From Streptomyces sp. SS1-1 (GTDB taxonomy: Bacteria > Actinomycetota > Actinomycetes > Streptomycetales > Streptomycetaceae): a stretch of DNA of 64,000 nucleotides. The stretch spans positions 1,550,001 to 1,614,000 of the forward strand of contig NZ_WBXN01000004.1 in the NCBI RefSeq assembly GCF_008973465.1, given 5' to 3'. The position numbers and the translations under genes are program-made. How positions within the stretch are numbered: position 1 is the stretch's first letter; each line of letters begins with the position of its first letter. Below the pieces are notes generated by a model that made no database searches, had not been told where the DNA came from, and worked only from the letters and a program-made list of their open reading frames with translations. Positions 1 to 64,000 of the stretch are shown here, one piece after another.

Positions 1-2
1 CG

Positions 3-1298
3 GCGAACCTGCGCTGGGCCGGCAACGCCCTCACCACGAACGGCGTCACGCGCGGGCGCACGCTCACCGTCGTCGCGACCGTCGACGGCAAGGAGGGCAC
101 CGCCTCCGGTGTCGTCTCCCGGGCCGCGGTGACCGTGGACGAGCTGGAGCCGCTGGTGCGGGCCGCCGAGGCCGCCGCGCGCGCCGCGGGCCCCGCCGAG
201 GACGCGCAGCCGCTGGTCACGGACGTCCCGGCGTCGCCCGACTTCACCGACGCCCCGGCCGAGACGTCGTCCACCGTGTTCGCCGACTTCGCCCCGGCGC
301 TCGGCGAGGCGTTCGCACGCGCGCGTGCGGGCGGCCGGGAGCTGTACGGCTTCGCCAACCACGAGCTGGTGTCGACGTACCTGGGCACCTCCACGGGGCT
401 GCGGCTGCGGCACGACCAGCCCAACGGCACGCTGGAGGTGAACGCCAAGTCGCCGGACCGCACCCGCTCGGCCTGGGCGGGCCGCTCCACGCGTGACTTC
501 AAGGACGTCGACCCGACCGCGATGGACGCCGAGCTCGCGGTGCGCCTGGGCTGGGCCGAGCGGCGCCTGGAGCTGCCGGCGGGCCGCTACGAGACGCTGC
601 TGCCGCCGACGGCCGTGGCCGACCTGCTGATCTACCAGCTGTGGTCGGCGTCCGGGCGGGACGCGGTGGAGGGCCGTACGGTCTTCTCCCAGCCCGGCGG
701 CCGTACGCGCGTGGGCGAGCGGCTGACGGAGCTGCCGCTGAGCCTGCGCAGCGACCCGAACGAGCCGGGCCTGGAGTCCGCGCCCTTCGTGATCGCCCAC
801 TCCTCGGGCGGCGACCAGTCCGTGTTCGACAACGGGCTGCCGCTGACCGCCACCGACTGGATGCACCGGGGCGAGCTGCGGCACCTCACGACCAGCCGGC
901 ACAGCGCCGCGCTGACCGGGCTGCCGGTCGCGCCGGGCATCGACAACCTGATCCTCGACGGCGGCGAGGACCGCTCGCTGGAGGAGATGGTGGCGAACAC
1001 CGAGCGCGGGCTGCTGCTGACCTGCCTGTGGTACATCCGCGAGGTCGACCCGGCGACGCTGCTGCTGACCGGCCTCACCCGGGACGGCGTGTACCTGGTC
1101 GAGAACGGCGAGGTGGCGGGCGAGGTCAACAACTTCCGGTTCAACGAGTCGCCGGTGGACCTGCTGGGCCGGGCCACCGAGGCGGGCCGGACCGAGAAGA
1201 CCCTGCCGCGGGAGTGGAGCGACTGGTTCACCAGGGCGGCCATGCCGGCGCTGCGCGTCCCCGATTTCAACATGAGCTCTGTCAGTCAGGGCGTATAA
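3..1298 (+). CDS. TldD/PmbA-family metalloprotease-related protein (5' end missing)
   Basis: The reading frame is open from the first bases of the window, so the true start lies upstream; 431 residues are visible. The visible N-terminal part ([11 protein letters not shown]) resembles the core strand of TldD/PmbA proteins, and the C-terminal half carries their late segments ([48 protein letters not shown]). Members normally pair as TldD/TldE and act in peptide or modified-peptide proteolysis in the cytoplasm. I see no HExxxH zinc motif in the visible part, which suggests the TldE/PmbA-like non-zinc partner, with a TldD gene probably just upstream. A GTG at 129 is an internal codon, not the start. 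It ends 55 bases before tyrS on the same strand. Confidence 0.85.
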
Positions 1299-1353
1299 CC
1301 TCGTAGGCGGCTGTCACTCGACTGCCCGAGATCATCAAGGAGACACGAGAACC

Positions 1354-2622
1354 GTGACGGACATCGTCGACGAGCTGAAGTGGCGCGGCGTGATCGCCCT
1401 GTCCACCGACGAGGACGCCTTGCGCAAGGCGCTCGCGGACGGTCCCGTCACGTTCTATTGCGGCTTCGACCCGACGGCGGCGAGCCTGCACGTCGGCCAT
1501 CTGGTCCAGGTGCTCACGATGCGCCGCCTCCAGCAGGCGGGCCTGCGCCCGCTCGCGCTGGTCGGCGGTGCCACGGGCCAGATCGGCGACCCGCGCCCGA
1601 CGGCCGAGCGCACGCTGAACGACCCGGAGACCGTCGCGAACTGGGTGAACCGGCTGCGCGCGCAGATCGAGCCGTTCCTCTCCTTCGAGGGCGACAACGC
1701 GGCGACGATGGTGAACAACCTGGACTGGACGGCCGGTCTGTCCGCCATCGAGTTCCTGCGGGACATCGGCAAGCACTTCCGCGTCAACAAGATGCTCACC
1801 AAGGACTCGGTCGCCCGGCGGCTGCAGTCGGAGGAGGGCATCAGCTACACCGAGTTCAGCTACCAGCTGCTGCAGGGCATGGACTTCCTGGAGCTGTACC
1901 GGCGGTACGGCTGCACGCTCCAGCAGGGCGGCAGCGACCAGTGGGGCAACCTCACGGCGGGTCTGGACCTGATCCACCGGCTGGAGCCGCACGCGCAGGT
2001 CCACGCGCTGGCGACGCCGCTGATGACCAAGGCGGACGGCACCAAGTTCGGCAAGACCGAGGGCGGCGCCATCTGGCTCGACCCGGAGATGACGACGCCG
2101 TACGCGTTCTACCAGTTCTGGCTGAACGCGGACGACCGGGACATCGCCACGTACATGCGCATCCTGTCCTTCCGGTCCCGTGAGGAGCTGGAGGAGCTGG
2201 AGAAGCAGACACAGGAGCGCCCGCAGGCCCGGGCGGCGCAGCGCGCGCTGGCCGAGGAGCTGACGACGCTGGTGCACGGCGCCGACCAGACGGCCGCGGT
2301 GATCGCCGCGTCGAAGGCGCTGTTCGGTCAGGGCGAGCTGGCGGACCTGGACGACCGGACGCTGGCGGCGGCGCTGTCCGAGGTGCCGCACATCCAGGTC
2401 GAGCGGCTCGGCCCGGTGGTCGATCTGTTCGCCGAGGTGGGTCTGGTGGCCAGCAAGTCGGCCGCGCGGCGCACCGTGAAGGAGGGCGGCGCCTACGTGA
2501 ACAACGTGAAGGTGGCCGCCGAGGACGCGGTCCCCGCGAAGGAGGACCTGCTGCACGGGCGCTGGCTGGTGCTGCGGCGCGGCAAGAAGAACCTGGCGGC
2601 GGTCGAGGTCACCGGCGCCTGA
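1354..2622 (+). CDS. tyrS: Tyrosyl-tRNA synthetase
   Basis: Cytoplasmic class I aminoacyl-tRNA synthetase that charges tRNA-Tyr with tyrosine. The protein has 422 residues, the usual bacterial TyrRS length. The HIGH-type motif reads HVGH at residues 46-49 and the KMSKS-type loop reads KFGKT at about 231-235. The C-terminal 70 residues ([18 protein letters not shown]) form the S4 RNA-binding domain that reads the anticodon arm. The GTG start at 1354 is preceded by an AAGGAGA ribosome binding site. A strong hairpin follows the stop codon. No T-box leader is evident in the short 55-base upstream gap, so co-transcription with the upstream TldD-type gene is possible. Confidence 0.97.
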
Positions 2623-2633
2623 GCGACGCACGC

Positions 2634-2679
2634 GCACGCCCGAGGGGCCGCCGCCTTCGCGGGGGCCCCTCGGGCGTGC
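2634..2679. terminator. Bidirectional hairpin terminator between tyrS and the glsB-type gene
   Basis: Perfect 16-bp inverted repeat (2634-2649 with 2664-2679) around a 14-base loop, lying between two convergent genes. There is no T-tract, as is usual for Streptomyces terminators. Confidence 0.8.
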
Positions 2680-2685
2680 CGTGTC

Positions 2686-2967
2686 TCAGGCCCGCTCTTT
2701 CTTGTGTTTGCCCAGCGTCGCCATGTAGAGCATGTCGCCGACGTAGACGATGATCACGGCGGCGACGATCTGGAAGATGTGCCGGCTCCAGTCGATGCCG
2801 CGGGTCGACTCGACGCCGAAGGCCCTGGCCACGGAGTTGCCGACGATCGCGCCGAGGATGCCGAAGATCGTGGTCAGCCAGAGCGGGCTGTGCTGCTTGC
2901 CCGGGATCAGCGCCTTGGCCAGCAGGCCCAGCACGAATCCCACGATGATCGCCCACAACCAGCCCAT
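2686..2967 (-). CDS. GlsB/YeaQ/YmgE family small membrane protein
   Basis: 93-residue hydrophobic protein of the family once called transglycosylase-associated proteins, linked to general stress in many bacteria. It opens with MGWLWAIIVGFVLGLLAK and has three glycine-rich membrane segments (about residues 2-20, 30-50 and 65-83), then ends in a basic tail (KHKKERA). The ATG at 2967 is chosen because AAGGAGG sits seven bases upstream and homologs begin at MGW; the frame stays open further upstream without homology. It is convergent with tyrS. Its biochemical activity is not known. Confidence 0.88.
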   Translation of the reverse strand: MGWLWAIIVGFVLGLLAKALIPGKQHSPLWLTTIFGILGAIVGNSVARAFGVESTRGIDWSRHIFQIVAAVIIVYVGDMLYMATLGKHKKERA

Positions 2968-3214
2968 GGCTGCCTCCTTGTACGGCTCGGGTTGAGCAGT
3001 ACGGCCAGTCTTGGGGCCGGTCGGGCTACGCCGCATGCCGGGCACCGCCGTACGGGGGAGGACGCAGGCCGTCCGGTCCCGGCACCGGGAGACCCGGTCT
3101 CGTAGGCGGCGCAGGCGAGGCGTACGGTGGGACTTGTCCCGGTCCGGCCCCCCGACCGGCGGTGGACGGGTGAGAGCAGGGGGAGGGTCCGATGCGGGCG
3201 GATGGTGGAATCTG

Positions 3215-3613
3215 ATGCGGAAGCTGCATGCGGGCGGCAACGCCGAGGTGTTCCGGATCACCGGAGCGCGGACCGGGCTGCAGGAGGACGTGCGCGGACG
3301 CCAGCGCCGCTATGTCATCTCCATGTCGATCCGCACCCTGTCGGTGATCCTCGCGGCCTCGCTCTGGAACGTCGAACGGCACGTGGCCATCGTGGCGTTG
3401 GTGCTGGGCCTGATCCTTCCGTACATCGCCGTGGTGATCGCCAACGCGGGGCGGGAGAACGCGCCGTCGCTCCCGTCGACCTTCGTGGCCATGCCGACGC
3501 GTCCCATGATCGATCCGTCGCGGACGAATGACGGTTTCGCGGAACCGTCTCCGGAAGATGTGGCGGGCGCTTCGGGGCCCGGCGGACGAAGCGAACCGCA
3601 CGACCGGGCGTGA
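3215..3613 (+). CDS. DUF3099 domain membrane protein
   Basis: 132-residue protein matching actinobacterial DUF3099 proteins. A soluble N-terminal stretch (EVFRITGARTGLQEDVRGRQRRY) is followed by two adjacent membrane segments at about residues 37-52 and 56-76, then a disordered polar tail. Function is unknown. The ATG at 3215 matches the usual family start; the frame is open further upstream but that part is low-complexity Arg-rich and unlike protein. The ribosome binding site is weak (GGTGG). A 6C-type RNA lies about 120 bases downstream on the same strand. Confidence 0.75.
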   Translation: MRKLHAGGNAEVFRITGARTGLQEDVRGRQRRYVISMSIRTLSVILAASLWNVERHVAIVALVLGLILPYIAVVIANAGRENAPSLPSTFVAMPTRPMIDPSRTNDGFAEPSPEDVAGASGPGGRSEPHDRA

Positions 3614-3734
3614 CGTCCCGGAGCGTTGCACTCCGGAAGACCGGGCGACGACCGGGGTGCGCCAACCTCAGTAAAACCTCAGATCAATAGTGTTGTTCAG
3701 GTGCCGGGCGGCGGGTTACCCGTGACATACTTCG

Positions 3735-3813
3735 TAGGCGCTCCGCATCCCCCGTCGGAGCGACGGACCGACGCCGGGCAGCTCCCCCCGTGGCTGCTCG
3801 GCGTCGCCTTTTT
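3735..3813 (+). ncRNA. 6C-type small RNA with intrinsic terminator
   Basis: Two consecutive hairpins show C-run loops. The first has a 7-bp stem (3739-3745/3756-3762) with loop CATCCCCCGT. The second has a 13-bp stem (3770-3782/3793-3805, one G-U pair) with a loop containing six Cs, then GCCTTTTT. Two C-loop hairpins followed by a U-run is the hallmark of the actinobacterial 6C RNA. A plausible -10 (CATACT, 3726-3731) lies just upstream. The first loop has five rather than six Cs. The element could also terminate read-through from the DUF3099 gene. The 5' end is estimated. Confidence 0.7.
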
Positions 3814-3838
3814 GTGCGCAAATCGGTGAGACGAAATC

Positions 3839-4063
3839 GTGAGTGACGAGACCCTCGAGACCCCTGTCTGTTCCGCCAAGGGCTGCCGTACCGACGCCGT
3901 GTGGGTGCTGGCGTGGAACAACCCGAAGATCCATACGCCGGAGCGGCGCAAGACGTGGCTGGCGTGCGAGGAGCATCGCGAGCACCTGTCGCAGTTCCTC
4001 GGCGTACGAGGGTTCCTGAAGGACGTCGTGCCGCTGAAGGAGTGGGAGGCGCGGGGCGCCTGA
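3839..4063 (+). CDS. Small Cys-containing conserved Streptomyces protein, unknown function
   Basis: 74-residue protein beginning MSDETLETPVCSAKGC. Two cysteines near the N-terminus (CSAKGC) and a later CEEH could together bind one zinc ion (inference). The middle (WVLAWNNPKIHTPERRKTWLACEEH) is highly polar and the C-terminus is helical. I know close relatives in Streptomyces next to moaA but no assigned role. The GTG start at 3839 follows GAGACGAAATC, a poor ribosome binding site. It lies 25 bases after the T-run of the 6C-type RNA, so its transcription may depend on read-through or on its own start. Convergent with moaA. Confidence 0.75.
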   Translation: MSDETLETPVCSAKGCRTDAVWVLAWNNPKIHTPERRKTWLACEEHREHLSQFLGVRGFLKDVVPLKEWEARGA

Positions 4064-4110
4064 GCCCCTGCCTGCCCGGGCGCCCGAAGGCCCCCACCCC
4101 CTGAGGGCCC

Positions 4111-5100
4111 CTATCCCCCGATGGCGGACATCGGCCGGTCCGGCTGAACGAACGACGGGTCGTCGAGGCCCGCGCCGGCCTTCTTGCCCCACATCGCCAG
4201 CCGCCAGATCCGGGCGATCTCCTCGTCCGGCGCCCCGGAGCGCAGGGCCGCGCGCAGGTCGGTCTCCTCGCGGGCGAAGAGGCAGGTGCGGACCTGACCG
4301 TCGGCGGTGAGGCGGGTGCGGTCACAGGCCGAGCAGAAGGGGCGGGTGACGGAGGCGATCACGCCGACGACATGCGGCCCGCCGTCCACGATCCACCGCT
4401 CGGCGGGGGCCGAGCCCCGCTTCTCCGCGCCCTCCTCGGTCAGCTCGAAGCGGGTGCGCAGGGAGGTGAGGATGTCCCCGGCGGTGATCATGCCGTCGCG
4501 CTTCCAGCCGTGCTGGGCGTCGAGGGGCATCTGCTCGATGAAGCGCAGCTCGTAGTCGTGCTCGACGGCCCAGGCGAGGAGGTCGGGGGCCTCGTCGTCG
4601 TTCAGGCCCGGCATCAGCACGGAGTTGACCTTGACCGGGGTCAGTCCGGCCTCGCGGGCGGCGTACAGGCCCTCCAGGACGTCCTTGTGGCGGTCCCGGC
4701 GGGTGAGGGTCTTGAAGACGTCGGGGCGCAGGGTGTCCAGGGAGACGTTGACCCGGTCCAGGCCGGCGGCCTTCAGGGCGGGGGCGGTGCGTTTGAGACC
4801 GATCCCGTTCGTCGTCAGGGACATCCGGGGGCGGGCGTCGAGGGCGGCGACCCGCTCCACGATGCCGACGAGCCCGGGGCGCAGCAGGGGCTCACCGCCC
4901 GTGAAGCGGACCTCCTCGATGCCGAGCGAGGTGACGGCGATGTCGATGAGCCGCACGATCTCGTCGTCGGTGAGCAGATCGGGCTTGGCGAGCCACTGCA
5001 GTCCCTCCTCGGGCATGCAGTACGTGCACCGCAGGTTGCAGCGGTCGGTCAGCGAGACCCTCAGGTCGGTGGCCACCCGGCCGTAGGTGTCGATGAGCAC
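4111..5100 (-). CDS. moaA: GTP 3',8-cyclase MoaA (molybdenum cofactor biosynthesis)
   Basis: 329-residue radical SAM enzyme that converts GTP to 3',8-cyclo-7,8-dihydro-GTP, the first step of molybdopterin synthesis. The N-terminal SAM [4Fe-4S] cluster motif is DRCNLRCTYC (Cys21, 25, 28). The second, C-terminal cluster is built from FCSACDRTRL and a later TCLF Cys. The protein ends in the conserved Gly-Gly tail that enters the active site. The GTG start at 5100 has AGGAGGGGG upstream and matches the family start (LIDTYGRVATDLR); the frame stays open further upstream but is not homologous. No partner moa genes are adjacent, so the gene stands alone here. Confidence 0.96.
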   Translation of the reverse strand: MLIDTYGRVATDLRVSLTDRCNLRCTYCMPEEGLQWLAKPDLLTDDEIVRLIDIAVTSLGIEEVRFTGGEPLLRPGLVGIVERVAALDARPRMSLTTNGIGLKRTAPALKAAGLDRVNVSLDTLRPDVFKTLTRRDRHKDVLEGLYAAREAGLTPVKVNSVLMPGLNDDEAPDLLAWAVEHDYELRFIEQMPLDAQHGWKRDGMITAGDILTSLRTRFELTEEGAEKRGSAPAERWIVDGGPHVVGVIASVTRPFCSACDRTRLTADGQVRTCLFAREETDLRAALRSGAPDEEIARIWRLAMWGKKAGAGLDDPSFVQPDRPMSAIGG

Positions 5101-5189
5101 GTGGGCCCCCTCCTGGTCATGACCAGTTCTCGACGTACGTCCGTCACCTGCGAGCCTACGTGACCGCACGGACAGTGACACGGGTCCGA

Positions 5190-5204
5190 TCCCACGACGT
5201 GGGA
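5190..5204. promoter_or_regulatory. Perfect 15-bp palindrome upstream of moaA
   Basis: TCCCACG-A-CGTGGGA lies 90 bases before the moaA start codon and 48 bases past the stop of the DUF2750 gene on the same strand. It could be an operator for moaA or a weak terminator for the upstream pair. I know no assigned factor for this exact site. Confidence 0.35.
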
Positions 5205-5252
5205 CGGGGGTGGTGGTAGGGACGTACGAGCCGGGCGCCGGAGGGCGGGGCC

Positions 5253-5618
5253 CTACCGGTCGTACGGCGGCTCGGCGAGGGCGTGCGCGAGCCGATTGAC
5301 CACGTCGGTCACGGTGAAGTCCCATCCGGTCAGGCGCGGCCCGCTCCAGTTGATCCCCACCCGGAGGTCGTCCTCGGCGAGATCCGGCAGGGCCGCGCTG
5401 CGCCCGTGGTCCAGCGGCATCGGGACGGCCCGGAACGCGGGTCCCCACAGCTCGGCGGCACGCTGCGCGCGGGCCTCCGACGACCAGTAGGGGAAAGCGG
5501 GCCGCCCGGAACTCGACGCCGGGGTCGGGCTGCCGTCGTCGTCACGGACCCACCAGACGGTACGAGTCCGGGCGACCTCCCGGAAGAAGGCCGCCGCGTG
5601 GGCCCCACTGACACTCAT
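5253..5618 (-). CDS. DUF2750-type protein
   Basis: 121-residue soluble protein (MSVSGAHAAAFFREVARTRTVW...) with the N-terminal layout of DUF2750 proteins: a short helix, a strand ending in a Trp-rich WWVRDDDGSPTP, then FPYWSSEARAQRAAELW and the closing VGINWSGPRLTGWDF. The function of the family is unknown. Its ATG overlaps the TGA of the upstream gene (ATGA), so the two are translationally coupled and probably work together. Such coupled small genes are sometimes immunity or toxin-neutralising pairs, but nothing in the sequence proves that. Confidence 0.7.
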   Translation of the reverse strand: MSVSGAHAAAFFREVARTRTVWWVRDDDGSPTPASSSGRPAFPYWSSEARAQRAAELWGPAFRAVPMPLDHGRSAALPDLAEDDLRVGINWSGPRLTGWDFTVTDVVNRLAHALAEPPYDR

Positions 5619-6085
5619 CCGGATGCCCCCTCGCCCTTCTTGTCCACATCGCCGCTCCGGGCGGCTTCGCCGATCACGGCAGCCAGAGCCTCCCCCGCCC
5701 CGACCTCGGCGAGCACGTCGGCCAGTGTCACCTGGTCTTCGGCATCGGCGCCGGACAGGCACTCCAGCGCCACGCGCGTGAAATGTGAGGGGTCGATCCC
5801 ACTCCTGGCCGCCCGAATCGCCTCTCGTGCGGGCTGAGTCCACGCCGCCGACAAGGTGAGGTCGACAAGCAGAGGGAGCAGCGCTGGGACGTCGTCGGGG
5901 AAGAGGCGCAGGAAGTCCAGCGCGACGGACCGATCCCACGCCGAGCTGCTGGTGAGCGCCTCTGCCAGCAGGTCCACGCGCGAGGGCAGCTGATTCACCT
6001 CGGCGCGACGCCGAGCGACCTCTTGCTCGACCGCGACCAAGGCCCGCCAGGTGTCCGCCCCGAGAGCTTGTTCCTCCGAACTCAC
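5615..6085 (-). CDS. Unrecognised helical protein coupled to the DUF2750 gene
   Basis: 156-residue protein, soluble and mostly alpha-helical, with spaced Leu/Ala-rich helices (VDLLAEALTSSSAWDRSVALDFLRLFPDDVPALLPLLVDL, TLADVLAEVGAGEALAAVIGEA) that look like two or three HEAT-type repeats. I do not recognise a family. A GTG at 6085 is used because the preceding GGGAGG could serve ribosome binding; a GTG at 6103 would add six residues. It ends in an ATGA overlap with the DUF2750 gene. It sits between moaA and a conserved symporter operon, a place where I do not expect this pair, so it may be an accessory insertion. Confidence 0.6.
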   Translation of the reverse strand: MSSEEQALGADTWRALVAVEQEVARRRAEVNQLPSRVDLLAEALTSSSAWDRSVALDFLRLFPDDVPALLPLLVDLTLSAAWTQPAREAIRAARSGIDPSHFTRVALECLSGADAEDQVTLADVLAEVGAGEALAAVIGEAARSGDVDKKGEGASG

Positions 6086-6123
6086 AACCTCCCTGCCTTC
6101 CACTCGTCCCCGGCACGCCGAAC

Positions 6124-6152
6124 GGCCACGTCGCGCATCATGCGACGTGGCC
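6124..6152. terminator. Hairpin terminator after the symporter gene
   Basis: GGCCACGTCGC and its exact complement GCGACGTGGCC form an 11-bp stem with a 7-base loop, 27 bases past the symporter stop codon on its strand. No T-run. Confidence 0.7.
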
Positions 6153-6178
6153 GCCCGGAAGGGAACGGGGAACAGGGA

Positions 6179-7798
6179 TCAGTGCGCGCCCGTGCCCGTC
6201 AGGGAGCGGACTTCCAGTTCCGCGTACTTGCCGGCGTCCGGTTCCTCCTTGGAGAGGACCGTGCCGAGCCAGCCCATCAGGAAGCCGAACGGGATGGAGA
6301 TGATGCCCGGGTTCTTCAGCGGGAACCAGGCGAAGTCGACGTCCGGGAACATCGCCTTCGGGTCGCCGGAGACGACCGGGGAGAAGAGGACCAGGCCGAC
6401 GGCGACGATCAGGCCGCCGTAGATCGACCAGAGGGCCCCCTGGGTGGTGAACCGCTTCCAGAAGAGGCTGTAGAGGATCGTCGGCAGGTTGGCGGAGGCC
6501 GCGACCGCGAAGGCCAGGGCGACCAGGCCGGCGACGTTGAGGTCGCGGGCGAGGGCGCCGAGCAGGATGGAGACGGCGCCGATGCCGATGGTGGCCAGGC
6601 GTGCGGCCCTGACCTCCTCCTTCTCCGTGGCGGTGCCCTTCTTGATGACGTTCGCGTAGATGTCGTGCGCGAACGACGAGGACGACGCCAGGGTGAGGCC
6701 GGCGACCACCGCGAGGATCGTCGCGAAGGCGACCGCCGAGATGGTGGCGAGCAGGATGGCGCCCCACGCCGAGTCGACGCCGCCCAGATGCAGCGCGAGC
6801 AGCGGGGCCGCCGTGTTGCCGGACGGGTTGGAGGCGATGATCTCGTCCTGGGAGATCAGCGCGGCGGCGCCGAAGCCGAGGGCGATGGTCATCAGGTAGA
6901 AGACGCCGATGATGCCGATGGCCCAGTTCACGGACTTACGGGCGGCCTTGGCGTTGGGCACGGTGTAGAAGCGGATCAGGATGTGCGGCAGACCGGCGGT
7001 GCCGAGGACCAGGGCGATGCCGAGGGAGATGAAGTCCAGCTTGGAGGTGCCGTTGGCGCCGTACTGCAGGCCGGGCTCCAGGAAGGCGGCGCCCTTGCCG
7101 CTGTTGTCGGCGGCCTTGCCGAGCAGGTCGGAGATGTTGAAGTTGAACTTCAGCAGCACCAGGAAGGTGATCAGGATGGTGCCGCCGATGAGCAGCACGG
7201 CCTTGACCATCTGGACCCAGGTGGTGCCCTTCATGCCGCCGATGGAGACGTAGACGATCATCAGGACGCCGACGAGGGCGACGATGAGGATCTTGCCGGC
7301 GTCGGAGGTGATGCCGAGCAGCAGGGAGACGAGGACGCCCGCGCCCGCCATCTGGGCCAGCAGGTAGAAGATCGACACGACGATCGTAGAGGTGCCGGCG
7401 GCGGTGCGGACGGGCCGCTGGCGCATCCGGTACGCGAGGACGTCGCCCATCGTGTAGCGGCCGGAGTTCCGCAGCGGTTCGGCCACTAGGAGCAGCGCGA
7501 CCAGCCAGGCGACCAGGAAGCCGATGGAGTACAGGAAGCCGTCGTAGCCGAAGATGGCGATGGCGCCGGCGATGCCGAGGAACGACGCGGCGGACATGTA
7601 GTCGCCGGACACGGCGAGGCCGTTCTGGAAGGCGCTGAAGGACCGGCCGCCGGCGTAGAAGTCGGCGGCGTCCTTGGTCTGACGGCCGGCCCAGACGGTG
7701 ATGAAGAGGGTCGCGACCACGAAGAGCGCGAACAGGGTGATGATCAGCGTCCGGTGCTCACTGGCCTCGTTGGCCGCGAGGGTCAACGCGGGGCTCAT
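6179..7798 (-). CDS. Cation/acetate symporter (SSS family, ActP-like)
   Basis: 539-residue polytopic inner membrane protein of the sodium:solute symporter family. It opens with an extracytoplasmic leader and first membrane helix, then the TKDAADFYAGGRSFSAFQNGLAVSGDYMSAASFLGIAG segment typical of ActP/acetate permeases. It continues with about 13 hydrophobic helices and an SSSSFAHDIYANVI loop late in the protein. It probably takes up acetate or a similar short monocarboxylate with a cation. The ATG at 7798 overlaps the TGA of the DUF485 gene (ATGA), the same arrangement as yjcH-actP in E. coli. No acs gene is adjacent. Confidence 0.92.
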   Translation of the reverse strand: MSPALTLAANEASEHRTLIITLFALFVVATLFITVWAGRQTKDAADFYAGGRSFSAFQNGLAVSGDYMSAASFLGIAGAIAIFGYDGFLYSIGFLVAWLVALLLVAEPLRNSGRYTMGDVLAYRMRQRPVRTAAGTSTIVVSIFYLLAQMAGAGVLVSLLLGITSDAGKILIVALVGVLMIVYVSIGGMKGTTWVQMVKAVLLIGGTILITFLVLLKFNFNISDLLGKAADNSGKGAAFLEPGLQYGANGTSKLDFISLGIALVLGTAGLPHILIRFYTVPNAKAARKSVNWAIGIIGVFYLMTIALGFGAAALISQDEIIASNPSGNTAAPLLALHLGGVDSAWGAILLATISAVAFATILAVVAGLTLASSSSFAHDIYANVIKKGTATEKEEVRAARLATIGIGAVSILLGALARDLNVAGLVALAFAVAASANLPTILYSLFWKRFTTQGALWSIYGGLIVAVGLVLFSPVVSGDPKAMFPDVDFAWFPLKNPGIISIPFGFLMGWLGTVLSKEEPDAGKYAELEVRSLTGTGAH

Positions 7799-8151
7799 GC
7801 GCCGCCCTCCATACGTGTCTTGATGGCCTCGGCCTTGGGGTCGAGCTTGGCGTTCGCGTGGCGCGCGTACCACCAGGCGATGAGGAACGTGGTGATGAAC
7901 TGGGCGATGCCGAAGACGAACGCGACGTTGATGTTGCCGACGAGCTTGGTGCCCATGAAGCCGCCCGCGTAGTTGGACAGCAGGACGTACAGCAGGTACC
8001 AGACGATGAAGGCGACCGTCAGCGGAAAGGCGAAGGAGCGGTAGGAGGTGCGCAGTTCGGCGAACTCCGCGCTCTGGTGCACCTCACTGAACTCCTCGGT
8101 GGTGGGGAGCCGGTGGGTCTCTTTCGAGGGGGGCGGTGCGTCGGTGGCCAC
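7795..8151 (-). CDS. DUF485 (YjcH-like) membrane protein
   Basis: 118-residue partner of the symporter. The DUF485 domain begins near FAELRTSYRSFAFPLTVAF and contains two membrane helices separated by LSNYAGGFMGTKLVGNINVAF, with a basic C-terminus. The GTG at 8151 is preferred because AGGAG lies six bases upstream. An ATG at 8250 would add 33 residues of Pro/Glu/Thr low-complexity sequence and has no clear ribosome binding site. Stop and symporter start overlap, so the two are translationally coupled. Its role is thought to be support of the symporter; the mechanism is not known. Confidence 0.85.
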   Translation of the reverse strand: MATDAPPPSKETHRLPTTEEFSEVHQSAEFAELRTSYRSFAFPLTVAFIVWYLLYVLLSNYAGGFMGTKLVGNINVAFVFGIAQFITTFLIAWWYARHANAKLDPKAEAIKTRMEGGA

Positions 8152-8269
8152 GGAGTCTCCTCGCGTTGCGGGCGCCGGTGCGGCGGTGGACGGGGACGGT
8201 TCTGGGCTCGGGGGCGGCTCGGGCGTGGGTGGCGGCGTGGGTTCGGACATGACGGCTCTGTCTTTCGCA

Positions 8270-8283
8270 GTGACATGGATCAC
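8270..8283. promoter_or_regulatory. Candidate Crp-type site upstream of the DUF485-symporter operon
   Basis: GTGACATGGATCAC is a GTGA-N6-TCAC dyad close to the Crp half-site pattern. It lies about 120 bases before the chosen start of the DUF485 gene. Acetate uptake operons are Crp-controlled in other bacteria. The rest of the 8152-8535 gap shows no gene; it also holds the promoter side of the divergent protease remnant. Confidence 0.35.
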
Positions 8284-8535
8284 GTGACCGGCTGGCGATG
8301 GTAGGGCCACGGCGGGTGATCCAAAAGGGGGCACGACCGGGCTCGCGCCTCCTGCACAAGGTCACGGCGCCGCGTGAGGACCGGTTCAACTCCCGCTGCT
8401 TCTTTCCGAAGAAGCCGCGTCCGGATTGCTGGCCAGGGAGTTCGGGGATAGCTTCGGGCTGCACCACTCGTCATGTACCTGCCCGGGCGTCATCCGCGTC
8501 CCGGGCCGTTCCGTTCCGGATGATGTGGAGATCCC

Positions 8536-9529
8536 ATGACTCATCTGCGGTCCAGACGCCGTCTCGGCCTCGCGGTCCCGCTGGTCCTCTCGCTGACCGC
8601 CACGCTCGGCTTCCTGCCGACGGCGTCGTCCGCGGCCCCGCTGGCGGAGCCCACCGCGCAGACCGCGGACGCGTCCTCCCTGGCGTACGTCGTCAACACC
8701 AGGACGGACCACCGCACGATCGAGTCCGTGAAGAAGGCGATCCGGGCGGCCGGCGGCACCGTGGTCGTCGCCTACGACCGGATCGGTGTCGTCGTCGTCC
8801 ACTCGGCGAACCCCGAATTCGCCCGCACGATACGGGCGGTGCGCGGCGTGCAGTCCGCGGGAGCGACCCGTACGGCGCCGCTGACCGCCGCCGGCGTGAC
8901 GGACGAGGGGCCCGTCGAGCCCCTGACGAAGCAGCAGGCCGCGAAGATCGCCGGTGCGGCCACGACGGCCAAGGGCGGCGCCAAGGGCACCCCGGAGCCG
9001 CTGGAGGCGGACCAGTGGGACCTGCGGGCGATCGGCGCCGACAAGGCCGCCCTGATCAACCCGGGCAGCCGCAAGGTGACCGTCGCCGTGATCGACACCG
9101 GCGTCGACGACACCCACCCGGACCTCGCCCCGAACTTCTCCGCCTCCCAGTCGGCCAACTGCGTCGGCGGCAAGGCGGACACCAGCGAGGGCGCCCGGCG
9201 GTGACGGCCGCTACCAGATCCCGGACACCCCGTCGAAGAACGGGCGCATCCTGTCCACGCTGCCGGACGGCGGCTACGGCTATCTCCAGGGCACCTCGAT
9301 GGCCTCCCCGCACACCGCGGGCGTCGCCGCGCTGCTGAAGTCCCGCTACCCGAAGGCGACTCCGGCCCAGCTGAGGGCCCTGCTGAAGGCCCAGGCGGAC
9401 AACCCGGGCTGCCCGGCGTCGTACGACCAGGACGGCGACGGCACGCAGGACGCGCGGTGCGAGGGCGGCAAGCGGCTCAACGGCTTCTACGGAGCGGGCA
9501 TCGTCGACGCCCTGGACGCCGTCGACTGA
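8536..9529 (+). pseudogene. S8 subtilisin-family serine protease, internally deleted and frameshifted
   Basis: The N-terminal part (8536-9204, 222 codons) has a signal peptide (MTHLRSRRRLGLAVPLVLSL, Ala-x-Ala cleavage region), an I9-like propeptide and the Asp motif VAVIDTGVDDTHPDL. It then runs into a stop. The C-terminal part continues in another frame (PGGDGRYQ..., GTSMASPHTAGVAALL) and reaches its own stop at 9529. The catalytic Ser is therefore present, but the HGTH histidine region and the oxyanion Asn region are missing, roughly 150 or more codons judged against the family. The junction near 9193-9200 is GGCGCCC, a sequence both sides could share, so a microhomology-mediated deletion is likely. 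As read, it cannot make an active protease. Confidence 0.85.
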
Positions 9530-9552
9530 GCCGTATGGCGCATAGTGCGGTC

Positions 9553-10920
9553 ATGACTGCACTGGAATCCGCCTGGTCGGCGGTGGGCGGCGACCCCGCC
9601 CTGCTCGAACGCGTGTCGGCCGTGGTGCGGGAGGGCGCGCTCACCGCGCGCCTTCCCGTGCGGGAGGCGGCGCGCGCCTGTGTGGGCGCGTGCGCCCTGG
9701 CCGCCGCGGAGGCGGGCGCCCGGCGGGCCGGTCTCGCCGGGGTGCCCGCGGTACGGCTGGACGACGGGGCGATCGCCACGGCGTTCACCAGCGAACGGCA
9801 TCTGCTGGTCGACGGGCGCGCGCCGGTCTGGTTCGCGCCGCTGTCCCGGTTCTGGCCGGCCGCCGACGGCTGGGTGCGCACCCACGCCAACTATCCGCAC
9901 CACCGGGCCGCTCTGCTGTCCGCCCTCGGCGTCTCCGGGGAGGACCCGGACGCCGTCGCCGCGGCCGTCGCCGAGCGGCCCGCGCGCGAGGTGGAGGACA
10001 CCGTGTACGCCGCCGGCGGTCTCGCGGTGGCGCTGCGCACCCCCGCCGAGTGGGCGGCGCACGAGCAGGCGGCCCGGGTGGCCCGGCACCCGCTCGTCGG
10101 ACGGGAGCGGACGGCCCCGGCACGCGCGCGTGCGCTGCCGCCGCTCGACGGCACTCCCCTGCTGCCCGCCGCCGGGGTGCGGGTCCTGGACCTGACGCGG
10201 GTCATCGCGGGCCCGGTCGCCACCCGCACCCTCGCCCTGCTCGGCGCCGACGTCCTGCGCGTGGACCCGCCGCGGCTGCCCGAACTGCCCGACCAGCACA
10301 CCGACACGGGCTTCGGCAAGCGCTCGGCGCTGCTGGACGCGGCGGCGGACCGGCGTGCCCTGGAGGAGTCGCTGTCGGCGGCGGACGTCGTCGTCACCGG
10401 GTACCGGCCGGGCGCGTTGGACCGGCTCGGGCTGTCGGCGCGGGCGCTGACCGAGCGGTGGCCGCACCTGGTGGTGGCGGAGCTGTCGGCGTGGGGCGCG
10501 TACGGCCCCTGGGGCGGGCGGCGCGGATTCGACAGCCTCGTGCAGGTCGCCACCGGGATCGCAGTAACGGAGGGGACGGCCGAGCGGCCGGGCGCCCTGC
10601 CCGCGCAGGCCCTCGACCACGGCACCGGCTATCTGCTGGCGGCGGCCGTGCTGCGGGCGCTGACCGACCGGGACGAGGACGGGCGCGGCACCCGTCTGAG
10701 CCTGTCACTGGCGCGTACGGCGCACTGGCTGACCCATGAGGTCGGTCTGGGCCCGGCCGGGAACGCGGTGTACGCGGCCCCGGACGCCTGGCTCGCCGAG
10801 CGGGACGGCCCGCTGGGCCGGCTGCGGTACGCCCTGCCGCCGGTCGCCTTCGAGGGCGGCCCGCGCGACTGGGCGCGGCCCCCGGGGGTGTGGGGCGCCG
10901 ACCCTGCCCGATGGCTGTGA
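9553..10920 (+). CDS. CaiB/BaiF family III CoA-transferase
   Basis: 455-residue cytoplasmic protein. The N-terminal 190 residues are divergent, helical and Ala-rich. The family III core begins at VRVLDLTRVIAGPVATRTLALLGADVLRVDPP. RRGFDSLVQVATGIA carries the Asp expected for the acyl-enzyme step, and HGTGYLLAAAVLRAL follows. Substrate is unknown; these enzymes move CoA between carboxylic acids. The ATG at 9553 is chosen; another ATG at 9535 would add six residues. It starts 23 bases after the broken protease. Members of this long form are common in actinobacteria and usually not characterised. Confidence 0.85.
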   Translation: MTALESAWSAVGGDPALLERVSAVVREGALTARLPVREAARACVGACALAAAEAGARRAGLAGVPAVRLDDGAIATAFTSERHLLVDGRAPVWFAPLSRFWPAADGWVRTHANYPHHRAALLSALGVSGEDPDAVAAAVAERPAREVEDTVYAAGGLAVALRTPAEWAAHEQAARVARHPLVGRERTAPARARALPPLDGTPLLPAAGVRVLDLTRVIAGPVATRTLALLGADVLRVDPPRLPELPDQHTDTGFGKRSALLDAAADRRALEESLSAADVVVTGYRPGALDRLGLSARALTERWPHLVVAELSAWGAYGPWGGRRGFDSLVQVATGIAVTEGTAERPGALPAQALDHGTGYLLAAAVLRALTDRDEDGRGTRLSLSLARTAHWLTHEVGLGPAGNAVYAAPDAWLAERDGPLGRLRYALPPVAFEGGPRDWARPPGVWGADPARWL

Positions 10921-10998
10921 GAGTTCCCACGGAATGGTCTTCCGTCAGTTCTTTTCCGGCGCTTGTGCGCCTCTGCGATGGTTTGTGAAGATCTTGAG

Positions 10999-12000
10999 GT
11001 GACGTTGACGAGATCCTCGACCGACATACCCAAGGGGAGCGGGCCCCGCCCCGGCGTGGGCCGGACCGTCGCCGTCCTGGTCCTGGTCGCCGCGGCCGCG
11101 TGCGTCCCGCTCCTCGGGCCGTCCGCCGCGCTGCACGGCACCGGCGAGGCGGCCGCGCCCGGCACGGCCGGGATCGGGCTGCTGCGCACGGTGCTGTTCG
11201 CGGCGCTGTGCGTCCCGCTGGGCGAGCTGTTCGTACGGCGGCTGGCGCGGTCGGTGCCGGGGACTCCGCCGGCGCTGCCGCGCGCTTGGGCGCCGTACGC
11301 CGCCGTCATGGGTTTCGTCGCGGCGCTCGGGCTGGCCTCGGTCGTCTCCACCGGCAACCTGGTGCCGCACAGCCCCGCCGACCTCGACGTGGGCGGGCTC
11401 TACGCCACGCGTGACGGCAAGCTCGCGCTGCTGGAGGTCAACGCGTTCGTGGTGGCCGGGCTCTGCGCGCTGTCGCGCCGCCCCGGCACCCAGGTGTGGC
11501 CGCTGGGCGCGCTGGTCGTCGCCGAGGCGCTGCGCGCCCATCCCACCACCGAGTACGACCCGTTGCTCGGCTCCGCGCTGACCCTGGTCCATCTGACCTG
11601 CGCCTCGCTGTGGGTCGGTGGACTGCTGTACGTCCTGCGGACCGTGCGCGGCCGGGGCTCCGGGGCCGCGGGCGCGGCCCTGCTCGGCCTGTACGCGCGC
11701 GTGGCGGCCGCGCTGCTCGCCGCCCTGACGGCCACCGGGGTGTGCAGTGCGCTGCGCCGGATGCCGGCGGAGACGATCTCGACGCAGCTCACGGACACGG
11801 CGTACGGGCGGGCCCTGCTGGCGAAGGTGATCCTGATGGTCGTCGTCGCCGGGCTGGCGCTGTGGGCGCGGATCCGGCTGCGCCGCGCCGCCGATCCGCT
11901 GACGGCGTGCACGCCCGCGCGTGCCGAGGTCGTCGCGCTGGCCGGGGTGGTCGCGCTGTCGGGGCTGCTGACGGCGCTGCCGGTGCCGATCCGCTGGTGA
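10999..12000 (+). CDS. CopD-family copper resistance membrane protein
   Basis: 333-residue protein with about eight hydrophobic helices. The first follows a short cytoplasmic N-terminus (about residues 16-36). The C-terminal half matches the CopD domain: LTLVHLTCASLWVGGLLYVLRTV with its conserved His and Trp, then YARVAAALLAALTATGVCSAL and YGRALLAKVILMVVVAGLALWARIRLRR. CopD proteins are implicated in copper import across the inner membrane. No CopC partner is adjacent. The GTG at 10999 is the likely start; the frame is open to 10963. The stop is four bases from the convergent alcohol dehydrogenase stop. Confidence 0.82.
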   Translation: MTLTRSSTDIPKGSGPRPGVGRTVAVLVLVAAAACVPLLGPSAALHGTGEAAAPGTAGIGLLRTVLFAALCVPLGELFVRRLARSVPGTPPALPRAWAPYAAVMGFVAALGLASVVSTGNLVPHSPADLDVGGLYATRDGKLALLEVNAFVVAGLCALSRRPGTQVWPLGALVVAEALRAHPTTEYDPLLGSALTLVHLTCASLWVGGLLYVLRTVRGRGSGAAGAALLGLYARVAAALLAALTATGVCSALRRMPAETISTQLTDTAYGRALLAKVILMVVVAGLALWARIRLRRAADPLTACTPARAEVVALAGVVALSGLLTALPVPIRW

Positions 12001-12004
12001 GGCG

Positions 12005-13048
12005 TCAGGGCGTGACCATGACCTTGAGGGCGGTGCGCTCGTCCATGGCCCGGTAGCCGTCCGGGACGTCCTCCAGGCCGACGGTCCGGTCGAAGACGGG
12101 CGACGGGTCGATCGTGCCGTCCAGGACGTCGGGCAGCAGCTCCGGGATGTAGGTGCGCACCGGGGCGACACCGCCGCGCAGCGCGATGTTGCCGTTGAAC
12201 ATGACGCCGAGGTCGAGGCCGGTGCCGCTGCCGTGCGGCACGCCGACGAAGCCGATGGCGCCGCCGTCGCGGGTGACGCCGACCGCCGTGCGCATGGACT
12301 GTTCGGTGCCGACGGCCTCGACGACGGCGTGCGCGCCCTGGCCGCGGGTGAGTTCGCGGACGGCCTCGACCGCGGCCTCGCCGCGCTCGGCGACGACGTC
12401 GGTGGCGCCGAAGCGGCGGGCGATGGCGGTGCGGTCGGGGTGCCGGCCGAGGGCGATGACGCGTTCGGCGCCGAGCCGGCGGGCGGCGAGGACGGCGCAC
12501 AGCCCGACGGCGCCGTCGCCGACGACGGCGACCGTGGCGCCGGGCCGGGCGCCCGCGCCGAGGGCGGCGTGGTGGCCGGTGCCGAGGACGTCGGAGAGGG
12601 TCAGCAACGCCGAGAGCAGGCGGTCGTCGGAGGCCGCGTCGCCGGGCAGCCGGACGAGGGTGGCGTCGGCGAACGGCACCCGGACGGCCTCGCCCTGGCC
12701 GCCGTCGGAGCCGACGGAACCCCAGAAGCCGCCGTGCTCGCAGGAGGTGGTCAGGCCCTCGCGGCAGTAGTCGCAGACGCCGTCGGACCACATGAAGGGG
12801 GCGACGACGAGGTCGCCGCGGCGCAGCCCGCTCACCTCGGAGCCGGTCTCCTCGACGAGGCCGAGGAACTCGTGGCCGATGCGCTGCCCCGGCGTGCGGG
12901 CCGACTCGCCCCGGTAGGCCCACAGGTCGCTGCCGCAGATGCAGGCGCGCAGCACCCGGACCACGGCGTCCGTGGGCCGCTGGACGGCGGCGTCGGGCAC
13001 GTCCTCGACCCGCATGTCGAAGGGCGCGTGGATCGTGGTGGCTCGCAT
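12005..13048 (-). CDS. Zinc-dependent alcohol dehydrogenase family protein
   Basis: 347-residue MDR-superfamily oxidoreductase. The catalytic zinc site is seen in ACICGSDLWAYRGE and IGHEFLGLVEE. The structural zinc lobe is partly kept (CDYCREGLTTSC). The nucleotide-binding fold contains VAVVGDGAVGLCAVLAARRLGAERVIALGRHPDR, where the final Arg residues after the second strand favour NADP (inference). Substrate is unknown. The ATG at 13048 has GAAGGA upstream. It stands alone between convergent copD and the VIT gene. Confidence 0.9.
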   Translation of the reverse strand: MRATTIHAPFDMRVEDVPDAAVQRPTDAVVRVLRACICGSDLWAYRGESARTPGQRIGHEFLGLVEETGSEVSGLRRGDLVVAPFMWSDGVCDYCREGLTTSCEHGGFWGSVGSDGGQGEAVRVPFADATLVRLPGDAASDDRLLSALLTLSDVLGTGHHAALGAGARPGATVAVVGDGAVGLCAVLAARRLGAERVIALGRHPDRTAIARRFGATDVVAERGEAAVEAVRELTRGQGAHAVVEAVGTEQSMRTAVGVTRDGGAIGFVGVPHGSGTGLDLGVMFNGNIALRGGVAPVRTYIPELLPDVLDGTIDPSPVFDRTVGLEDVPDGYRAMDERTALKVMVTP

Positions 13049-13155
13049 GACGAGGGTCCTTCTCGTGGGGGTGTGCGGGTGCCCCGGGGGGCGGGCGCCC
13101 GGGGGTGATCGGGCGCGCGTCTCACCGTACGTCGCGGTCGCCGGCCGGCGCGCTT

Positions 13156-13181
13156 CGGGGAGCGGCCCGCTCCGCTCCCCG
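13156..13181. terminator. Hairpin terminator after the VIT-family gene
   Basis: CGGGGAGCGG and CCGCTCCCCG form a perfect 10-bp stem with a 6-base loop. It begins six bases past the stop codon of the minus-strand VIT gene. Confidence 0.7.
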
Positions 13182-13186
13182 GCCGT

Positions 13187-13897
13187 CTACACCCCCGCCA
13201 CGTCCAGCGCGCTGCCCGCCGCGTAGGTGACGGCCATCGCCAGGGCGCCGCCCGCCATGTTCCGCAGGACGGCCCGGCCGGGGGCGGCGGCGCCGAGGCG
13301 GGCGCTGCTCCAGCCGGTCAGGGCGAGGGCGGCGAGGACGGAGACGACGGTGACGGACAGCCGGGTGTCGGCCGGGGGCAGCACCATCGCCAGCAGGGGC
13401 AGCAGCGCGCCGGCCGTGAACGCCAGGAAGCTGGCCCAGGCCGCGTGCCAGGGGTTGGTCAGCGCGTCGGGGTCGATGCCGAGCGCCACGCGCGCGTGGG
13501 CCCGCAGGGCGTCCCGTTCCGTCAGCTGGACCGCCGCCTCACGGGCCACCTCGCGCGACAGCCCCCGGCGCCGCAGGAGGTCCGCCAGCGCCTCCAGTTC
13601 CTCCTGCGGACGCTCCGTCAGCTCGCGTCGCTCCTGGGCGAGTGCGGCCCGCTCGGAGTCGCGCTGGGTGGAGACCGACACGTACTCCCCCGCCGCCATC
13701 GACATCGATCCGGCGAGCAGTCCGGCCAGGCCCGCCGTGAGCAGGGCCGGACGGGTGTCGGTCGCGCCGGCCACGCCGACGACGAGGCCGGCCGTCGACA
13801 CGATGCCGTCGTTGGCGCCGAGGACGGCCGCGCGCAGCCAGTTCAACCGCTCCCCCAGGGTGCCCCGGTGGGCCTGGTCGCGCTTCGGTTCGGTCAT
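13187..13897 (-). CDS. VIT1/CCC1-family membrane protein
   Basis: 236-residue membrane protein of the VIT family of iron/manganese transporters. The signature start LNWLRAAVLGANDGIVSTAGLVVGVAGA is followed by the second helix with GLLAGSMSMAAGEYVSVSTQRDSE. A cytoplasmic Glu-rich helical hairpin (about residues 80-140) corresponds to the metal-binding region, and three C-terminal helices follow. It probably exports or stores Fe2+/Mn2+. The ATG at 13897 matches the family start; the upstream extension is not conserved. It faces a divergent exonuclease gene. Confidence 0.9.
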   Translation of the reverse strand: MTEPKRDQAHRGTLGERLNWLRAAVLGANDGIVSTAGLVVGVAGATDTRPALLTAGLAGLLAGSMSMAAGEYVSVSTQRDSERAALAQERRELTERPQEELEALADLLRRRGLSREVAREAAVQLTERDALRAHARVALGIDPDALTNPWHAAWASFLAFTAGALLPLLAMVLPPADTRLSVTVVSVLAALALTGWSSARLGAAAPGRAVLRNMAGGALAMAVTYAAGSALDVAGV

Positions 13898-14092
13898 ATG
13901 GGGAGGATCGCACCGCCGGGGACATCGGGGACGTACCGACGCTCCCGGGCCGGCCCGCGGATCGCCGGGGCGGGCCAACACCGCGCGTCCGCCGCCCGGT
14001 TGCGCCCGTCTGTTCGCCGGGCCCGAACAGGCGTGCGGGGCAGGGGACCTGAGGGCCGGGGCTGTCAGTCCCGGGCCGTATCCTCAGTGACC

Positions 14093-15085
14093 ATGCTCGA
14101 AGACCCGACGACCACAGCGTCCTCCCCGGCTGCGTGGCCGGCCGCGTATCCGCAGGGATACGCGGTCGTTGACGTGGAGACCACCGGCCTCGCCCGGGAC
14201 GACCGGATCATCTCCGCCGCCGTCTACCGGCTGGACGCGCTGGGCGAGGTCGAGGACCACTGGTACACGCTGGTCAACCCGGAGCGGGACCCGGGGCCCG
14301 TCTGGATCCACGGTCTGACGAGCGAGGCCCTGGAGGGCGCCCCTCTCTTCGCGGACATAGCCGAGGAGTTCGCGGCCCGGCTCGACGGCCGCGTGCTCGT
14401 CGCGCACAACGCCGTCTTCGACTGGCAGATGATCGCCCGGGAGTACGCGCGCGCCGAGCGGCAGGCGCCCGTGCGGCAGCGGCTGTGCACCATCGCGCTG
14501 TCCAAGGAGCTGGGCCTGCCCCTGCCCAACCACAAGCTGGCGACGCTGGCCGCGCACTTCGGTGTCGTGCAGCGCCGGGCGCACCACGCGCTGGACGACG
14601 CGCGGGTGCTGGCGGAGGCGTTCCGGCCGAGCCTGCGGGCCGCGGCGGCGGGCAGCGTGCGGCTGCCGCTGCAGGAGTGCCTGCCGCTGACGGAGTGGCG
14701 GGACACGGCGGTGCCGCGGATCGGCCGGCAGCCGGGCGGCGCCGGCGGCTACCGCCCGACGAGCTGGCGCCCGTCCCGCAAGCGGCCCGCCTGCCCCTAC
14801 CCGAACCCAGGCCGCTACGAGGAGGGCGGGCGGCTGAAGCAGGGGATGCGGGTCGCATTCTCCGGGGACACGTCGACCGAGCGGGATCTTCTGGAGGACC
14901 GGGCGGTCGACGCCGGGCTCCATGTGTCGACGAGCCTGTCCCGGCTGACCAGCCTGCTCGTGACGAACGACCCCGACTCGGGCACCTCGAAGGTCCTCAA
15001 GGCCCGCCAGTACGGGACGCCGGTGGTGGACGAGGCGGCGTTCGGTCAGCTGCTGGAGGACGTGGAACCGGCCACGGAAGGGTGA
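14093..15085 (+). CDS. DEDDh 3'-5' exonuclease with C-terminal BRCT domain
   Basis: 330 residues. The N-terminal half is a DnaQ-type exonuclease: ExoI motif AVVDVETTGL, ExoII motif LVAHNAVFDWQMI and ExoIII motif HHALDDARVLAE with the His-Asp pair of the DEDDh class. A Pro/Arg-rich linker (about 210-245) leads to a BRCT domain (RVAFSGDTSTERDLLEDRAVDAGLHVSTSLSRLTSLLVTND). It probably trims DNA in repair or proofreading. The ATG at 14093 is chosen; a GTG two codons upstream is equally possible. A hairpin follows the stop. Confidence 0.9.
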   Translation: MLEDPTTTASSPAAWPAAYPQGYAVVDVETTGLARDDRIISAAVYRLDALGEVEDHWYTLVNPERDPGPVWIHGLTSEALEGAPLFADIAEEFAARLDGRVLVAHNAVFDWQMIAREYARAERQAPVRQRLCTIALSKELGLPLPNHKLATLAAHFGVVQRRAHHALDDARVLAEAFRPSLRAAAAGSVRLPLQECLPLTEWRDTAVPRIGRQPGGAGGYRPTSWRPSRKRPACPYPNPGRYEEGGRLKQGMRVAFSGDTSTERDLLEDRAVDAGLHVSTSLSRLTSLLVTNDPDSGTSKVLKARQYGTPVVDEAAFGQLLEDVEPATEG

Positions 15086-15120
15086 CCGTACGGACGGGTG
15101 ATTGACGCGCGACTCGCCCG

Positions 15121-15152
15121 GAGCCCCCTCGCCCCCGCCGCGGCGGGGGCTC
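15121..15152. terminator. Hairpin after the exonuclease gene
   Basis: GAGCCCCC and GGGGGCTC form an 8-bp stem around a GC-rich 16-base loop that can pair further, 36 bases past the exonuclease stop. Confidence 0.55.
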
Positions 15153-15164
15153 ACCCTGTGGCGC

Positions 15165-15398
15165 ATGGCGACATGTGAAGTGTGCGGAAACGACTACGGC
15201 ATGACCTTCGAGGTGCACGCGCAGGGCGCGGTGCACGTCTTCGACTGCTTCTCCTGTGCGATCCACCGCATGGCACCCATCTGCGAGCACTGTCGTGTGC
15301 AGATCATCGGGCAGGGGGTGGAGGTCGACGGCAACTGGTACTGCGGTGCCCACTGCGCCCGCGCGGAGGGCAAGGCGGGCATCGTCGACAAGGTGTGA
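15165..15398 (+). CDS. Cys-rich zinc-ribbon-like mini-protein, unknown function
   Basis: 77-residue protein with eight Cys arranged as CEVCGN, CFSC, CEHC and CGAHC plus several His, a pattern suited to two zinc ions, as in LIM- or RING-like folds. The N-terminal MATCEVCGNDYGMTFEVHAQG is familiar from hypothetical Streptomyces proteins, but no role is assigned. The ATG at 15165 is chosen because homology starts there; the frame is open further upstream through the terminator region. Spacing to the SURF1 gene (50 bases) allows co-transcription. Confidence 0.8.
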   Translation: MATCEVCGNDYGMTFEVHAQGAVHVFDCFSCAIHRMAPICEHCRVQIIGQGVEVDGNWYCGAHCARAEGKAGIVDKV

Positions 15399-15447
15399 CC
15401 CGGTACCCGCGTGAAAGCACCCCTCGACCGAGTTGTACGGTCGTGGG

Positions 15448-16248
15448 GTGTACCGCTTCCTGTTGTCCCGGCAGTGGGTGATCCTCACGCTGATCGCCCT
15501 GCTCCTCATCCCCACGATGATCAGGCTGGGCTTCTGGCAGATGCACCGCTACGAGGAGCGCGCCGCCCGCAACGACCTGGTCGCCGCCGCCCTCGACGCG
15601 AAGCCGGTGCCGGTGGAGCGGCTGACCTCACCGGGGCACTCCGTGACCACCGGGCAGCGCTACCGCACCGTGACCGCCGAGGGCCGCTTCGACCCCGACC
15701 ACGAGGTCGTCGTCCGGCGTCGCGTCAACTCCGACGACAAGGTCGGCTTCCACGTCCTCACCCCCTTCGTGCTGACCGACGGCCGGGTGCTGCTGGTCAA
15801 CCGGGGCTGGATCCCGGCCGACGGCCCCAGCCAGACGGCCTTCCCGAAGATCCCCGCTCCGCCGGGCGGCCGGGTCACCGTCTCGGGCCGGCTGATGCCC
15901 GACGAGACGACCGAGGCCAGCGGCATCAAGGACTTGAAGGGCCTGCCCGACCGCCAGGTCATGCTGATCAGCAGCGAGCAGGAGTCCCGGCGCCTGGACG
16001 CCCCGGTGCTCGGCGGCTACATCGTGCAGACGGCGCCCGCGCCGAAGGGCGACCGCCCCGAGCCGGTCGGCCCGCCCGGCGACGAGAACGCCGCGCTGAA
16101 CTACGCGTACGCCCTGCAGTGGTGGCTGTTCGCCGCGGGTGTCCCGCTGGGCTGGTTCGTCCTGGCCCGGCGCGAGGCCCGGGAACGGGCGGCGGCCGCG
16201 TCGGAGCCGGCCGAGACCGAGCCGGTCGCCGCGGCACCCACGGCCTGA
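15448..16248 (+). CDS. SURF1-family cytochrome oxidase assembly protein
   Basis: 266-residue membrane protein. One helix near the N-terminus (RQWVILTLIALLLIPTMIRLGFWQMHRYEER) carries the GFWQxxR signature. A large extracytoplasmic beta domain follows, with FLLNRGWIP-like VLLVNRGWIPAD. A second helix sits at AYALQWWLFAAGVPLGWFVLARREAR, then a charged tail. SURF1 proteins help insert heme a into aa3-type oxidase. The GTG at 15448 gives MYRFLLSRQW; a TTG five codons upstream is less likely. No cta genes are adjacent. Confidence 0.88.
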   Translation: MYRFLLSRQWVILTLIALLLIPTMIRLGFWQMHRYEERAARNDLVAAALDAKPVPVERLTSPGHSVTTGQRYRTVTAEGRFDPDHEVVVRRRVNSDDKVGFHVLTPFVLTDGRVLLVNRGWIPADGPSQTAFPKIPAPPGGRVTVSGRLMPDETTEASGIKDLKGLPDRQVMLISSEQESRRLDAPVLGGYIVQTAPAPKGDRPEPVGPPGDENAALNYAYALQWWLFAAGVPLGWFVLARREARERAAAASEPAETEPVAAAPTA

Positions 16249-16332
16249 CGGCCCGGCCGCCGACTGTGGCACCGGTCACTCCCGGGGCTCCGGCCTGATT
16301 GGCGGTGCGACCCCCGGGGAATCCGCAGTTGC

Positions 16333-18120
16333 GTGCACCCCCGCATCGAGGACTACGCCCTGATCGGCGACGAGCAGACGGCGGCCCTGGTCGGCAGGGA
16401 CGGTTCGGTCGACTGGCTGTGTCTGCCCCGCTTCGACTCGGCCGCCTGCTTCGCCAAGCTGCTCGGCGACGAGGACAACGGCCACTGGCGGATCGCCCCG
16501 AAGGGCGTCGACGGGCCCTGCGCCCGCCGCGCCTACCGCCCCGACACCCTGGTGCTGGACACCGAGTGGGAGACCGACGAGGGCGCGATCCGCGTCACCG
16601 ACCTGATGCCCCAGCGCGACGAGGCCCCCGACCTCGTACGCATCGTCGAGGGCCTGCGCGGCCGGGTCACCGTGCACAGCGCCCTGCGGCTGCGCTTCGA
16701 CTACGGCGCCGTGATGCCCTGGGTGCGCGAGTCGCACGGGCACCGGGTGGCCGTCGCCGGCCCCGACTCGGCCTGGCTGCGCAGCGAACCGCAGGTGCGC
16801 ACCTGGGGCGAGGACTTCGGCACCCACGCGGAGTTCACCGTCGAGGAGGGCGAGAAGGTCGCGTTCGTCCTGACCTGGCACCCCTCGCACCGGCCGCGTC
16901 CGGCGCTCATCGACCCGTACGAGGCGCTGGAGGCCAGCGTCCGGGACTGGCGGGCCTGGGTGCGTCAGTGCCGGTACGACGGCCCCTACCGCGAGGCCGT
17001 CGTCCGCTCCCTGATCACGCTGAAGGCCCTCACCTACCGGCCCACCGGGGGGATCGTCGCCGCCGCCACGACCTCGCTGCCCGAGGAGATGGGCGGGGTG
17101 CGCAACTGGGACTACCGCTACTGCTGGCTGCGCGACTCCACCCTCACCCTGAACGTCGGCCTGTCGGCGGGCTACCGGGAGGAGGCCGAGGCCTGGCGGG
17201 ACTGGCTGCTGCGCGCGGTCGCCGGCGACCCGGCCGACCTGCAGATCATGTACGGCCTGGCCGGTGAGCGGCGGCTGCCCGAGTTCGAGGTGCCCTGGCT
17301 GTCCGGCTTCCACGGCTCCGCGCCCGTCCGCATCGGCAACGAGGCCGTCAACCAGCTCCAGCTCGACGTGTACGGCGAGGTCATGGACACCCTCGCGCTG
17401 GCCCGCGAGGCCGGCCTGCCCACCGAGCCGCACATGTGGGCGATCCAGGTGGCCCTGGTGGAGTGGCTGCGCGCGCACTGGCACCAGCCCGACGAGGGGC
17501 TGTGGGAGGTCCGGGGCGGCCGCCGGCACTTCGTGCACTCCAAGGTGATGGTGTGGGTGGCCGCGGACCGGGCGGTGCGCACCCTGGAGCACAACCCGAA
17601 GCTCCACGGCGACCTGGAGGGCTGGCGCGCGTTCCGCGACGAGGTGCACCGGGAGGTGTGCGAACGGGGCTACGACCCCGAACGCAACACCTTCACCCAG
17701 TCCTACGGCTCCCGGGAGCTGGACGCCGCCGTGCTGCTCATCCCCCGCGTGGGCTTCCTGCCGCCCGACGACCCTCGGGTCATCGGCACGATCGACGCGG
17801 TCCGCGCCGAGCTCAGCCACGACGGGCTGCTGCGCCGCTACAGCACCGAGGGGCGGTCGGTCGACGGGCTGCCCGGCGGCGAGGGCGCCTTCCTCGCCTG
17901 CTCGTTCTGGCTGGCGGAGGCCCTGCACAGGGCGGGCCGCACCAAGGAGGCGCGCGAGCTGTTCGACCACCTGGTCGGCCTCGCCAACGACGTGGGTCTG
18001 CTGGCCGAGGAGTACGACCCGGTCGCCGGGCACCAGCTGGGCAACTTCCCGCAGGCCTTCAGCCACATCGGCCTGGTGAACACCGCCCTCGCCCTGTCCG
18101 GGGACGGCGGGGCAGGATAG
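16333..18120 (+). CDS. Glycoside hydrolase family 15 protein
   Basis: 595-residue cytoplasmic protein (no signal peptide). The N-terminal beta domain opens with MHPRIEDYALIGDEQTAALVGRDGSVDWLCLPRFDS, typical of GH15 glucoamylase/trehalase-like proteins. The (alpha/alpha)6 catalytic domain shows GGVRNWDYRYCWLRDSTLTL with its conserved acid and LLAEEYDPVAGHQLGNFPQAFSHIGLVN with the second catalytic Glu. Trehalose or short alpha-glucans are the likely substrates. The GTG at 16333 fits the family start. It is followed after five bases by the SDR gene, which suggests one transcript. Confidence 0.93.
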   Translation: MHPRIEDYALIGDEQTAALVGRDGSVDWLCLPRFDSAACFAKLLGDEDNGHWRIAPKGVDGPCARRAYRPDTLVLDTEWETDEGAIRVTDLMPQRDEAPDLVRIVEGLRGRVTVHSALRLRFDYGAVMPWVRESHGHRVAVAGPDSAWLRSEPQVRTWGEDFGTHAEFTVEEGEKVAFVLTWHPSHRPRPALIDPYEALEASVRDWRAWVRQCRYDGPYREAVVRSLITLKALTYRPTGGIVAAATTSLPEEMGGVRNWDYRYCWLRDSTLTLNVGLSAGYREEAEAWRDWLLRAVAGDPADLQIMYGLAGERRLPEFEVPWLSGFHGSAPVRIGNEAVNQLQLDVYGEVMDTLALAREAGLPTEPHMWAIQVALVEWLRAHWHQPDEGLWEVRGGRRHFVHSKVMVWVAADRAVRTLEHNPKLHGDLEGWRAFRDEVHREVCERGYDPERNTFTQSYGSRELDAAVLLIPRVGFLPPDDPRVIGTIDAVRAELSHDGLLRRYSTEGRSVDGLPGGEGAFLACSFWLAEALHRAGRTKEARELFDHLVGLANDVGLLAEEYDPVAGHQLGNFPQAFSHIGLVNTALALSGDGGAG

Positions 18121-18125
18121 GGACC

Positions 18126-18881
18126 ATGGATCTTGGACTGAAGGACCGGGTGTACGTCGTCACGGGTGCCACGCGCGGCCTGGGCAACGCGACGGCACGG
18201 GAGCTCGTGGCCGACGGGGCGAAGGTCGTCCTAACCGGCCGGGACGAGGAGCGGGTCGCCGCGACCGCCGCCGAACTGGGGCCGAACGCCGTCGGCGTGG
18301 CCGTCGACAACGCCGACCCCGGCGCCCCGGAACGGCTCGTCGCCGCCGCGCGCGAGGCGTTCGGCCGCTTCGACGGCGTCCTCGTGAGCGTCGGCGGCCC
18401 GCCCGCCGGGTTCGTCGCGGACAACACGGACGAGCAGTGGCAGGCCGCGTTCGAGTCGGTGTTCCTGGGCGCGGTCCGGCTGGCCCGCACGGCGGCGGCC
18501 GAGCTCGAGGAGGGCGGGGTCATCGGGTTCGTGCTGTCGGGTTCGGTGCACGAGCCGATCCCGGGGCTGACCATCTCCAACGGGCTGCGGCCGGGGCTCG
18601 CCGGGTTCGCCAAGTCCCTCTCGGACGAGCTGGGGCCGCGCGGCATCCGGGTGGTGGGGCTGCTGCCGGCGCGGATCGACACCGACCGGGTGCGGGAGCT
18701 GGACGCGCTGTCCGCCGACCCGGAGGCCACCCGGGCGGCGAACGAGTCGCGCATCCCGCTGCGCCGGTACGGCCGTCCGGAGGAGTTCGGGCGGGCGGCG
18801 GCGTTCCTGCTGTCGCCGGCCGCGTCCTATCTGACGGGGATCATGCTGCCGGTGGACGGCGGGATGCGGCACGGGTTCTGA
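18126..18881 (+). CDS. SDR-family protein with atypical active site
   Basis: 251-residue Rossmann protein. The cofactor motif TGATRGLG is at residues 13-20 and the family C-terminus reads YLTGIMLPVDGGMRHGF. The active-site segment is unusual. Where classical SDRs have Tyr-x-x-x-Lys, this protein has Ser151-Asn-Gly-Leu-Arg155, followed by the expected PGLAGFAKSLSDELGPRGIRV. A divergent SDR group with SN-x-x-R is known to me, so this is a subfamily trait rather than damage, but its reaction is unclear. The ATG at 18126 comes five bases after the GH15 stop. The product stop converges on the amaP gene. Confidence 0.85.
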   Translation: MDLGLKDRVYVVTGATRGLGNATARELVADGAKVVLTGRDEERVAATAAELGPNAVGVAVDNADPGAPERLVAAAREAFGRFDGVLVSVGGPPAGFVADNTDEQWQAAFESVFLGAVRLARTAAAELEEGGVIGFVLSGSVHEPIPGLTISNGLRPGLAGFAKSLSDELGPRGIRVVGLLPARIDTDRVRELDALSADPEATRAANESRIPLRRYGRPEEFGRAAAFLLSPAASYLTGIMLPVDGGMRHGF

Positions 18882-18903
18882 GCAGGCGTGCGGACGCGGG
18901 CCG

Positions 18904-19491
18904 TCAACTCACCCGTTCCGCACCGTGCTTGACGCCCTTCATACGGACCTCCGCGGGCAGGGACGCCAGCCCCGCCGAGGTACGGGCGTGCGCCAGCGCC
19001 TCGTCGGTGAACTCCTCCAGCGCCGCCCCGGGGTCCACGTGCGGCTCCAGCAGCAGCCGTACGCGGGTCTCGGGCGCGGTGCGACGGCCCCGCAGATGGA
19101 CTCGGGCGCGCTGCACGCCCTCCTGGGCGGCGGTCTCGCTCGCGAGGGCGTCCGCGAGGGCGCGGCCCCGCAGCAGCGCGCCCTCGCCGTCGCCGGTGTC
19201 GACCAGGACCTCGGTGAGGCGGCGCCGGCGCAGGTTCGCGGTCAGCCACCACAGGGCGAGCAGGACCAGCACCGCGAGGACGGCGATGACGACGGGCCAC
19301 CACCAGTCGTCGTCCCGCCAGCGGGTCCGCTCGGCGTCGCTGAGCAGCACGTCGTGCCGGTCGTCGTGGATCCACCAGGAGGGCGCCGGCGCGCCGAGGC
19401 CCACGGCGAACACCGAGCCGCCGATCACGAGCAGCACCAGCCCGACGAGCCCGACGAACACCCGGTTCACGGTCCTGAGCACGGCTGTCAT
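18904..19491 (-). CDS. amaP: Alkaline shock response membrane anchor protein AmaP
   Basis: 195 residues. Two membrane helices (about 8-32 and 66-84) flank an extracytoplasmic Trp/Asp-rich loop (PSWWIHDDRHDVLL, RDDDWWW). A cytoplasmic Asp23-like domain follows, with Arg-rich strands (ARVHLRGRRTAPETRVRLLLEP). AmaP anchors Asp23-type proteins at the membrane in Firmicutes. Its ATG overlaps the TGA of the DUF6286 gene. It is the last gene of a five-gene operon transcribed leftward from 21226. Confidence 0.82.
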   Translation of the reverse strand: MTAVLRTVNRVFVGLVGLVLLVIGGSVFAVGLGAPAPSWWIHDDRHDVLLSDAERTRWRDDDWWWPVVIAVLAVLVLLALWWLTANLRRRRLTEVLVDTGDGEGALLRGRALADALASETAAQEGVQRARVHLRGRRTAPETRVRLLLEPHVDPGAALEEFTDEALAHARTSAGLASLPAEVRMKGVKHGAERVS

Positions 19492-20168
19492 CCCTTCCGT
19501 CCGAGGCGCCGCACCCGCACGGACAGGGCGAGCCGCCGGGACAGCCCCAGCCCCCGCACGGTCTCGGCGAGCCTGGCGTCCAGCTCGGCGCGTACGTCGT
19601 CCACGTCGCGGAAGTGCGAGACGGCCCGGACGTCGGCCTTGCGGCGGCGCACGCGGACCCGCACCGACTGGACGCCGGAGACCTCCATCGCCCGGTCGCG
19701 CAGGACCAGCGCGGCGAGGTCGCGGTGCAGCCCGGCGCGGACGTCGGTGTGGGTGCGCCGCATGGGCAGGAGCCGCCGCAGTCCCGGGGTGAGCGCGAGG
19801 AGCAGCAGCCACAGGCCGAGGACGGCGACCAGCCCGGCGCCGACGAGCACCCAGGTGTCGTCGAGGGGGCGGTGGGCCAGCTGGTCGGCGAGTTCGCGGC
19901 GCCAGCGCATGGCGGGCCGGCCGGCCCGTACGGAGGCGATGTCGTACAGGAAGAAGCCAGCGCCCACGCCCAGCACGAGGGCGGTGAGCGTGGCGGGGAC
20001 GCGGCGGGCCGACCAGAAGCGGCCCGCGCGGCCGGCCGGGGGCGGGGGCTCGTGGTCGGCGGCCGACGACGACTGCCCGTAGTCACCGGAATCGTCCCCG
20101 GACCCGGTCGTCTTCTCCAGGACCGGCAGCCGCTCGGTGGCGCCCTCCGGTCCGTGGGACTCGCTCAT
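19488..20168 (-). CDS. DUF6286-type membrane protein of the Asp23 operon
   Basis: 226 residues. A disordered acidic N-terminus (about 1-50) precedes two membrane helices (ATLTALVLGVGAGFFLYDIA and VLVGAGLVAVLGLWLLLLAL). The cytoplasmic C-terminal domain has Arg-rich beta strands (VSGVQSVRVRVRRRKADVRA), similar in design to AmaP and Asp23. Start and stop both overlap neighbours (ATGA on each side). The role is probably in the membrane-anchored envelope-stress complex; this is inferred from the operon. Confidence 0.75.
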   Translation of the reverse strand: MSESHGPEGATERLPVLEKTTGSGDDSGDYGQSSSAADHEPPPPAGRAGRFWSARRVPATLTALVLGVGAGFFLYDIASVRAGRPAMRWRRELADQLAHRPLDDTWVLVGAGLVAVLGLWLLLLALTPGLRRLLPMRRTHTDVRAGLHRDLAALVLRDRAMEVSGVQSVRVRVRRRKADVRAVSHFRDVDDVRAELDARLAETVRGLGLSRRLALSVRVRRLGRKG

Positions 20169-20548
20169 CGCGTCCTCCCCTGTGCCGCGTCCCGCACGGA
20201 CGCCGGGTGCAGCCGCTCGACGTGCACGGCGACCTCGGTCACCTCCATGCCCACCAACGCGCTGACCCGTTCGGTGACATGGCTACGCACGGCCGCGCAG
20301 CGCGCCCCGATGTCGGTGGGGTGGTCGAGCTCCACGTGGACCCGGGCGCGGACGGTGTCGTGGGCGACGACGACGTTGGCGTACGGGCGTTCGGCGTCCG
20401 GGGGCGGCGGGCCGACGGCCTCCCGGGCGCACTGCGAGGCGATCTTCGCGACGACCCGGTCGGCGATCCGCAGCGATCCGCGCTCGCCGGGAGCGATCTC
20501 GGCCGGGAGGCCGCGGACCTCCGTCGCCCCGCCGCTCACGGCCGTCAC
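20165..20548 (-). CDS. Asp23/Gls24-family protein (short paralog)
   Basis: 127 residues. RGSLRIADRVVAKIASQCAREAVG corresponds to the Asp23 N-terminal helix region. The beta strand ANVVVAHDTVRARVHVELDHPTDI and the closing VTERVSALVGMEVTEVAVHVERLHP follow the Asp23 pattern. The GTG start at 20548 overlaps the stop of the 61-residue gene (GTGA) and its stop overlaps the DUF6286 start. A second Asp23 protein is encoded first in the operon. Confidence 0.78.
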   Translation of the reverse strand: MTAVSGGATEVRGLPAEIAPGERGSLRIADRVVAKIASQCAREAVGPPPPDAERPYANVVVAHDTVRARVHVELDHPTDIGARCAAVRSHVTERVSALVGMEVTEVAVHVERLHPASVRDAAQGRTR

Positions 20549-20730
20549 CGCCGCCGTTCGTCGCGGTGCCGGAAGAAGTCGCCGAGCTCCCAGTCCCCCT
20601 CCAGGAACCGGCCGACGGCGAACCCGACGGCACCCAGGGCCGCCACCAGCAAAAAGGCGCCGAATCCGCCGAAGTACCCGGCGAAGGCCAGTGCCATGCC
20701 GGCGATCATGCCGACCACGGCCATGCTCAT
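20545..20730 (-). CDS. Small membrane protein of the Asp23 operon (DUF2273-like)
   Basis: 61 residues, with hydrophobic glycine-rich helices across residues 3-40 (MAVVGMIAGMALAFAGYFGGFGAFLLVAALGAVGFAVGRFLEG) and a charged tail (RHRDERRR). The size and operon place match DUF2273-type proteins that accompany Asp23/AmaP. An ATG two codons in is an alternative start. The stop overlaps the next GTG. There is a gap of 49 bases to the leading Asp23 gene. Confidence 0.72.
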   Translation of the reverse strand: MSMAVVGMIAGMALAFAGYFGGFGAFLLVAALGAVGFAVGRFLEGDWELGDFFRHRDERRR

Positions 20731-20779
20731 CCTGCGCTCCTCAGCTTGTCGGCGCCTTCACGGACCCTGCCCCGGTGGC

Positions 20780-21226
20780 TCACTGGATGCGGCGCTCCGG
20801 TTCCTCTTCCTCGTCGTCCGGCAGCTTCACGTCGCTCACCGCGATGTTGACCTCGACGACCTCGAGGCCGGTCATCCGCTCCACCGCGTTGATCACGTTC
20901 TCGCGCACGTCGCGGGCCACGTCGGCGATCGACACGCCGTACTCGACGACGATCTCCAGGTCGAGCGCGGCCTGCTTCTCGCCGACCTCGGCCTTGACCC
21001 CGCGGGTGACCGACTTGTCCGTCCCGCCGCCGGGGACCCGGTCCCGCATGGCGCCGAAGGTCCGCGACAGGCCGCTGCCCATCGCGTGCACACCCTCGAC
21101 GTCACGGGTGGCCATTCCGGCGATCTTCTCCACGACGCCGTCGGCGATGGTGGTCCTGCCCCGGGCACCGGTGTCCGCGCCGCCGCGCCCGGCGCCCTGG
21201 ATCTTCTGCTCCGTCATCTCGGTCAT
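20780..21226 (-). CDS. Asp23/Gls24-family envelope stress protein
   Basis: 148 residues, the full-length Asp23 of the operon. GRTTIADGVVEKIAGMATRDVEGVHAMG is the family N-terminal signature. EKQAALDLEIVVEYGVSIADVARDVRENVINAVERMTGLEVVEVNIAVSDVKL is the diagnostic beta-helix-beta part, and the acidic C-terminus is disordered. The protein is cytoplasmic and in related systems attaches to AmaP. First gene of the operon; its promoter must lie in the 87 bases shared with the divergent P10-family gene. Confidence 0.92.
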   Translation of the reverse strand: MTEMTEQKIQGAGRGGADTGARGRTTIADGVVEKIAGMATRDVEGVHAMGSGLSRTFGAMRDRVPGGGTDKSVTRGVKAEVGEKQAALDLEIVVEYGVSIADVARDVRENVINAVERMTGLEVVEVNIAVSDVKLPDDEEEEPERRIQ

Positions 21227-21313
21227 GGCCGTCCGTCCTTTTCGGTCGTCGTCCCTCGACCACCGTAAGCATGGTTACGGGATACCGCGCCACAGATACG
21301 GCAGGCTGGAGGA

Positions 21314-22054
21314 ATGACGACGGCGGACCGGTGGCAGCGGGCGGTGCGACAGCAGATCGGACTCGGACGGCTGCTGCCGCTGGGCGGCGCGCGTGACGGC
21401 GCGTGGATCTTCGAGGCGGCGGCCGAGGCGGTGCTGCGGCGCGCGGCGGAGCCGGTGCGCGGTGCCCGGCTGGGCGCGCTGCGGATCGGGCCGGCCGGTC
21501 CGGACGGCACCGGCGAGCCGGTCGTGCCGTCCCCGCCGAGCGCCCTGCCGCCGGGGCCGCTGCGGATCACGGCGGACTGCGCGGCGGCCGGCACCGAACC
21601 GCTGCCGGTCACGGCGGACCGGCTGCGCGCGGCCCTGTCGGCCGCCTCGGACCACCTCGGTCTGACGGTGACCGAGGTGGATCTGCGGGTGACGGCCCTC
21701 CTCGACGAGGCCGGCGACGACGAGAACCCGGCGCGCTCGTCCGAACGGGTGCCCCCGGCGCGGCCCGCGAGCGGCGACGAGGAGCGTGTCGCCGCTGTCA
21801 CCCTGGCGGTGCCCGGCGTCACCGGACTGACCGGCGCGCTGGGCGGGGCGGGCCGTTCGGTGCACGTCGAGTCACGGCAGGACGGGGCCGCCGCCCTGCC
21901 GCACCGGCATGTGCGCGTCGAGATCGCCGTCGCCGCCGACCACCGGGCCGTGGAGGTGGCCCGGGAGGTCCGCGAGCGGGTGGGCCGGGCCCTCGCGGAC
22001 CGTCCGACGGTGGCCGTGGTGGTGACGGCGGTCGGGGCTGACCGGTCGGGTTGA
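21314..22054 (+). CDS. Nucleopolyhedrovirus-P10-family Streptomyces protein (probably truncated by frameshift)
   Basis: 246 residues. The N-terminal domain (about 1-145: ADRWQRAVRQQIGLGRLLPLGGARDGAWIFEAAAEAVLRR) precedes an Asp23-like repeat: GVTGLTGALGGAGRSVHVE, then ALPHRHVRVEIAVAADHRAVEVAREVRERVGRALADRPTVAVVVTAV. The family name comes from automated similarity; nothing viral is implied. It faces the Asp23 operon and shares the DV-x-x-VRE-style motif of those proteins, so a joint role is plausible. The stop at 22052-22054 falls in the middle of a second repeat copy that continues in another frame, so the original gene was probably longer. Confidence 0.75.
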   Translation: MTTADRWQRAVRQQIGLGRLLPLGGARDGAWIFEAAAEAVLRRAAEPVRGARLGALRIGPAGPDGTGEPVVPSPPSALPPGPLRITADCAAAGTEPLPVTADRLRAALSAASDHLGLTVTEVDLRVTALLDEAGDDENPARSSERVPPARPASGDEERVAAVTLAVPGVTGLTGALGGAGRSVHVESRQDGAAALPHRHVRVEIAVAADHRAVEVAREVRERVGRALADRPTVAVVVTAVGADRSG

Positions 22055-23055
22055 CCGGCGCGCTGGGCGGGGCGGGCCGATCGGTGCACGTCGCGTCACG
22101 GCAGGACGGGGCCGCCGCCCTGCCGCACCGGCATGTGCCCGTCGAGATCGCCGTCGCCGCCGACCGCCGGGCCGTAGGGGTGGCCGGGCTGGGCCATCCA
22201 GGTGACGCTGCCCGGCACGCGACTCACCCGGGCGGCCAAGCCGGCACCCCCGACGAACAGCACGTCACGGCTGCCTGCCGCCCAGGCCGCCCCCGGGGCC
22301 ACCGGGCTGACCGGCGCGCTGGGCGGGGGCCGTTCCGGGCACGTCGAGTCGCGGCAGGACGGAGCCGCCGCCCTGCCGCACCCGCATGTGCCCGTCGAGA
22401 TCGCCGTCGCCAGCCGCCACCGGGCCGTGGACGTGGCCCGCGAGGTCCGCGAGCGGGTGGGCCGGGCCCTCGCCGACCGGCCGACGGTGGCCATGGCGGT
22501 CACCGCCGTTCGGCAGACCGGCGCCCGACTCACCCGGGCGGCCGAGCCGGCACCCCCGACGAACAGCACGTCACGGCTGCCTGCCGCCCAGGCCGACCCC
22601 GGGGCCACCGGGCTGACCGGCGCGCTGGGCGGAGCGGGCCGATCAGGGCACGTCGAGTCGCGGCAGGACGGGGCAGCCCTACCCCACCGGTATGCGCGCG
22701 TTGAGAGCAGAGTGCCGGCGCCGCAGCCAACGGGGCCTGGAGGTGGCTGGGCCGGGCCCTCGCCGACCGGCCGGCGGTGGCCGTGGTGATCACCGCCGTC
22801 CGGCTGACCGGCACGCGACTCACCCGGGCGGCCGAGCCAGCGCCCCCGACGAACAGCACGTCACAGCTGCCTGCCGCCCAGGCCGTTCCCGGGGTCACCG
22901 GGCTGACCGGCGCTGGGCACGTCGAGTCGCGGCAGGACGGGGCCGCCGCCCTGCCGCACCGGCATGTGCGTGTCGAGATCGCCGTCTACGCCGGCCGGCG
23001 GGCCGTGGGGGTGGCCGCCGGCCGGGCGGCCGTGGCCGTCGGCGTCGTCGGCTGA
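21822..23055 (+). repeat. About five degenerate tandem copies of the P10-family C-terminal unit
   Basis: The string CTGACCGGCGCGCTGGGCGG or a close variant recurs with its end at about 21840, 22064, 22320, 22626 and 22914, a spacing of 224-306 bases. Each copy then encodes SRQDGAAALPHRHVRVEIAV-like sequence and most encode REVRERVGRALADRPTVA. The later copies are joined by a linker (TRLTRAAEPAPPTNSTSRLPAAQA). Only copy 1 is in frame with the intact gene. Copies 2-5 lie in other frames: one open stretch at 22202-22789 and another at 22777-23055. This is a decayed 3' extension, about 1 kb with no other gene in it. Confidence 0.8.
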
Positions 23056-23066
23056 TCCGGGCGTGG

Positions 23067-23870
23067 TTACTCGCCGAGGCCGGCCAGGTCCCGGAGGCGG
23101 CGGGCCTGTGCGGCGCGCTCGGCGGCGCGCTGCTCGTCGTAGGTGCGGTCGGTGGCGCCGCGCAGGAGCGCCTTGGTCTCCACGACGGCGTCCCGCGGCG
23201 CGGCGACGATCGCCCCGGCCAGGTCCCGTACGGCGTCGTCGAGCTGGTCCGCGGGCACGGCGAGGTTGGCGAGCCCGCTCGCCACGGCCTCCCCGGCCGA
23301 CACGAAACGGCCCGTCACGCAGATCTCCAGCGCGCGGCCGTAGCCGACGAGCCCGACGAGCGGATGGGTGCCGGTCAGGTCCGGCACCAGCCCGAGGCTG
23401 GTCTCCCGCATGGCAAACTGCACGTCGTCGGCGACGACGCGCACGTCACAGGCGAGCGCGAGCTGGAAGCCCGCCCCGATGGCATGGCCCTGCACGGCGG
23501 CGATGGACACCAGGTCGTTGCGCCGCCACCAGGTGAACGCCTCCTGGTACCCCGCGATCGCGGAGTCGAGCTCGCCGTCGCTGCTGCGCGCGAGGTCGAT
23601 GAAGGAGGGTTCGCCCTCGATCCCCTCGGGCGTGAACATCGCGCGGTCGAGCCCGGCGGAGAAGGACTGGCCCTCCCCGCGCAGCACGACGACGCGCACG
23701 CTGCCCGGCAGGGCCCGCCCGGCCTCGGCGAGCGTCCGCCACATGGCGGGGCTCTGCGCGTTGCGCTTGGCCGGGTTCGTCAGGGTCACCGTCGCGATCG
23801 CGCCGTCGACGGTGAGCCGGACGTGGTCCTTGTCGAGCAGGGGAGCGATGTCCTGGTCGGGCGAAGCCAT
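23067..23870 (-). CDS. Enoyl-CoA hydratase/isomerase family protein
   Basis: 267-residue crotonase-fold enzyme. DGAIATVTLTNPAKRNAQSPAMW is the N-terminal strand region, RGEGQSFSAGLDRAMF holds the first oxyanion backbone, and AAVQGHAIGAGFQLALACDVRV the second. FAMRETSLGLVPDLTGTHPLVGLVG covers the catalytic Asp/Glu region. It acts on an acyl-CoA, but the exact substrate cannot be read. The ATG at 23870 is chosen; a start 16 codons upstream is not conserved. No beta-oxidation partner is adjacent. Confidence 0.9.
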   Translation of the reverse strand: MASPDQDIAPLLDKDHVRLTVDGAIATVTLTNPAKRNAQSPAMWRTLAEAGRALPGSVRVVVLRGEGQSFSAGLDRAMFTPEGIEGEPSFIDLARSSDGELDSAIAGYQEAFTWWRRNDLVSIAAVQGHAIGAGFQLALACDVRVVADDVQFAMRETSLGLVPDLTGTHPLVGLVGYGRALEICVTGRFVSAGEAVASGLANLAVPADQLDDAVRDLAGAIVAAPRDAVVETKALLRGATDRTYDEQRAAERAAQARRLRDLAGLGE

Positions 23871-24041
23871 GGGGTGCCTCCGATGCGTGCGGTCAGCCTG
23901 CGGATGCCGACGAGGCACCCACTAAGTGACTGCACAGTAACCACCCGGTCGATCCGGAGTCCCGCCGGGCCCCTCAAGGACTCAGGGGCTCGGAGGAGGA
24001 CCGGCCGGGTGGTCACCATCGAAGACGATGGACCGCCCGGG

Positions 24042-24263
24042 TCAGGACGACGCGGCCTTCTTGCCTCGCGTCGCCCCGCCACGCCCACGGAGCGTGACGC
24101 CCGATTCACTGAGCATCCGGTGGACGAAGCCATACGAGCGGCCGGTCTCCTCGGCCAGCGCCCGGATGCTCGCACCGGAGTCGTACTTTTTCTTCAGGTC
24201 TGCCGCGAGCTTGTCGCGCGCGGCGCCGGTCACCCGGCTGCCCTTCTTCAGAGTCTCGGCCAC
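24042..24263 (-). CDS. Small helix-turn-helix DNA-binding protein
   Basis: 73 residues, basic. The helix-turn-helix lies in ASIRALAEETGRSYGFVHRMLSESGVTLRGRGG, a transposase-type/sigma-4-like HTH, and the C-terminus is Lys/Arg-rich (ATRGKKAASS). This short protein is common in Streptomyces; its targets are unknown to me. The GTG at 24263 is preceded by GAGGAGG at the right distance. The 335 bases upstream (24264-24598) hold one hairpin and no gene I can support. Confidence 0.85.
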   Translation of the reverse strand: MAETLKKGSRVTGAARDKLAADLKKKYDSGASIRALAEETGRSYGFVHRMLSESGVTLRGRGGATRGKKAASS

Positions 24264-24469
24264 CCGTGCCTCCTCATGGGAAGTGCGCTCTGGTCTCCTC
24301 ATGATCACCCCTCCGGGGCCACATGGCCACCCATTCGGCAAGGTCCGTGAGACATGGTTGTGACGACAGGAGCGCGTCCCCACATACGGAATAGGGAATT
24401 CCGTGAGCTCGCGTCCGTACAGCCGAACGGGTTCATTTGTGAATTCCCAGGTCAGCGTCCTGGCATACG

Positions 24470-24500
24470 CGCGCCCCCGCCGATAACCGACGGGGGCGCG
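24470..24500. terminator. Hairpin in the 24.3-24.6 kb gap, probably terminator of the ABC-F gene
   Basis: CGCGCCCCCG and CGGGGGCGCG form a perfect 10-bp stem with an 11-base loop, about 100 bases past the stop of the minus-strand ABC-F gene. The rest of the gap is of lower GC and contains the direct repeat GTGGATCAC (near 24547 and 24580). Confidence 0.6.
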
Positions 24501-24598
24501 AAATCGATGTACTACACACCTCGGTACGAGGAGATCTCACACAGATGGTGGATCACCCGTGGGCCGAATGATCCATAGCCCGTGGATCACGTATTCGA

Positions 24599-26197
24599 TC
24601 AAGCGAGGGCGACGAGATCCGCGTAGCCGGCGCCCCACAGGTCCTCGACGCCGTCGGGCAGCAGGATGATCCGCTCCGGCTGCAGGGCCTCGACGGCACC
24701 CTCGTCGTGGGTGACGAGGACGACCGCGCCCTTGTACGTGCGCAGCGCGCCGAGGATCTCCTCGCGGCTGGCCGGGTCGAGGTTGTTCGTCGGCTCGTCG
24801 AGCAGCAGGACGTTCGCCGAGGAGACGACCAGGGTGGCGAGGGCCAGCCGGGTCTTCTCACCGCCGGAGAGGACGCCGGCCGGCTTGTCGACGTCGTCGC
24901 CGGAGAACAGGAACGAGCCGAGCACCTTGCGGACCTCGACGAGGTCCATGTCGGGGGCCGCCGAGCGCATGTTCTCCAGGACGGTGCGGTCGGGGTCCAG
25001 GGTCTCGTGCTCCTGGGCGTAGTAGCCGATCTTGAGGCCGTGGCCGGGGATGACCGCGCCGGTGTCCGGCTGCTCCACCCCGGCGAGGAGACGCAGCAGC
25101 GTGGTCTTGCCGGCGCCGTTGAGGCCGAGGATGACGACGCGGGAGCCCTTGTCGATGGCCAGGTCGACGTCGGTGAAGATCTCCAGGGAGCCGTACGACT
25201 TCGACAGGCCCTCGGCGGTGAGCGGCGTCTTGCCGCAGGGGGCGGGCTCGGGGAAGCGCAGCTTGGCGACCTTGTCGGACTGGCGGACCTCCTCCAGTCC
25301 GGACAGCAGGCGCTCGGCGCGCCGGGCCATGTTCTGGGCGGCGACCGTCTTGGTGGCCTTGGCGCGCATCTTGTCGGCCTGGGCGTTGAGCGCGGCGGCC
25401 TTCTTCTCGGCGTTCTGGCGCTCGCGCTTGCGGCGCTTCTCGTCGGCCTCGCGCTGCTGCTGGTAGAGCTTCCAGCCCATGTTGTAGACGTCGATCTGGG
25501 CGCGGTTGGCGTCCAGGTAGAACACCTTGTTCACGACGGTCTCGACCAGGTCGACGTCGTGGGAGATCACGATGAAGCCGCCGCGGTAGGTCTTCAGGTA
25601 GTCCCGCAGCCAGACGATCGAGTCGGCGTCGAGGTGGTTGGTCGGCTCGTCGAGGAGCAGGGTGTCCGCGTCGGAGAAGAGGATGCGGGCCAGCTCGATA
25701 CGGCGGCGCTGACCGCCGGAGAGGGTGTGCAGCGGCTGGCCGAGCACCCGGTCGGGCAGGTTGAGCGCGGCCGCGATGGTGGCGGCCTCGGCCTCGGCGG
25801 AGTAGCCGCCCTTGGTGAGGAACTCCGTCTCCTGGCGCTCGTACTGCTTGAGGGCCTTCTCGCGGGTGGCGCCCTTGCCGTTGGCGATGCGCTGCTCGTT
25901 GTCGCGCATCTTGCGGATCAGTACGTCGAGGCCGCGCGCGGAGAGGATGCGGTCGCGGGCGAGGACGTCGAGGTCGCCGGTGCGGGGGTCCTGCGGGAGG
26001 TAGCCGACCTCGCCCGAGCGGGTGATCTGTCCGGCGGCCGGGATGCCCTCGCCGGCCAGGCACTTGGTGAGGGTCGTCTTGCCCGCGCCGTTGCGGCCGA
26101 CGAGGCCGATGCGGTCGCCCTTGGCGACGCGGAAGGTCGCGGACTCGATGAGGACGCGCGCGCCGGCGCGCAGCTCGATACCGGTGGCGGAGATCAC
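24599..26197 (-). CDS. ABC-F family ATPase (ribosome-associated)
   Basis: 532 residues with two ABC domains and no membrane segment. Walker A motifs are GLVGRNGAGKTTL and VILGLNGAGKTTL. Signatures are LSGGQRRR and LSGGEKTR. Walker B regions are LLLDEPTNHLDAD and LLLDEPTNNLDPA. The charged linker between domains (QQQREADEKRRKRERQNAEKKAAA) is the P-site tRNA interaction motif region of ABC-F translation factors. It probably acts on stalled ribosomes; a resistance role cannot be excluded. The GTG at 26197 has CTGGAG upstream and fits the family start (VISATGIELRAG). Confidence 0.93.
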   Translation of the reverse strand: MISATGIELRAGARVLIESATFRVAKGDRIGLVGRNGAGKTTLTKCLAGEGIPAAGQITRSGEVGYLPQDPRTGDLDVLARDRILSARGLDVLIRKMRDNEQRIANGKGATREKALKQYERQETEFLTKGGYSAEAEAATIAAALNLPDRVLGQPLHTLSGGQRRRIELARILFSDADTLLLDEPTNHLDADSIVWLRDYLKTYRGGFIVISHDVDLVETVVNKVFYLDANRAQIDVYNMGWKLYQQQREADEKRRKRERQNAEKKAAALNAQADKMRAKATKTVAAQNMARRAERLLSGLEEVRQSDKVAKLRFPEPAPCGKTPLTAEGLSKSYGSLEIFTDVDLAIDKGSRVVILGLNGAGKTTLLRLLAGVEQPDTGAVIPGHGLKIGYYAQEHETLDPDRTVLENMRSAAPDMDLVEVRKVLGSFLFSGDDVDKPAGVLSGGEKTRLALATLVVSSANVLLLDEPTNNLDPASREEILGALRTYKGAVVLVTHDEGAVEALQPERIILLPDGVEDLWGAGYADLVALA

Positions 26198-26403
26198 GGT
26201 CAGACTCCAGGGCGGGGCTAGGTGGCGGTATGGGCGGCTGAGGACAGTCCCGCCGTCTAATGCGCGAGGAGAATGGCCATGGGGCCAGTCTAACGGGGCC
26301 GTGCAACCAGTTTTTCCGGCTTCGGACGACCCGTGACGGGTCATGCATCACACCGGCGGCGGCGACGGCCGCCCGACGACGCTGCGCACGAAAGGGTGAC
26401 GGC

Positions 26404-26817
26404 ATGGCAGGCACGAGCGGTGGGCGTCCGGGCCTCAGCCCGACGCTGCTGTACAAGGACGCGAAGGCGGCGGTCCGGCAGCTGACGGAGGCGTTCGGCT
26501 TCACGGAACTTGCCGTGTACGAGGGCGAGGACGGCAAGGTCGCGCACGCCGAACTGGAGCAGGGCGGCGGCGTGGTGATGCTGGGCTCGAAGGGCACCGG
26601 CAGCGCCTTCGACCGGGTGATGGAGGGCGCGGGTCCGGCCGGGGTGTACGTCGTCGTGGACGACGTCGACGCACACCACCGGCGGGCCGTGGAGCACGGC
26701 GCGGAGATCCTCATGCCCCCGAGGGACCAGGACTACGGCGGCCGGGACTATCTGGCCCGGGACCTGGAGGGCAACGTGTGGAGCTTCGGCACCTACGTCC
26801 CGGGCACGGGCGGCTGA
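26404..26817 (+). CDS. VOC-family (glyoxalase-like) protein
   Basis: 137 residues with two beta-alpha-beta-beta-beta modules: LSPTLLYKDAKAAVRQLTEAFGFTELAVYEG and AGVYVVVDDVDAHHRRAVEHGAEILMPPRDQDYGGRDYLARDLEGNVWSFGTY. The RDLEGNVWSFGTY ending is typical of the bleomycin-resistance/PhnB-type branch. Its Glu and His could bind a metal. Substrate is unknown. The ATG at 26404 lies nine bases after AAAGGG. Convergent with the 467-residue gene after five bases. Confidence 0.88.
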   Translation: MAGTSGGRPGLSPTLLYKDAKAAVRQLTEAFGFTELAVYEGEDGKVAHAELEQGGGVVMLGSKGTGSAFDRVMEGAGPAGVYVVVDDVDAHHRRAVEHGAEILMPPRDQDYGGRDYLARDLEGNVWSFGTYVPGTGG

Positions 26818-26822
26818 GGGGC

Positions 26823-28226
26823 TCAGCTCCCGCCGGTGTGCACCTGGAAGGCGGCCCGGCGCACGGCCCGGGCGAGCGCCGGGTCGGGGTGCGCGGCGGC
26901 GAGGGCGACCAGGACCTGCACGGTGCGGGGGTGGCCGACGGCACGCACCTCGTCGAGGAGGGCGGGCACGGTCGGCTGGACGGCGGACTCCAGGTGCCGT
27001 ACGAGCATCGGGGCCTCGCCGTGGTCGGCGACGGCGGCGGCGGTGTCCACCCAGAGCCAGGTGGCCTCCTCCCGGGTCAGCACCTCGTGGGCGTCCTCGG
27101 GGTCGGCGCCGTCGTGCTCGGCGAGCCACAGCAGGGCGTAGGGGCGCAGGGCCGGCTCGTCGGCGATCGCGCGCACGTCGGGTTCGGCGGGGGCGCCGAC
27201 CACGCGCAGCGCCTCGAAGGCGAGGCCGCGCAGCAGGGCGTCGTCGCCGCGGGCGGCGGCCAGCAGCTCGGTGACGGCGCTGCCGACGGGGCGGGCGGCG
27301 AGCCAGGCGCGGTACTCGTCGCGGGCGGCGTTCGGGCGCAGCTGGGCGCAGCCGCGCAGCATGTCCTCCGCGGACCGCTCGATGTTCCCGGCGGGGCTCT
27401 GGGCGGCCACGCAGATCTGCTCCAGCTTGACCCAGACCGCCCAGCTGCCGAGCGGGGTCAGGGTGGCCTGGCCGTCGCCGTAGGTGAGGGCGCCGACGGA
27501 GGCGAGGGCGGTGAGGGCCCAGTCGAGCAGCGGGGCGAGGGGGGTGTCCTCGGCGGGTCTCGCGTCGGGGAGCGGCTCGGGGCTCGGCCCGTACGGGATC
27601 TCGCAGCGCTCGGTGCGCAGCTCGGTGACGCGCTGCTCCAGCAGGTCGAGGAGCTGCTCGACGGGGACGGGCCCGGCGGACAGCTGGAGGAAGGACAGCA
27701 CCTGGGGCAGGGCCGAGACGACGTCGGCGACGGCGGCGTGGTGGAGGTGGGCGGGCTCGGGGTGGGCCAGCGACCAGGCGTCGAAGAGGGCGACCCAGCC
27801 GCGCAGGACGGCGCTGTCGTCGCGGTCCCAGGCCCGCAGCCGCCAGCTGGGGCGCGCGCTGTCGCCGTGCACCTCGACGAGGCCGGCGAGCCGGGCGGTG
27901 TCCCAGTCGGCCCGGACCTGAGCGACGCTCAGGCCGAGGGCGCGGGAGGCGCGTTCGGCGGTCTCGTCGGAGAGGGTGCCTTTGCCGTCGGGGTTCGCGT
28001 TCGTACGGCCGGGGCGCAGGGCGGTGTCGGCCCAGAGGGCGACGCGGACCGCGCCGGCGAGGAGGGAGCGTGCCATTCCGGCCAGCTCGGACCGGGCCGG
28101 TGTGCCCTCCGGGGGCCGGGGCGCGGGGCGGCGCGGGCGGCGCTGGTTCACTGCTCCGGGGGCGGCGGCCAGGGGTCGCGGGCGGACGAGTCGAAGCCTG
28201 GAGTCGCGCGGGATACGGGACGTCAC
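26823..28226 (-). CDS. Unrecognised conserved-type protein with N-terminal winged-helix-like and C-terminal HEAT-like regions
   Basis: 467 residues, soluble. The N-terminal 60 residues are Pro/Arg-rich. About residues 85-130 (ETAERASRALGLSVAQVRADWDTARLAGLVEVHGD) resemble a winged helix. The second half is a run of Ala/Leu-rich helical pairs (ALLRGLAFEALRVVGAPAEPDVRAIADEPALRPYALLWLAEHDG, VPALLDEVRAVGHPRTVQVLVALAAAH) suggesting HEAT-type repeats. I know related uncharacterised Streptomyces proteins but no function. The GTG at 28226 gives MTSRIPRDSRLRL; the exact start is uncertain because no clear ribosome binding site is present. Confidence 0.65.
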   Translation of the reverse strand: MTSRIPRDSRLRLVRPRPLAAAPGAVNQRRPRRPAPRPPEGTPARSELAGMARSLLAGAVRVALWADTALRPGRTNANPDGKGTLSDETAERASRALGLSVAQVRADWDTARLAGLVEVHGDSARPSWRLRAWDRDDSAVLRGWVALFDAWSLAHPEPAHLHHAAVADVVSALPQVLSFLQLSAGPVPVEQLLDLLEQRVTELRTERCEIPYGPSPEPLPDARPAEDTPLAPLLDWALTALASVGALTYGDGQATLTPLGSWAVWVKLEQICVAAQSPAGNIERSAEDMLRGCAQLRPNAARDEYRAWLAARPVGSAVTELLAAARGDDALLRGLAFEALRVVGAPAEPDVRAIADEPALRPYALLWLAEHDGADPEDAHEVLTREEATWLWVDTAAAVADHGEAPMLVRHLESAVQPTVPALLDEVRAVGHPRTVQVLVALAAAHPDPALARAVRRAAFQVHTGGS

Positions 28227-28382
28227 GGGTGCAGTCTTCCGGTTGACGGTCCGAAAACCCAAACGGAATGCCGTGAGCGGCTCCGGGGACGGGCGGCGCG
28301 AGGGGTCCGACGGGTGCCGGGGCACCGGGAACAGGCCATCGGTACGGCCTTAAACGGAATGGCACGGCAGGGCACGGGACGG

Positions 28383-28413
28383 CACGGGACCAGCCGGGCG
28401 GGCGGGTCCCGTG
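28383..28413. terminator. Hairpin terminator after the alpha/beta hydrolase gene
   Basis: CACGGGACC and GGTCCCGTG form a 9-bp stem, about 50 bases past the hydrolase stop on its strand. The flanking 28340-28460 is built of short GGCACGGGAC/GGGTCCCGTG repeats and offers alternative pairings. Confidence 0.5.
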
Positions 28414-28461
28414 GGTCCGGTCCCGTCGGGGGGTCCCGTGGGGGGCCCGTGAGGGGGCGTA

Positions 28462-29586
28462 TCAGACCAGCGGTGTCATGAAGCGGCGCAGCGACTCCTC
28501 GTAGAAGCCGGGGTCGGCGTTCCACATGGCGGCGTGCGGGGCGTCCCGCACGGTGTGCAGGGTGACGAGGTCGGGGTGGGCCCTGGCCAGGCGGCGGGAC
28601 AGGGTCCAGGGGGCCACCCGGTCGCCGGGGCCGTGGAAGACGACGGTGGGGACCGTGACGCCCTCGAAGACGTCTGCGCCGGAGCGGTCCGCGGTCAGGT
28701 TCGCGCGGCCCTGGGCGGCGCGCACGGCGAGGGGCAGCAGGGCGTTCGGGGTGTGGCGGGCCGCGGCGAGGGCGCGCAACGTGGTCTCCCAGCTGAGCAC
28801 CGGGGAGTCCAGGACGAGCCCGGCGATCCGGTCGCGCAGGCTGGAGCGGGCGGCGGCGCGCAGCGCCATGGTGGCGCCGGTGGACCAGCCGAGCAGGACG
28901 ATCTTCCGGGCGCCGTAGCGCACGGCGTAGCGCATCGCGGCGTCGACGTCGCGCCACTCGGTCTCGCCGAAGTGGTGCAGCCCGTCCGGCGGGCGGGGCG
29001 CGCCGAGGTCGCCGCGGTAGGCGAGGGCGAGCACCGGGACGTGCCGGGCGTTGAGGGGCCGCATGAGGTTCATGGCGTGTTCGCGGGTGGTGCCCAGGCC
29101 GTGCACCGCGATGAGCCAGGTGCCCCGGGCGCCGGGCACGAACCAGGCGGGCAGCGGACCGAGTTCGCCCGGGATGTCGACGTCGGCGTGGTCGAGGCCG
29201 AGGGTGGCGCGCGGGTTGCCGACGTACACGTTGGGGGTGAGCCAGACGCTGTCGCCGGGCTTCAGGGTGCCGTGGGTGACCCGCTCCAGACGGCGGACCA
29301 CGGTGTCGGCGGAGTGCTGCGCGTCCTCGAGGACGGGGCCGACGACGGCGTGCGAGCCGTCACCGGCCAGGCCGTACGTGCCGGGACGCAGCGAGGCCAG
29401 GTCGCGGGTGAGGGTGATCTGCCCGGCGGCCGTGGCGTGCACGGTGAGCCGGGGTTCGGTGGGCAGCGGGCGGCCGGGGGTCGCCGTCAGGGCGGCGCCG
29501 CTGGCGAGCCGCCCGGCGGCGACGCTCGCGGCGCCGGCGGCCAGGGCCACGGAGACGGCTGCGGCCGTCGTTCGGACAGTGCGCAC
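28462..29586 (-). CDS. Exported alpha/beta hydrolase
   Basis: 374 residues. An N-terminal hydrophobic Ala-rich segment (TTAAAVSVALAAGAASVAAGRLA) is a signal peptide or anchor. The hydrolase fold begins at GTWLIAVHGLGTTREHAM. The nucleophile elbow is LLGWSTGATMAL (Ser), the acid lies in VFHGPGDRVAP and the His in RDAPHAAMWN. The HGLG-type oxyanion loop and serine elbow are intact, so the enzyme should be active on an ester or peptide; the substrate is unknown. The GTG at 29586 is chosen because the signal segment follows directly; the open frame further upstream runs into repeat DNA. Confidence 0.85.
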   Translation of the reverse strand: MRTVRTTAAAVSVALAAGAASVAAGRLASGAALTATPGRPLPTEPRLTVHATAAGQITLTRDLASLRPGTYGLAGDGSHAVVGPVLEDAQHSADTVVRRLERVTHGTLKPGDSVWLTPNVYVGNPRATLGLDHADVDIPGELGPLPAWFVPGARGTWLIAVHGLGTTREHAMNLMRPLNARHVPVLALAYRGDLGAPRPPDGLHHFGETEWRDVDAAMRYAVRYGARKIVLLGWSTGATMALRAAARSSLRDRIAGLVLDSPVLSWETTLRALAAARHTPNALLPLAVRAAQGRANLTADRSGADVFEGVTVPTVVFHGPGDRVAPWTLSRRLARAHPDLVTLHTVRDAPHAAMWNADPGFYEESLRRFMTPLV

Positions 29587-29629
29587 CCGTCCAGTGTCCG
29601 GAACGACCGGCCTGACGGCCAGTGGGAGG

Positions 29630-30200
29630 GCGGGGTGGGGTGACGTGCGCGCGGTCGCGCGGCCGGGCGGGGCGAGACCGCACGGGTGGCCGCCGGACAC
29701 CAGTCCCGGGCGCGCCCCGCCTTCGCGGGCCGCTCCTCGCACGGCACGAGCCGGGCCCCGGCAAGGCGGGGTGACGAGCGCGCGACGAAGCAGCCGAGCC
29801 ACGGAGCCGAGTGACTTGCGCGCCGCCGCGCGGCCGAGCGGAGCAAGACCGCACGCGTAGCCGCCGGACACCTACCCCGGGCGCACCCCGCCTCCACGGG
29901 CCGCTCCCCGCACGCGGCAAGCGGAACCCGGCGGAGCGGGGGTGAAGAGCTCGCGGCGAAGCAGCCGAGTGGCGCGCTGTGTGGACGAGCGCGCGGCCGA
30001 GCCGCAGGGCCGGGTGACGTGCGCGCGGCCGGGCGGCGTGAGACCGCACGCGCGGCCGCAGGACACCTGCCCCCGGCACTCCCCGCCTCCACGGGCCGCT
30101 CCCCGCACGTGACGAGCGGTGCGAGACCGTATGCCTGGCCGCCGGACACCTGCCCCGGGCGCGCCCCGCCTCCACCGCCCGCCCCTCGCACGGGCAGGCG
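29630..30200. repeat. Gene-free stretch with about four imperfect intergenic repeats
   Basis: The core GAGACCGCACGnGTGGCCGC, followed by CGGACACC, CCCGGGCGCGCCCCGCC and CGGGCCGCTCCTCGCACG-type segments, recurs starting at about 29674, 29845, 30040 and 30123. The first three are 170-195 bases apart and the last two 83. Between them other shared pieces recur, such as GACGAAGCAGCCGAG. Long open frames cross the region only because of GC bias and repetition; their translations are Arg/Ala/Gly-rich and unlike proteins. The 29587-30378 gap thus holds repeats and one terminator. Confidence 0.75.
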
Positions 30201-30337
30201 GGCGGGTGGCGGGCCGAAGCGGGCCGCCGGGGCCATGGCGCCGCCGGAGGCGGGCGCACCCCGGCCCGTGCGGGAAAGGACGGCACCACGGCCGAGGTGA
30301 CGGGCCGTCGGCGCCTGCCGGCCGGTCGTAGGGCGGT

Positions 30338-30360
30338 GCCCCCGGCCTGACGCCGGGGGC
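30338..30360. terminator. Hairpin terminator after the class II aldolase gene
   Basis: GCCCCCGGC and GCCGGGGGC form a perfect 9-bp stem with a 5-base loop, 18 bases past the stop of the minus-strand gene. Confidence 0.75.
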
Positions 30361-30378
30361 AGCAGGCGCCCGGGGCCG

Positions 30379-31080
30379 TCAGCCCTGTTGCCCGTATCCC
30401 TTCAGGCGCTCCCCCACCTCCGCCACCTGTTCCCCGGACAGGAGGGTCGGGGTCAGGCCCGGGACCGAGGAGGCCGTGAGCCAGACGCGGCACATCCATT
30501 CCAGTTGGGCCGTGCGGTCGTACGCCTGGTCCAGGGTGGCGCCGTGGGCGACGGTGCCGTGGTTGCGCAGGAGGCAGGCGGTACGGCCGGTGAGGGCCCG
30601 CAGCATGTTCTCGGCCAACTCCTCGGTGCCGTACGCCGCGTAGGGGGCGACCCGGACGGGTCCGCCGAGGGCCGCGGCCATGTAGTGGATCAGTGGGAGT
30701 TCGGGCACCAGGGTCGAGACGGCCGTCGCGTGGACGGCGTGGGTGTGCACGACGGCGCGGGCGTCGGTGGCGGCGTAGACGGCGAGGTGCATGGGCAGTT
30801 CGCTGGTCGGCACCAGGGTGCCCAGCACCTGCCGGCCGTTGAGGGCGACGCCCGTGACGTCCTGGGCGGTGAGCCGGTCGTACGGCACGCCGGACGGCGT
30901 GACCAGCACCGTGTCCCCCACCCGCACCGAGACGTTCCCGGACGTGCCGACCACGAGTCCGTCGGCGACGGTCCGGCGGGCCGTGGCGACCAGGGCCTCC
31001 CAGGCCGCCGCCTCCTCGGGCCGCACCGTGCGCCGGTTCGGGACGTCGCCGTCCCCCTGCTCCCACCGTTCGTCAGCCAT
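30379..31080 (-). CDS. Class II aldolase/adducin family protein
   Basis: 233 residues. The fold signature GLVVGTSGNVSVRVGDTVLVTPSGVPYDRL is followed by SELPMHLAVYAATDARAVVHTHAVHATAVST, with the two zinc-binding His, and CLLRNHGTVAHGATLDQAYDRTAQLEWMCRVW, with the third His and helix. These enzymes cleave or epimerise sugar phosphates such as L-fuculose-1-phosphate; the substrate is not readable. The ATG at 31080 starts MADERWEQGDG. Divergent from the lysozyme gene. Confidence 0.9.
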   Translation of the reverse strand: MADERWEQGDGDVPNRRTVRPEEAAAWEALVATARRTVADGLVVGTSGNVSVRVGDTVLVTPSGVPYDRLTAQDVTGVALNGRQVLGTLVPTSELPMHLAVYAATDARAVVHTHAVHATAVSTLVPELPLIHYMAAALGGPVRVAPYAAYGTEELAENMLRALTGRTACLLRNHGTVAHGATLDQAYDRTAQLEWMCRVWLTASSVPGLTPTLLSGEQVAEVGERLKGYGQQG

Positions 31081-31278
31081 GCGGCGATCCTGCCAGGCGC
31101 GGTGCGCGAAGTCGCCGGTGGATGGGGGCACTTCAGGGCGGAGGGGCGACCTCCGGGAGGGTGCATACCCCGACATACCGTCCGCTCCGGCCGCTTGGCC
31201 TGAGATCGATCGGAGTTCAACGATCTTCCGATAATCTCCGGGTGATTTGCCGCACACGCCACCATTCCGGGGGGAACC

Positions 31279-32037
31279 ATGGCCCGTGCCCGCAAACCGT
31301 CCCGACTCGCCGTGTCCTGCGCGGCCGTGCTCGCGCTCACCGCCACCGCCGTCGCCGTCCCCGTCTCAGGAGCACCGGCCCCGCCCGCTGCCGCCGCCGC
31401 CGCCGGAAAGCCCCGAGGTCATGACGTCTCGTCGCACCAGAAGGACGTCGACTGGGCGGACAGCCGGGCGCGGGGCGCGCGGTTCGTCTACGTCAAGGCG
31501 ACCGAGTCGCACACCTACCGCAACCCCTACTACGCCCGGCAGTACGACGGCGCCCGCGCCGCCGGCCTGGTGCGCGGCGCCTACCACTTCGCCCTGCCCG
31601 ACCGGTCCTCGGGCCGTGCGCAGGCGGCGTTCTTCGTACGCAACGGCGGCGGCTGGCGGCCGGACGGCTGGACCCTGCCGCCCGCGCTCGACATCGAGTA
31701 CAACCCGTACGGCTCGCACAAGTGCTACGGGCTGCCCAAGGCGGCGATGACCGCCTGGATCGGGGCGTTCAGCGACGAGGTGCGCCGGCTGACCGGCCGC
31801 CGCCCGGTGATCTACACCACCGCCCACTGGTGGAACACCTGCACCGGCGCCTCCCGCGCCTTCGCCGACCACCCGCTCTGGGTGGCCCGCTACGATGTCC
31901 CGGACCCCGGAACGTTGCCGTCCGGATGGCGCGCCTGGACCCTCTGGCAGTACGACAACGGCGGCGGCCTGCCGGGTGACCAGAATCTCTTCAACGGGTC
32001 CCTGACCCAGCTCAGGTCGTTCGCCCGCGGCGGCTGA
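31279..32037 (+). CDS. Secreted GH25 lysozyme-family muramidase
   Basis: 252 residues. The signal peptide has basic residues followed by LAVSCAAVLALTATAVAVPVSGA and an Ala-rich cleavage region. The GH25 domain starts at RGHDVSSHQKDVDW (catalytic Asp) and continues with ARFVYVKATESHTYRNPYYARQYDGARAAGLVRGAYHF, the catalytic DIEY and the closing WRAWTLWQYDNGG. It cleaves the MurNAc-GlcNAc bond of cell wall, for self-remodelling or attack on other bacteria. No separate cell-wall binding domain is present. GGGGGGAACC lies just upstream of the ATG at 31279. Confidence 0.93.
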   Translation: MARARKPSRLAVSCAAVLALTATAVAVPVSGAPAPPAAAAAAGKPRGHDVSSHQKDVDWADSRARGARFVYVKATESHTYRNPYYARQYDGARAAGLVRGAYHFALPDRSSGRAQAAFFVRNGGGWRPDGWTLPPALDIEYNPYGSHKCYGLPKAAMTAWIGAFSDEVRRLTGRRPVIYTTAHWWNTCTGASRAFADHPLWVARYDVPDPGTLPSGWRAWTLWQYDNGGGLPGDQNLFNGSLTQLRSFARGG

Positions 32038-32144
32038 ACCGCGCCGCGCCCCGGCCGCGCCCCGGCCCCGCCCGGGCACCGCGGACGGGGGCCTTCCGTT
32101 CATAGGGGAAACCCTCCCTGCCGGACACCGCGCGGCCCGCCCCA

Positions 32145-32177
32145 GTTCACCTTCCGTTCACTCAGGTTTCCTACGTT
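32145..32177 (+). promoter_or_regulatory. PHO box (PhoP-binding direct repeats) upstream of the phosphate transporter
   Basis: Two adjacent 11-base units, GTTCACCTTCC (32145-32155) and GTTCACTCAGG (32156-32166), fit the Streptomyces PhoP direct-repeat consensus. A degenerate third unit may reach 32177. The site ends about 37 bases before the transporter start. Related Streptomyces pitH genes are PhoP-controlled (family knowledge). Confidence 0.72.
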
Positions 32178-32213
32178 CATCGAGCCAATGACCTCGAACG
32201 ATTGCCTGGGTAA

Positions 32214-33449
32214 ATGGAAAACTTCTCGCTGATCCTCGCGATCGTGGTGGTAACCGCGCTCGCGTTCGATTTCACGAACGGTTTTCACGACACCGCCAAC
32301 GCGATGGCCACGACCATCTCGACCGGTGCGCTCAAGCCCAAGGTCGCGGTGGCCATGTCCGCCGTGCTCAACCTTGTAGGCGCTTTCCTCTCGGTGGAGG
32401 TCGCCAACACGATCTCCAAGGGTCTCGTCGACGAGACCGGCATCCGTCCCGAGGTCATCTTCGCCGCCCTGGTCGGCGCGATCCTCTGGAACCTCGTCAC
32501 CTGGCTGGTGGGCCTGCCCTCCAGCTCGTCGCACGCCCTGATGGGCGGCCTGATCGGCGCCACCATCGCCTCGGCCGGCGTCGGCGCCGTCCACGGCGAC
32601 GTGCTCGTCACGAAGGTCCTGCTCCCGGCCCTCGCCGCCCCGATCGTCGCGGGCGTCGCGGCCCTGCTGGCCACGCGGCTCACGTACACCCTCGGCAAGA
32701 AGGCGGACGGCGAGGCCGCGAAGAAGGGCTACCGCGCCGGCCAGATCGCCTCCGCGGGCCTCGTCTCCCTCGCCCACGGCACCAACGACGCCCAGAAGAC
32801 CATGGGCATCATCACCCTCGCCCTGATCGCGGGCGGCGCCCTCGCCCCCGCCTCGGACCCGCCCACCTGGGTCATCCTCTCCGCCGGCCTGGCCATCGCG
32901 CTCGGCACCTACCTCGGCGGCTGGCGGATCATCCGCACCATGGGCAAGGGCCTCACCGACCTCCAGCCGCAGCAGGGCTTCGCCGCCCAGACCAGCGCCG
33001 CGACGGTCATCCTGGCCTCCTCCCACCTCGGCTTCTCCCTGTCCACCACGCACTCCGTGTCCGGTTCCGTGATGGGCGCCGGTCTCGGCCGCAAGGGCGG
33101 TGTGGTCCGCTGGTCCACGGCCACCCGGATGTTCGTCGCCTGGGCCCTGACCCTGCCGGCCGCCGCGCTGGTCGCGGCGCTCGCCGAGTACGTGACGGGC
33201 CTCGGCACCTGGGGCACCGCCGCCGTCGCGGTCTTCCTGATCGCCTCCAGCTTCGCGATCTGGCGGATCTCCCGCCGCGAGGTCGTCGACCACACCAACG
33301 TCACCGGCGACGAGGACGAGCCCGCCGGTGTGGTCACCACCGCCATCGCCGTCGTGACCCCGCCTCCCACGGGCACGGTGACCGACGACCTCTCCGTCAC
33401 CCTCCCGGCACCGGCCCCCGGACCCGAGCCCACCAGGGCCGCGGTCTGA
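32214..33449 (+). CDS. Low-affinity inorganic phosphate transporter, Pit family
   Basis: 411-residue polytopic membrane protein. The two inverted PHO4 signatures are both present: FDFTNGFHDTANAMATTISTGAL near the N-terminus and SLAHGTNDAQKTMGIITLALI in the middle. About ten hydrophobic helices are visible, with the SSSSHALMGGLIGA and SSHLGFSLSTTHSVSGSVMGAG loops. It imports metal-phosphate with protons. A PHO box lies directly upstream, so expression probably responds to phosphate through PhoP. The 73-residue membrane gene follows after 37 bases, as in the known pitH2 arrangement. Confidence 0.95.
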   Translation: MENFSLILAIVVVTALAFDFTNGFHDTANAMATTISTGALKPKVAVAMSAVLNLVGAFLSVEVANTISKGLVDETGIRPEVIFAALVGAILWNLVTWLVGLPSSSSHALMGGLIGATIASAGVGAVHGDVLVTKVLLPALAAPIVAGVAALLATRLTYTLGKKADGEAAKKGYRAGQIASAGLVSLAHGTNDAQKTMGIITLALIAGGALAPASDPPTWVILSAGLAIALGTYLGGWRIIRTMGKGLTDLQPQQGFAAQTSAATVILASSHLGFSLSTTHSVSGSVMGAGLGRKGGVVRWSTATRMFVAWALTLPAAALVAALAEYVTGLGTWGTAAVAVFLIASSFAIWRISRREVVDHTNVTGDEDEPAGVVTTAIAVVTPPPTGTVTDDLSVTLPAPAPGPEPTRAAV

Positions 33450-33486
33450 CCCCCGGTCACCCCTCCCGGCAACACAAGGAAGCAGC

Positions 33487-33708
33487 ATGAAGATCGACTG
33501 GGCGGCCCTCGGCTCCGTCTTCGGTGTCAGTCTCGTCGTCACGGTGGTCCTGGTGGCCCTGTTCACCCTCGGCATCGCGGGCCTCTCGCGCCGCGAACGG
33601 GCGGTCGCGCAGGGCGACTCGGCGGCGCTCGCGGTCACCGGCGCCTACGCGTGCTTCGCGGCGTGCACGGCGGCCGTGGCGTACGGCATCTACCTCATCG
33701 TGGCCTGA
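33487..33708 (+). CDS. Small membrane protein following the phosphate transporter
   Basis: 73 residues with two helices: about 8-32 (ALGSVFGVSLVVTVVLVALFTLGIAGL) and 46-72 (ALAVTGAYACFAACTAAVAYGIYLIV). They are separated by a charged loop (SRRERAVAQGDS). It is found after pit genes in Streptomyces; function unknown. AAGGAAGC precedes the ATG. It is probably co-transcribed with the transporter, and a hairpin after the stop closes the unit. Confidence 0.82.
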   Translation: MKIDWAALGSVFGVSLVVTVVLVALFTLGIAGLSRRERAVAQGDSAALAVTGAYACFAACTAAVAYGIYLIVA

Positions 33709-33729
33709 CGTACGACGCGTGACTCCTGA

Positions 33730-33757
33730 GGTGCGTGACGGGACACCGTCGCGCACC
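33730..33757 (+). terminator. Hairpin terminator after the phosphate operon
   Basis: GGTGCGTGACGG and CCGTCGCGCACC form a 12-bp stem (one G-T mismatch) with a 4-base loop, 21 bases past the stop. Confidence 0.7.
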
Positions 33758-33794
33758 TTCGGTGTGTGTGGGCCTGCGCACACTCTCCCGTCGC

Positions 33795-33950
33795 AGGTCA
33801 CAGGCAAGTTGACGGCCGTCGCGACCCGTGGTGGACTTCCCAGGCCATGTACGGCGGCAGAAGAGGAAGCCGGTGCGAATCCGGCGCGGTCCCGCCACTG
33901 TCACCGGGGTAGTGACCCCCGGGAGCCAGGAACTCTCGCCGCCGGTCTCG
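33795..33950 (+). ncRNA. Cobalamin (AdoCbl) riboswitch of the cob operon
   Basis: The aptamer core GAAGCCGGTGCGAATCCGGC (33866-33885) is followed by the B12 box region GCGGTCCCGCCACTG (33886-33900) and the conserved GAGCCAGGAACTC (33923-33935). An upstream arm with CACAGGCAAGT starts near 33798. This is the standard arrangement of AdoCbl riboswitches. It lies about 110 bases before cobD, in the leader of the whole cob operon, and should reduce expression when the coenzyme is abundant. No U-run follows, so control is likely at translation (inference). The 5' boundary is estimated. Confidence 0.92.
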
Positions 33951-33991
33951 TCGAACCAGGGCGTGGACACCCTGAGTGAGGACATCACGCG

Positions 33992-34057
33992 ATGCTCGCC
34001 TGCCGATCGTCACGCAGTAGCAGTACCGGACCCCTGTCCGACGCCACCACCGGCTGA
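33992..34057 (+). CDS. Possible 21-residue leader ORF between riboswitch and cobD
   Basis: ATG at 33992 opens a 21-codon frame (MLACRSSRSSSTGPLSDATT-Gly) with a TGA five bases before the cobD ATG. It has a GAGGA element (33978-33982) nine bases upstream, whereas cobD itself has no visible ribosome binding site. This suggests that the riboswitch may control this small frame and that cobD is reached by translational coupling. The peptide resembles no leader I know. It may equally be chance. Confidence 0.4.
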   Translation: MLACRSSRSSSTGPLSDATTG

Positions 34058-34062
34058 ACCCC

Positions 34063-35022
34063 ATGCGTGCCGAACGCGTCTTCGCGTACGGCGCCGCCGC
34101 CGGACTCCTCGGTGACCTGCTGCTCGGCGATCCACGCCGTGGGCATCCGGTCGCCGCGTTCGGACGTGCCGCGGGCGCCGTGGAACGGGTGTTGTGGCGC
34201 GACCACCGCGCCTGGGGTGTGCTCCACACCGCCGTGTGCGCCGGTGGCGCCGTGGCGGCCGCCGCGCTCGGCGCACGCGCCGTGCGCCCCTCCCCCGCCG
34301 CCTCCGTCGCCCTGACCGGCGCCGTCACCTGGGCCGTCGTCGGCGGCACCTCGCTGGCCCGGGAGGCCCGGGCGATCGGACGTGCCCTGGAGTCCGGGGA
34401 CGTGGAGGCCGCGCGGGCGCGGCTGCCGCATCTGTGCGGCCGGGACCCGCAGGCGCTGGACGCCGACGGGATCGCGCGGGCCGTCGTGGAGTCCGTCGCG
34501 GAGAACACCTCGGACGCCGTGGTCGGCGCCCTCGTATGGGGGGCCGTCGCCGGGGTGCCGGGCCTCGCGGGGTTCCGGGCCGTCAACACGCTCGACGCGA
34601 TGGTCGGGCACCGCTCCCCCAAGTACCGCCGCTACGGCTGGGCTTCGGCCCGTCTCGACGACGTCGCCGGCTGGCCGGGGGCCCGGCTGACCGCCGTACT
34701 GGCCGCCGTCGCCGGGGGCGACCCCCAGGGGGCCGTACGGGCGTGGCGGGCGGACGCGCACCGGCATCCCAGCCCCAACGCGGGCCCCGTGGAGGCGTCG
34801 TTCGCGGGCGCGCTCGGGGTGCGGCTCGGCGGGACGCTGTCGTACGGCGGGCGGGTGGAGCACCGGCCCGTGCTCAACGGGGCTGCCGGACGGGCCGTCG
34901 AGGTCGCCGACATCGAGCGGGCCGTGCGGCTGTCGCAGCGGGTCGGCGTGCTCGCCCTCGGGGTGTGCGCCGGGGCGCGGCTCCTGCTCGGGCGGCGCGC
35001 GGCGCGGGGACGTGCCGCGTGA
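34063..35022 (+). CDS. cobD: Adenosylcobinamide-phosphate synthase CobD/CbiB
   Basis: 319 residues, membrane-associated. It attaches aminopropanol (or its phosphate) to adenosylcobyric acid to form cobinamide. Family marks are the N-terminal FAYGAAAGLLGDLLLGDPRRGHPVAAFGR, then DGIARAVVESVAENTSDAVVGALVWGAVAGVPGLAGFRAVNTLDAMVGHRSPKYRRYGWASARLDDVAGW, and PNAGPVEASFAGALGVRLGG near the end. It is the first gene of the cob operon after the riboswitch. Its TGA overlaps the GTG of cobQ. The five-base distance to the possible leader ORF is unusual. Confidence 0.94.
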   Translation: MRAERVFAYGAAAGLLGDLLLGDPRRGHPVAAFGRAAGAVERVLWRDHRAWGVLHTAVCAGGAVAAAALGARAVRPSPAASVALTGAVTWAVVGGTSLAREARAIGRALESGDVEAARARLPHLCGRDPQALDADGIARAVVESVAENTSDAVVGALVWGAVAGVPGLAGFRAVNTLDAMVGHRSPKYRRYGWASARLDDVAGWPGARLTAVLAAVAGGDPQGAVRAWRADAHRHPSPNAGPVEASFAGALGVRLGGTLSYGGRVEHRPVLNGAAGRAVEVADIERAVRLSQRVGVLALGVCAGARLLLGRRAARGRAA

Positions 35023-36523
35023 AGGGCGGGCTGCTCGTCGCCGGTACGACCTCCGACGCGGGCAAGAGCGTCGTCACCGCCGGGATCTGCCGCTGGCTGG
35101 TCCGGCAGGGCGTGAAGGTCGCGCCGTTCAAGGCGCAGAACATGTCGCTGAACTCGTTCGTCACCCGCGAGGGCGCGGAGATCGGGCGGGCGCAGGCCAT
35201 GCAGGCGCAGGCGTGCCGGATCGAGCCGACCGCGCACATGAACCCCGTCCTGCTGAAGCCGGGCGGGGACCGCAGCAGCCAGGTGGTGCTGCTGGGCCGG
35301 CCGGTCGGCGAGCTGAGCGCGCGCGGCTACCACGGCGGACGGCAGGAGCGGTTGCTCGGCACCGTGCTGGACTCCCTCGCCGAACTACGGGCCTCGTACG
35401 ACGCGGTGATCTGCGAGGGCGCCGGTTCGCCCGCCGAGATCAACCTGCGGCGCACGGACATCGTGAACATGGGGATCGCGCGCGGTGCCCGGCTGCCGGT
35501 GCTGGTCGTGGGCGACATCGACCGGGGCGGAGTCTTCGCCTCGTTCTTCGGGACGGTGGCGCTGCTGGCGCGCGAGGACCAGGAGCTGGTCGCCGGGTTC
35601 CTCGTGAACAAGTTCCGCGGCGACGTCTCGCTCCTCGAACCCGGCCTGGACATGCTGCACGGCCTCACCGGGCGGCGGACGTACGGCGTGCTGCCGTTCC
35701 GGCACGGTCTCGGCATCGACGAGGAGGACGGCCTGCGGGTGTCGCTGCGCGGGGCGGTGCGCGAGTCCGAGGTGGCCGCCCCGGCCGGCGAGGACGTGCT
35801 GCGCGTCGCCGTGTGCGCGGTGCCGCTGATGTCCAACTTCACGGACGTCGACGCGCTCGCCGCCGAACCGGGCGTCGTCGTGCGGTTCGTGGACCGGCCG
35901 GAGGAGCTGGCCGACGCCGATCTGGTGGTGGTGCCCGGCACCCGCGGCACCGTGAAGGCGCTGCGCTGGCTGCGCGAGCGGGGGCTGGCACAGGCCCTGG
36001 TGCGGCGGGCCGCCGAGGGCCGTCCGGTCCTCGGGATCTGCGGCGGCTTCCAGGTCCTCGGCGAGCACATCGAGGACGACGTCGAGAGCCGCGCCGGTCA
36101 TGTCGACGGCCTCGGCCTGCTGCCCGTGCGGGTGCGGTTCGCCCGCGAGAAGACCCTGACCCGGCCGTGCGGTGAGGCGCTCGGCGAGCGGGTCGAGGGC
36201 TACGAGATCCATCACGGGGTCGCCGAGGTCCTGGCGGGTGAACCCTTCCTGGACGGCTGCCGGGTCGGCCAGACCTGGGGCACCCACTGGCACGGCTCGC
36301 TGGAGTCGGACGCCTTCCGGCGCGCCTTCCTGCGGGAGGTGGCGGCCGCCGCGGGCCGCCGCTTCGTACCGGCGCCCGGCACCTCGTTCGCCGCGCTGCG
36401 GGAGGAGCAACTCGACCGGCTCGGCGACCTCATCGAACAGCACGCGGACACGGACGCGCTGTGGCGGCTCATCGAGTCGGGCGCGCCGCGAGGACTGCCC
36501 TTCATCCCCCCGGGAGCGCCCGC

Positions 36524-36527
<4 letters not shown>
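35019..36527 (+). CDS. cobQ: Cobyric acid synthase CobQ
   Basis: 502 residues, cytoplasmic. It amidates four side chains of adenosylcobyrinic acid a,c-diamide using glutamine and ATP. The N-terminal half is a P-loop domain (LVAGTTSDAGKSVVTAGICRWL, FKAQNMSLNSFVT, VVGDIDRGGVFASFFGT). The C-terminal half is a class I glutaminase-like domain with GICGGFQVLG (Cys at about 341) and GYEIHHG (His). The GTG at 35019 overlaps the cobD stop (GTGA) and its stop overlaps cobN (ATGA). Confidence 0.96.
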
Positions 36528-40173
<3,646 letters not shown>

Positions 40174-40177
<4 letters not shown>

Positions 40178-42165
40178 CGACCCCCTTTCCTTTCACGGCC
40201 GTCGTCGGCCAGGACGACCTGCGGCTCGCGCTGCTGCTGAACGCCGTGTCCCCGGCGGTCGGCGGGGTGCTGGTGCGCGGCGAGAAGGGCACGGCCAAGT
40301 CGACGGCCGTCCGGGCGCTGTCGGCGCTGCTGCCCGCGGTGCCGGTGGTCGCCGGGTGCCGGTTCTCGTGCGATCCGGCCGCCCCCGACCCGGGCTGCCC
40401 GGACGGGCCGCACGAGGACACCGCCGGCGTGTCCCGGCCGGCCCGCATGGTGGAGCTGCCGGTCGGCGCCTCCGAGGACCGGCTGGTCGGCGCCCTGGAC
40501 ATCGAGCGGGCGCTCGCCGAGGGCGTCAAGGCGTTCGAGCCGGGCCTGCTCGCCGACGCGCACCGCGGCATCCTCTACGTCGACGAGGTGAACCTCCTCC
40601 ACGACCACCTGGTCGACCTGCTGCTGGACGCGGCGGCGATGGGCGCGTCGTACGTGGAGCGCGAGGGCGTCTCCGTGCGGCACGCCTCGAAGTTCCTGCT
40701 CGTCGGCACGATGAACCCCGAAGAGGGCGAGCTGCGGCCGCAGTTGCTGGACCGGTTCGGGCTGACCGTCGAGGTCGCGGCGTCCCGGGAGCCGGACCGG
40801 CGGGTCGAGGTCGTCCGGCGGCGCCTCGCGTACGACGACGATCCGGCCGGGTTCGCGGCCCGCTGGGCGGACGAGGAGTCGGCGGTCCGGCAACGGATCG
40901 TCGCGGCGCGGGAGTTGCTGCCGTCGGTGCGGCTCGGCGACGGCGCGCTGCGGCAGATCGCGGCGACCTGTGCCGCGTTCGAGGTGGACGGGATGCGCGC
41001 CGACATCGTGATGGCCCGTACGGCCACCGCGCTGGCCGCGTGGGCCGGGCGCACCGACGTGCTCGCCGAGGACGTCCGGCAGGCGGCGCTGCTCGCGCTG
41101 CCGCACCGCAGGCGCCGCAACCCCTTCGACGCGCCCGGCCTGGACGAGGACAAGCTGGACGAGACGCTGGAGGAGTTCGGCGGCCCGGACGACGACCCCG
41201 ACCCGGACCCCGGCCCGGACGGGCCCGGCGGGGGCGGACAGCCGGACCCCGGTGACGCGCCCCAGGGCGACGGGGACACCGCGGCCCGCCCCGAGGCCGG
41301 CGAGGACGGGCAGCCGCGGCCCTCGGGGGCCGGCGAGCAGTCCCCCGCACGGGCCTCCGAGCCCTTCCGCACCAAGGTGCTGAGCGTGCCCGGCATCGGT
41401 GAGGGGGCCGCCGGACGGCGGTCCCGGGCACGGACCGAGCACGGGCGGACGACCGGGGCCCGCCGCCCCCGGGGCACGCTCACCAAGCTGCACCTCGCGG
41501 CGACCGTGCGGGCGGCGGCCCCGCACCAGCGGGCGCGCGGACGGTCCGGGCCGGGCCTGATCGTGCGCAGGGACGATCTGCGCCAGGCCACCCGCGAGGG
41601 CCGCGAGGGGAACCTCGTGCTGTTCGTCGTCGACGCGTCCGGGTCGATGGCGGCACGGCAGCGGATGGGTGCCGTGAAGGGCGCCGTGCTGTCGCTGCTG
41701 CTGGACGCCTACCAGCGGCGGGACAAGGTGGGGCTCGTGACGTTCCGGGGCTCGGCCGCCGAGGTCGCCCTGCCGCCGACCTCGTCGGTGGACGCCGCCG
41801 CGGCCCGGCTGGAGACGCTGCCGACCGGCGGGCGCACCCCGCTCGCGGCGGGGCTGCTGCGGGCCCACGAGGTGCTGCGGGTGGAACGGCTGCGTGATCC
41901 CGCGCGCCGCCCTCTGGTGGTGCTGGTGACGGACGGACGGGCCACCGGCGGTCCGGAACCGGTCGCGCTGGCCGGGCGCGCGGCACGGCTGTTCGCGGCC
42001 GACGGGGTCGCCTCGGTCGTCGTGGACTGCGAGTCGGGGCCGGTGCGGCTCGGGCTCGCCGGGCGCCTCGCGGCCGAACTGGGCGGTACCGCCGTGACGT
42101 TGGACGAGCTGCGCGCGGACAGCATCGCCGGACTGGTGAAGGACGTGCAGAGGAGGGCCGCGTAG
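40174..42165 (+). CDS. Fused AAA+/VWA chelatase subunit (ChlI-ChlD type), likely CobST replacement
   Basis: 663 residues. The N-terminal AAA+ domain has Walker A GEKGTAKST (about residues 36-44) and ILYVDEVNLLHDHLVDLLLDAAAMG as Walker B. A Pro/Asp/Gly-rich linker runs from about 339 to 420. A C-terminal von Willebrand A domain follows, with MIDAS LFVVDASGSMAARQ (about 481) and PTGGRTPLAAGLL. This is the I-D fused subunit of magnesium-chelatase style. Placed directly after cobN with GTGA coupling, it most likely powers CobN in place of CobS and CobT (inference). Confidence 0.92.
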
Positions 42166-42764
42166 TGCCGCAGGGACAGCCGAGTGTGGTGCCGGACGAC
42201 GGGCTGACGACACGTCAGCGGCGCAACCGGCCGCTGGTGATCGTGCACACGGGCGTCGGCAAGGGCAAGTCGACCGCCGCCTTCGGGCTGGCGCTGCGCG
42301 CCTGGAACCAGGGATGGCCCATCGGGGTGTTCCAGTTCGTGAAGTCGGCCAAGTGGAAGGTCGGCGAGGAGAACGCGCTGCGGGTGCTGGGTGCCTCGGG
42401 CCAGGGCGGGACCGTCGACTGGCACAAGATGGGCGAGGGCTGGTCGTGGGTGCAGCGCGACGCGCAGCTCGACAACGAGGAGAAGGCCCGCGAGGGCTGG
42501 GAGCAGGTCAAGCGGGACCTCGCCGCCGAGACGTACAGGCTGTACGTGCTGGACGAGTTCGCCTATCCGCTGCACTGGGGGTGGGTCGACACCGACGAGG
42601 TCGTGGAGGTGCTGCGGGCCCGGCCCGGCACCCAGCACGTCGTGATCACCGGGCGGAACGCGCCGGAGAAGCTGGTCGCGTACGCCGACCTGGTGACCGA
42701 CATGTCCAAGGTGAAGCATCCGATGGACGCCGGCCAGAAGGGCCAGAGGGGCATCGAGTGGTGA
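42165..42764 (+). CDS. cobO: Cob(I)yrinic acid a,c-diamide adenosyltransferase CobO
   Basis: 199 residues. It transfers the adenosyl group of ATP to the corrinoid cobalt. The P-loop is HTGVGKGKSTAAFGLALRAW. Further conserved parts are GVFQFVKSAKWKVGEENAL, YVLDEFAYPLHWGWVD and HVVITGRNAPEKLVAYADLVTDMSKVKHP, with the GQKGQRGIEW C-terminus. The GTG shares one base with the stop of the previous gene (TAGTG). Its stop overlaps cobB. Confidence 0.95.
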   Translation: MPQGQPSVVPDDGLTTRQRRNRPLVIVHTGVGKGKSTAAFGLALRAWNQGWPIGVFQFVKSAKWKVGEENALRVLGASGQGGTVDWHKMGEGWSWVQRDAQLDNEEKAREGWEQVKRDLAAETYRLYVLDEFAYPLHWGWVDTDEVVEVLRARPGTQHVVITGRNAPEKLVAYADLVTDMSKVKHPMDAGQKGQRGIEW

Positions 42765-44110
42765 GCCCGTCCGTCCCCCGCCTGGTCGTCGCCGCGCCCT
42801 CCTCGGGCAGCGGCAAGACCACCGTCGCCACCGGGCTGATGGCCGCGTTCGCCGCGCGGGGGCTCGCCGTGTCCCCGCACAAGGTGGGCCCGGACTACAT
42901 CGACCCCGGCTACCACGCGCTCGCCACCGGGCGGGTCGGCCGCAACCTCGACGCCTACCTGTGCGGACCCGAGCTGATCGGCCCGCTGTTCCGGCACGGG
43001 GCGCGGGGCTGCGACCTCGCCGTGGTCGAGGGTGTGATGGGGCTGTTCGACGGGGCCGCGGGCGAGGGCGAGCTGGCGTCCACGGCACAGGTGGCGAAGC
43101 TGCTGCGGGCGCCGGTGGTGCTGGTCGTGGACGCGTCCTCGCAGTCCCGTTCGGTGGCGGCGCTCGTGCACGGCTTCGCGTCCTGGGACCCGGAGGTGCG
43201 GATCGGCGGCGTGATCCTCAACAAGGTCGCCTCCGACCGGCACGAGGAACTGCTGCGGGAGGCGCTGGACTCGGCGGGCGTGCCGGTGCTGGGTGTGCTG
43301 CGGCGGGCCGCGCGGGTGGACACGCCGTCCCGGCACCTGGGTCTGGTCCCGGCCGCGGAACGGCACGCCGACGCGGTGGAGGCCGTGGCGGCGATGGGGG
43401 CGCAGGTCGCGGCGGGCTGCGATCTGGACGCCCTGCTGGCGCTGGCGCGCGGCGCCGGGCGGCTGGCGTGCGACACCTGGGAGCCTCCGGTCGTCGCGCC
43501 GGGCGGGCGGACGGTCGTCGCGATGGCCGGCGGTCCCGCGTTCACGTTCTCCTACGCGGAGCACGCCGAACTGCTCACCGCCGCCGGCGCCGACGTCGTC
43601 CCCTTCGATCCGCTGCGGGACGCGAGCCTGCCGGACGGCACGGCGGGGCTGGTGATCGGGGGCGGGTTCCCCGAGGTGTACGCCGCCGAGCTGTCCGCCA
43701 ACGAGCCGCTGCGCAAGGCCGTCGCCGACCTCGCGGCGAGCGGCGCCCCGGTGGCCGCCGAGTGCGCGGGGCTGCTGTACCTGTGCCGCGAGCTGGACGG
43801 GCTGCCCATGTGCGGGGTGCTGGACGCCACGGCCCGGATGACCGAACGGCTCACCCTCGGCTACCGGGACGCCGTCGCCGTCGGCGACAGCGCGCTGGCC
43901 GCCGCGGGCACGCGGACGCGGGCCCACGAATTCCACCGGACCGTCGTCGAGCCGGGTGCGGGGGCCGCCCCCGCCTGGGGGGTGCGCACGCCCGCGCGGC
44001 GCGTCGAGGGGTTCGTGCAGGGGGGCGTGCACGCGAGCTATCTGCACACGCACTGGGCCGCCGTACCCGGGACGGCCCGTCGGTTCGTCGAGAGGTGCCG
44101 GACGTCATGA
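42761..44110 (+). CDS. cobB: Cobyrinic acid a,c-diamide synthase CobB/CbiA
   Basis: 449 residues. It amidates carboxylates a and c of the corrin ring with glutamine and ATP. The N-terminal P-loop domain reads RLVVAAPSSGSGKTTVATGLMAAFAARGLAVSPHKVGPDYIDPGYH. The C-terminal glutaminase domain has GGGFPEVYAAELSANEPLR and the Cys in AAECAGLLYLCREL. The segment GVHASYLHTHW closes the fold. The GTG at 42761 overlaps the cobO stop; a GTG one codon earlier is also possible. ATGA overlap with cobI. Confidence 0.95.
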   Translation: MSPSVPRLVVAAPSSGSGKTTVATGLMAAFAARGLAVSPHKVGPDYIDPGYHALATGRVGRNLDAYLCGPELIGPLFRHGARGCDLAVVEGVMGLFDGAAGEGELASTAQVAKLLRAPVVLVVDASSQSRSVAALVHGFASWDPEVRIGGVILNKVASDRHEELLREALDSAGVPVLGVLRRAARVDTPSRHLGLVPAAERHADAVEAVAAMGAQVAAGCDLDALLALARGAGRLACDTWEPPVVAPGGRTVVAMAGGPAFTFSYAEHAELLTAAGADVVPFDPLRDASLPDGTAGLVIGGGFPEVYAAELSANEPLRKAVADLAASGAPVAAECAGLLYLCRELDGLPMCGVLDATARMTERLTLGYRDAVAVGDSALAAAGTRTRAHEFHRTVVEPGAGAAPAWGVRTPARRVEGFVQGGVHASYLHTHWAAVPGTARRFVERCRTS

Positions 44111-44838
44111 GCAGCAGGCTGATCGGAGTCGGGGTGGGCCCCGGCGACCCGGAGCTGGTGACCGTCAAGGGCGTCAACGCGCTGCGCGCCGCCGACGTGG
44201 TCGTCGTCCCCGTCATGGACAGCGGGGAGCGGGGGCGCGCCGAGGCGACCGTGCTGCACTACGTGCCCGAAGAGAAGGTCGTCCGGGTGGTGTTCGCACT
44301 GAACGAGCGCACGGACCGGTCGCGGCGGGAGGCCGCCTGGGACGCGGCCGGTGCACGGGTCGCCGGGCTGCTCGCCGAGCACGCGGCCGTCGCCTTCGCC
44401 ACCATCGGCGACCCCAACGTGTACTCGACGTTCACCTATCTCGCGCAGACGATCGTCGCGGCGGTGCCGGGCACCGTCGTCGAGACGGTCCCGGGCATCA
44501 CCGCCATGCAGGACCTCGCGGCGCGCTCCGGCGCCGTCCTCACCGAGGGCACCGAGCCGCTGACGCTGGTGCCGGTCACGGCCGGGTCCGCGGTGCTGAA
44601 GGAGGCGCTGGCCGGGCCCGGCACGGTCGTCGCGTACAAGTTCGGGCGGCGGGCGCGCGAGGTCGCCGAGGCGCTGCGCGAGAGCGGGCGCACGGACGGC
44701 GCGGTGTGGGGGTCGGCGCTGGGGCTGCCGGAGGAGTCGATCCGCCCGGCCGCCGACCTCGACGACGCCCCGCTGCCCTATCTGTCGACGCTCATCGCAC
44801 CGCCCCGCCGCGACGGCGGCCGCGGCGGAAAGCTCTGA
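44107..44838 (+). CDS. cobI: Precorrin-2 C20-methyltransferase CobI
   Basis: 243 residues, SAM-dependent tetrapyrrole methylase. Motif 1 is LIGVGVGPGDPELVTVKGVNALRAADVVVVPV. The pattern FATIGDPNVYSTFTYLAQTI and VETVPGITAMQDLAARSGAVL are typical for C20 methylases and separate it from CobM and CobJ. It produces precorrin-3A. The stop is followed by the only sizeable gap (83 bases) in the operon, which contains a short tandem repeat. Confidence 0.94.
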   Translation: MSSRLIGVGVGPGDPELVTVKGVNALRAADVVVVPVMDSGERGRAEATVLHYVPEEKVVRVVFALNERTDRSRREAAWDAAGARVAGLLAEHAAVAFATIGDPNVYSTFTYLAQTIVAAVPGTVVETVPGITAMQDLAARSGAVLTEGTEPLTLVPVTAGSAVLKEALAGPGTVVAYKFGRRAREVAEALRESGRTDGAVWGSALGLPEESIRPAADLDDAPLPYLSTLIAPPRRDGGRGGKL

Positions 44839-44848
44839 ACTCCCCCGC

Positions 44849-44914
44849 CCGTGACGCCGCTTGACCTCGTCTGTGACACCCCTTGACCCCGCCTGTGACA
44901 CCCCTTGAGAGGAC
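44849..44914 (+). repeat. Three 22-bp tandem repeats between cobI and cobM
   Basis: Units 44849-44870, 44871-44892 and 44893-44914 share CTGTGACACCCCTTGACCCC-like sequence; units 2 and 3 are identical for the first 16 bases. The last unit passes into TTGAGAGGAC, the likely ribosome binding site of cobM. This is the only real gap in the operon. Confidence 0.75.
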
Positions 44915-44921
44915 CCCACCC

Positions 44922-45740
44922 ATGGCCGATGCCCGACCCGGCAAGGTGACCTTCGTCGGTGCCGGCCCCGGCGCCGCCGATCTGCTGACGTTCCGTGCCG
45001 CGCGCGCCATCGCCGAGGCCGACGTGGTGATCTGGGCGGCGAGCCTGGTCCAGGCGGAGGTTCTGCAGCACGCCCGCGAGGACGCCGAGGTGCTGGACTC
45101 GGCGGCGCTGTCCCTGGAGGACGTCGTCGCCGTCTACGAACGGGCCCGCGACGAGGGCCTGAAGGTCGCCCGCATCCACTCCGGGGATCCCGCCCTGTGG
45201 GGCGGCACGCAGGAGCAGCTGGACCGGTGTGCCGCGCTCGGCCTCGCGACCGAGGTGGTGCCGGGCGTGTCCGCGTTCTCCGCCGTGGCGGCGCTCGCGC
45301 AGCGGGAGTTGACGATCCCCGAGGTCGCCCAGTCGGTGGTGCTCACCCGGCTCGGCGGCGGCAAGACGCCCATGCCGCCGGGCGAGGAGGTGCGGGAGTT
45401 CGCGCGGCACGGCACCACCATGGCGGTCTTCCTGTCGGCGGCCCGCAGCGGTCAGCTGGTGCGGGAGCTGCTGGAGGGCGGCTACCCGACCTCCACCCCG
45501 GTCGTCGTCGCCTACCAGGCGACCTGGCCGGAGGAGTTGATCGTGCGGTGCACGATCGGCACGCTGGAGGAGACGGTCAAGGAGCACAGGCTCTGGAAGC
45601 ACACGCTCTTCCTGGTCGGCCCGGCCCTGGAGGCCCACGGCACCCGCTCGCACCTGTACCACCCGGGCCACTTCCACGGGTACCGCAAGGCCGACCCGGC
45701 GGCCCGCCGGGCGCTGCGCGAACGAGGGGCCAGCACATGA
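44922..45740 (+). CDS. cobM: Precorrin-4 C11-methyltransferase CobM
   Basis: 272 residues. Motif 1 is KVTFVGAGPGAADLLTFRAARAIAEADVVIWAASLV. IHSGDPALWGGTQEQLDRCAALGLATEVVPGVSAFSAVAALAQRELTIPEVAQSVVLTRLGG fits CobM/CbiF. The late part TPVVVAYQATWPEELIVRCTIGTLEETVKE is the usual SAM-binding end. The ATG at 44922 is chosen over an in-frame ATG 13 codons upstream, because that extension is made of the repeat sequence. ATGA overlap with cobL. Confidence 0.95.
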   Translation: MADARPGKVTFVGAGPGAADLLTFRAARAIAEADVVIWAASLVQAEVLQHAREDAEVLDSAALSLEDVVAVYERARDEGLKVARIHSGDPALWGGTQEQLDRCAALGLATEVVPGVSAFSAVAALAQRELTIPEVAQSVVLTRLGGGKTPMPPGEEVREFARHGTTMAVFLSAARSGQLVRELLEGGYPTSTPVVVAYQATWPEELIVRCTIGTLEETVKEHRLWKHTLFLVGPALEAHGTRSHLYHPGHFHGYRKADPAARRALRERGAST

Positions 45741-46975
45741 TCACGGTCGTCGGCACGGGGACGGGGGCGCCGCCGCCCGGGGACGTCCTGGCCGGTGCCG
45801 ACCTGGTGGTCGGCGGACGGCGCCATCTGGAGGCCGTACGGCTGCCCGCCTCGGCGGAGCGGGTCGTGCTCGGTCCGCTCGCCCCGGCGTTGGACACCAT
45901 CGCCGCGTACGTCGGGAAGGACCGCCGCGTGGTCGTGCTGGCCTCGGGTGATCCGGGGTTCTTCGGGATCGCGCGGGCGCTGGCGGAGCGGTTCGGACCG
46001 GAGTGCCTGGACGTACGGCCCGGGGTGTCCTCGGTGGCGTCGGCGTTCGCGCGGGCCGGGCTGACCTGGGACGACGCGGTCGTCGTCAGCGCCCACGGCC
46101 GGGACGCGCGGACGGCCGTGCACGTCTGCCGGGCGCGTCCGAAGGTGGCCGTGCTGACCGGGCCCGGCGCCGGTCCCGCCGAACTCGGGGCGGCGCTGGC
46201 CCGCGCCGACGCGGACCGCACGCTCGTCGTCGCCTCCGCGCTGGGGTCCGGGGAGGAGCGCGTCGAGCGGGTGACCCCCGCCGAGGCCGCCGCCCGGGAC
46301 TGGGGTGCGGCCGTGAACGTCGTCCTGTGCCTGAAAGGCTCCGCCGTACCGGGTGCCGCGCGGACCGTCGCCGGGCCGGGCCGGGGTCCCGTCTCCTGGG
46401 CGCTGCCCGAGGACGCGTTCGCGCACCGGGACTCGATGATCACGAAGTTCGAGGTGCGCGCGCTCGCGCTGGCCCGGCTCGGGCCCCGGCTCGGCGATCT
46501 CGTGTGGGACGTCGGCGCGGGCTCCGGCTCGGTGGCCGTGGAGTGCGCGCGGCTCGGGGCCGCCGTCACCGCCGTCGAGAAGACGGCGGACGGTGTCGCC
46601 CGGGTCCGGGACAACGCGGCCGCGCACGGGGTGGACGTCCATGTGGTGCACGGGGCGGCCCCGGAGGCCCTGCGTCGACTGGACGACCCGGACGCCGTGT
46701 TCGTGGGCGGCGGGGGCCGTGAGCTGCCCGCCGTCGTCGGTGCGTGCGCGCGCCGGGCGCGGCGGACGGTCGTGGTCGCCATGGCCGCGCTGGACCGGGT
46801 GCCGGCCGCGCGGTCGGCGCTGACCGGCGCCGGATTCAGCTGCGACGGGGTGCTGTTGCAGTCGTCCCGGCTGGCGCCGCTGCCGGGGGACGTGACCCGG
46901 CTGGCGGCCACCAATCCGGTCTTCTTGTTGTGGGGCGTCCGAAGCCCCGTGGACGGCGAGGGAGTTGCTCAGTGA
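45737..46975 (+). CDS. cobL: Precorrin-6Y C5,15-methyltransferase (decarboxylating) CobL (CbiE-CbiT fusion)
   Basis: 412 residues with two SAM-binding domains. The N-terminal CbiE-type methylase has VVVLASGDPGFFGIARALAERF, RPGVSSVASAFARAGLTWDDAVVVSAHGRD and LCLKGSA. The C-terminal CbiT-type Rossmann methylase begins near ALPEDAFAHRDSMITKFEVRALALARLGPRLGDLVWDVGAGSGSVAVECARLG. It methylates C5 and C15 and removes the C12 acetate carboxyl. ATGA start overlap and GTGA stop overlap. Confidence 0.95.
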   Translation: MITVVGTGTGAPPPGDVLAGADLVVGGRRHLEAVRLPASAERVVLGPLAPALDTIAAYVGKDRRVVVLASGDPGFFGIARALAERFGPECLDVRPGVSSVASAFARAGLTWDDAVVVSAHGRDARTAVHVCRARPKVAVLTGPGAGPAELGAALARADADRTLVVASALGSGEERVERVTPAEAAARDWGAAVNVVLCLKGSAVPGAARTVAGPGRGPVSWALPEDAFAHRDSMITKFEVRALALARLGPRLGDLVWDVGAGSGSVAVECARLGAAVTAVEKTADGVARVRDNAAAHGVDVHVVHGAAPEALRRLDDPDAVFVGGGGRELPAVVGACARRARRTVVVAMAALDRVPAARSALTGAGFSCDGVLLQSSRLAPLPGDVTRLAATNPVFLLWGVRSPVDGEGVAQ

Positions 46976-48672
46976 TCGGCCTGATTTCCGCCACGGCGGC
47001 GGGCGCTGCGGCGCGGGACCGGCTGGCCGCGGCGTGGCCGGACCGCACCCGCGTGTACGACGGGCCCGTCGGGGACGCCGTGCGGCGGGCGTTCGGGGAG
47101 TGCGGGCAGCTGGTGTGCTTCCTGGCCACGGGCGCGGTCGTCCGGCTGATCGCCCCGCTGCTGGACGACAAGGCCGCCGACCCCGGTGTGGTGTGCGTCG
47201 ACGAGGGCGGGCGGTTCGCCGTGGCGCTGACCGGCGGGCACGGCGGCGGTGCCAACGAACTCGCCGACGCGGTGGGCGAGTTGCTGGGCGCGCGGCCCGT
47301 GGTGACGACGGCCACCGACGCGGTGGGGCTGCCCGGTCTGGACACGCTCGGTTTGCCGGTCGAGGGCGATGTCGCCGGGGTGTCCCGGGCCCTGCTCGAC
47401 GGGGAGCCGGTGGCGCTGCGGGCCGAGGTGTCCTGGCCGCTGCCGCCGCTGCCGGCCGGCACCGAGGGGGCGTACACGATCCGGGTGACGGACCGGCTCG
47501 TGGAGGCGGCGGAGCGCGAGGCCGTGCTGCGTCCGCCGACCCTGGTCGTCGGGGTCGGGGCCTCGCGGGGCGCCCCCGCCGACGAGGTGCTGACGCTCGT
47601 CCGGGACGCGCTGCGCGACGCCGGGCTGTCCGCCGCGTCCGTGGCGGAGCTGGCCACAGTCGACGCGAAGGCCGGCGAGCCCGGCATCGTGGAGGCCGCG
47701 GCCCGCCTCGGCGTCCCGCTCGTCACGCACGCCCCGGAGCGGCTGGCCGCCGTCCCGGTCCCGCACCCGTCCGACGCGCCGCTGGCCGCCGTCGGCACCC
47801 CCTCGGTCGCCGAGGCCGCCGCGCTGGTGGGGGGCGGCGACCTGCTCGTACCGAAGCGGAAGTCCGAGCGGGCCGACGGGAGCCCGGCGATGGCCACGTG
47901 TGCGGTGGCCCGGCGGCCCGGACGCGGCCGGCTCGCCGTCGTGGGCCTCGGGCCGGGCGCCCGGGACCTGCTGACCCCACGTGCCAGGGCGGAGCTGCGG
48001 CGGGCCTCGGTGCTCGTCGGGCTGGACCAGTACGTCGACCAGATCCGCGATCTGCTGCGGCCCGGCACCCGGGTGCTGGAGTCCGGGCTCGGCGCGGAGG
48101 AGGAACGGGCGCGGACGGCGGTCGCGGAGGCCCGGAAGGGGCATGCCGTCGCCCTCATCGGCAGCGGCGACGCGGGCGTGTACGCCATGGCCTCCCCCGC
48201 GCTGGCCGAGGCGTCCGACGACATCGACGTGGTCGGCGTGCCCGGGGTGACGGCGGCCCTCGCGGCGGCCGCGGTCCTCGGCGCCCCGCTCGGCCACGAC
48301 CATGTGTCGATCAGCCTGTCCGACCTGCACACGCCGTGGGAGGTCATCGAGCGGCGGGTGCGGGCCGCCGCCGAGGCGGATCTCGTCGTCACCTTCTACA
48401 ACCCGCGCTCGCGCGGCCGGAACTGGCAGCTCCCCGAGGCGCTCGCGATCCTCGCGAAGCACCGCGCGCCGGCCACGCCGGTCGGCGTGGTGCGCAACGC
48501 GTCCCGGCCCGACGAGTCCGTCCGGCTCACCACGCTCGGCGGCCTCGACCCGGCGACGGTCGACATGATGACGGTCGTCACCGTCGGCAACACCGCCTCC
48601 CGGGAGGTCGCCGGCCGCATGGTGACCCCGCGCGGCTACCGCTGGCAGAGCGCCCAGGAGGTGCCGAGGTGA
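46972..48672 (+). CDS. cobJ: CbiG-CobJ fusion: precorrin-5A hydrolase domain plus precorrin-3B C17-methyltransferase
   Basis: 566 residues. About residues 1-310 are CbiG: GQLVCFLATGAVVRLIAPLLDDKAADPGVVCVDEGGRFAVALTGGHGGGANELA and the C-terminal subdomain VGVGASRGAPADEVLTLVRDAL with KAGEPGIVEAAARLG. From about 318 on it is CobJ/CbiH: GRLAVVGLGPGARDLLTPRARAELRRASVLVGLDQYVDQI, IGSGDAGVYAMASPALAE, VVTFYNPRSRGRNWQLPEAL. CbiG is usually tied to the early-cobalt route, so its presence beside CobN shows a mixed pathway. Coupled by GTGA on both sides. Confidence 0.94.
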   Translation: MIGLISATAAGAAARDRLAAAWPDRTRVYDGPVGDAVRRAFGECGQLVCFLATGAVVRLIAPLLDDKAADPGVVCVDEGGRFAVALTGGHGGGANELADAVGELLGARPVVTTATDAVGLPGLDTLGLPVEGDVAGVSRALLDGEPVALRAEVSWPLPPLPAGTEGAYTIRVTDRLVEAAEREAVLRPPTLVVGVGASRGAPADEVLTLVRDALRDAGLSAASVAELATVDAKAGEPGIVEAAARLGVPLVTHAPERLAAVPVPHPSDAPLAAVGTPSVAEAAALVGGGDLLVPKRKSERADGSPAMATCAVARRPGRGRLAVVGLGPGARDLLTPRARAELRRASVLVGLDQYVDQIRDLLRPGTRVLESGLGAEEERARTAVAEARKGHAVALIGSGDAGVYAMASPALAEASDDIDVVGVPGVTAALAAAAVLGAPLGHDHVSISLSDLHTPWEVIERRVRAAAEADLVVTFYNPRSRGRNWQLPEALAILAKHRAPATPVGVVRNASRPDESVRLTTLGGLDPATVDMMTVVTVGNTASREVAGRMVTPRGYRWQSAQEVPR

Positions 48673-49271
48673 ACCGTGTCGTCCATCCCATCGAGGAGGA
48701 GTCCTACCGGCGGATGCGCGCCCGGCTGGACACCTCGCACCTCCCGCCGCTGACCCGGGCGGTCGTCGAGCGGGTCGTGCACTCCGCCGCCGACCTCGAC
48801 TACGCGGGTGACCTCGTCCTGGACGAGCGGACCCTGCAGCGGGGGCACGCGGCGCTGCACGCCGGGGCGCCCGTCGTCGTGGACGTCGAGATGGTCGCGG
48901 CCGGGATCACCCGCCGGGAGACCGTCTGCCGGCTCAGGGACGCCCGGTCCGGGCCCGGACTGACCCGGTCCGCGCACGCCGTCCGGCTGGCGTACGAGCA
49001 GGTCGGCCCCGGCGCGCTGTGGGTGATCGGCAACGCGCCGACCGCGCTGGAGGAGCTGCTCACCCTCGACGCCCGGCCCGCGCTCGTCATCGGCCTGCCC
49101 GTCGGGTTCGTCGGCGCGGTCGAGTCCAAGGCGGCGCTGCGCGCGAGCGGACTGCCCGCCGTCAGCAACGTGTCCGAGAAGGGCGGTTCGGCGGTCGCCT
49201 CGGCCGCGCTCAACGCCCTGCTGTACTACCCCGTTCCATCCTTCCCTTCACCGTCCGAGGAGACATCGTGA
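48669..49271 (+). CDS. cobH: Precorrin-8X methylmutase CobH
   Basis: 200 residues. It moves the methyl group from C11 to C12 to give hydrogenobyrinic acid. The family marks are HPIEEESYRRMRARLDTSHL, RVVHSAADLDYAGDLVLDE with the catalytic His in the first helix region, LWVIGNAPTALEELLTLD and GLPVGFVGAVESKAALRASGLPAVSNVSEKGGSAVASAALNALLYY. GTG start overlaps the upstream stop; the final TGA overlaps the cbiX GTG. Confidence 0.95.
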   Translation: MNRVVHPIEEESYRRMRARLDTSHLPPLTRAVVERVVHSAADLDYAGDLVLDERTLQRGHAALHAGAPVVVDVEMVAAGITRRETVCRLRDARSGPGLTRSAHAVRLAYEQVGPGALWVIGNAPTALEELLTLDARPALVIGLPVGFVGAVESKAALRASGLPAVSNVSEKGGSAVASAALNALLYYPVPSFPSPSEETS

Positions 49272-50182
49272 CCCCCTCCCCGCCCGCCCTGCTCATCGCC
49301 GGCCACGGCACCCGGGACGAGGCCGGAGCCGAGGCGTTCCGCGCCTTCGTCCGGGAGCTCGGGGACCGGCACCCCGGACTGCCCGTCGCGGGCGGCTTCA
49401 TCGAGCTGTCCCCGCCGCCGCTGGGCGACGCGGTCGCCGGCCTCGTCGAGCGGGGGGTGCGGCGGTTCGCCGCCGTGCCGCTGATGCTGGTGTCCGCCGG
49501 GCACGCCAAGGGCGACATCCCGGCGGCGCTGGCCCGCGAGAAGGAACGGCACCCCGGGATCACGTACACCTACGGCCGCCCGCTCGGCCCGCACCCGTCG
49601 CTGCTGCGGGTCCTGGAGCGGCGGCTCGACGAGGCGCTGGGGTCGGCGGGCGACCGCGCGGACGTCACCGTGCTGCTGGTGGGGCGCGGCTCCACCGACC
49701 CGGACGCCAACGCCGAGGTGCACAAGGCGGCCCGGCTGCTGTGGGAGGGGCGCGGCTACGCGGGGGTGGAGACGGCGTTCGTGTCGCTGGCCGCGCCGGA
49801 CGTGCCGGCCGGTCTGGACCGGTGTGCGCGGCTCGGGGCGCGGCGGATCGTCGTGCTGCCGTACTTCCTGTTCACCGGGATCCTGCCGGACCGGGTGCGG
49901 CGGCAGACCGAGGAGTGGGCGGCGGCGCACCCGGAGACCGAGGTGCGCTCGGCGGACGTCATCGGACCGGAGCCGGAGCTGCTGGACCTCGTGTGGGAGC
50001 GGTACGAGGAGGCGGTGCGGGGTGATCTGCGGATGAACTGCGACTCCTGCGTGTACCGGATCGCGCTGCCGGGCTTCGAGGACAAGGTGGGGCTGCCGCA
50101 GCAGCCGCACTTCCACCCGGACGACGACGGGCACCACCACGGGCACGGGCACCACCACGGCGGTCACGCGCATGCGCACTGA
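49268..50182 (+). CDS. cbiX: Sirohydrochlorin chelatase CbiX (long form) with His-rich tail
   Basis: 304 residues with two CbiX half domains. The first begins LLIAGHGTRDEAGAEAF with the catalytic His and contains AVPLMLVSAGHAKGDIPAAL. The second begins VTVLLVGRGSTDPDANAEVHKAARLLWEG and ends near VLPYFLFTGILPDRVRRQTEEW. The C-terminus adds a CDSC pair and a metal-binding tail of mostly His and Gly (DGHHHGHGHHHGG). It could insert cobalt (or iron) into sirohydrochlorin. The start of the next gene lies within the His tail. Confidence 0.93.
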   Translation: MTPSPPALLIAGHGTRDEAGAEAFRAFVRELGDRHPGLPVAGGFIELSPPPLGDAVAGLVERGVRRFAAVPLMLVSAGHAKGDIPAALAREKERHPGITYTYGRPLGPHPSLLRVLERRLDEALGSAGDRADVTVLLVGRGSTDPDANAEVHKAARLLWEGRGYAGVETAFVSLAAPDVPAGLDRCARLGARRIVVLPYFLFTGILPDRVRRQTEEWAAAHPETEVRSADVIGPEPELLDLVWERYEEAVRGDLRMNCDSCVYRIALPGFEDKVGLPQQPHFHPDDDGHHHGHGHHHGGHAHAH

Positions 50183-51230
50183 CGGCGGGCACGATCTGCG
50201 GCACCACGGCGACGCCGAGGTCCGCGACGACGGGTCGGCGCTGACCGACCTCGCGGTGAACGTCCGCACGGGCACCCCGCCGGCCTGGCTGCGGGAGCGG
50301 ATCGCGGGGACGCTGGGCTCGCTGGCCGCCTACCCGGACGGCCGGGCGGCGCGGGCGGCGGTGGCGGCCCGGCACGGGCTGCCGCCCGAGCGGGTGCTGC
50401 TGACGGCGGGCGCGGCGGAGGCGTTCGTGCTGCTGGCCCGCGCGCTGAAGGTGAGCCGGCCGGTCGTGGTGCACCCGCAGTTCACGGAGCCGGAGGCGGC
50501 GCTGGTGGACGCCGGGCACACCGTCGGCCGGGTGCTGCTGCGGGCGGAGGACGGCTTCCGGCTCGACCCGGCGGCCGTCCCGGAGGACGCCGACCTGGTG
50601 GTGATCGGCAACCCGACGAACCCGACGTCGGTCCTCCACCCGGCGGACACGATCGCCGCGCTCGCCCGGCCGGGACGCACCCTGGTCGTGGACGAGGCGT
50701 TCATGGACGTGGTGCCGGGCGAGCGGGAGGCCCTGGCGGGGCGGACCGACGTGCCGGGCCTGGTCGTGCTGCGCAGCCTGACGAAGACGTGGGGGCTGGC
50801 GGGGCTGCGGATCGGCTATGTCCTCGCCGGCCCGGAGACCGTGGCCGCGCTGGAGCGGGCCCAGCCGCTGTGGCCGGTGTCCACGCCGGCGCTGGCCGCC
50901 GCCGAGGCGTGCGTGTCGCCGCGCGCCCTGACGGAGGCGGCGGAGGCGGCCGACCGCGTCACCGCCGACCGGGCCCATCTGGTCGCGGGACTCGAGGCGT
51001 TCGCCCCGTCCGGCCTGCGGGTGACCGGCCCGGCCACCGCCTCCTTCGTCCTCGTCCGGCTGCCGGGCGCGGCGGCGGTCCGCCACGAACTGCGCGCCCT
51101 GGGCTACGCGGTCCGCCGCGGCGACACGTTCCCGGGCCTGGACGAGGAGTGGCTGCGCCTCGCGGTCCGGGACCGCCCCACGACGGACGGCTTCCTCCAG
51201 GCCCTGCGCCGGGTGCTGCCCCCGACGTGA
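50172..51230 (+). CDS. cobC: CobC-type PLP-dependent aminotransferase-fold protein (Rv2231c-like)
   Basis: 352 residues, fold type I. SLAAYPDGRAARAAVAARHGLPPERVLLTAGAAEAFVLLARAL, VVIGNPTNPTSVL, TLVVDEAFMDVV and the PLP-lysine segment VLRSLTKTWGLAGLRIGYVLAG are seen. Relatives act as L-threonine-O-3-phosphate decarboxylase, which supplies the aminopropanol linker, or as histidinol-phosphate-type aminotransferase. Its place as the last gene of the cob operon favours linker supply (inference). It overlaps cbiX by 11 bases. Confidence 0.9.
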   Translation: MRTDGGHDLRHHGDAEVRDDGSALTDLAVNVRTGTPPAWLRERIAGTLGSLAAYPDGRAARAAVAARHGLPPERVLLTAGAAEAFVLLARALKVSRPVVVHPQFTEPEAALVDAGHTVGRVLLRAEDGFRLDPAAVPEDADLVVIGNPTNPTSVLHPADTIAALARPGRTLVVDEAFMDVVPGEREALAGRTDVPGLVVLRSLTKTWGLAGLRIGYVLAGPETVAALERAQPLWPVSTPALAAAEACVSPRALTEAAEAADRVTADRAHLVAGLEAFAPSGLRVTGPATASFVLVRLPGAAAVRHELRALGYAVRRGDTFPGLDEEWLRLAVRDRPTTDGFLQALRRVLPPT

Positions 51231-51253
51231 CAGAGGGCCGGCGTGGCACAGGA

Positions 51254-51292
51254 CGGCCCCCGGGCGCCTGCAGTGGCGGTGCCCGGGGGCCG
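51254..51292. terminator. Bidirectional terminator between the cob operon and the LAETG gene
   Basis: A core stem of 11 bp, GGCCCCCGGGC with GCCCGGGGGCC, extends with mismatches (51254-51292). It lies 24 bases past cobC and 17 bases past the end of the convergent gene. Confidence 0.8.
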
Positions 51293-51308
51293 GTTCCGGT
51301 GGGTGGCG

Positions 51309-52217
51309 TCAGCCGCGGCCGCGCTTCGCCAGGGCCACGGCGCCCCCGCCCGCGAGGAGCAGGGCGAGCGCGCCGCCCGCGATGTACGGCGTCATGGAGT
51401 TGCCGCCGGTCTCGGCGAGGTTCTCGTCGGACTTCTCGCCCTGGGGCTCGATCTCGCCGGCCGGCTCGGCGCCCGGGGCCGCCTCCTCCTCGATCGCGGC
51501 CGGGGTCTCGCAGGTGGCCTTCGCCAGGGTGAGGGTGCCCTCGACCTCGGCCACGTTGAGCTTCAGCGGGTTGACGGAGACCTTGAGCTCCAGCGCGGTG
51601 GCGGCGGCCGTCCGCGAGGTCTGCTCGGTCTTGGAGTAGTCGATGCGGACCTCGCCCACCCCCGGTACCTCGACGTGCGTGGTGCCGCCGGCCGTGAGCT
51701 TCACCTTCTTGCCGAGGACGGTGATGTCCCCCAGCAGGTTGGACGTGGCGGTGGGCTTCTCCCCCGCCACACAGGTCGCCTTGGACGTGACCTGGCCGAC
51801 CTCGATGAGCGACAGCAGCGGCAGGCCCGGGACATGGACCTTGGCGTGGGCGAGTTCGGTGCTGCCCTCGGCCCTGCCGTCCTCGACCGTGGCGCTGGCC
51901 TTGGCGACGTCGGCCTTCACGACGCTGAAGGGCTTGCCGCCCTCGACACCGTCGAGTTGGGCCGTCAGCGCCGTCTTCTCGGCGCTGCGCGGTGCCTGCA
52001 CCTCGTTGAGGGAGACCGCGAGCGGGACGTTCACGGTCTTGTTGAGCAGGGAGACGTCGAGCCCGGTGCGCAGGACGACGGCGCTCGCGCTGCCCTCGTC
52101 ACCGGTCGCCTGGGCCGGGCCCGCCGCGCCGAGGACCGCTGGTCCGGCGGCGAGCGCGGTGGCCGTCGCCAGGGTGGCGAACCGGCGTGCGGGCATGCGG
52201 AAGTTCTTGCCGTTCAA
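51309..52217 (-). CDS. SCO1860-type LAETG-anchored exported protein
   Basis: 302 residues. The signal peptide is ARRFATLATATALAAGPAVLGAAGPAQA. A beta-rich secreted domain (ASAVVLRTGLDVSLLNKTVNVPLAVSLNEVQAP) follows, with two Cys pairs. An acidic Pro/Glu linker leads to the sortase signal LAETGG, a hydrophobic segment (TPYIAGGALALLLAGGGAVAL) and KRGRG. It is therefore exported and attached to the cell wall by a class E sortase. A TTG at 52217 has GGGGG upstream and is preferred; an ATG seven codons later is an alternative. Binding partner unknown. Confidence 0.9.
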   Translation of the reverse strand: MNGKNFRMPARRFATLATATALAAGPAVLGAAGPAQATGDEGSASAVVLRTGLDVSLLNKTVNVPLAVSLNEVQAPRSAEKTALTAQLDGVEGGKPFSVVKADVAKASATVEDGRAEGSTELAHAKVHVPGLPLLSLIEVGQVTSKATCVAGEKPTATSNLLGDITVLGKKVKLTAGGTTHVEVPGVGEVRIDYSKTEQTSRTAAATALELKVSVNPLKLNVAEVEGTLTLAKATCETPAAIEEEAAPGAEPAGEIEPQGEKSDENLAETGGNSMTPYIAGGALALLLAGGGAVALAKRGRG

Positions 52218-52493
52218 GGTGGGGACCCCCAGAAGAAACGTGCTCGGGACTCGGCAAGAATCGCGCACCTCGGGTGAACAGTCAGCGTTCCGCCGCCACT
52301 TCACTCCAACGTGACTTTCCCGTGAACCTTTTCGAATCCCGCGGCACGGGTGTTCCCCGAAGTCACCTCCGTACCCTCATCCGGGCGAGCGCCCGCGTGA
52401 AAACGGGGCGTCGGCGGCGCGGTACGCGTCACCAGCGGCCGTTCCCGTCGTTACGCTGCGTCGACCAGCTCACCGGAAGCAAGGGAAGCGCAG

Positions 52494-52889
52494 ATGTCCG
52501 ACCAGGAACGGGACTACTCCGCCGCGCTGGGCACGGCCGAGCGGCTGCTCGGCATGCCTCTGGAGCGCTTCCTCGATCCCGGCGAGGGCGAGCCCGCCAA
52601 CGCGGCGGATTTCAAGCGCCTCGCCACCGTCCACACCTTCGGCGACGCGTGGCCGCGCACCGGGGTCCTCGACACGCGCACGCGGGCGCTGGTGTCGGTG
52701 ACGATCGCCGCGACCCTGGGCACCCTGGAACCGCTGCGCGGACAGCTGCGCATCGCGCTCAACAGCGGGGTCACCCCGGAGGAGATCGTCGAGGCGTTCA
52801 TCCACATCGAGGCGTACGCCGGTGCCGCGCGCGCCTTCGAGGGCTACGGCGTCGCACGGGAGGTCTTCGCCGAGGCGGCGTCCGGCTGA
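52494..52889 (+). CDS. Carboxymuconolactone decarboxylase-family protein
   Basis: 131 residues, AhpD-like alpha-helical fold. YSAALGTAERLLG is the first helix. GVLDTRTRALVSVTIAATLGTLEPLRGQLRIALNSGVTPEEIVEAFIHIEAYAGAARAFEGYGVAREVF is the diagnostic core. There is no CxxC pair, so a peroxidase activity is unlikely; it belongs with the gamma-CMD branch. Substrate unknown. AAGGGAAGC lies upstream of the ATG. Convergent with the amidohydrolase. Confidence 0.9.
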   Translation: MSDQERDYSAALGTAERLLGMPLERFLDPGEGEPANAADFKRLATVHTFGDAWPRTGVLDTRTRALVSVTIAATLGTLEPLRGQLRIALNSGVTPEEIVEAFIHIEAYAGAARAFEGYGVAREVFAEAASG

Positions 52890-52893
52890 GCGG

Positions 52894-53985
52894 TCAGCCG
52901 ACGACGCGGCCGTTCAGGACGATGCGGCGGGGCGCCGCGAGGACCCGGACGTCGGCGCGCGGGTCCGTCTCGTAGACGACGAGGTCGGCCGCGGCGCCCT
53001 CGTCCAGGCCGGGGCGGCCGAGCCAGGCGCGGGCCGCCCAGGTCGTCGCGGCGAGGGCGTCGACGGCGGAGAGGCCGGCGGTGACCAGTTCGGCGACCTC
53101 GGCGGCGACCAGTCCGTGCGGCAGGGTGCCGCCCGCGTCCGTGCCGACGAAGACGGGGATGCCGGCGTCGTGGGCGTCGCGGACGGTGTCGTACCGCCGC
53201 TCGTGGAGCCGGCGCATATGGGCCGACCAGCGGGGGAACTTGGCCTCGCCGCCGTCGGCCAGCTTCGGGAAGGTCGCGATGTTCACGAGGGTCGGCACGA
53301 TCGCCACCCCGCGCTCGGCGAACAGCGGGATCAGGTCGCCGGTGAGGCCGGTGGCGTGCTCGACGCAGTCGATGCCGGCCTCCACGAGGTCCTGGAGGGA
53401 GTCCTCGGCGAAGCAGTGCGCGGTGACCCGGGCGCCGAGCCGGTGGGCCTCGGCGATGCCCGCCTCGACGGCCTCGCGCGGCCAGGTGGGCGCCAGGTCC
53501 CCGAGGTCGCGGTCGATCCAGTCGCCGACGAGCTTGACCCAGCCGTCGCCGCGCCGGGCCTCCTGGGCGACGTAGGCGACGAGGTCCTCGGGTTCGATCT
53601 CGTGCGCGAAGCCGCGGATGTAGCGGCGGGTGCGGGCGATGTGCCGGCCGGCCCGGATGATCTTCGGCAGGTCCTCGCGGTCGTCCACCCAGCGGGTGTC
53701 GGAGGGCGAGCCGGCGTCCCGCAGCAGCAGGGTGCCGGTGTCGCGGTCGGTGAGGGCCTGCTTCTCGGCGGTGCCCGCGTCGACGGGGCCGTGCGGGCCG
53801 AGTCCCACGTGGCAGTGCGCGTCGACCAGGCCGGGCAGGGCCCAGCCCTCGACGGCGCGCACGTCGCGGGCCCCGGCGGGGCGGTCGTAGGTGATCCGTC
53901 CGCCGACGACCCACAGCTCGTCCCGGACGTCGTCCGGGCCGGCGAGGACCCGGCCCCTCACGTGCAGCACCGCGCGTTCGCTCAT
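52894..53985 (-). CDS. Amidohydrolase-family (imidazolonepropionase-like) metal-dependent hydrolase
   Basis: 363 residues. Metal ligands are visible as ALPGLVDAHCHVGLG (His-x-His), HCFAEDS and CVEHATG later, and FVGTDAGGTLPHGLVAAEVAELVTAGLSAVDALAATTWAARAWLG with the catalytic Asp. The C-terminus EGAAADLVVYETDP is typical. It hydrolyses a cyclic amide or related substrate, which cannot be specified. The ATG at 53985 has AAGG upstream; a GTG three codons earlier is possible. Confidence 0.9.
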   Translation of the reverse strand: MSERAVLHVRGRVLAGPDDVRDELWVVGGRITYDRPAGARDVRAVEGWALPGLVDAHCHVGLGPHGPVDAGTAEKQALTDRDTGTLLLRDAGSPSDTRWVDDREDLPKIIRAGRHIARTRRYIRGFAHEIEPEDLVAYVAQEARRGDGWVKLVGDWIDRDLGDLAPTWPREAVEAGIAEAHRLGARVTAHCFAEDSLQDLVEAGIDCVEHATGLTGDLIPLFAERGVAIVPTLVNIATFPKLADGGEAKFPRWSAHMRRLHERRYDTVRDAHDAGIPVFVGTDAGGTLPHGLVAAEVAELVTAGLSAVDALAATTWAARAWLGRPGLDEGAAADLVVYETDPRADVRVLAAPRRIVLNGRVVG

Positions 53986-54023
53986 GCCCTGCACCTTAGT
54001 GAGCGGCCGGGCCGTGTCCGCAA

Positions 54024-54049
54024 GGCCCCGCCCGGCGCCGGGCGCGGCC
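54024..54049. terminator. Hairpin at the end of the amino-acid ABC operon
   Basis: GGCC-GCCCGG and CCGGGC-GGCC arms (12 bp, two mismatches) around a 2-base loop. It touches the stop codon of the ATP-binding gene. Confidence 0.5.
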
Positions 54050-54843
54050 TAGTCGGTCTTGCCCACCTGGTCCTGGACGCCTTCCTCGACGTCGGCCATC
54101 GCCGGGTCGAGGAGGCGGGAGAGGAAGTGCCGGGTGCGTTCGTGCCGGGGGTTGCCGATGACCTGGTCGGGGGTGCCGTCCTCGACGATCACGCCGCCGT
54201 CCATGAACACGACCCGGTCGGCGACCTCGCGCGCGAACGTCATCTCGTGGGTGACGACCATCATCGTCATGCCCTCGTTCGCGAGCATGCGCATGACGGC
54301 GAGCACATCGCCGACGAGTTCCGGGTCCAGCGCGGACGTCGGCTCGTCGAAGAGCATGACCTGCGGCCCCATGGCGAGGGCGCGGGCGATGGCGACGCGC
54401 TGCTGCTGGCCGCCGGAGAGGGAGGCCGGGTAGGCGCCGGCCTTCTCGGCGAGGCCGACCCGGGCCAGGTTCTCGGCGGCGACCTTCGCGGCGGCCTCCT
54501 TGCCCCGGCGCAGCACCCGGCGCTGCGGCAGGGTCAGGTTCTCGGTCACCGTGAGGTGCGGGAACAGGTTGAACTGCTGGAAGACCATGCCGATCCGGCG
54601 GCGTACGGCGTCGATGTCGACGTCCGGGTCGGTGACCTCGGCGCCGCCGACGAAGACCTGCCCCTTGGTGGGCTCCTCCAGCAGGTTCACACAGCGCAGC
54701 AGCGTCGACTTGCCCGAGCCGGACGGGCCGATGACGCACACGACCTCGCCCTGCCGGATCTCCAGGTCGATGCCGCGCAGCACCTCGTTGTCGCCGAAGG
54801 ACTTGTGCAGGTCCCGGACCTGGATCTCTGCCGTGGTACTCAC
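54049..54843 (-). CDS. Polar amino acid ABC transporter ATP-binding protein
   Basis: 264 residues. The Walker A motif is [13 protein letters not shown], the signature is [16 protein letters not shown] and Walker B is [14 protein letters not shown], with the switch His in MMVVTHEM. The HTRH-like tail is [11 protein letters not shown]. It powers the permease and substrate-binding protein encoded by the two genes transcribed before it. The GTG start at 54843 overlaps the permease stop (GTGA). Glutamate, glutamine or a related polar amino acid is the likely cargo. Confidence 0.93.
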
Positions 54844-55673
54844 TTGACGGCCTCCTGGGCCTTGGCCTCCATACGGCGGACGACGAAGCCGAGCGGGATC
54901 GTGATCAGCAGGTAGCACAGGCCCGCGACCAGGATCGGTGTGGAGTTGGCGGTCTGGCTGGCGAGGTCGCGGCCGAACTTGGACAGCTCCCGCTCCTCCA
55001 GGGTCACCCCGAGGAACAGCACCAGCGAGGAGTCCTTGAACAGCAGGACGAGTTCGTTGGTGAGCGGCGGCAGGATGATCCGGAACGCCTGCGGGACGAT
55101 GATGGAGATCATCGCGCGGGCGGGCGAGAAGCCGAGCGAGCGCGCGGCCTCCATCTGGCCCTTGGGGACGGCCTGGATGCCGGCCCTGATGGTCTCCGCC
55201 ATGTAGGCGGCGGCGACCAGGCCGAGCGCGAGGGCGACCTTGCCGTAGGTGCCGCCGGGGATCTCCGTGCCGGGGAAGGCCAGGGGTACGGCGACGCCGA
55301 TGAAGATGAAGATCAGCAGGGCGGGCAGGCCGCGGAAGATCTCGATGTAGATGCCGGCGAGCCAGCGGTAGGGCCCCACGGACGACAGCCGCATCAGCGC
55401 GATCACCATGCCGAGGACGAGTCCGACGACGAAGCCGGACACGGTGTAGAGCACGGTGTTCTTCAGCGCCAGGGTGATGACCTCCGGGAACATCTCCCGG
55501 GCGATCGAGCCCTGCGCGAACTGGTTCTTCAGCCGGTCCCAGTCGGCCGCGACCGCGAAGGCGATCACGGCCGCGACGAAGACGACGTACTGGACACCGC
55601 GCGACAGGCTGCGCTTCTGCCGCCGGGTCAGGCCCTTCTTCTTCGGCTGGAGGGGTACGTCTGTGCCGCTCAT
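54840..55673 (-). CDS. Polar amino acid ABC transporter permease
   Basis: 277 residues. A basic N-terminus ([16 protein letters not shown]) precedes a first helix and an extracytoplasmic stretch. The His/Glu-type permease domain follows: [30 protein letters not shown]. The EAA loop is [42 protein letters not shown]. Five further helices are visible. The ATG at 55673 lies five bases after the stop of the binding-protein gene, so all three genes form one operon. Confidence 0.93.
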
Positions 55674-55678
55674 CGGGG

Positions 55679-56524
55679 TCAGGCGGCGGGCGACGGAGAG
55701 GCGGCGGACTCGTCGTACGGGCCGATCCACTTCTCGTACAGCTTCTTGTAGGTGCCGTCCGCCTTGGCCTCGGCGAGCGCCTTGTTGATGGCGGCGAGGA
55801 GCTTGGTGTTGCCCTTCTTCACCGTGAAGCCGTACTGCTCGCCGGTGTTGATCTGCTCGGCGACCTCGAAGGCGTCGGCGTTGGCCTTGTCCTTCAGCCA
55901 GCCCTGGACGACCGGGTAGTCGATGACGACGGCCTGGACCTGGCCGGTGCGCAGGCCGTTGATGACGGCGTCGGAGGACTCGAAGGAGACCGGGTCGAGG
56001 CCCTTGCTCTTGGCGTAGTCCTCGCCGGTGGTCTGGGCCTGGGCGCCGACCTTCTTGCCCTTGAGGTCAGCGAAGGAGGAGATGCCGCTCTTCTTGTCGA
56101 CGAGGACGGCCTGGGTGGCCTCGAAGTACGGGTCCGAGAAGTCGACGTTCTTCTTGCGCTCGGCGGTGATCGTCATGCCGGCGGCGGCGAGGTCGCACTC
56201 GCCGGAGTTGAGGAAGGCGCCGGTCTTGAAGTTCTCGAAGGGCGTGTCGAGGATCGCCTGCTTCACGCCGAGGTCGTCCGCGACCAGGTCGATGAGGGAG
56301 ACGTCGAAGCCCTGGACCTTGCCGTCGATCTCGGACTGGAAGGGCGGGTACGGCAGATGGGTGCACGTGGTCAGCTGGCCCGCCTTGACGAGCTCGACAC
56401 CGCCGGCCGCGGTCTTGGTGCCGCTGCCGCCGTCGTCGGAGGAGCAGCCGGCCACGAGCACCAGCCCGGCCGTCGCGGTGGTGGCGGCCAGAACGCGGGT
56501 CCGGCGCCCGAAGGTCGTCTTCAC
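55679..56524 (-). CDS. Amino acid ABC transporter substrate-binding lipoprotein (family 3)
   Basis: 281 residues. The lipoprotein signal peptide ends in the lipobox LVAGC, followed by SSDDGGSGT. The family 3 domain reads [38 protein letters not shown], then [34 protein letters not shown] and [13 protein letters not shown] at 56524 has GGAGG upstream. Cargo is a polar amino acid. It opens the operon behind a strong promoter with an overlapping palindrome. Confidence 0.93.
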
Positions 56525-56558
56525 GGGGGAGCCTCCTGTGGGGGAACTGAGAGTTCCG

Positions 56559-56589
56559 ATTATAAGGAGAGGTTTGAGGTCCTCAAACC
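56559..56589 (-). promoter_or_regulatory. Consensus-like promoter with a 19-bp palindromic operator, amino-acid ABC operon
   Basis: On the minus strand, TTGAGG (complement of 56581-56586) and TATAAT (complement of 56559-56564) are spaced by 16 bases. The -10 is a perfect consensus, which is rare here. A perfect palindrome GGTTTGAGG-T-CCTCAAACC (56571-56589) covers the -35, a design suited to repression. Confidence 0.72.
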
Positions 56590-56753
56590 AAACCGATGGT
56601 CCAAGGGCCGTTCGACCTGAGAAGTGGGGAGTGGGCACGGCTGGGCCCGCCTGGGGCCCAGGGTGTAGATGTGCCCGTACGGGACGGGATTACGCTCATG
56701 GGGTCGGCTTCGGAGTGAAGAGCCGGAGCGCCGAGAGCGAAGAGAGTTCCGCC

Positions 56754-57857
56754 GTGACCCACCCCTTCCTGGATCTGGCCCCGCTGAGCGCCGCCCGTTT
56801 CGCCGCGATCGAGGACCGGGTGGCGCGGCTGCTCGGGACCGCGCAGGACGTCGTGATCATGCAGGGTGAGGCGCTGCTGCCGCTGGAAGGGGCGATCCGG
56901 GGGACGGCCGGGCCCGGCACGACCGCGCTGAACGTGATCACCGGCCCGTACGGGCAGACCTTCGGGGACTGGCTGCGGGACTGCGGCGCCCGGGTGATCG
57001 ATCTGGCGGTGCCGTTCCACACGGCGGTCACGGCCGAGCAGATCCGGGAGGCGTTCGCGGAGCACCCGGAGATCGACTTCGTGTCCCTGGTGCACGCGGA
57101 GGCGGCCACCGGCAACACCAACCCGGTCGCGGAGATCGGCGAGGTGGTGCGGGAGCACGGGGCGCTGTTCTACCTGGACGCGGTGGCGTCGATCGGGGCC
57201 GAGCCGGTGCTGCCGGACGCGTGGGGCGTGGACCTGTGCGTGATCGGGGCGCAGAAGGCGATGGGCGGTCCGGCCGGGGTGTCGGCGGTGTCGGTGAGCG
57301 AGCGGGCGTGGGCCCGCATGGCGGCGAACCCGGGGGCGCCGCGCCGGTCCTACCTGTCGCTGCTGGACTGGCGGGAGCGCTGGATCGAGGGCGGCCGCCG
57401 GGCGCTGCCGCACGCGCCCGCGCAGCTGGAGATGCTGGCGCTGGAGGCGTGCGTGGAGCGGATCGAGGCGGAGGGTCCGGAGGTCGTGATGGCGCGGCAC
57501 CGCGGGGCGGCGCTGGCCACGCGGGCGGGGGCCGTGGCGCTGGGCGGCGGTCTGGAGCCGTATGTGCACGACGCGCGGGACGCCGCTCCGGTGGCGACGA
57601 CGTTGCGGACGCCGGCCGGGGTCGAGGCGTCCGAGATCGTGGCGCGCGCGCTGGCGTCCGACGCCGCGCTGCCGCTGGCGGCCGGGGGCGGGGCGCTGGC
57701 CAAGGAGATGATCCGGGTCAACCACTACGGCAAGGACGCCACGGCCGGCGCGGTCCGCGGCAGCCTGGCGGCGCTGGGGGCGGCGCTGGCGGAGAAGGGG
57801 CTGACGGTGGATGTGGAGGCGGCTCTGCGAGCCGTCGACGACACCATTGCAGCCTGA
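56754..57857 (+). CDS. Class V aminotransferase (alanine-glyoxylate/purine catabolism type)
   Basis: 367 residues, PLP-dependent. MQGEALLPLEGAIRG replaces the usual GPG substrate-binding start. ALNVITGPYGQTFGDWLRDCGARV and VSLVHAEAATGNTNPVAEIGEVVREHGALFYLDAVASIGAEP are conserved, and the PLP Lys lies in CVIGAQKAMGGPAGVSAVSVS. YVHDARDAAPVATTLRTPAGVEASEIV belongs to the C-terminal domain. It may transfer an amino group to glyoxylate or pyruvate. The GTG at 56754 is preferred (MTHPFLDLAPLSA). Divergent from the amino-acid ABC operon, with which it may share control. Confidence 0.87.
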   Translation: MTHPFLDLAPLSAARFAAIEDRVARLLGTAQDVVIMQGEALLPLEGAIRGTAGPGTTALNVITGPYGQTFGDWLRDCGARVIDLAVPFHTAVTAEQIREAFAEHPEIDFVSLVHAEAATGNTNPVAEIGEVVREHGALFYLDAVASIGAEPVLPDAWGVDLCVIGAQKAMGGPAGVSAVSVSERAWARMAANPGAPRRSYLSLLDWRERWIEGGRRALPHAPAQLEMLALEACVERIEAEGPEVVMARHRGAALATRAGAVALGGGLEPYVHDARDAAPVATTLRTPAGVEASEIVARALASDAALPLAAGGGALAKEMIRVNHYGKDATAGAVRGSLAALGAALAEKGLTVDVEAALRAVDDTIAA

Positions 57858-58164
57858 ATTCAAAGGGATTTCTTAGATTCTTTATCGGGTCAGCTTTCCT
57901 TAGGCTTCTGCCCGCTTTCCCGGACCTTAAACGCGGAGATTCCGTGAACCCCGGAATGCGTTATTCCGGCCACATCTCGCGCAAGTTACACGGCTGTGAC
58001 GCGTTCCACATCACAGGAGTTTTGTCCGGTATTAACCTAGCAAACCGGGCGATTCGCTGCGCCTGAGCGGCTCTGTTCACGCCCGCGTGATAACACAGGC
58101 CGACGGCATCCGTAAGCCCTTCCGGCCATGCATTTTTCAATTTCTCTCGGTAAATTCAATTTGC
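57858..58164 (+). promoter_or_regulatory. Low-GC leader and promoter region of ectABCD
   Basis: 307 bases without a gene. It includes the dyad TCACGC-CC-GCGTGA (58077-58090), 74 bases before ectA, and the pair GGAAT/ATTCC near 57955-57970. GC is visibly below that of the flanks. I cannot fix -35/-10 boxes with confidence. Confidence 0.4.
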
Positions 58165-58671
58165 ATGACTGCCGCACAAGCAGACCTGCAAATCGACCGT
58201 CCGGCGACAGCCGACGGCGCCGCGCTGTGGCGCATCGCCCGCGACTCCGAGGCGCTCGACCTGAACTCGTCGTACAGCTATCTGCTGTGGTGCCGGGACT
58301 TCGCCGGCACATCCGCCGTCGCGCGTGACGAGCGCGGCGAACCGGTCGGCTTCGTCACCGGATACGTGCGGCCGGAGCGTCCGCACACGCTGCTCGTCTG
58401 GCAGGTGGCCGTGGACGGCGCGTACCGCGGACGCGGACTCGCCGCGTCCCTGCTGGACCAGCTCGCCGCACGCGTCCACCGCGAGCACGGCGTCACGAGC
58501 GTCGAGACCACCATCACCCCGGGCAACACGGCCTCCGAGCGCCTGTTCGCCTCCTTCGCCGAGCGCCACGGCGCCGCGCTGGAGCGCGAGGTGCTGTTCC
58601 CGGCGGGACTGTTCCCGGACGGACCGCACGATCCCGAAGTGCTGTACCGCATCGGTCCCCTCTCCCTCTGA
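58165..58671 (+). CDS. ectA: L-2,4-diaminobutyrate acetyltransferase EctA
   Basis: 168 residues, GNAT fold. It acetylates the gamma amino group of diaminobutyrate with acetyl-CoA. LQIDRPATADGAALWRIARDSEALDLNSSYSYLLWCRDFAGTSAVA is the EctA-specific start, and VDGAYRGRGLAASLLDQLA holds the acetyl-CoA loop. ETTITPGNTASERLFASFAERHGA follows. The ATG at 58165 matches homologs. Second enzyme of ectoine synthesis but first gene of the operon; ectB follows after 33 bases. Confidence 0.95.
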   Translation: MTAAQADLQIDRPATADGAALWRIARDSEALDLNSSYSYLLWCRDFAGTSAVARDERGEPVGFVTGYVRPERPHTLLVWQVAVDGAYRGRGLAASLLDQLAARVHREHGVTSVETTITPGNTASERLFASFAERHGAALEREVLFPAGLFPDGPHDPEVLYRIGPLSL

Positions 58672-58704
58672 ACCCTCCCCCACCCCCACGAGGAGCGATT
58701 CGTC

Positions 58705-59976
58705 GTGACCATCACCCAGCCCGACCTCAGCGTCTTCGAGACCGTCGAGTCCGAGGTGCGCAGCTACTGCCGCGGCTGGCCCACTGTCTTCGACCGTGCG
58801 CGCGGCAGCCGCATGTACGACGAGGACGGCCACGAGTATCTGGACTTCTTCGCCGGTGCCGGATCCCTGAACTACGGGCACAACAACCCGGTCCTGAAAC
58901 GAGCGCTGATCGACTACCTGGAGCGTGACGGCGTCACGCACGGGCTCGACATGTCCACCAGCGCCAAGCGGGCCTTCCTGCAGACCTTCCAGGACCTGGT
59001 GCTGCGGCCCCGCGACCTGCCGTACAAGGTCATGTTCCCCGGCCCGACGGGCACCAACGCCGTCGAGTCCGCGCTGAAGCTGGCCCGCAAGGTCAAGGGC
59101 CGCGAGGCCATCGTGTCCTTCACCAACGCCTTCCACGGCATGTCGCTGGGCTCGCTGGCCGTCACCGGCAACGCCTTCAAGCGGGCCGGCGCCGGCGTCC
59201 CGCTGGTCCACGGCACGCCCATGCCGTTCGACAACTACTTCGACGGCACGGTCGAGGACTTCCTCTGGTTCGAGCGGCTCCTGGAGGACCAGGGGTCCGG
59301 CCTGAACAAGCCCGCGGCCGTGATCGTGGAGACCGTGCAGGGCGAGGGCGGCATCAACGTGGCCCGCCCCGAGTGGCTGCGCGCGCTCGCCGACCTGTGC
59401 GAGCGCCAGGACATGCTGCTCATCGTCGACGACATCCAGATGGGCTGCGGCCGTACCGGTGCCTTCTTCTCGTTCGAGGAGGCGGGCATCACCCCGGACA
59501 TCGTCACCGTGTCCAAGTCCATCAGCGGCTACGGCCTGCCCATGTCGCTGTGCCTGTTCAAGCCCGAGCTGGACATCTGGGAGCCGGGCGAGCACAACGG
59601 CACGTTCCGCGGCAACAACCCCGCCTTCGTCACGGCGACGGCGGCGCTGGAGTCGTACTGGGCCGACGGCTCGGCGATGGAGAAGCAGACCCGCGCCCGC
59701 GGCGAGCAGGTCGAGCAGGGTTTGATCGCGATCTGCGAGGAGAACCTGCCCGAGGTCAAGGAGTACCGGGGCCGCGGCCTGGTGTGGGGCATGGAGTTCC
59801 ACGACAAGGAGCGCGCCGGCCGGGTCGCCCGCCGCGCCTTCGAGCTCGGGCTGCTCATCGAGACGTCCGGCCCCGAGAGCGAGGTCGTGAAGCTGCTGCC
59901 CGCTCTGACCATCACCCCGGACGAGCTGGACGAGGGCCTGAGCATCCTCGCCCGCGCCGTCCGCGAGACCGCCTGA
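58705..59976 (+). CDS. ectB: Diaminobutyrate--2-oxoglutarate aminotransferase EctB
   Basis: 423 residues, class III PLP aminotransferase. It converts aspartate semialdehyde to 2,4-diaminobutyrate with glutamate, the entry to ectoine synthesis. Seen are [89 protein letters not shown] and the PLP Lys in [21 protein letters not shown] at 58705 with GAGGAG upstream. Confidence 0.97.
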
Positions 59977-60023
59977 CCGGCACCCGGCAGGGAACACCAC
60001 CACCTAGGAGGCATCGCAACACC

Positions 60024-60422
60024 GTGATCGTCCGTTCGTTCAAGGAGATCGAAGGCACCGACCGCCACGTGAAATCGGCGTCCGGCACCTGGGAGAGCAA
60101 GCGCATCGTCCTCGCCAAGGAGGGGGTCGGCTTCTCCGTGCACGAGACGATCCTGTACGCGGGCACGACGACCGACATGTGGTACGCCAACCACATCGAG
60201 GCCGTGGTCTGCACCAAGGGCGATGCCGAGCTGACCGACCGCGAGACCGGGGAGAAGTACCACATCACCCCCGGCACCATGTACCTCCTCAACGGCCACG
60301 AGCGGCACACGCTCAAGGTCAAGGAGGACTTCCACTGCATCTGCGTGTTCAACCCGCCCGTCACCGGACGGGAGGACCACGACGAGAACGGCGTCTACCC
60401 GCTGCTCACCGAGGAGGTGTGA
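60024..60422 (+). CDS. ectC: Ectoine synthase EctC
   Basis: 132 residues, cupin. It closes N-gamma-acetyl-diaminobutyrate to ectoine. [62 protein letters not shown] is nearly invariant in the family, with the metal-binding Glu/Tyr/His set ([23 protein letters not shown]). GTG at 60024 with TAGGAGG upstream. ectD begins six bases after the stop. Confidence 0.97.
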
Positions 60423-60428
60423 GTCACC

Positions 60429-61325
60429 GTGACCACGACCACGCACGTCACCGATCTCTACCCGACCCGCGGTGCCACCGAGGTGGCCACCCCGCGGCAG
60501 GACCCCGTCGTCTGGGGCTCCCCGGACACGCCCGGCCCGGTCGCCGCCGCTGATCTGCAGGCCCTGGACCGCGACGGCTTCCTGGCCATCGACCAGCTGA
60601 TCGGCCCGGACGAGGTCGCCGTCTACCAGCGCGAGCTGGAGCGCCTGGTGAACGACCCGGACATCCGCGCGGACGAGCGCTCCATCGTGGAGCCGAAGTC
60701 CAAGGAGATCCGGTCGGTCTTCGAGGTCCACAAGATCAGCGAGGTGTTCGCGAAGCTCGTGAGCGACGAGCGGGTCGTGGGCCGGGCCCGGCAGATCCTC
60801 GGCTCGGACGTCTACGTCCACCAGTCGCGGATCAACGTCAAGCCCGGCTTCGGGGCCAGCGGCTTCTACTGGCACTCCGACTTCGAGACCTGGCACGCCG
60901 AGGACGGCCTGCCGAACATGCGCACCATCTCGGTCTCGATCGCGCTGACGGAGAACTACGACACCAACGGCGGGCTCATGATCATGCCCGGCTCCCACAA
61001 GACCTTCCTCGGGTGTGCGGGAGAGACGCCGAAGGACAACTACAAGAAGTCGCTCCAGATGCAGGACGCGGGCACGCCGTCCGACGAGGCGCTGACCAAG
61101 ATGGCGTCCGAGTACGGCATCAGGCTCTTCACGGGCAAGGCCGGTTCGGCGACCTGGTTCGACTGCAACTGCATGCACGGCTCCGGCGACAACATCACGC
61201 CGTTCCCGCGCAGCAACGTGTTCATCGTGTTCAACAGCGTGGAGAACGCCGCCGTGGAGCCGTTCGCGGCCCCGGTCCGGCGGCCGGAGTTCATCGGCGC
61301 GAGGGACTTCACCCCGGTGAGGTGA
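60429..61325 (+). CDS. ectD: Ectoine hydroxylase EctD
   Basis: 298 residues, Fe(II)/2-oxoglutarate dioxygenase. It converts ectoine to 5-hydroxyectoine. The HxD pair is seen in GASGFYWHSDFETWHAEDGLP and the distal His in FDCNCMHGSGDNITPFPRSNVF; the Arg of that segment may bind 2-oxoglutarate. SRINVKPGFG precedes the iron site. A GTG at 60429 is used as start. Last gene of the operon; a long hairpin follows. Confidence 0.96.
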   Translation: MTTTTHVTDLYPTRGATEVATPRQDPVVWGSPDTPGPVAAADLQALDRDGFLAIDQLIGPDEVAVYQRELERLVNDPDIRADERSIVEPKSKEIRSVFEVHKISEVFAKLVSDERVVGRARQILGSDVYVHQSRINVKPGFGASGFYWHSDFETWHAEDGLPNMRTISVSIALTENYDTNGGLMIMPGSHKTFLGCAGETPKDNYKKSLQMQDAGTPSDEALTKMASEYGIRLFTGKAGSATWFDCNCMHGSGDNITPFPRSNVFIVFNSVENAAVEPFAAPVRRPEFIGARDFTPVR

Positions 61326-61340
61326 CCTCTCGCGCGCCCG

Positions 61341-61390
61341 CGGCGACGCGGCCCGGCCGTACGTCTCGTACGGGGCGGGCCGCGTCGCCG
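61341..61390. terminator. Long bidirectional hairpin after ectD
   Basis: Arms 61341-61363 and 61367-61390 pair almost completely (GGCGACGCGGCCCG and CCGTACG segments with one bulge) around a TCT loop. Between ectD and the convergent aminotransferase gene. Confidence 0.82.
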
Positions 61391-61402
61391 TGTGCGCGGG
61401 GC

Positions 61403-62455
61403 TCAGCCGGACAGGGCGTCCAGCAGCCGGTCGACGTCACCGGCGGTGTTGTAGAGGTGGAAGGCGGCGCGCAGGTTGCCCGCGCGGTCGGAGACCTCGA
61501 TGCCCGCACGGCTCAAGTCGCCCTGCCGGGAGCCCAGTCCGGGCACGGAGACGATGGCGGAACCCGGCGCGGGCACCGGGGCGTGCCCGAGGCGGGCCAG
61601 ACCCGCGCGGAAGCGGTCGGCCAGCGCGAGGTCGTGGGCCTGGATGGCGTCCACGCCCAGCCGCTCGACCAGGTCCAGGGAGGCGCGCAGCCCCGCGAGG
61701 CCGAACAGGGACGGGCTGATGTCGAACCGCCGCGCGGAAGCGGCGAGTTCCTGGACCGGGCCGTAGCAGCTCTCCCACGGCACCTCCCCGGCGATCCAGC
61801 CGGCGAGCAGCGGCGTCAGCCCGCCGAAGTCCTCGGGGGCGACGAAGAAGGCGACGCCGTGCGGGCCGAGGACCCACTTGAAGGCGACGGCGGCGGTGAA
61901 GTCGTCCTCGGCGGCGTCCAGCGGCAGCCAGCCCAGCGACTGGGAGGCGTCGACATAGGTGCGGGCGCCGTGGGCCCGGGCGGCGCGGCGCACCGCGGCG
62001 AGGTCGGCGATCCGCCCGTCGGCGGACTGCGCGGAGCTGACGGCGACGAGCGCGGTGTCCGGGCGGACGGACTCGGCGAGACGCTCCAGCGGGACGGAGC
62101 GCACCTTGAGGTCGCCGCGCATGTGGAACGGGTTCACCAGGGAGGCGAAGTCGGCCTCGGCCGTGAGGACTTCGGCGCCCTCGGGCAGGGAGGCGGCGAC
62201 CAGCGCGCCGTACTCGGCGACGGAACCGCCGAGCGCGACCCGCTCGACGGGGACCCCGGCCAGCCGGGCGAAGGACGCCCGGACCGCCTCGACGTCCTCG
62301 TACAGCGAGCCGAGCGCGACGCCGTCGGCCCGCATCCGCGCGGCCCGGTCGAGGGCGGCGACGGTGCGGGCCGGGAGGAGGCCGTTGCTGGCGGTGTTCA
62401 GATAGACGTTCTTCGGGGCGAACTCTGCGCGGACGAGGCTCTCGAAGGTCTCCAT
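61403..62455 (-). CDS. Class V aminotransferase-fold protein (possible cysteine desulfurase-like)
   Basis: 350 residues. YLNTASNGLLPARTVAALDRA, ADGRIADLAAVRRAARAHGARTYVDASQSLGWLPLDAAEDDFTAAVAFKWVLGPHGVAFFVAP with the PLP Lys, and a C-terminal domain closing with AFHLYNTAGDVDRLLDALSG. The TxHxG-style motif with FKW-LGPHG fits the NifS-like class V group in which substrates vary. Function not assigned. ATG at 62455; 99 bases separate its 5' end from the DsbA gene stop, so they may share a transcript. Confidence 0.85.
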   Translation of the reverse strand: METFESLVRAEFAPKNVYLNTASNGLLPARTVAALDRAARMRADGVALGSLYEDVEAVRASFARLAGVPVERVALGGSVAEYGALVAASLPEGAEVLTAEADFASLVNPFHMRGDLKVRSVPLERLAESVRPDTALVAVSSAQSADGRIADLAAVRRAARAHGARTYVDASQSLGWLPLDAAEDDFTAAVAFKWVLGPHGVAFFVAPEDFGGLTPLLAGWIAGEVPWESCYGPVQELAASARRFDISPSLFGLAGLRASLDLVERLGVDAIQAHDLALADRFRAGLARLGHAPVPAPGSAIVSVPGLGSRQGDLSRAGIEVSDRAGNLRAAFHLYNTAGDVDRLLDALSG

Positions 62456-62554
62456 GACCCAACTCTGAGCCCTGCGGACCGTGCGGGTCCATTGCGATTT
62501 CTTACGTCGTTCATCTAAGCAACGCTTATGTATAGGCGCTGACCTGGTGTTTCG

Positions 62555-63271
62555 TCAGCCTTGCGGGACAGCGCACCCGTCGGGGCCGCATGCCTCGGCG
62601 TCACCCGTGTCGAGGAGCGTCAGCGGCGAGCGGTCGCCCCACGCCTGGGTGAGCGCCTGGGTGAAGACCTCGGCGGGCTGGGCGCCGGAGACGCCGTACG
62701 CGCGGTCGAGCACGAAGAAGGGGACGCCGTTGGCGCCGAGCTGGGCGGCCTCGCGCTCGTCGGCGCGTACGTCGTCGGCGTAGGCGTCGGGGTCGGCGAG
62801 CACCCGGCGCACCTCGTCGGCGTCGAGTCCGGCTTCGGCGGCCAGTTCCACGAGACGGTCGTCGCCCTCGGCGAAGACGGACCGCTCCTCGGCGAAGTTC
62901 GCCCGGTACAGGATCTGGATCAGTTCGTCCTGGCGGCCGTGCCGCTTGGCGAGGTGCAGCAGGCGGTGCATGTCGAAGGTGTTGCCGTGGTCGCGGCCCT
63001 CGGTGCGGTAGGCGAGGCCCTCGGCGGCGGCCTGCGCGCCCAGGTTCTCCTCGCCGGCCCGCGCCTGCTCGGCGCTCATGCCGTACTTCCTGGTGAGCAT
63101 GGTGATCACGGGTTGGATGTCGCCCTTGGCGCGCCCGGGGTCCAGTTCGAAGGAACGGTGGACGACCTCGACCTGGTCGCGGTGCGGGAAGGCGGCGAGC
63201 GCCTTCTCGAAGCGGGCCTTGCCCACGTAGCACCACGGACAGGCGATGTCGCTCCAGATCTCGACGCGCAT
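62555..63271 (-). CDS. DsbA/FrnE-family oxidoreductase
   Basis: 238 residues. The thioredoxin-fold active site is SDIACPWCYVGKARFEKAL, with a CPWC motif. The helical insertion follows (MLTRKYGMSAEQARAGEENLGAQAAAEGL, NTFDMHRLLHLAKRHG), and the cis-Pro region is GANGVPFFVLDRAYGVSGAQ. No signal peptide, so it works in the cytoplasm like FrnE. The C-terminus carries a second Cys pair (EACGPDGCAV). ATG at 63271 matches the family start. Confidence 0.92.
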   Translation of the reverse strand: MRVEIWSDIACPWCYVGKARFEKALAAFPHRDQVEVVHRSFELDPGRAKGDIQPVITMLTRKYGMSAEQARAGEENLGAQAAAEGLAYRTEGRDHGNTFDMHRLLHLAKRHGRQDELIQILYRANFAEERSVFAEGDDRLVELAAEAGLDADEVRRVLADPDAYADDVRADEREAAQLGANGVPFFVLDRAYGVSGAQPAEVFTQALTQAWGDRSPLTLLDTGDAEACGPDGCAVPQG

Positions 63272-63367
63272 GGTGTGAGGCTCTCTCCGGCTCGTTCGGG
63301 TGCGGAGACTCCCTCCGCCGAGTCGGTGAACGTTCAAGCAGCCGGTTTCATTCCCCCGCCTCGTGTG

Positions 63368-63871
63368 TCAGGCGGCGGGGACGGTGAGGCGCAGGTTCAG
63401 GTGGTGGTCGCCGTCGGCGGGCGGGTTGTCCGGGTCGGGCCGCCAGCCCTGGCGGGCGTAGAAGTCCTGGGCGCGCCGGTTGTCCACGTGCACGTCGAGG
63501 ACGGCCGCGCCGCGGCGGTCGGCCGTCCACTCCTCGACGCAGGCCCGGTGCAGGGCGGTGCCGACGCCCCGGCGCCAGTGCCCGGGGTCGACGTGGAACT
63601 GGTACAGCTTGACCAGGTCGGCGGGGGCTCCCTCGGGGGTGCGGAACGAGGCCAGGCCGATGAGGCTGCCCCGCTCGACGACGCACAGCACCCGTCCGTC
63701 GGGCCGTTCGACGGCGGTGCGCCAGGCCGCGGTCCAGTCGGTGCCGTCCTGCGGGAGCCCGTCCGGGTAGTAGGTCGCGCGGGCACGGGCGTGCAGGGCG
63801 ACGAGGTCGGGCAGTTCCGCGGGGAGGGCGGGGCGGATCACGCGGCCCACCGGGAGTCGGTCATGGATCAT
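63368..63871 (-). CDS. GNAT-family N-acetyltransferase
   Basis: 167 residues. The GNAT core starts at VIRPALPAELPDLVALHARARATYYPDGLP. The acetyl-CoA loop is FHVDPGHWRRGVGTALHRACVEEW, followed by LDVHVDNRRAQDFYARQGWRPD, the usual motif B with Asn and Tyr. Acceptor unknown. The gene follows the DsbA gene 96 bases upstream in the same direction. ATG at 63871. Confidence 0.9.
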   Translation of the reverse strand: MIHDRLPVGRVIRPALPAELPDLVALHARARATYYPDGLPQDGTDWTAAWRTAVERPDGRVLCVVERGSLIGLASFRTPEGAPADLVKLYQFHVDPGHWRRGVGTALHRACVEEWTADRRGAAVLDVHVDNRRAQDFYARQGWRPDPDNPPADGDHHLNLRLTVPAA

Positions 63872-63928
63872 GCCGGGTGGGACGTGGCCGGCGCGCCTCC
63901 CGGTTCCGTACGGCCGGCGCCGCGCCGG

Positions 63929-64000
63929 TCAGCTCCCGTCGCGCAGGTCCTTGGGCCACTCGGGCCGGAAGGCGAGGTGGTCGTACGTCACCACGCAGCC
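63929..64000 (-). CDS. 3' end of an unidentified gene (cut by the window edge)
   Basis: The minus-strand frame entering from the right edge reads TYDHLAFRPEWPKDLRDGS and stops at 63929-63931. Only about 23 residues are visible, polar with aromatic spots, and no family can be assigned. The frame and codon use fit a real gene end, and the GNAT gene start lies 58 bases further on in the same direction. Confidence 0.4.
   Translation of the reverse strand, partial: GCVVTYDHLAFRPEWPKDLRDGS

Follow-up and report, generated by a model that had tools for sequence, protein, structure and literature searches.

A small upstream frame as a probable translational relay between a cobalamin riboswitch and the cobD operon of Streptomycetaceae

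The closest described counterpart of the leader analysed here is the B12 riboswitch of the ppe2-cobQ-cobU operon of Mycobacterium tuberculosis, for which a relay through a short upstream open reading frame (uORF), uPPE2, is backed by reporter and FLAG experiments (Kipkorir et al. 2024, PMC11260477); a subsequent review calls the uPPE2-PPE2 pair a translational relay (PMC12713380). The Mbox of M. tuberculosis pe20 also governs a uORF, rv1805A, first (D'Halluin et al. 2026, PMC12810186), and a review according to which short or overlapping junctions pass ribosomes on mentions proposed short uORFs whose sole task is ribosome delivery (PMC12548453). In Streptomyces, the accessible part of a reannotation of S. 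lividans TK24 gives a transcribed (Cobalamin)-cobD-cobQ-cobN leader, that is, the same riboswitch and operon as studied here, and lists eight leader peptides with no mention there of a uORF or relay (PMC8079986). No description of a Streptomyces cobD relay was found in the open-access literature.

The cobD leader described in this study lies in a window of 64 kb, meaning the whole stretch of DNA analysed, from Streptomyces sp. SS1-1, and very probably works as a translational relay gated by the riboswitch: B12 would block the Shine-Dalgarno sequence (SD) of a uORF and ribosomes terminating on this uORF would reinitiate at cobD. It has several features in common with the ppe2 leader: a B12 riboswitch, a short uORF that is preceded by an SD, a first gene that is not, a downstream gene reached (presumably so for cobD) by termination-reinitiation, an operon with cob genes, a truncated P6 extension and GGAA in J3/4. 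The ppe2 leader differs by its AUGA overlap, the PPE gene in first place, a partly conserved uORF and experimental proof, whereas the cobD leader mostly has a gap of 3-6 nt, is followed by the biosynthetic gene cobD, is conserved across Streptomycetaceae and is known by comparison alone. With the pe20 Mbox it shares a translational platform and a small uORF as the first regulated frame; however, the Mbox senses Mg2+ and its highly conserved uORF peptide is thought to be functional, while the cobD uORF peptide does not appear to be selected. Compared with ordinary stop/start coupling in operons (PMC12548453), the first frame of the cobD leader is controlled by a riboswitch and seems to encode nothing that is selected. 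The first-pass annotation of this DNA had called the arrangement an unusual output stage, and unusual it is, but not unprecedented, given that the ppe2 switch works likewise (PMC11260477). The cobD relay would thus be of the same kind as uPPE2, with support that is evolutionary rather than experimental and, on the evolutionary side, stronger than that of the precedent.

The cobalamin riboswitch, located upstream of the B12-related gene cobD, is the sole match to an Rfam RNA family in the window (Table 1). It scores 47.8 bits, above the gathering score of 31.5 (E 7e-9), and is thereby identified as a cobalamin riboswitch, for which cobalamin binding is predicted; in the RF00174 alignment, part of the model's internal extension is absent. 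The P6 extension is very short in some species of the family, including that of the window, and reaches ~80 nt in others, with the P13-SD block and the relay remaining constant. The loop of the P13-like hairpin (GCGTGGA) is complementary to TCCCGC of L5, one bulged base excepted, and can thus pair with the aptamer as expected of an L5-L13 kissing loop, a feature anticipated in B12 riboswitches (PMC11260477 and general knowledge). The block comprising hairpin and SD, CAGGGCG[CT]GG(AC)ACCCTGAGTGAGGA, or a form of it with a shortened loop, is exact in 220 of the 224 family leaders; it occurs at one site in the window and at one exact site genome-wide. When P13 and L5-L13 were inspected for covariation, their sequences were found to hardly vary among the 224 leaders. 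ViennaRNA folding of the single window sequence produced no clear two-state picture, and a search of the leader for an intrinsic terminator on the + strand found none. Three further B12 riboswitches are present in the same genome (C4; L001, 5958762-5958940; L003, 4788887-4789011; L004, 2108813-2108897); a quick look revealed no evident short relay ORF at any of them and, at L001 and L003, a long frame beginning at an SD-bearing start close by.

Table 1. Features of the cobD leader and the operon behind it (positions refer to the window).
Feature	Position	Strand	Basis or remark
Cobalamin (B12) riboswitch aptamer, short P6 extension	33812..33957	+	Rfam RF00174
L5 segment GGTCCCGC	33888-33895	+	inside aptamer
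P13-like hairpin CAGGG-CGTGGACA-CCCTG	33957..33974	+	sequence
SD of the uORF (GAGGA), 9 nt upstream of its ATG	33978..33982	+	near-invariant in relatives
uORF (putative relay ORF), 21 codons + TGA, MLACRSSRSSSTGPLSDATTG	33992..34057	+	conserved frame, start, stop
Spacer from uORF stop to cobD start, 5 nt (ACCCC)	34058..34062	+	mostly 3-6 nt in relatives
cobD (cbiB), adenosylcobinamide-phosphate synthase, without own SD	34063..35022	+	PF03186, NF002276, TIGR00380
cobQ, overlaps cobD by GTGA	35019..36527	+	
cobN, overlaps cobQ by ATGA	36524..40177	+	
Putative cobaltochelatase subunit (ChlI/ChlD-like, TIGR02442), overlaps cobN by GTGA	40174..42165	+	
cobO/cobA corrinoid adenosyltransferase, TAGTG junction	42165..42764	+	

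The uORF starts with an ATG at 33992 and ends with a TGA at 34055-34057, and the product of the gene behind it is CobD/CbiB (Pfam PF03186, 5e-89; NCBIfam NF002276). All positions of the layout that had been reported in the first-pass annotation, a cobalamin riboswitch followed by a 21-codon ORF with its stop five bases before cobD, were confirmed. The same annotation had noticed a GAGGA element before the small frame and none before cobD; in agreement, the anti-SD duplex energy in the window is -7.7 kcal/mol for the uORF vs -3.8 kcal/mol for cobD, and the anti-SD complement is matched over at most 4 nt before the uORF vs 3 nt before cobD. With the window alone, ~6.5% of dinucleotide shuffles had a stop codon no more than 8 nt upstream of the cobD start or overlapping it by 4 nt, and the position of the stop in this one sequence is by itself weak, suggestive evidence for a relay. 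The cobD leaders of 110 Streptomyces genomes were therefore compared.

In this comparison, the cobD start was placed by aligning the N-terminus of the window's CobD, ignoring the uORF. An in-frame uORF of 17-33 codons, ending with TGA 3-6 nt before cobD, is present in 106 of the 110 leaders, and its ATG stands behind the conserved GAGTGAGGAC. The gap between stop and cobD is 4 nt in 70 of these leaders, 5 nt in 20, 3 nt in 15 and 6 nt in one. As to the four exceptions, one uORF runs 11 nt into cobD, and the other three leaders lack a uORF because cobD itself begins at that ATG. As a rule, the short uORF is preceded by an SD and the main gene is not: mean SD duplex energies are -7.6 kcal/mol for the uORF vs -4.6 for cobD, and the uORF has the stronger one in 106/106 leaders. 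Independent replication with 79 further distinct leaders gave a gap of 2-6 nt in 72. Extended to other genera of the family, and thus to 224 distinct leaders from Streptomycetaceae, the tally comprises 213 relays, whose uORF stop overlaps the main start or lies a few nucleotides from it, ten direct leaders and one outlier with a 13-nt gap; relays are defined here by a uORF stop at -13 to +6 nt from the cobD start, taken as the in-frame ATG or GTG nearest that stop, which makes this tally less independent than that of the 110 genomes. The stop is TGA in 213/213 relays, and a stop in such a position is expected by chance in ~5% per leader. The junction is AUGA in three genomes of the family (3/213 relays) and UGAUG in two, both of which are textbook reinitiation overlaps; the mechanism does not require the uPPE2-type AUGA overlap, and the window, with its 5-nt gap, does not have it. 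Start, SD, stop position and frame are kept in 106/110 and 213/224 leaders, so the outcome that the first-pass annotation had named as speaking against its idea, a start, stop or frame not conserved in close relatives, was not observed.

What selection maintains in the uORF can be read from the way it varies. Its length takes 12 states, corresponding to at least 11 changes and to ~30 on a tree from which the uORF sequence was left out, and all of these are multiples of 3; all residues modulo 3 occur in the total leader length, in the distance from SD to ATG and in the gap between stop and cobD. If each of 11 changes were one-third likely to stay in frame, simple arithmetic gives a probability of ~6e-6. 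Interior substitutions in 31 close pairs are spread over the codon positions as 66/70/66, and this equal substitution argues that selection holds the frame, the start and the stop and not the peptide. The synonymous bias that the first-pass annotation had suggested looking for is absent, with 27% of single changes in the same pairs being synonymous vs 31% expected. GC content by codon position is 0.57/0.76/0.755, with GC3 not raised, a pattern that differs from that of typical Streptomyces genes, and an NCBIfam search with the uORF peptide returned no match. Judged by these comparisons, start, frame and stop are under selection and the amino acids are not; it is the act of translating the uORF, rather than its peptide, that is conserved.

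Some stretches of the uORF are also conserved as nucleotides. This applies to GGCTGCC just after the ATG (GCCTGCC in the window, 33995-34006), where changes in codons 3 and 4 fall at non-synonymous positions only, and to the last codons (GGCTGA). In one genus (L297, L298, L300, L301: ATGCAGGCTGCC), the same GGCTGCC letters stand in another reading frame. Conservation of both motifs may reflect an additional RNA-level role outside the relay model. Three candidate structures noticed by eye were rejected: a start-to-stop stem in the uORF (GCCG/CGGC), seen in some species, for which RNAalifold gave no stable conserved fold, and two pairings, one between GGCGY and the nucleotides preceding the ATG of the uORF and one between CTGCCG and the P3 strand, neither of which displayed covariation between clades.

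The ten direct leaders of the family have no uORF, and cobD itself starts at the riboswitch SD, which is what a model of gating and coupling predicts. In two of them (L131, L135), cobD (MRADRVFAYG) begins directly behind the SD, and three others (L098, L107, L109) encode a direct cobD with a short extension. In L130 (MPGRSS...) and L133 (MPGCGT...), the N-terminus of CobD is preceded in frame by uORF-like first codons, and both are probably natural uORF-cobD fusions. Comparison of the leaders thus marks the SD-ATG of the riboswitch as a start that evolution can give straight to cobD.

Outside Streptomycetaceae, four of ~40 cobD leaders, taken from further families of actinomycetes, have the riboswitch. 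One (L173) is a clear relay with 21 codons and a 5-nt gap, another (L181), with TTG starts, may be a relay, L151 is direct, and L145 has a riboswitch and was assigned to neither type. On the minus strand, L173 reads B12 riboswitch, GGGAGGAC, the 21-codon uORF MRTTRPDSGPTPPGLSLHVRT, TGA, 5 nt and the GTG of cobD. A rough script applied to 30 high-scoring actinomycete B12 riboswitch loci detected no recurring relay behind them, and most of their downstream genes have an SD-bearing start of their own; the relay is therefore a property of the cobD locus and not of B12 riboswitches generally. We regard as very doubtful a more far-reaching scenario, in which several actinomycete families would share the relay as the ancestral and usual way for B12 riboswitches to act on cob operons, and in which the frame-independent GGCTGCC would contact the aptamer or platform, so that uORF translation feeds back on riboswitch folding.

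In the proposed relay, the platform would leave the GAGGA open when B12 is low, allowing translation of the short uORF. On reaching its UGA, which either overlaps the start of cobD or precedes it by 3-6 nt, ribosomes would terminate and then reinitiate at the SD-less cobD. The four junctions that connect cobD, cobQ, cobN, the chelatase gene and cobO (35019-42165) are all stop/start overlaps, so that every gene is positioned to receive ribosomes from its predecessor, with the uORF as their entry; the overlaps would hand ribosomes on through to cobO, and the entire operon may form one coupled translation chain. Ligand binding would stabilize the P13 element beside the SD, and the L5-L13 kissing loop together with this hairpin, directly 5' of the SD, would hinder initiation at the uORF. 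With the SD blocked, no ribosomes would be delivered to cobD, and cobD and the genes behind it would be off. The peptide would be disposable, with start, frame and stop alone being of importance. The earlier proposal that the riboswitch gates the leader ORF and passes the effect to cobD by coupling gains support from the 106/110 and 213/224 leaders, the SD comparison (106/106) and the ten direct variants; the B12-dependent block of the SD is the part that we infer. Similarly, we infer that the uORF is actually translated and that ribosomes terminate and reinitiate rather than act by unfolding.

Coupling by unfolding, which the field treats as an alternative to reinitiation (PMC12548453), would have ribosomes on the gated uORF only melt structure at the cobD start and fresh 30S subunits initiate there. 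While part of the region just before this start is paired in the window fold, folding of the uORF alignment gave no strong conserved structure, cobD has no SD for the binding of fresh 30S subunits, and the stop-start distance of 3-6 nt, or the AUGA or UGAUG overlap, in nearly all 213 relays is tighter than unfolding needs, making this reading distinctly unlikely. A polarity sensor is unlikely as well. Here, B12 would block uORF translation, allowing Rho to load on the C-rich leader and to terminate before cobD, and translation would protect the RNA. Rho-dependent termination is known to accompany translational riboswitches of M. tuberculosis (PMC12810186; metE in PMC11260477), the + strand of the leader is devoid of an intrinsic terminator, and the C-over-G skew of the uORF interior is 0.33 in the window, with relatives averaging the 87th percentile of window background; this skew is modest, however, and polarity alone neither requires a stop 3-6 nt before cobD nor accounts for initiation at a cobD that lacks an SD. 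Both readings share the gated uORF, and either mechanism could act together with reinitiation.

Two explanations remain. It is most improbable that the uORF is a peptide-specific attenuator, sensing for example cysteine through a conserved Cys codon, or encodes a functional small protein: M-x-G-C-R begins most Streptomyces uORFs, and small leader peptides are common in Streptomyces according to the accessible part of the S. lividans report (PMC8079986), but other genera of Streptomycetaceae have lost the Cys (MPGTPP..., MPGRRR...), codons 3-4 vary by non-synonymous changes only, substitutions are blind to codon position, the peptide matches no NCBIfam entry, and the leader has no + strand terminator and does not display the characteristics of leader-peptide attenuators. 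A coincidental frame, with cobD using its own upstream or SD-independent start under direct control of the riboswitch, is hardly credible, although SD-less initiation exists and the stop position has a ~6.5% chance in the window alone, given that 213/224 leaders are conserved and indels occur in frame only.

The relay reading, which we favour, turns a single M. tuberculosis oddity into an apparent family-wide design, operating in the B12 pathway of industrially important bacteria. The 224 leaders constitute a natural experiment, in which one and the same riboswitch occurs with a relay, an overlap or a direct start. Streptomyces cob constructs or annotations that start at cobD without the uORF would miss the true regulated start. 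Finally, conservation of a frame without conservation of its peptide provides a usable signature for finding further relays.
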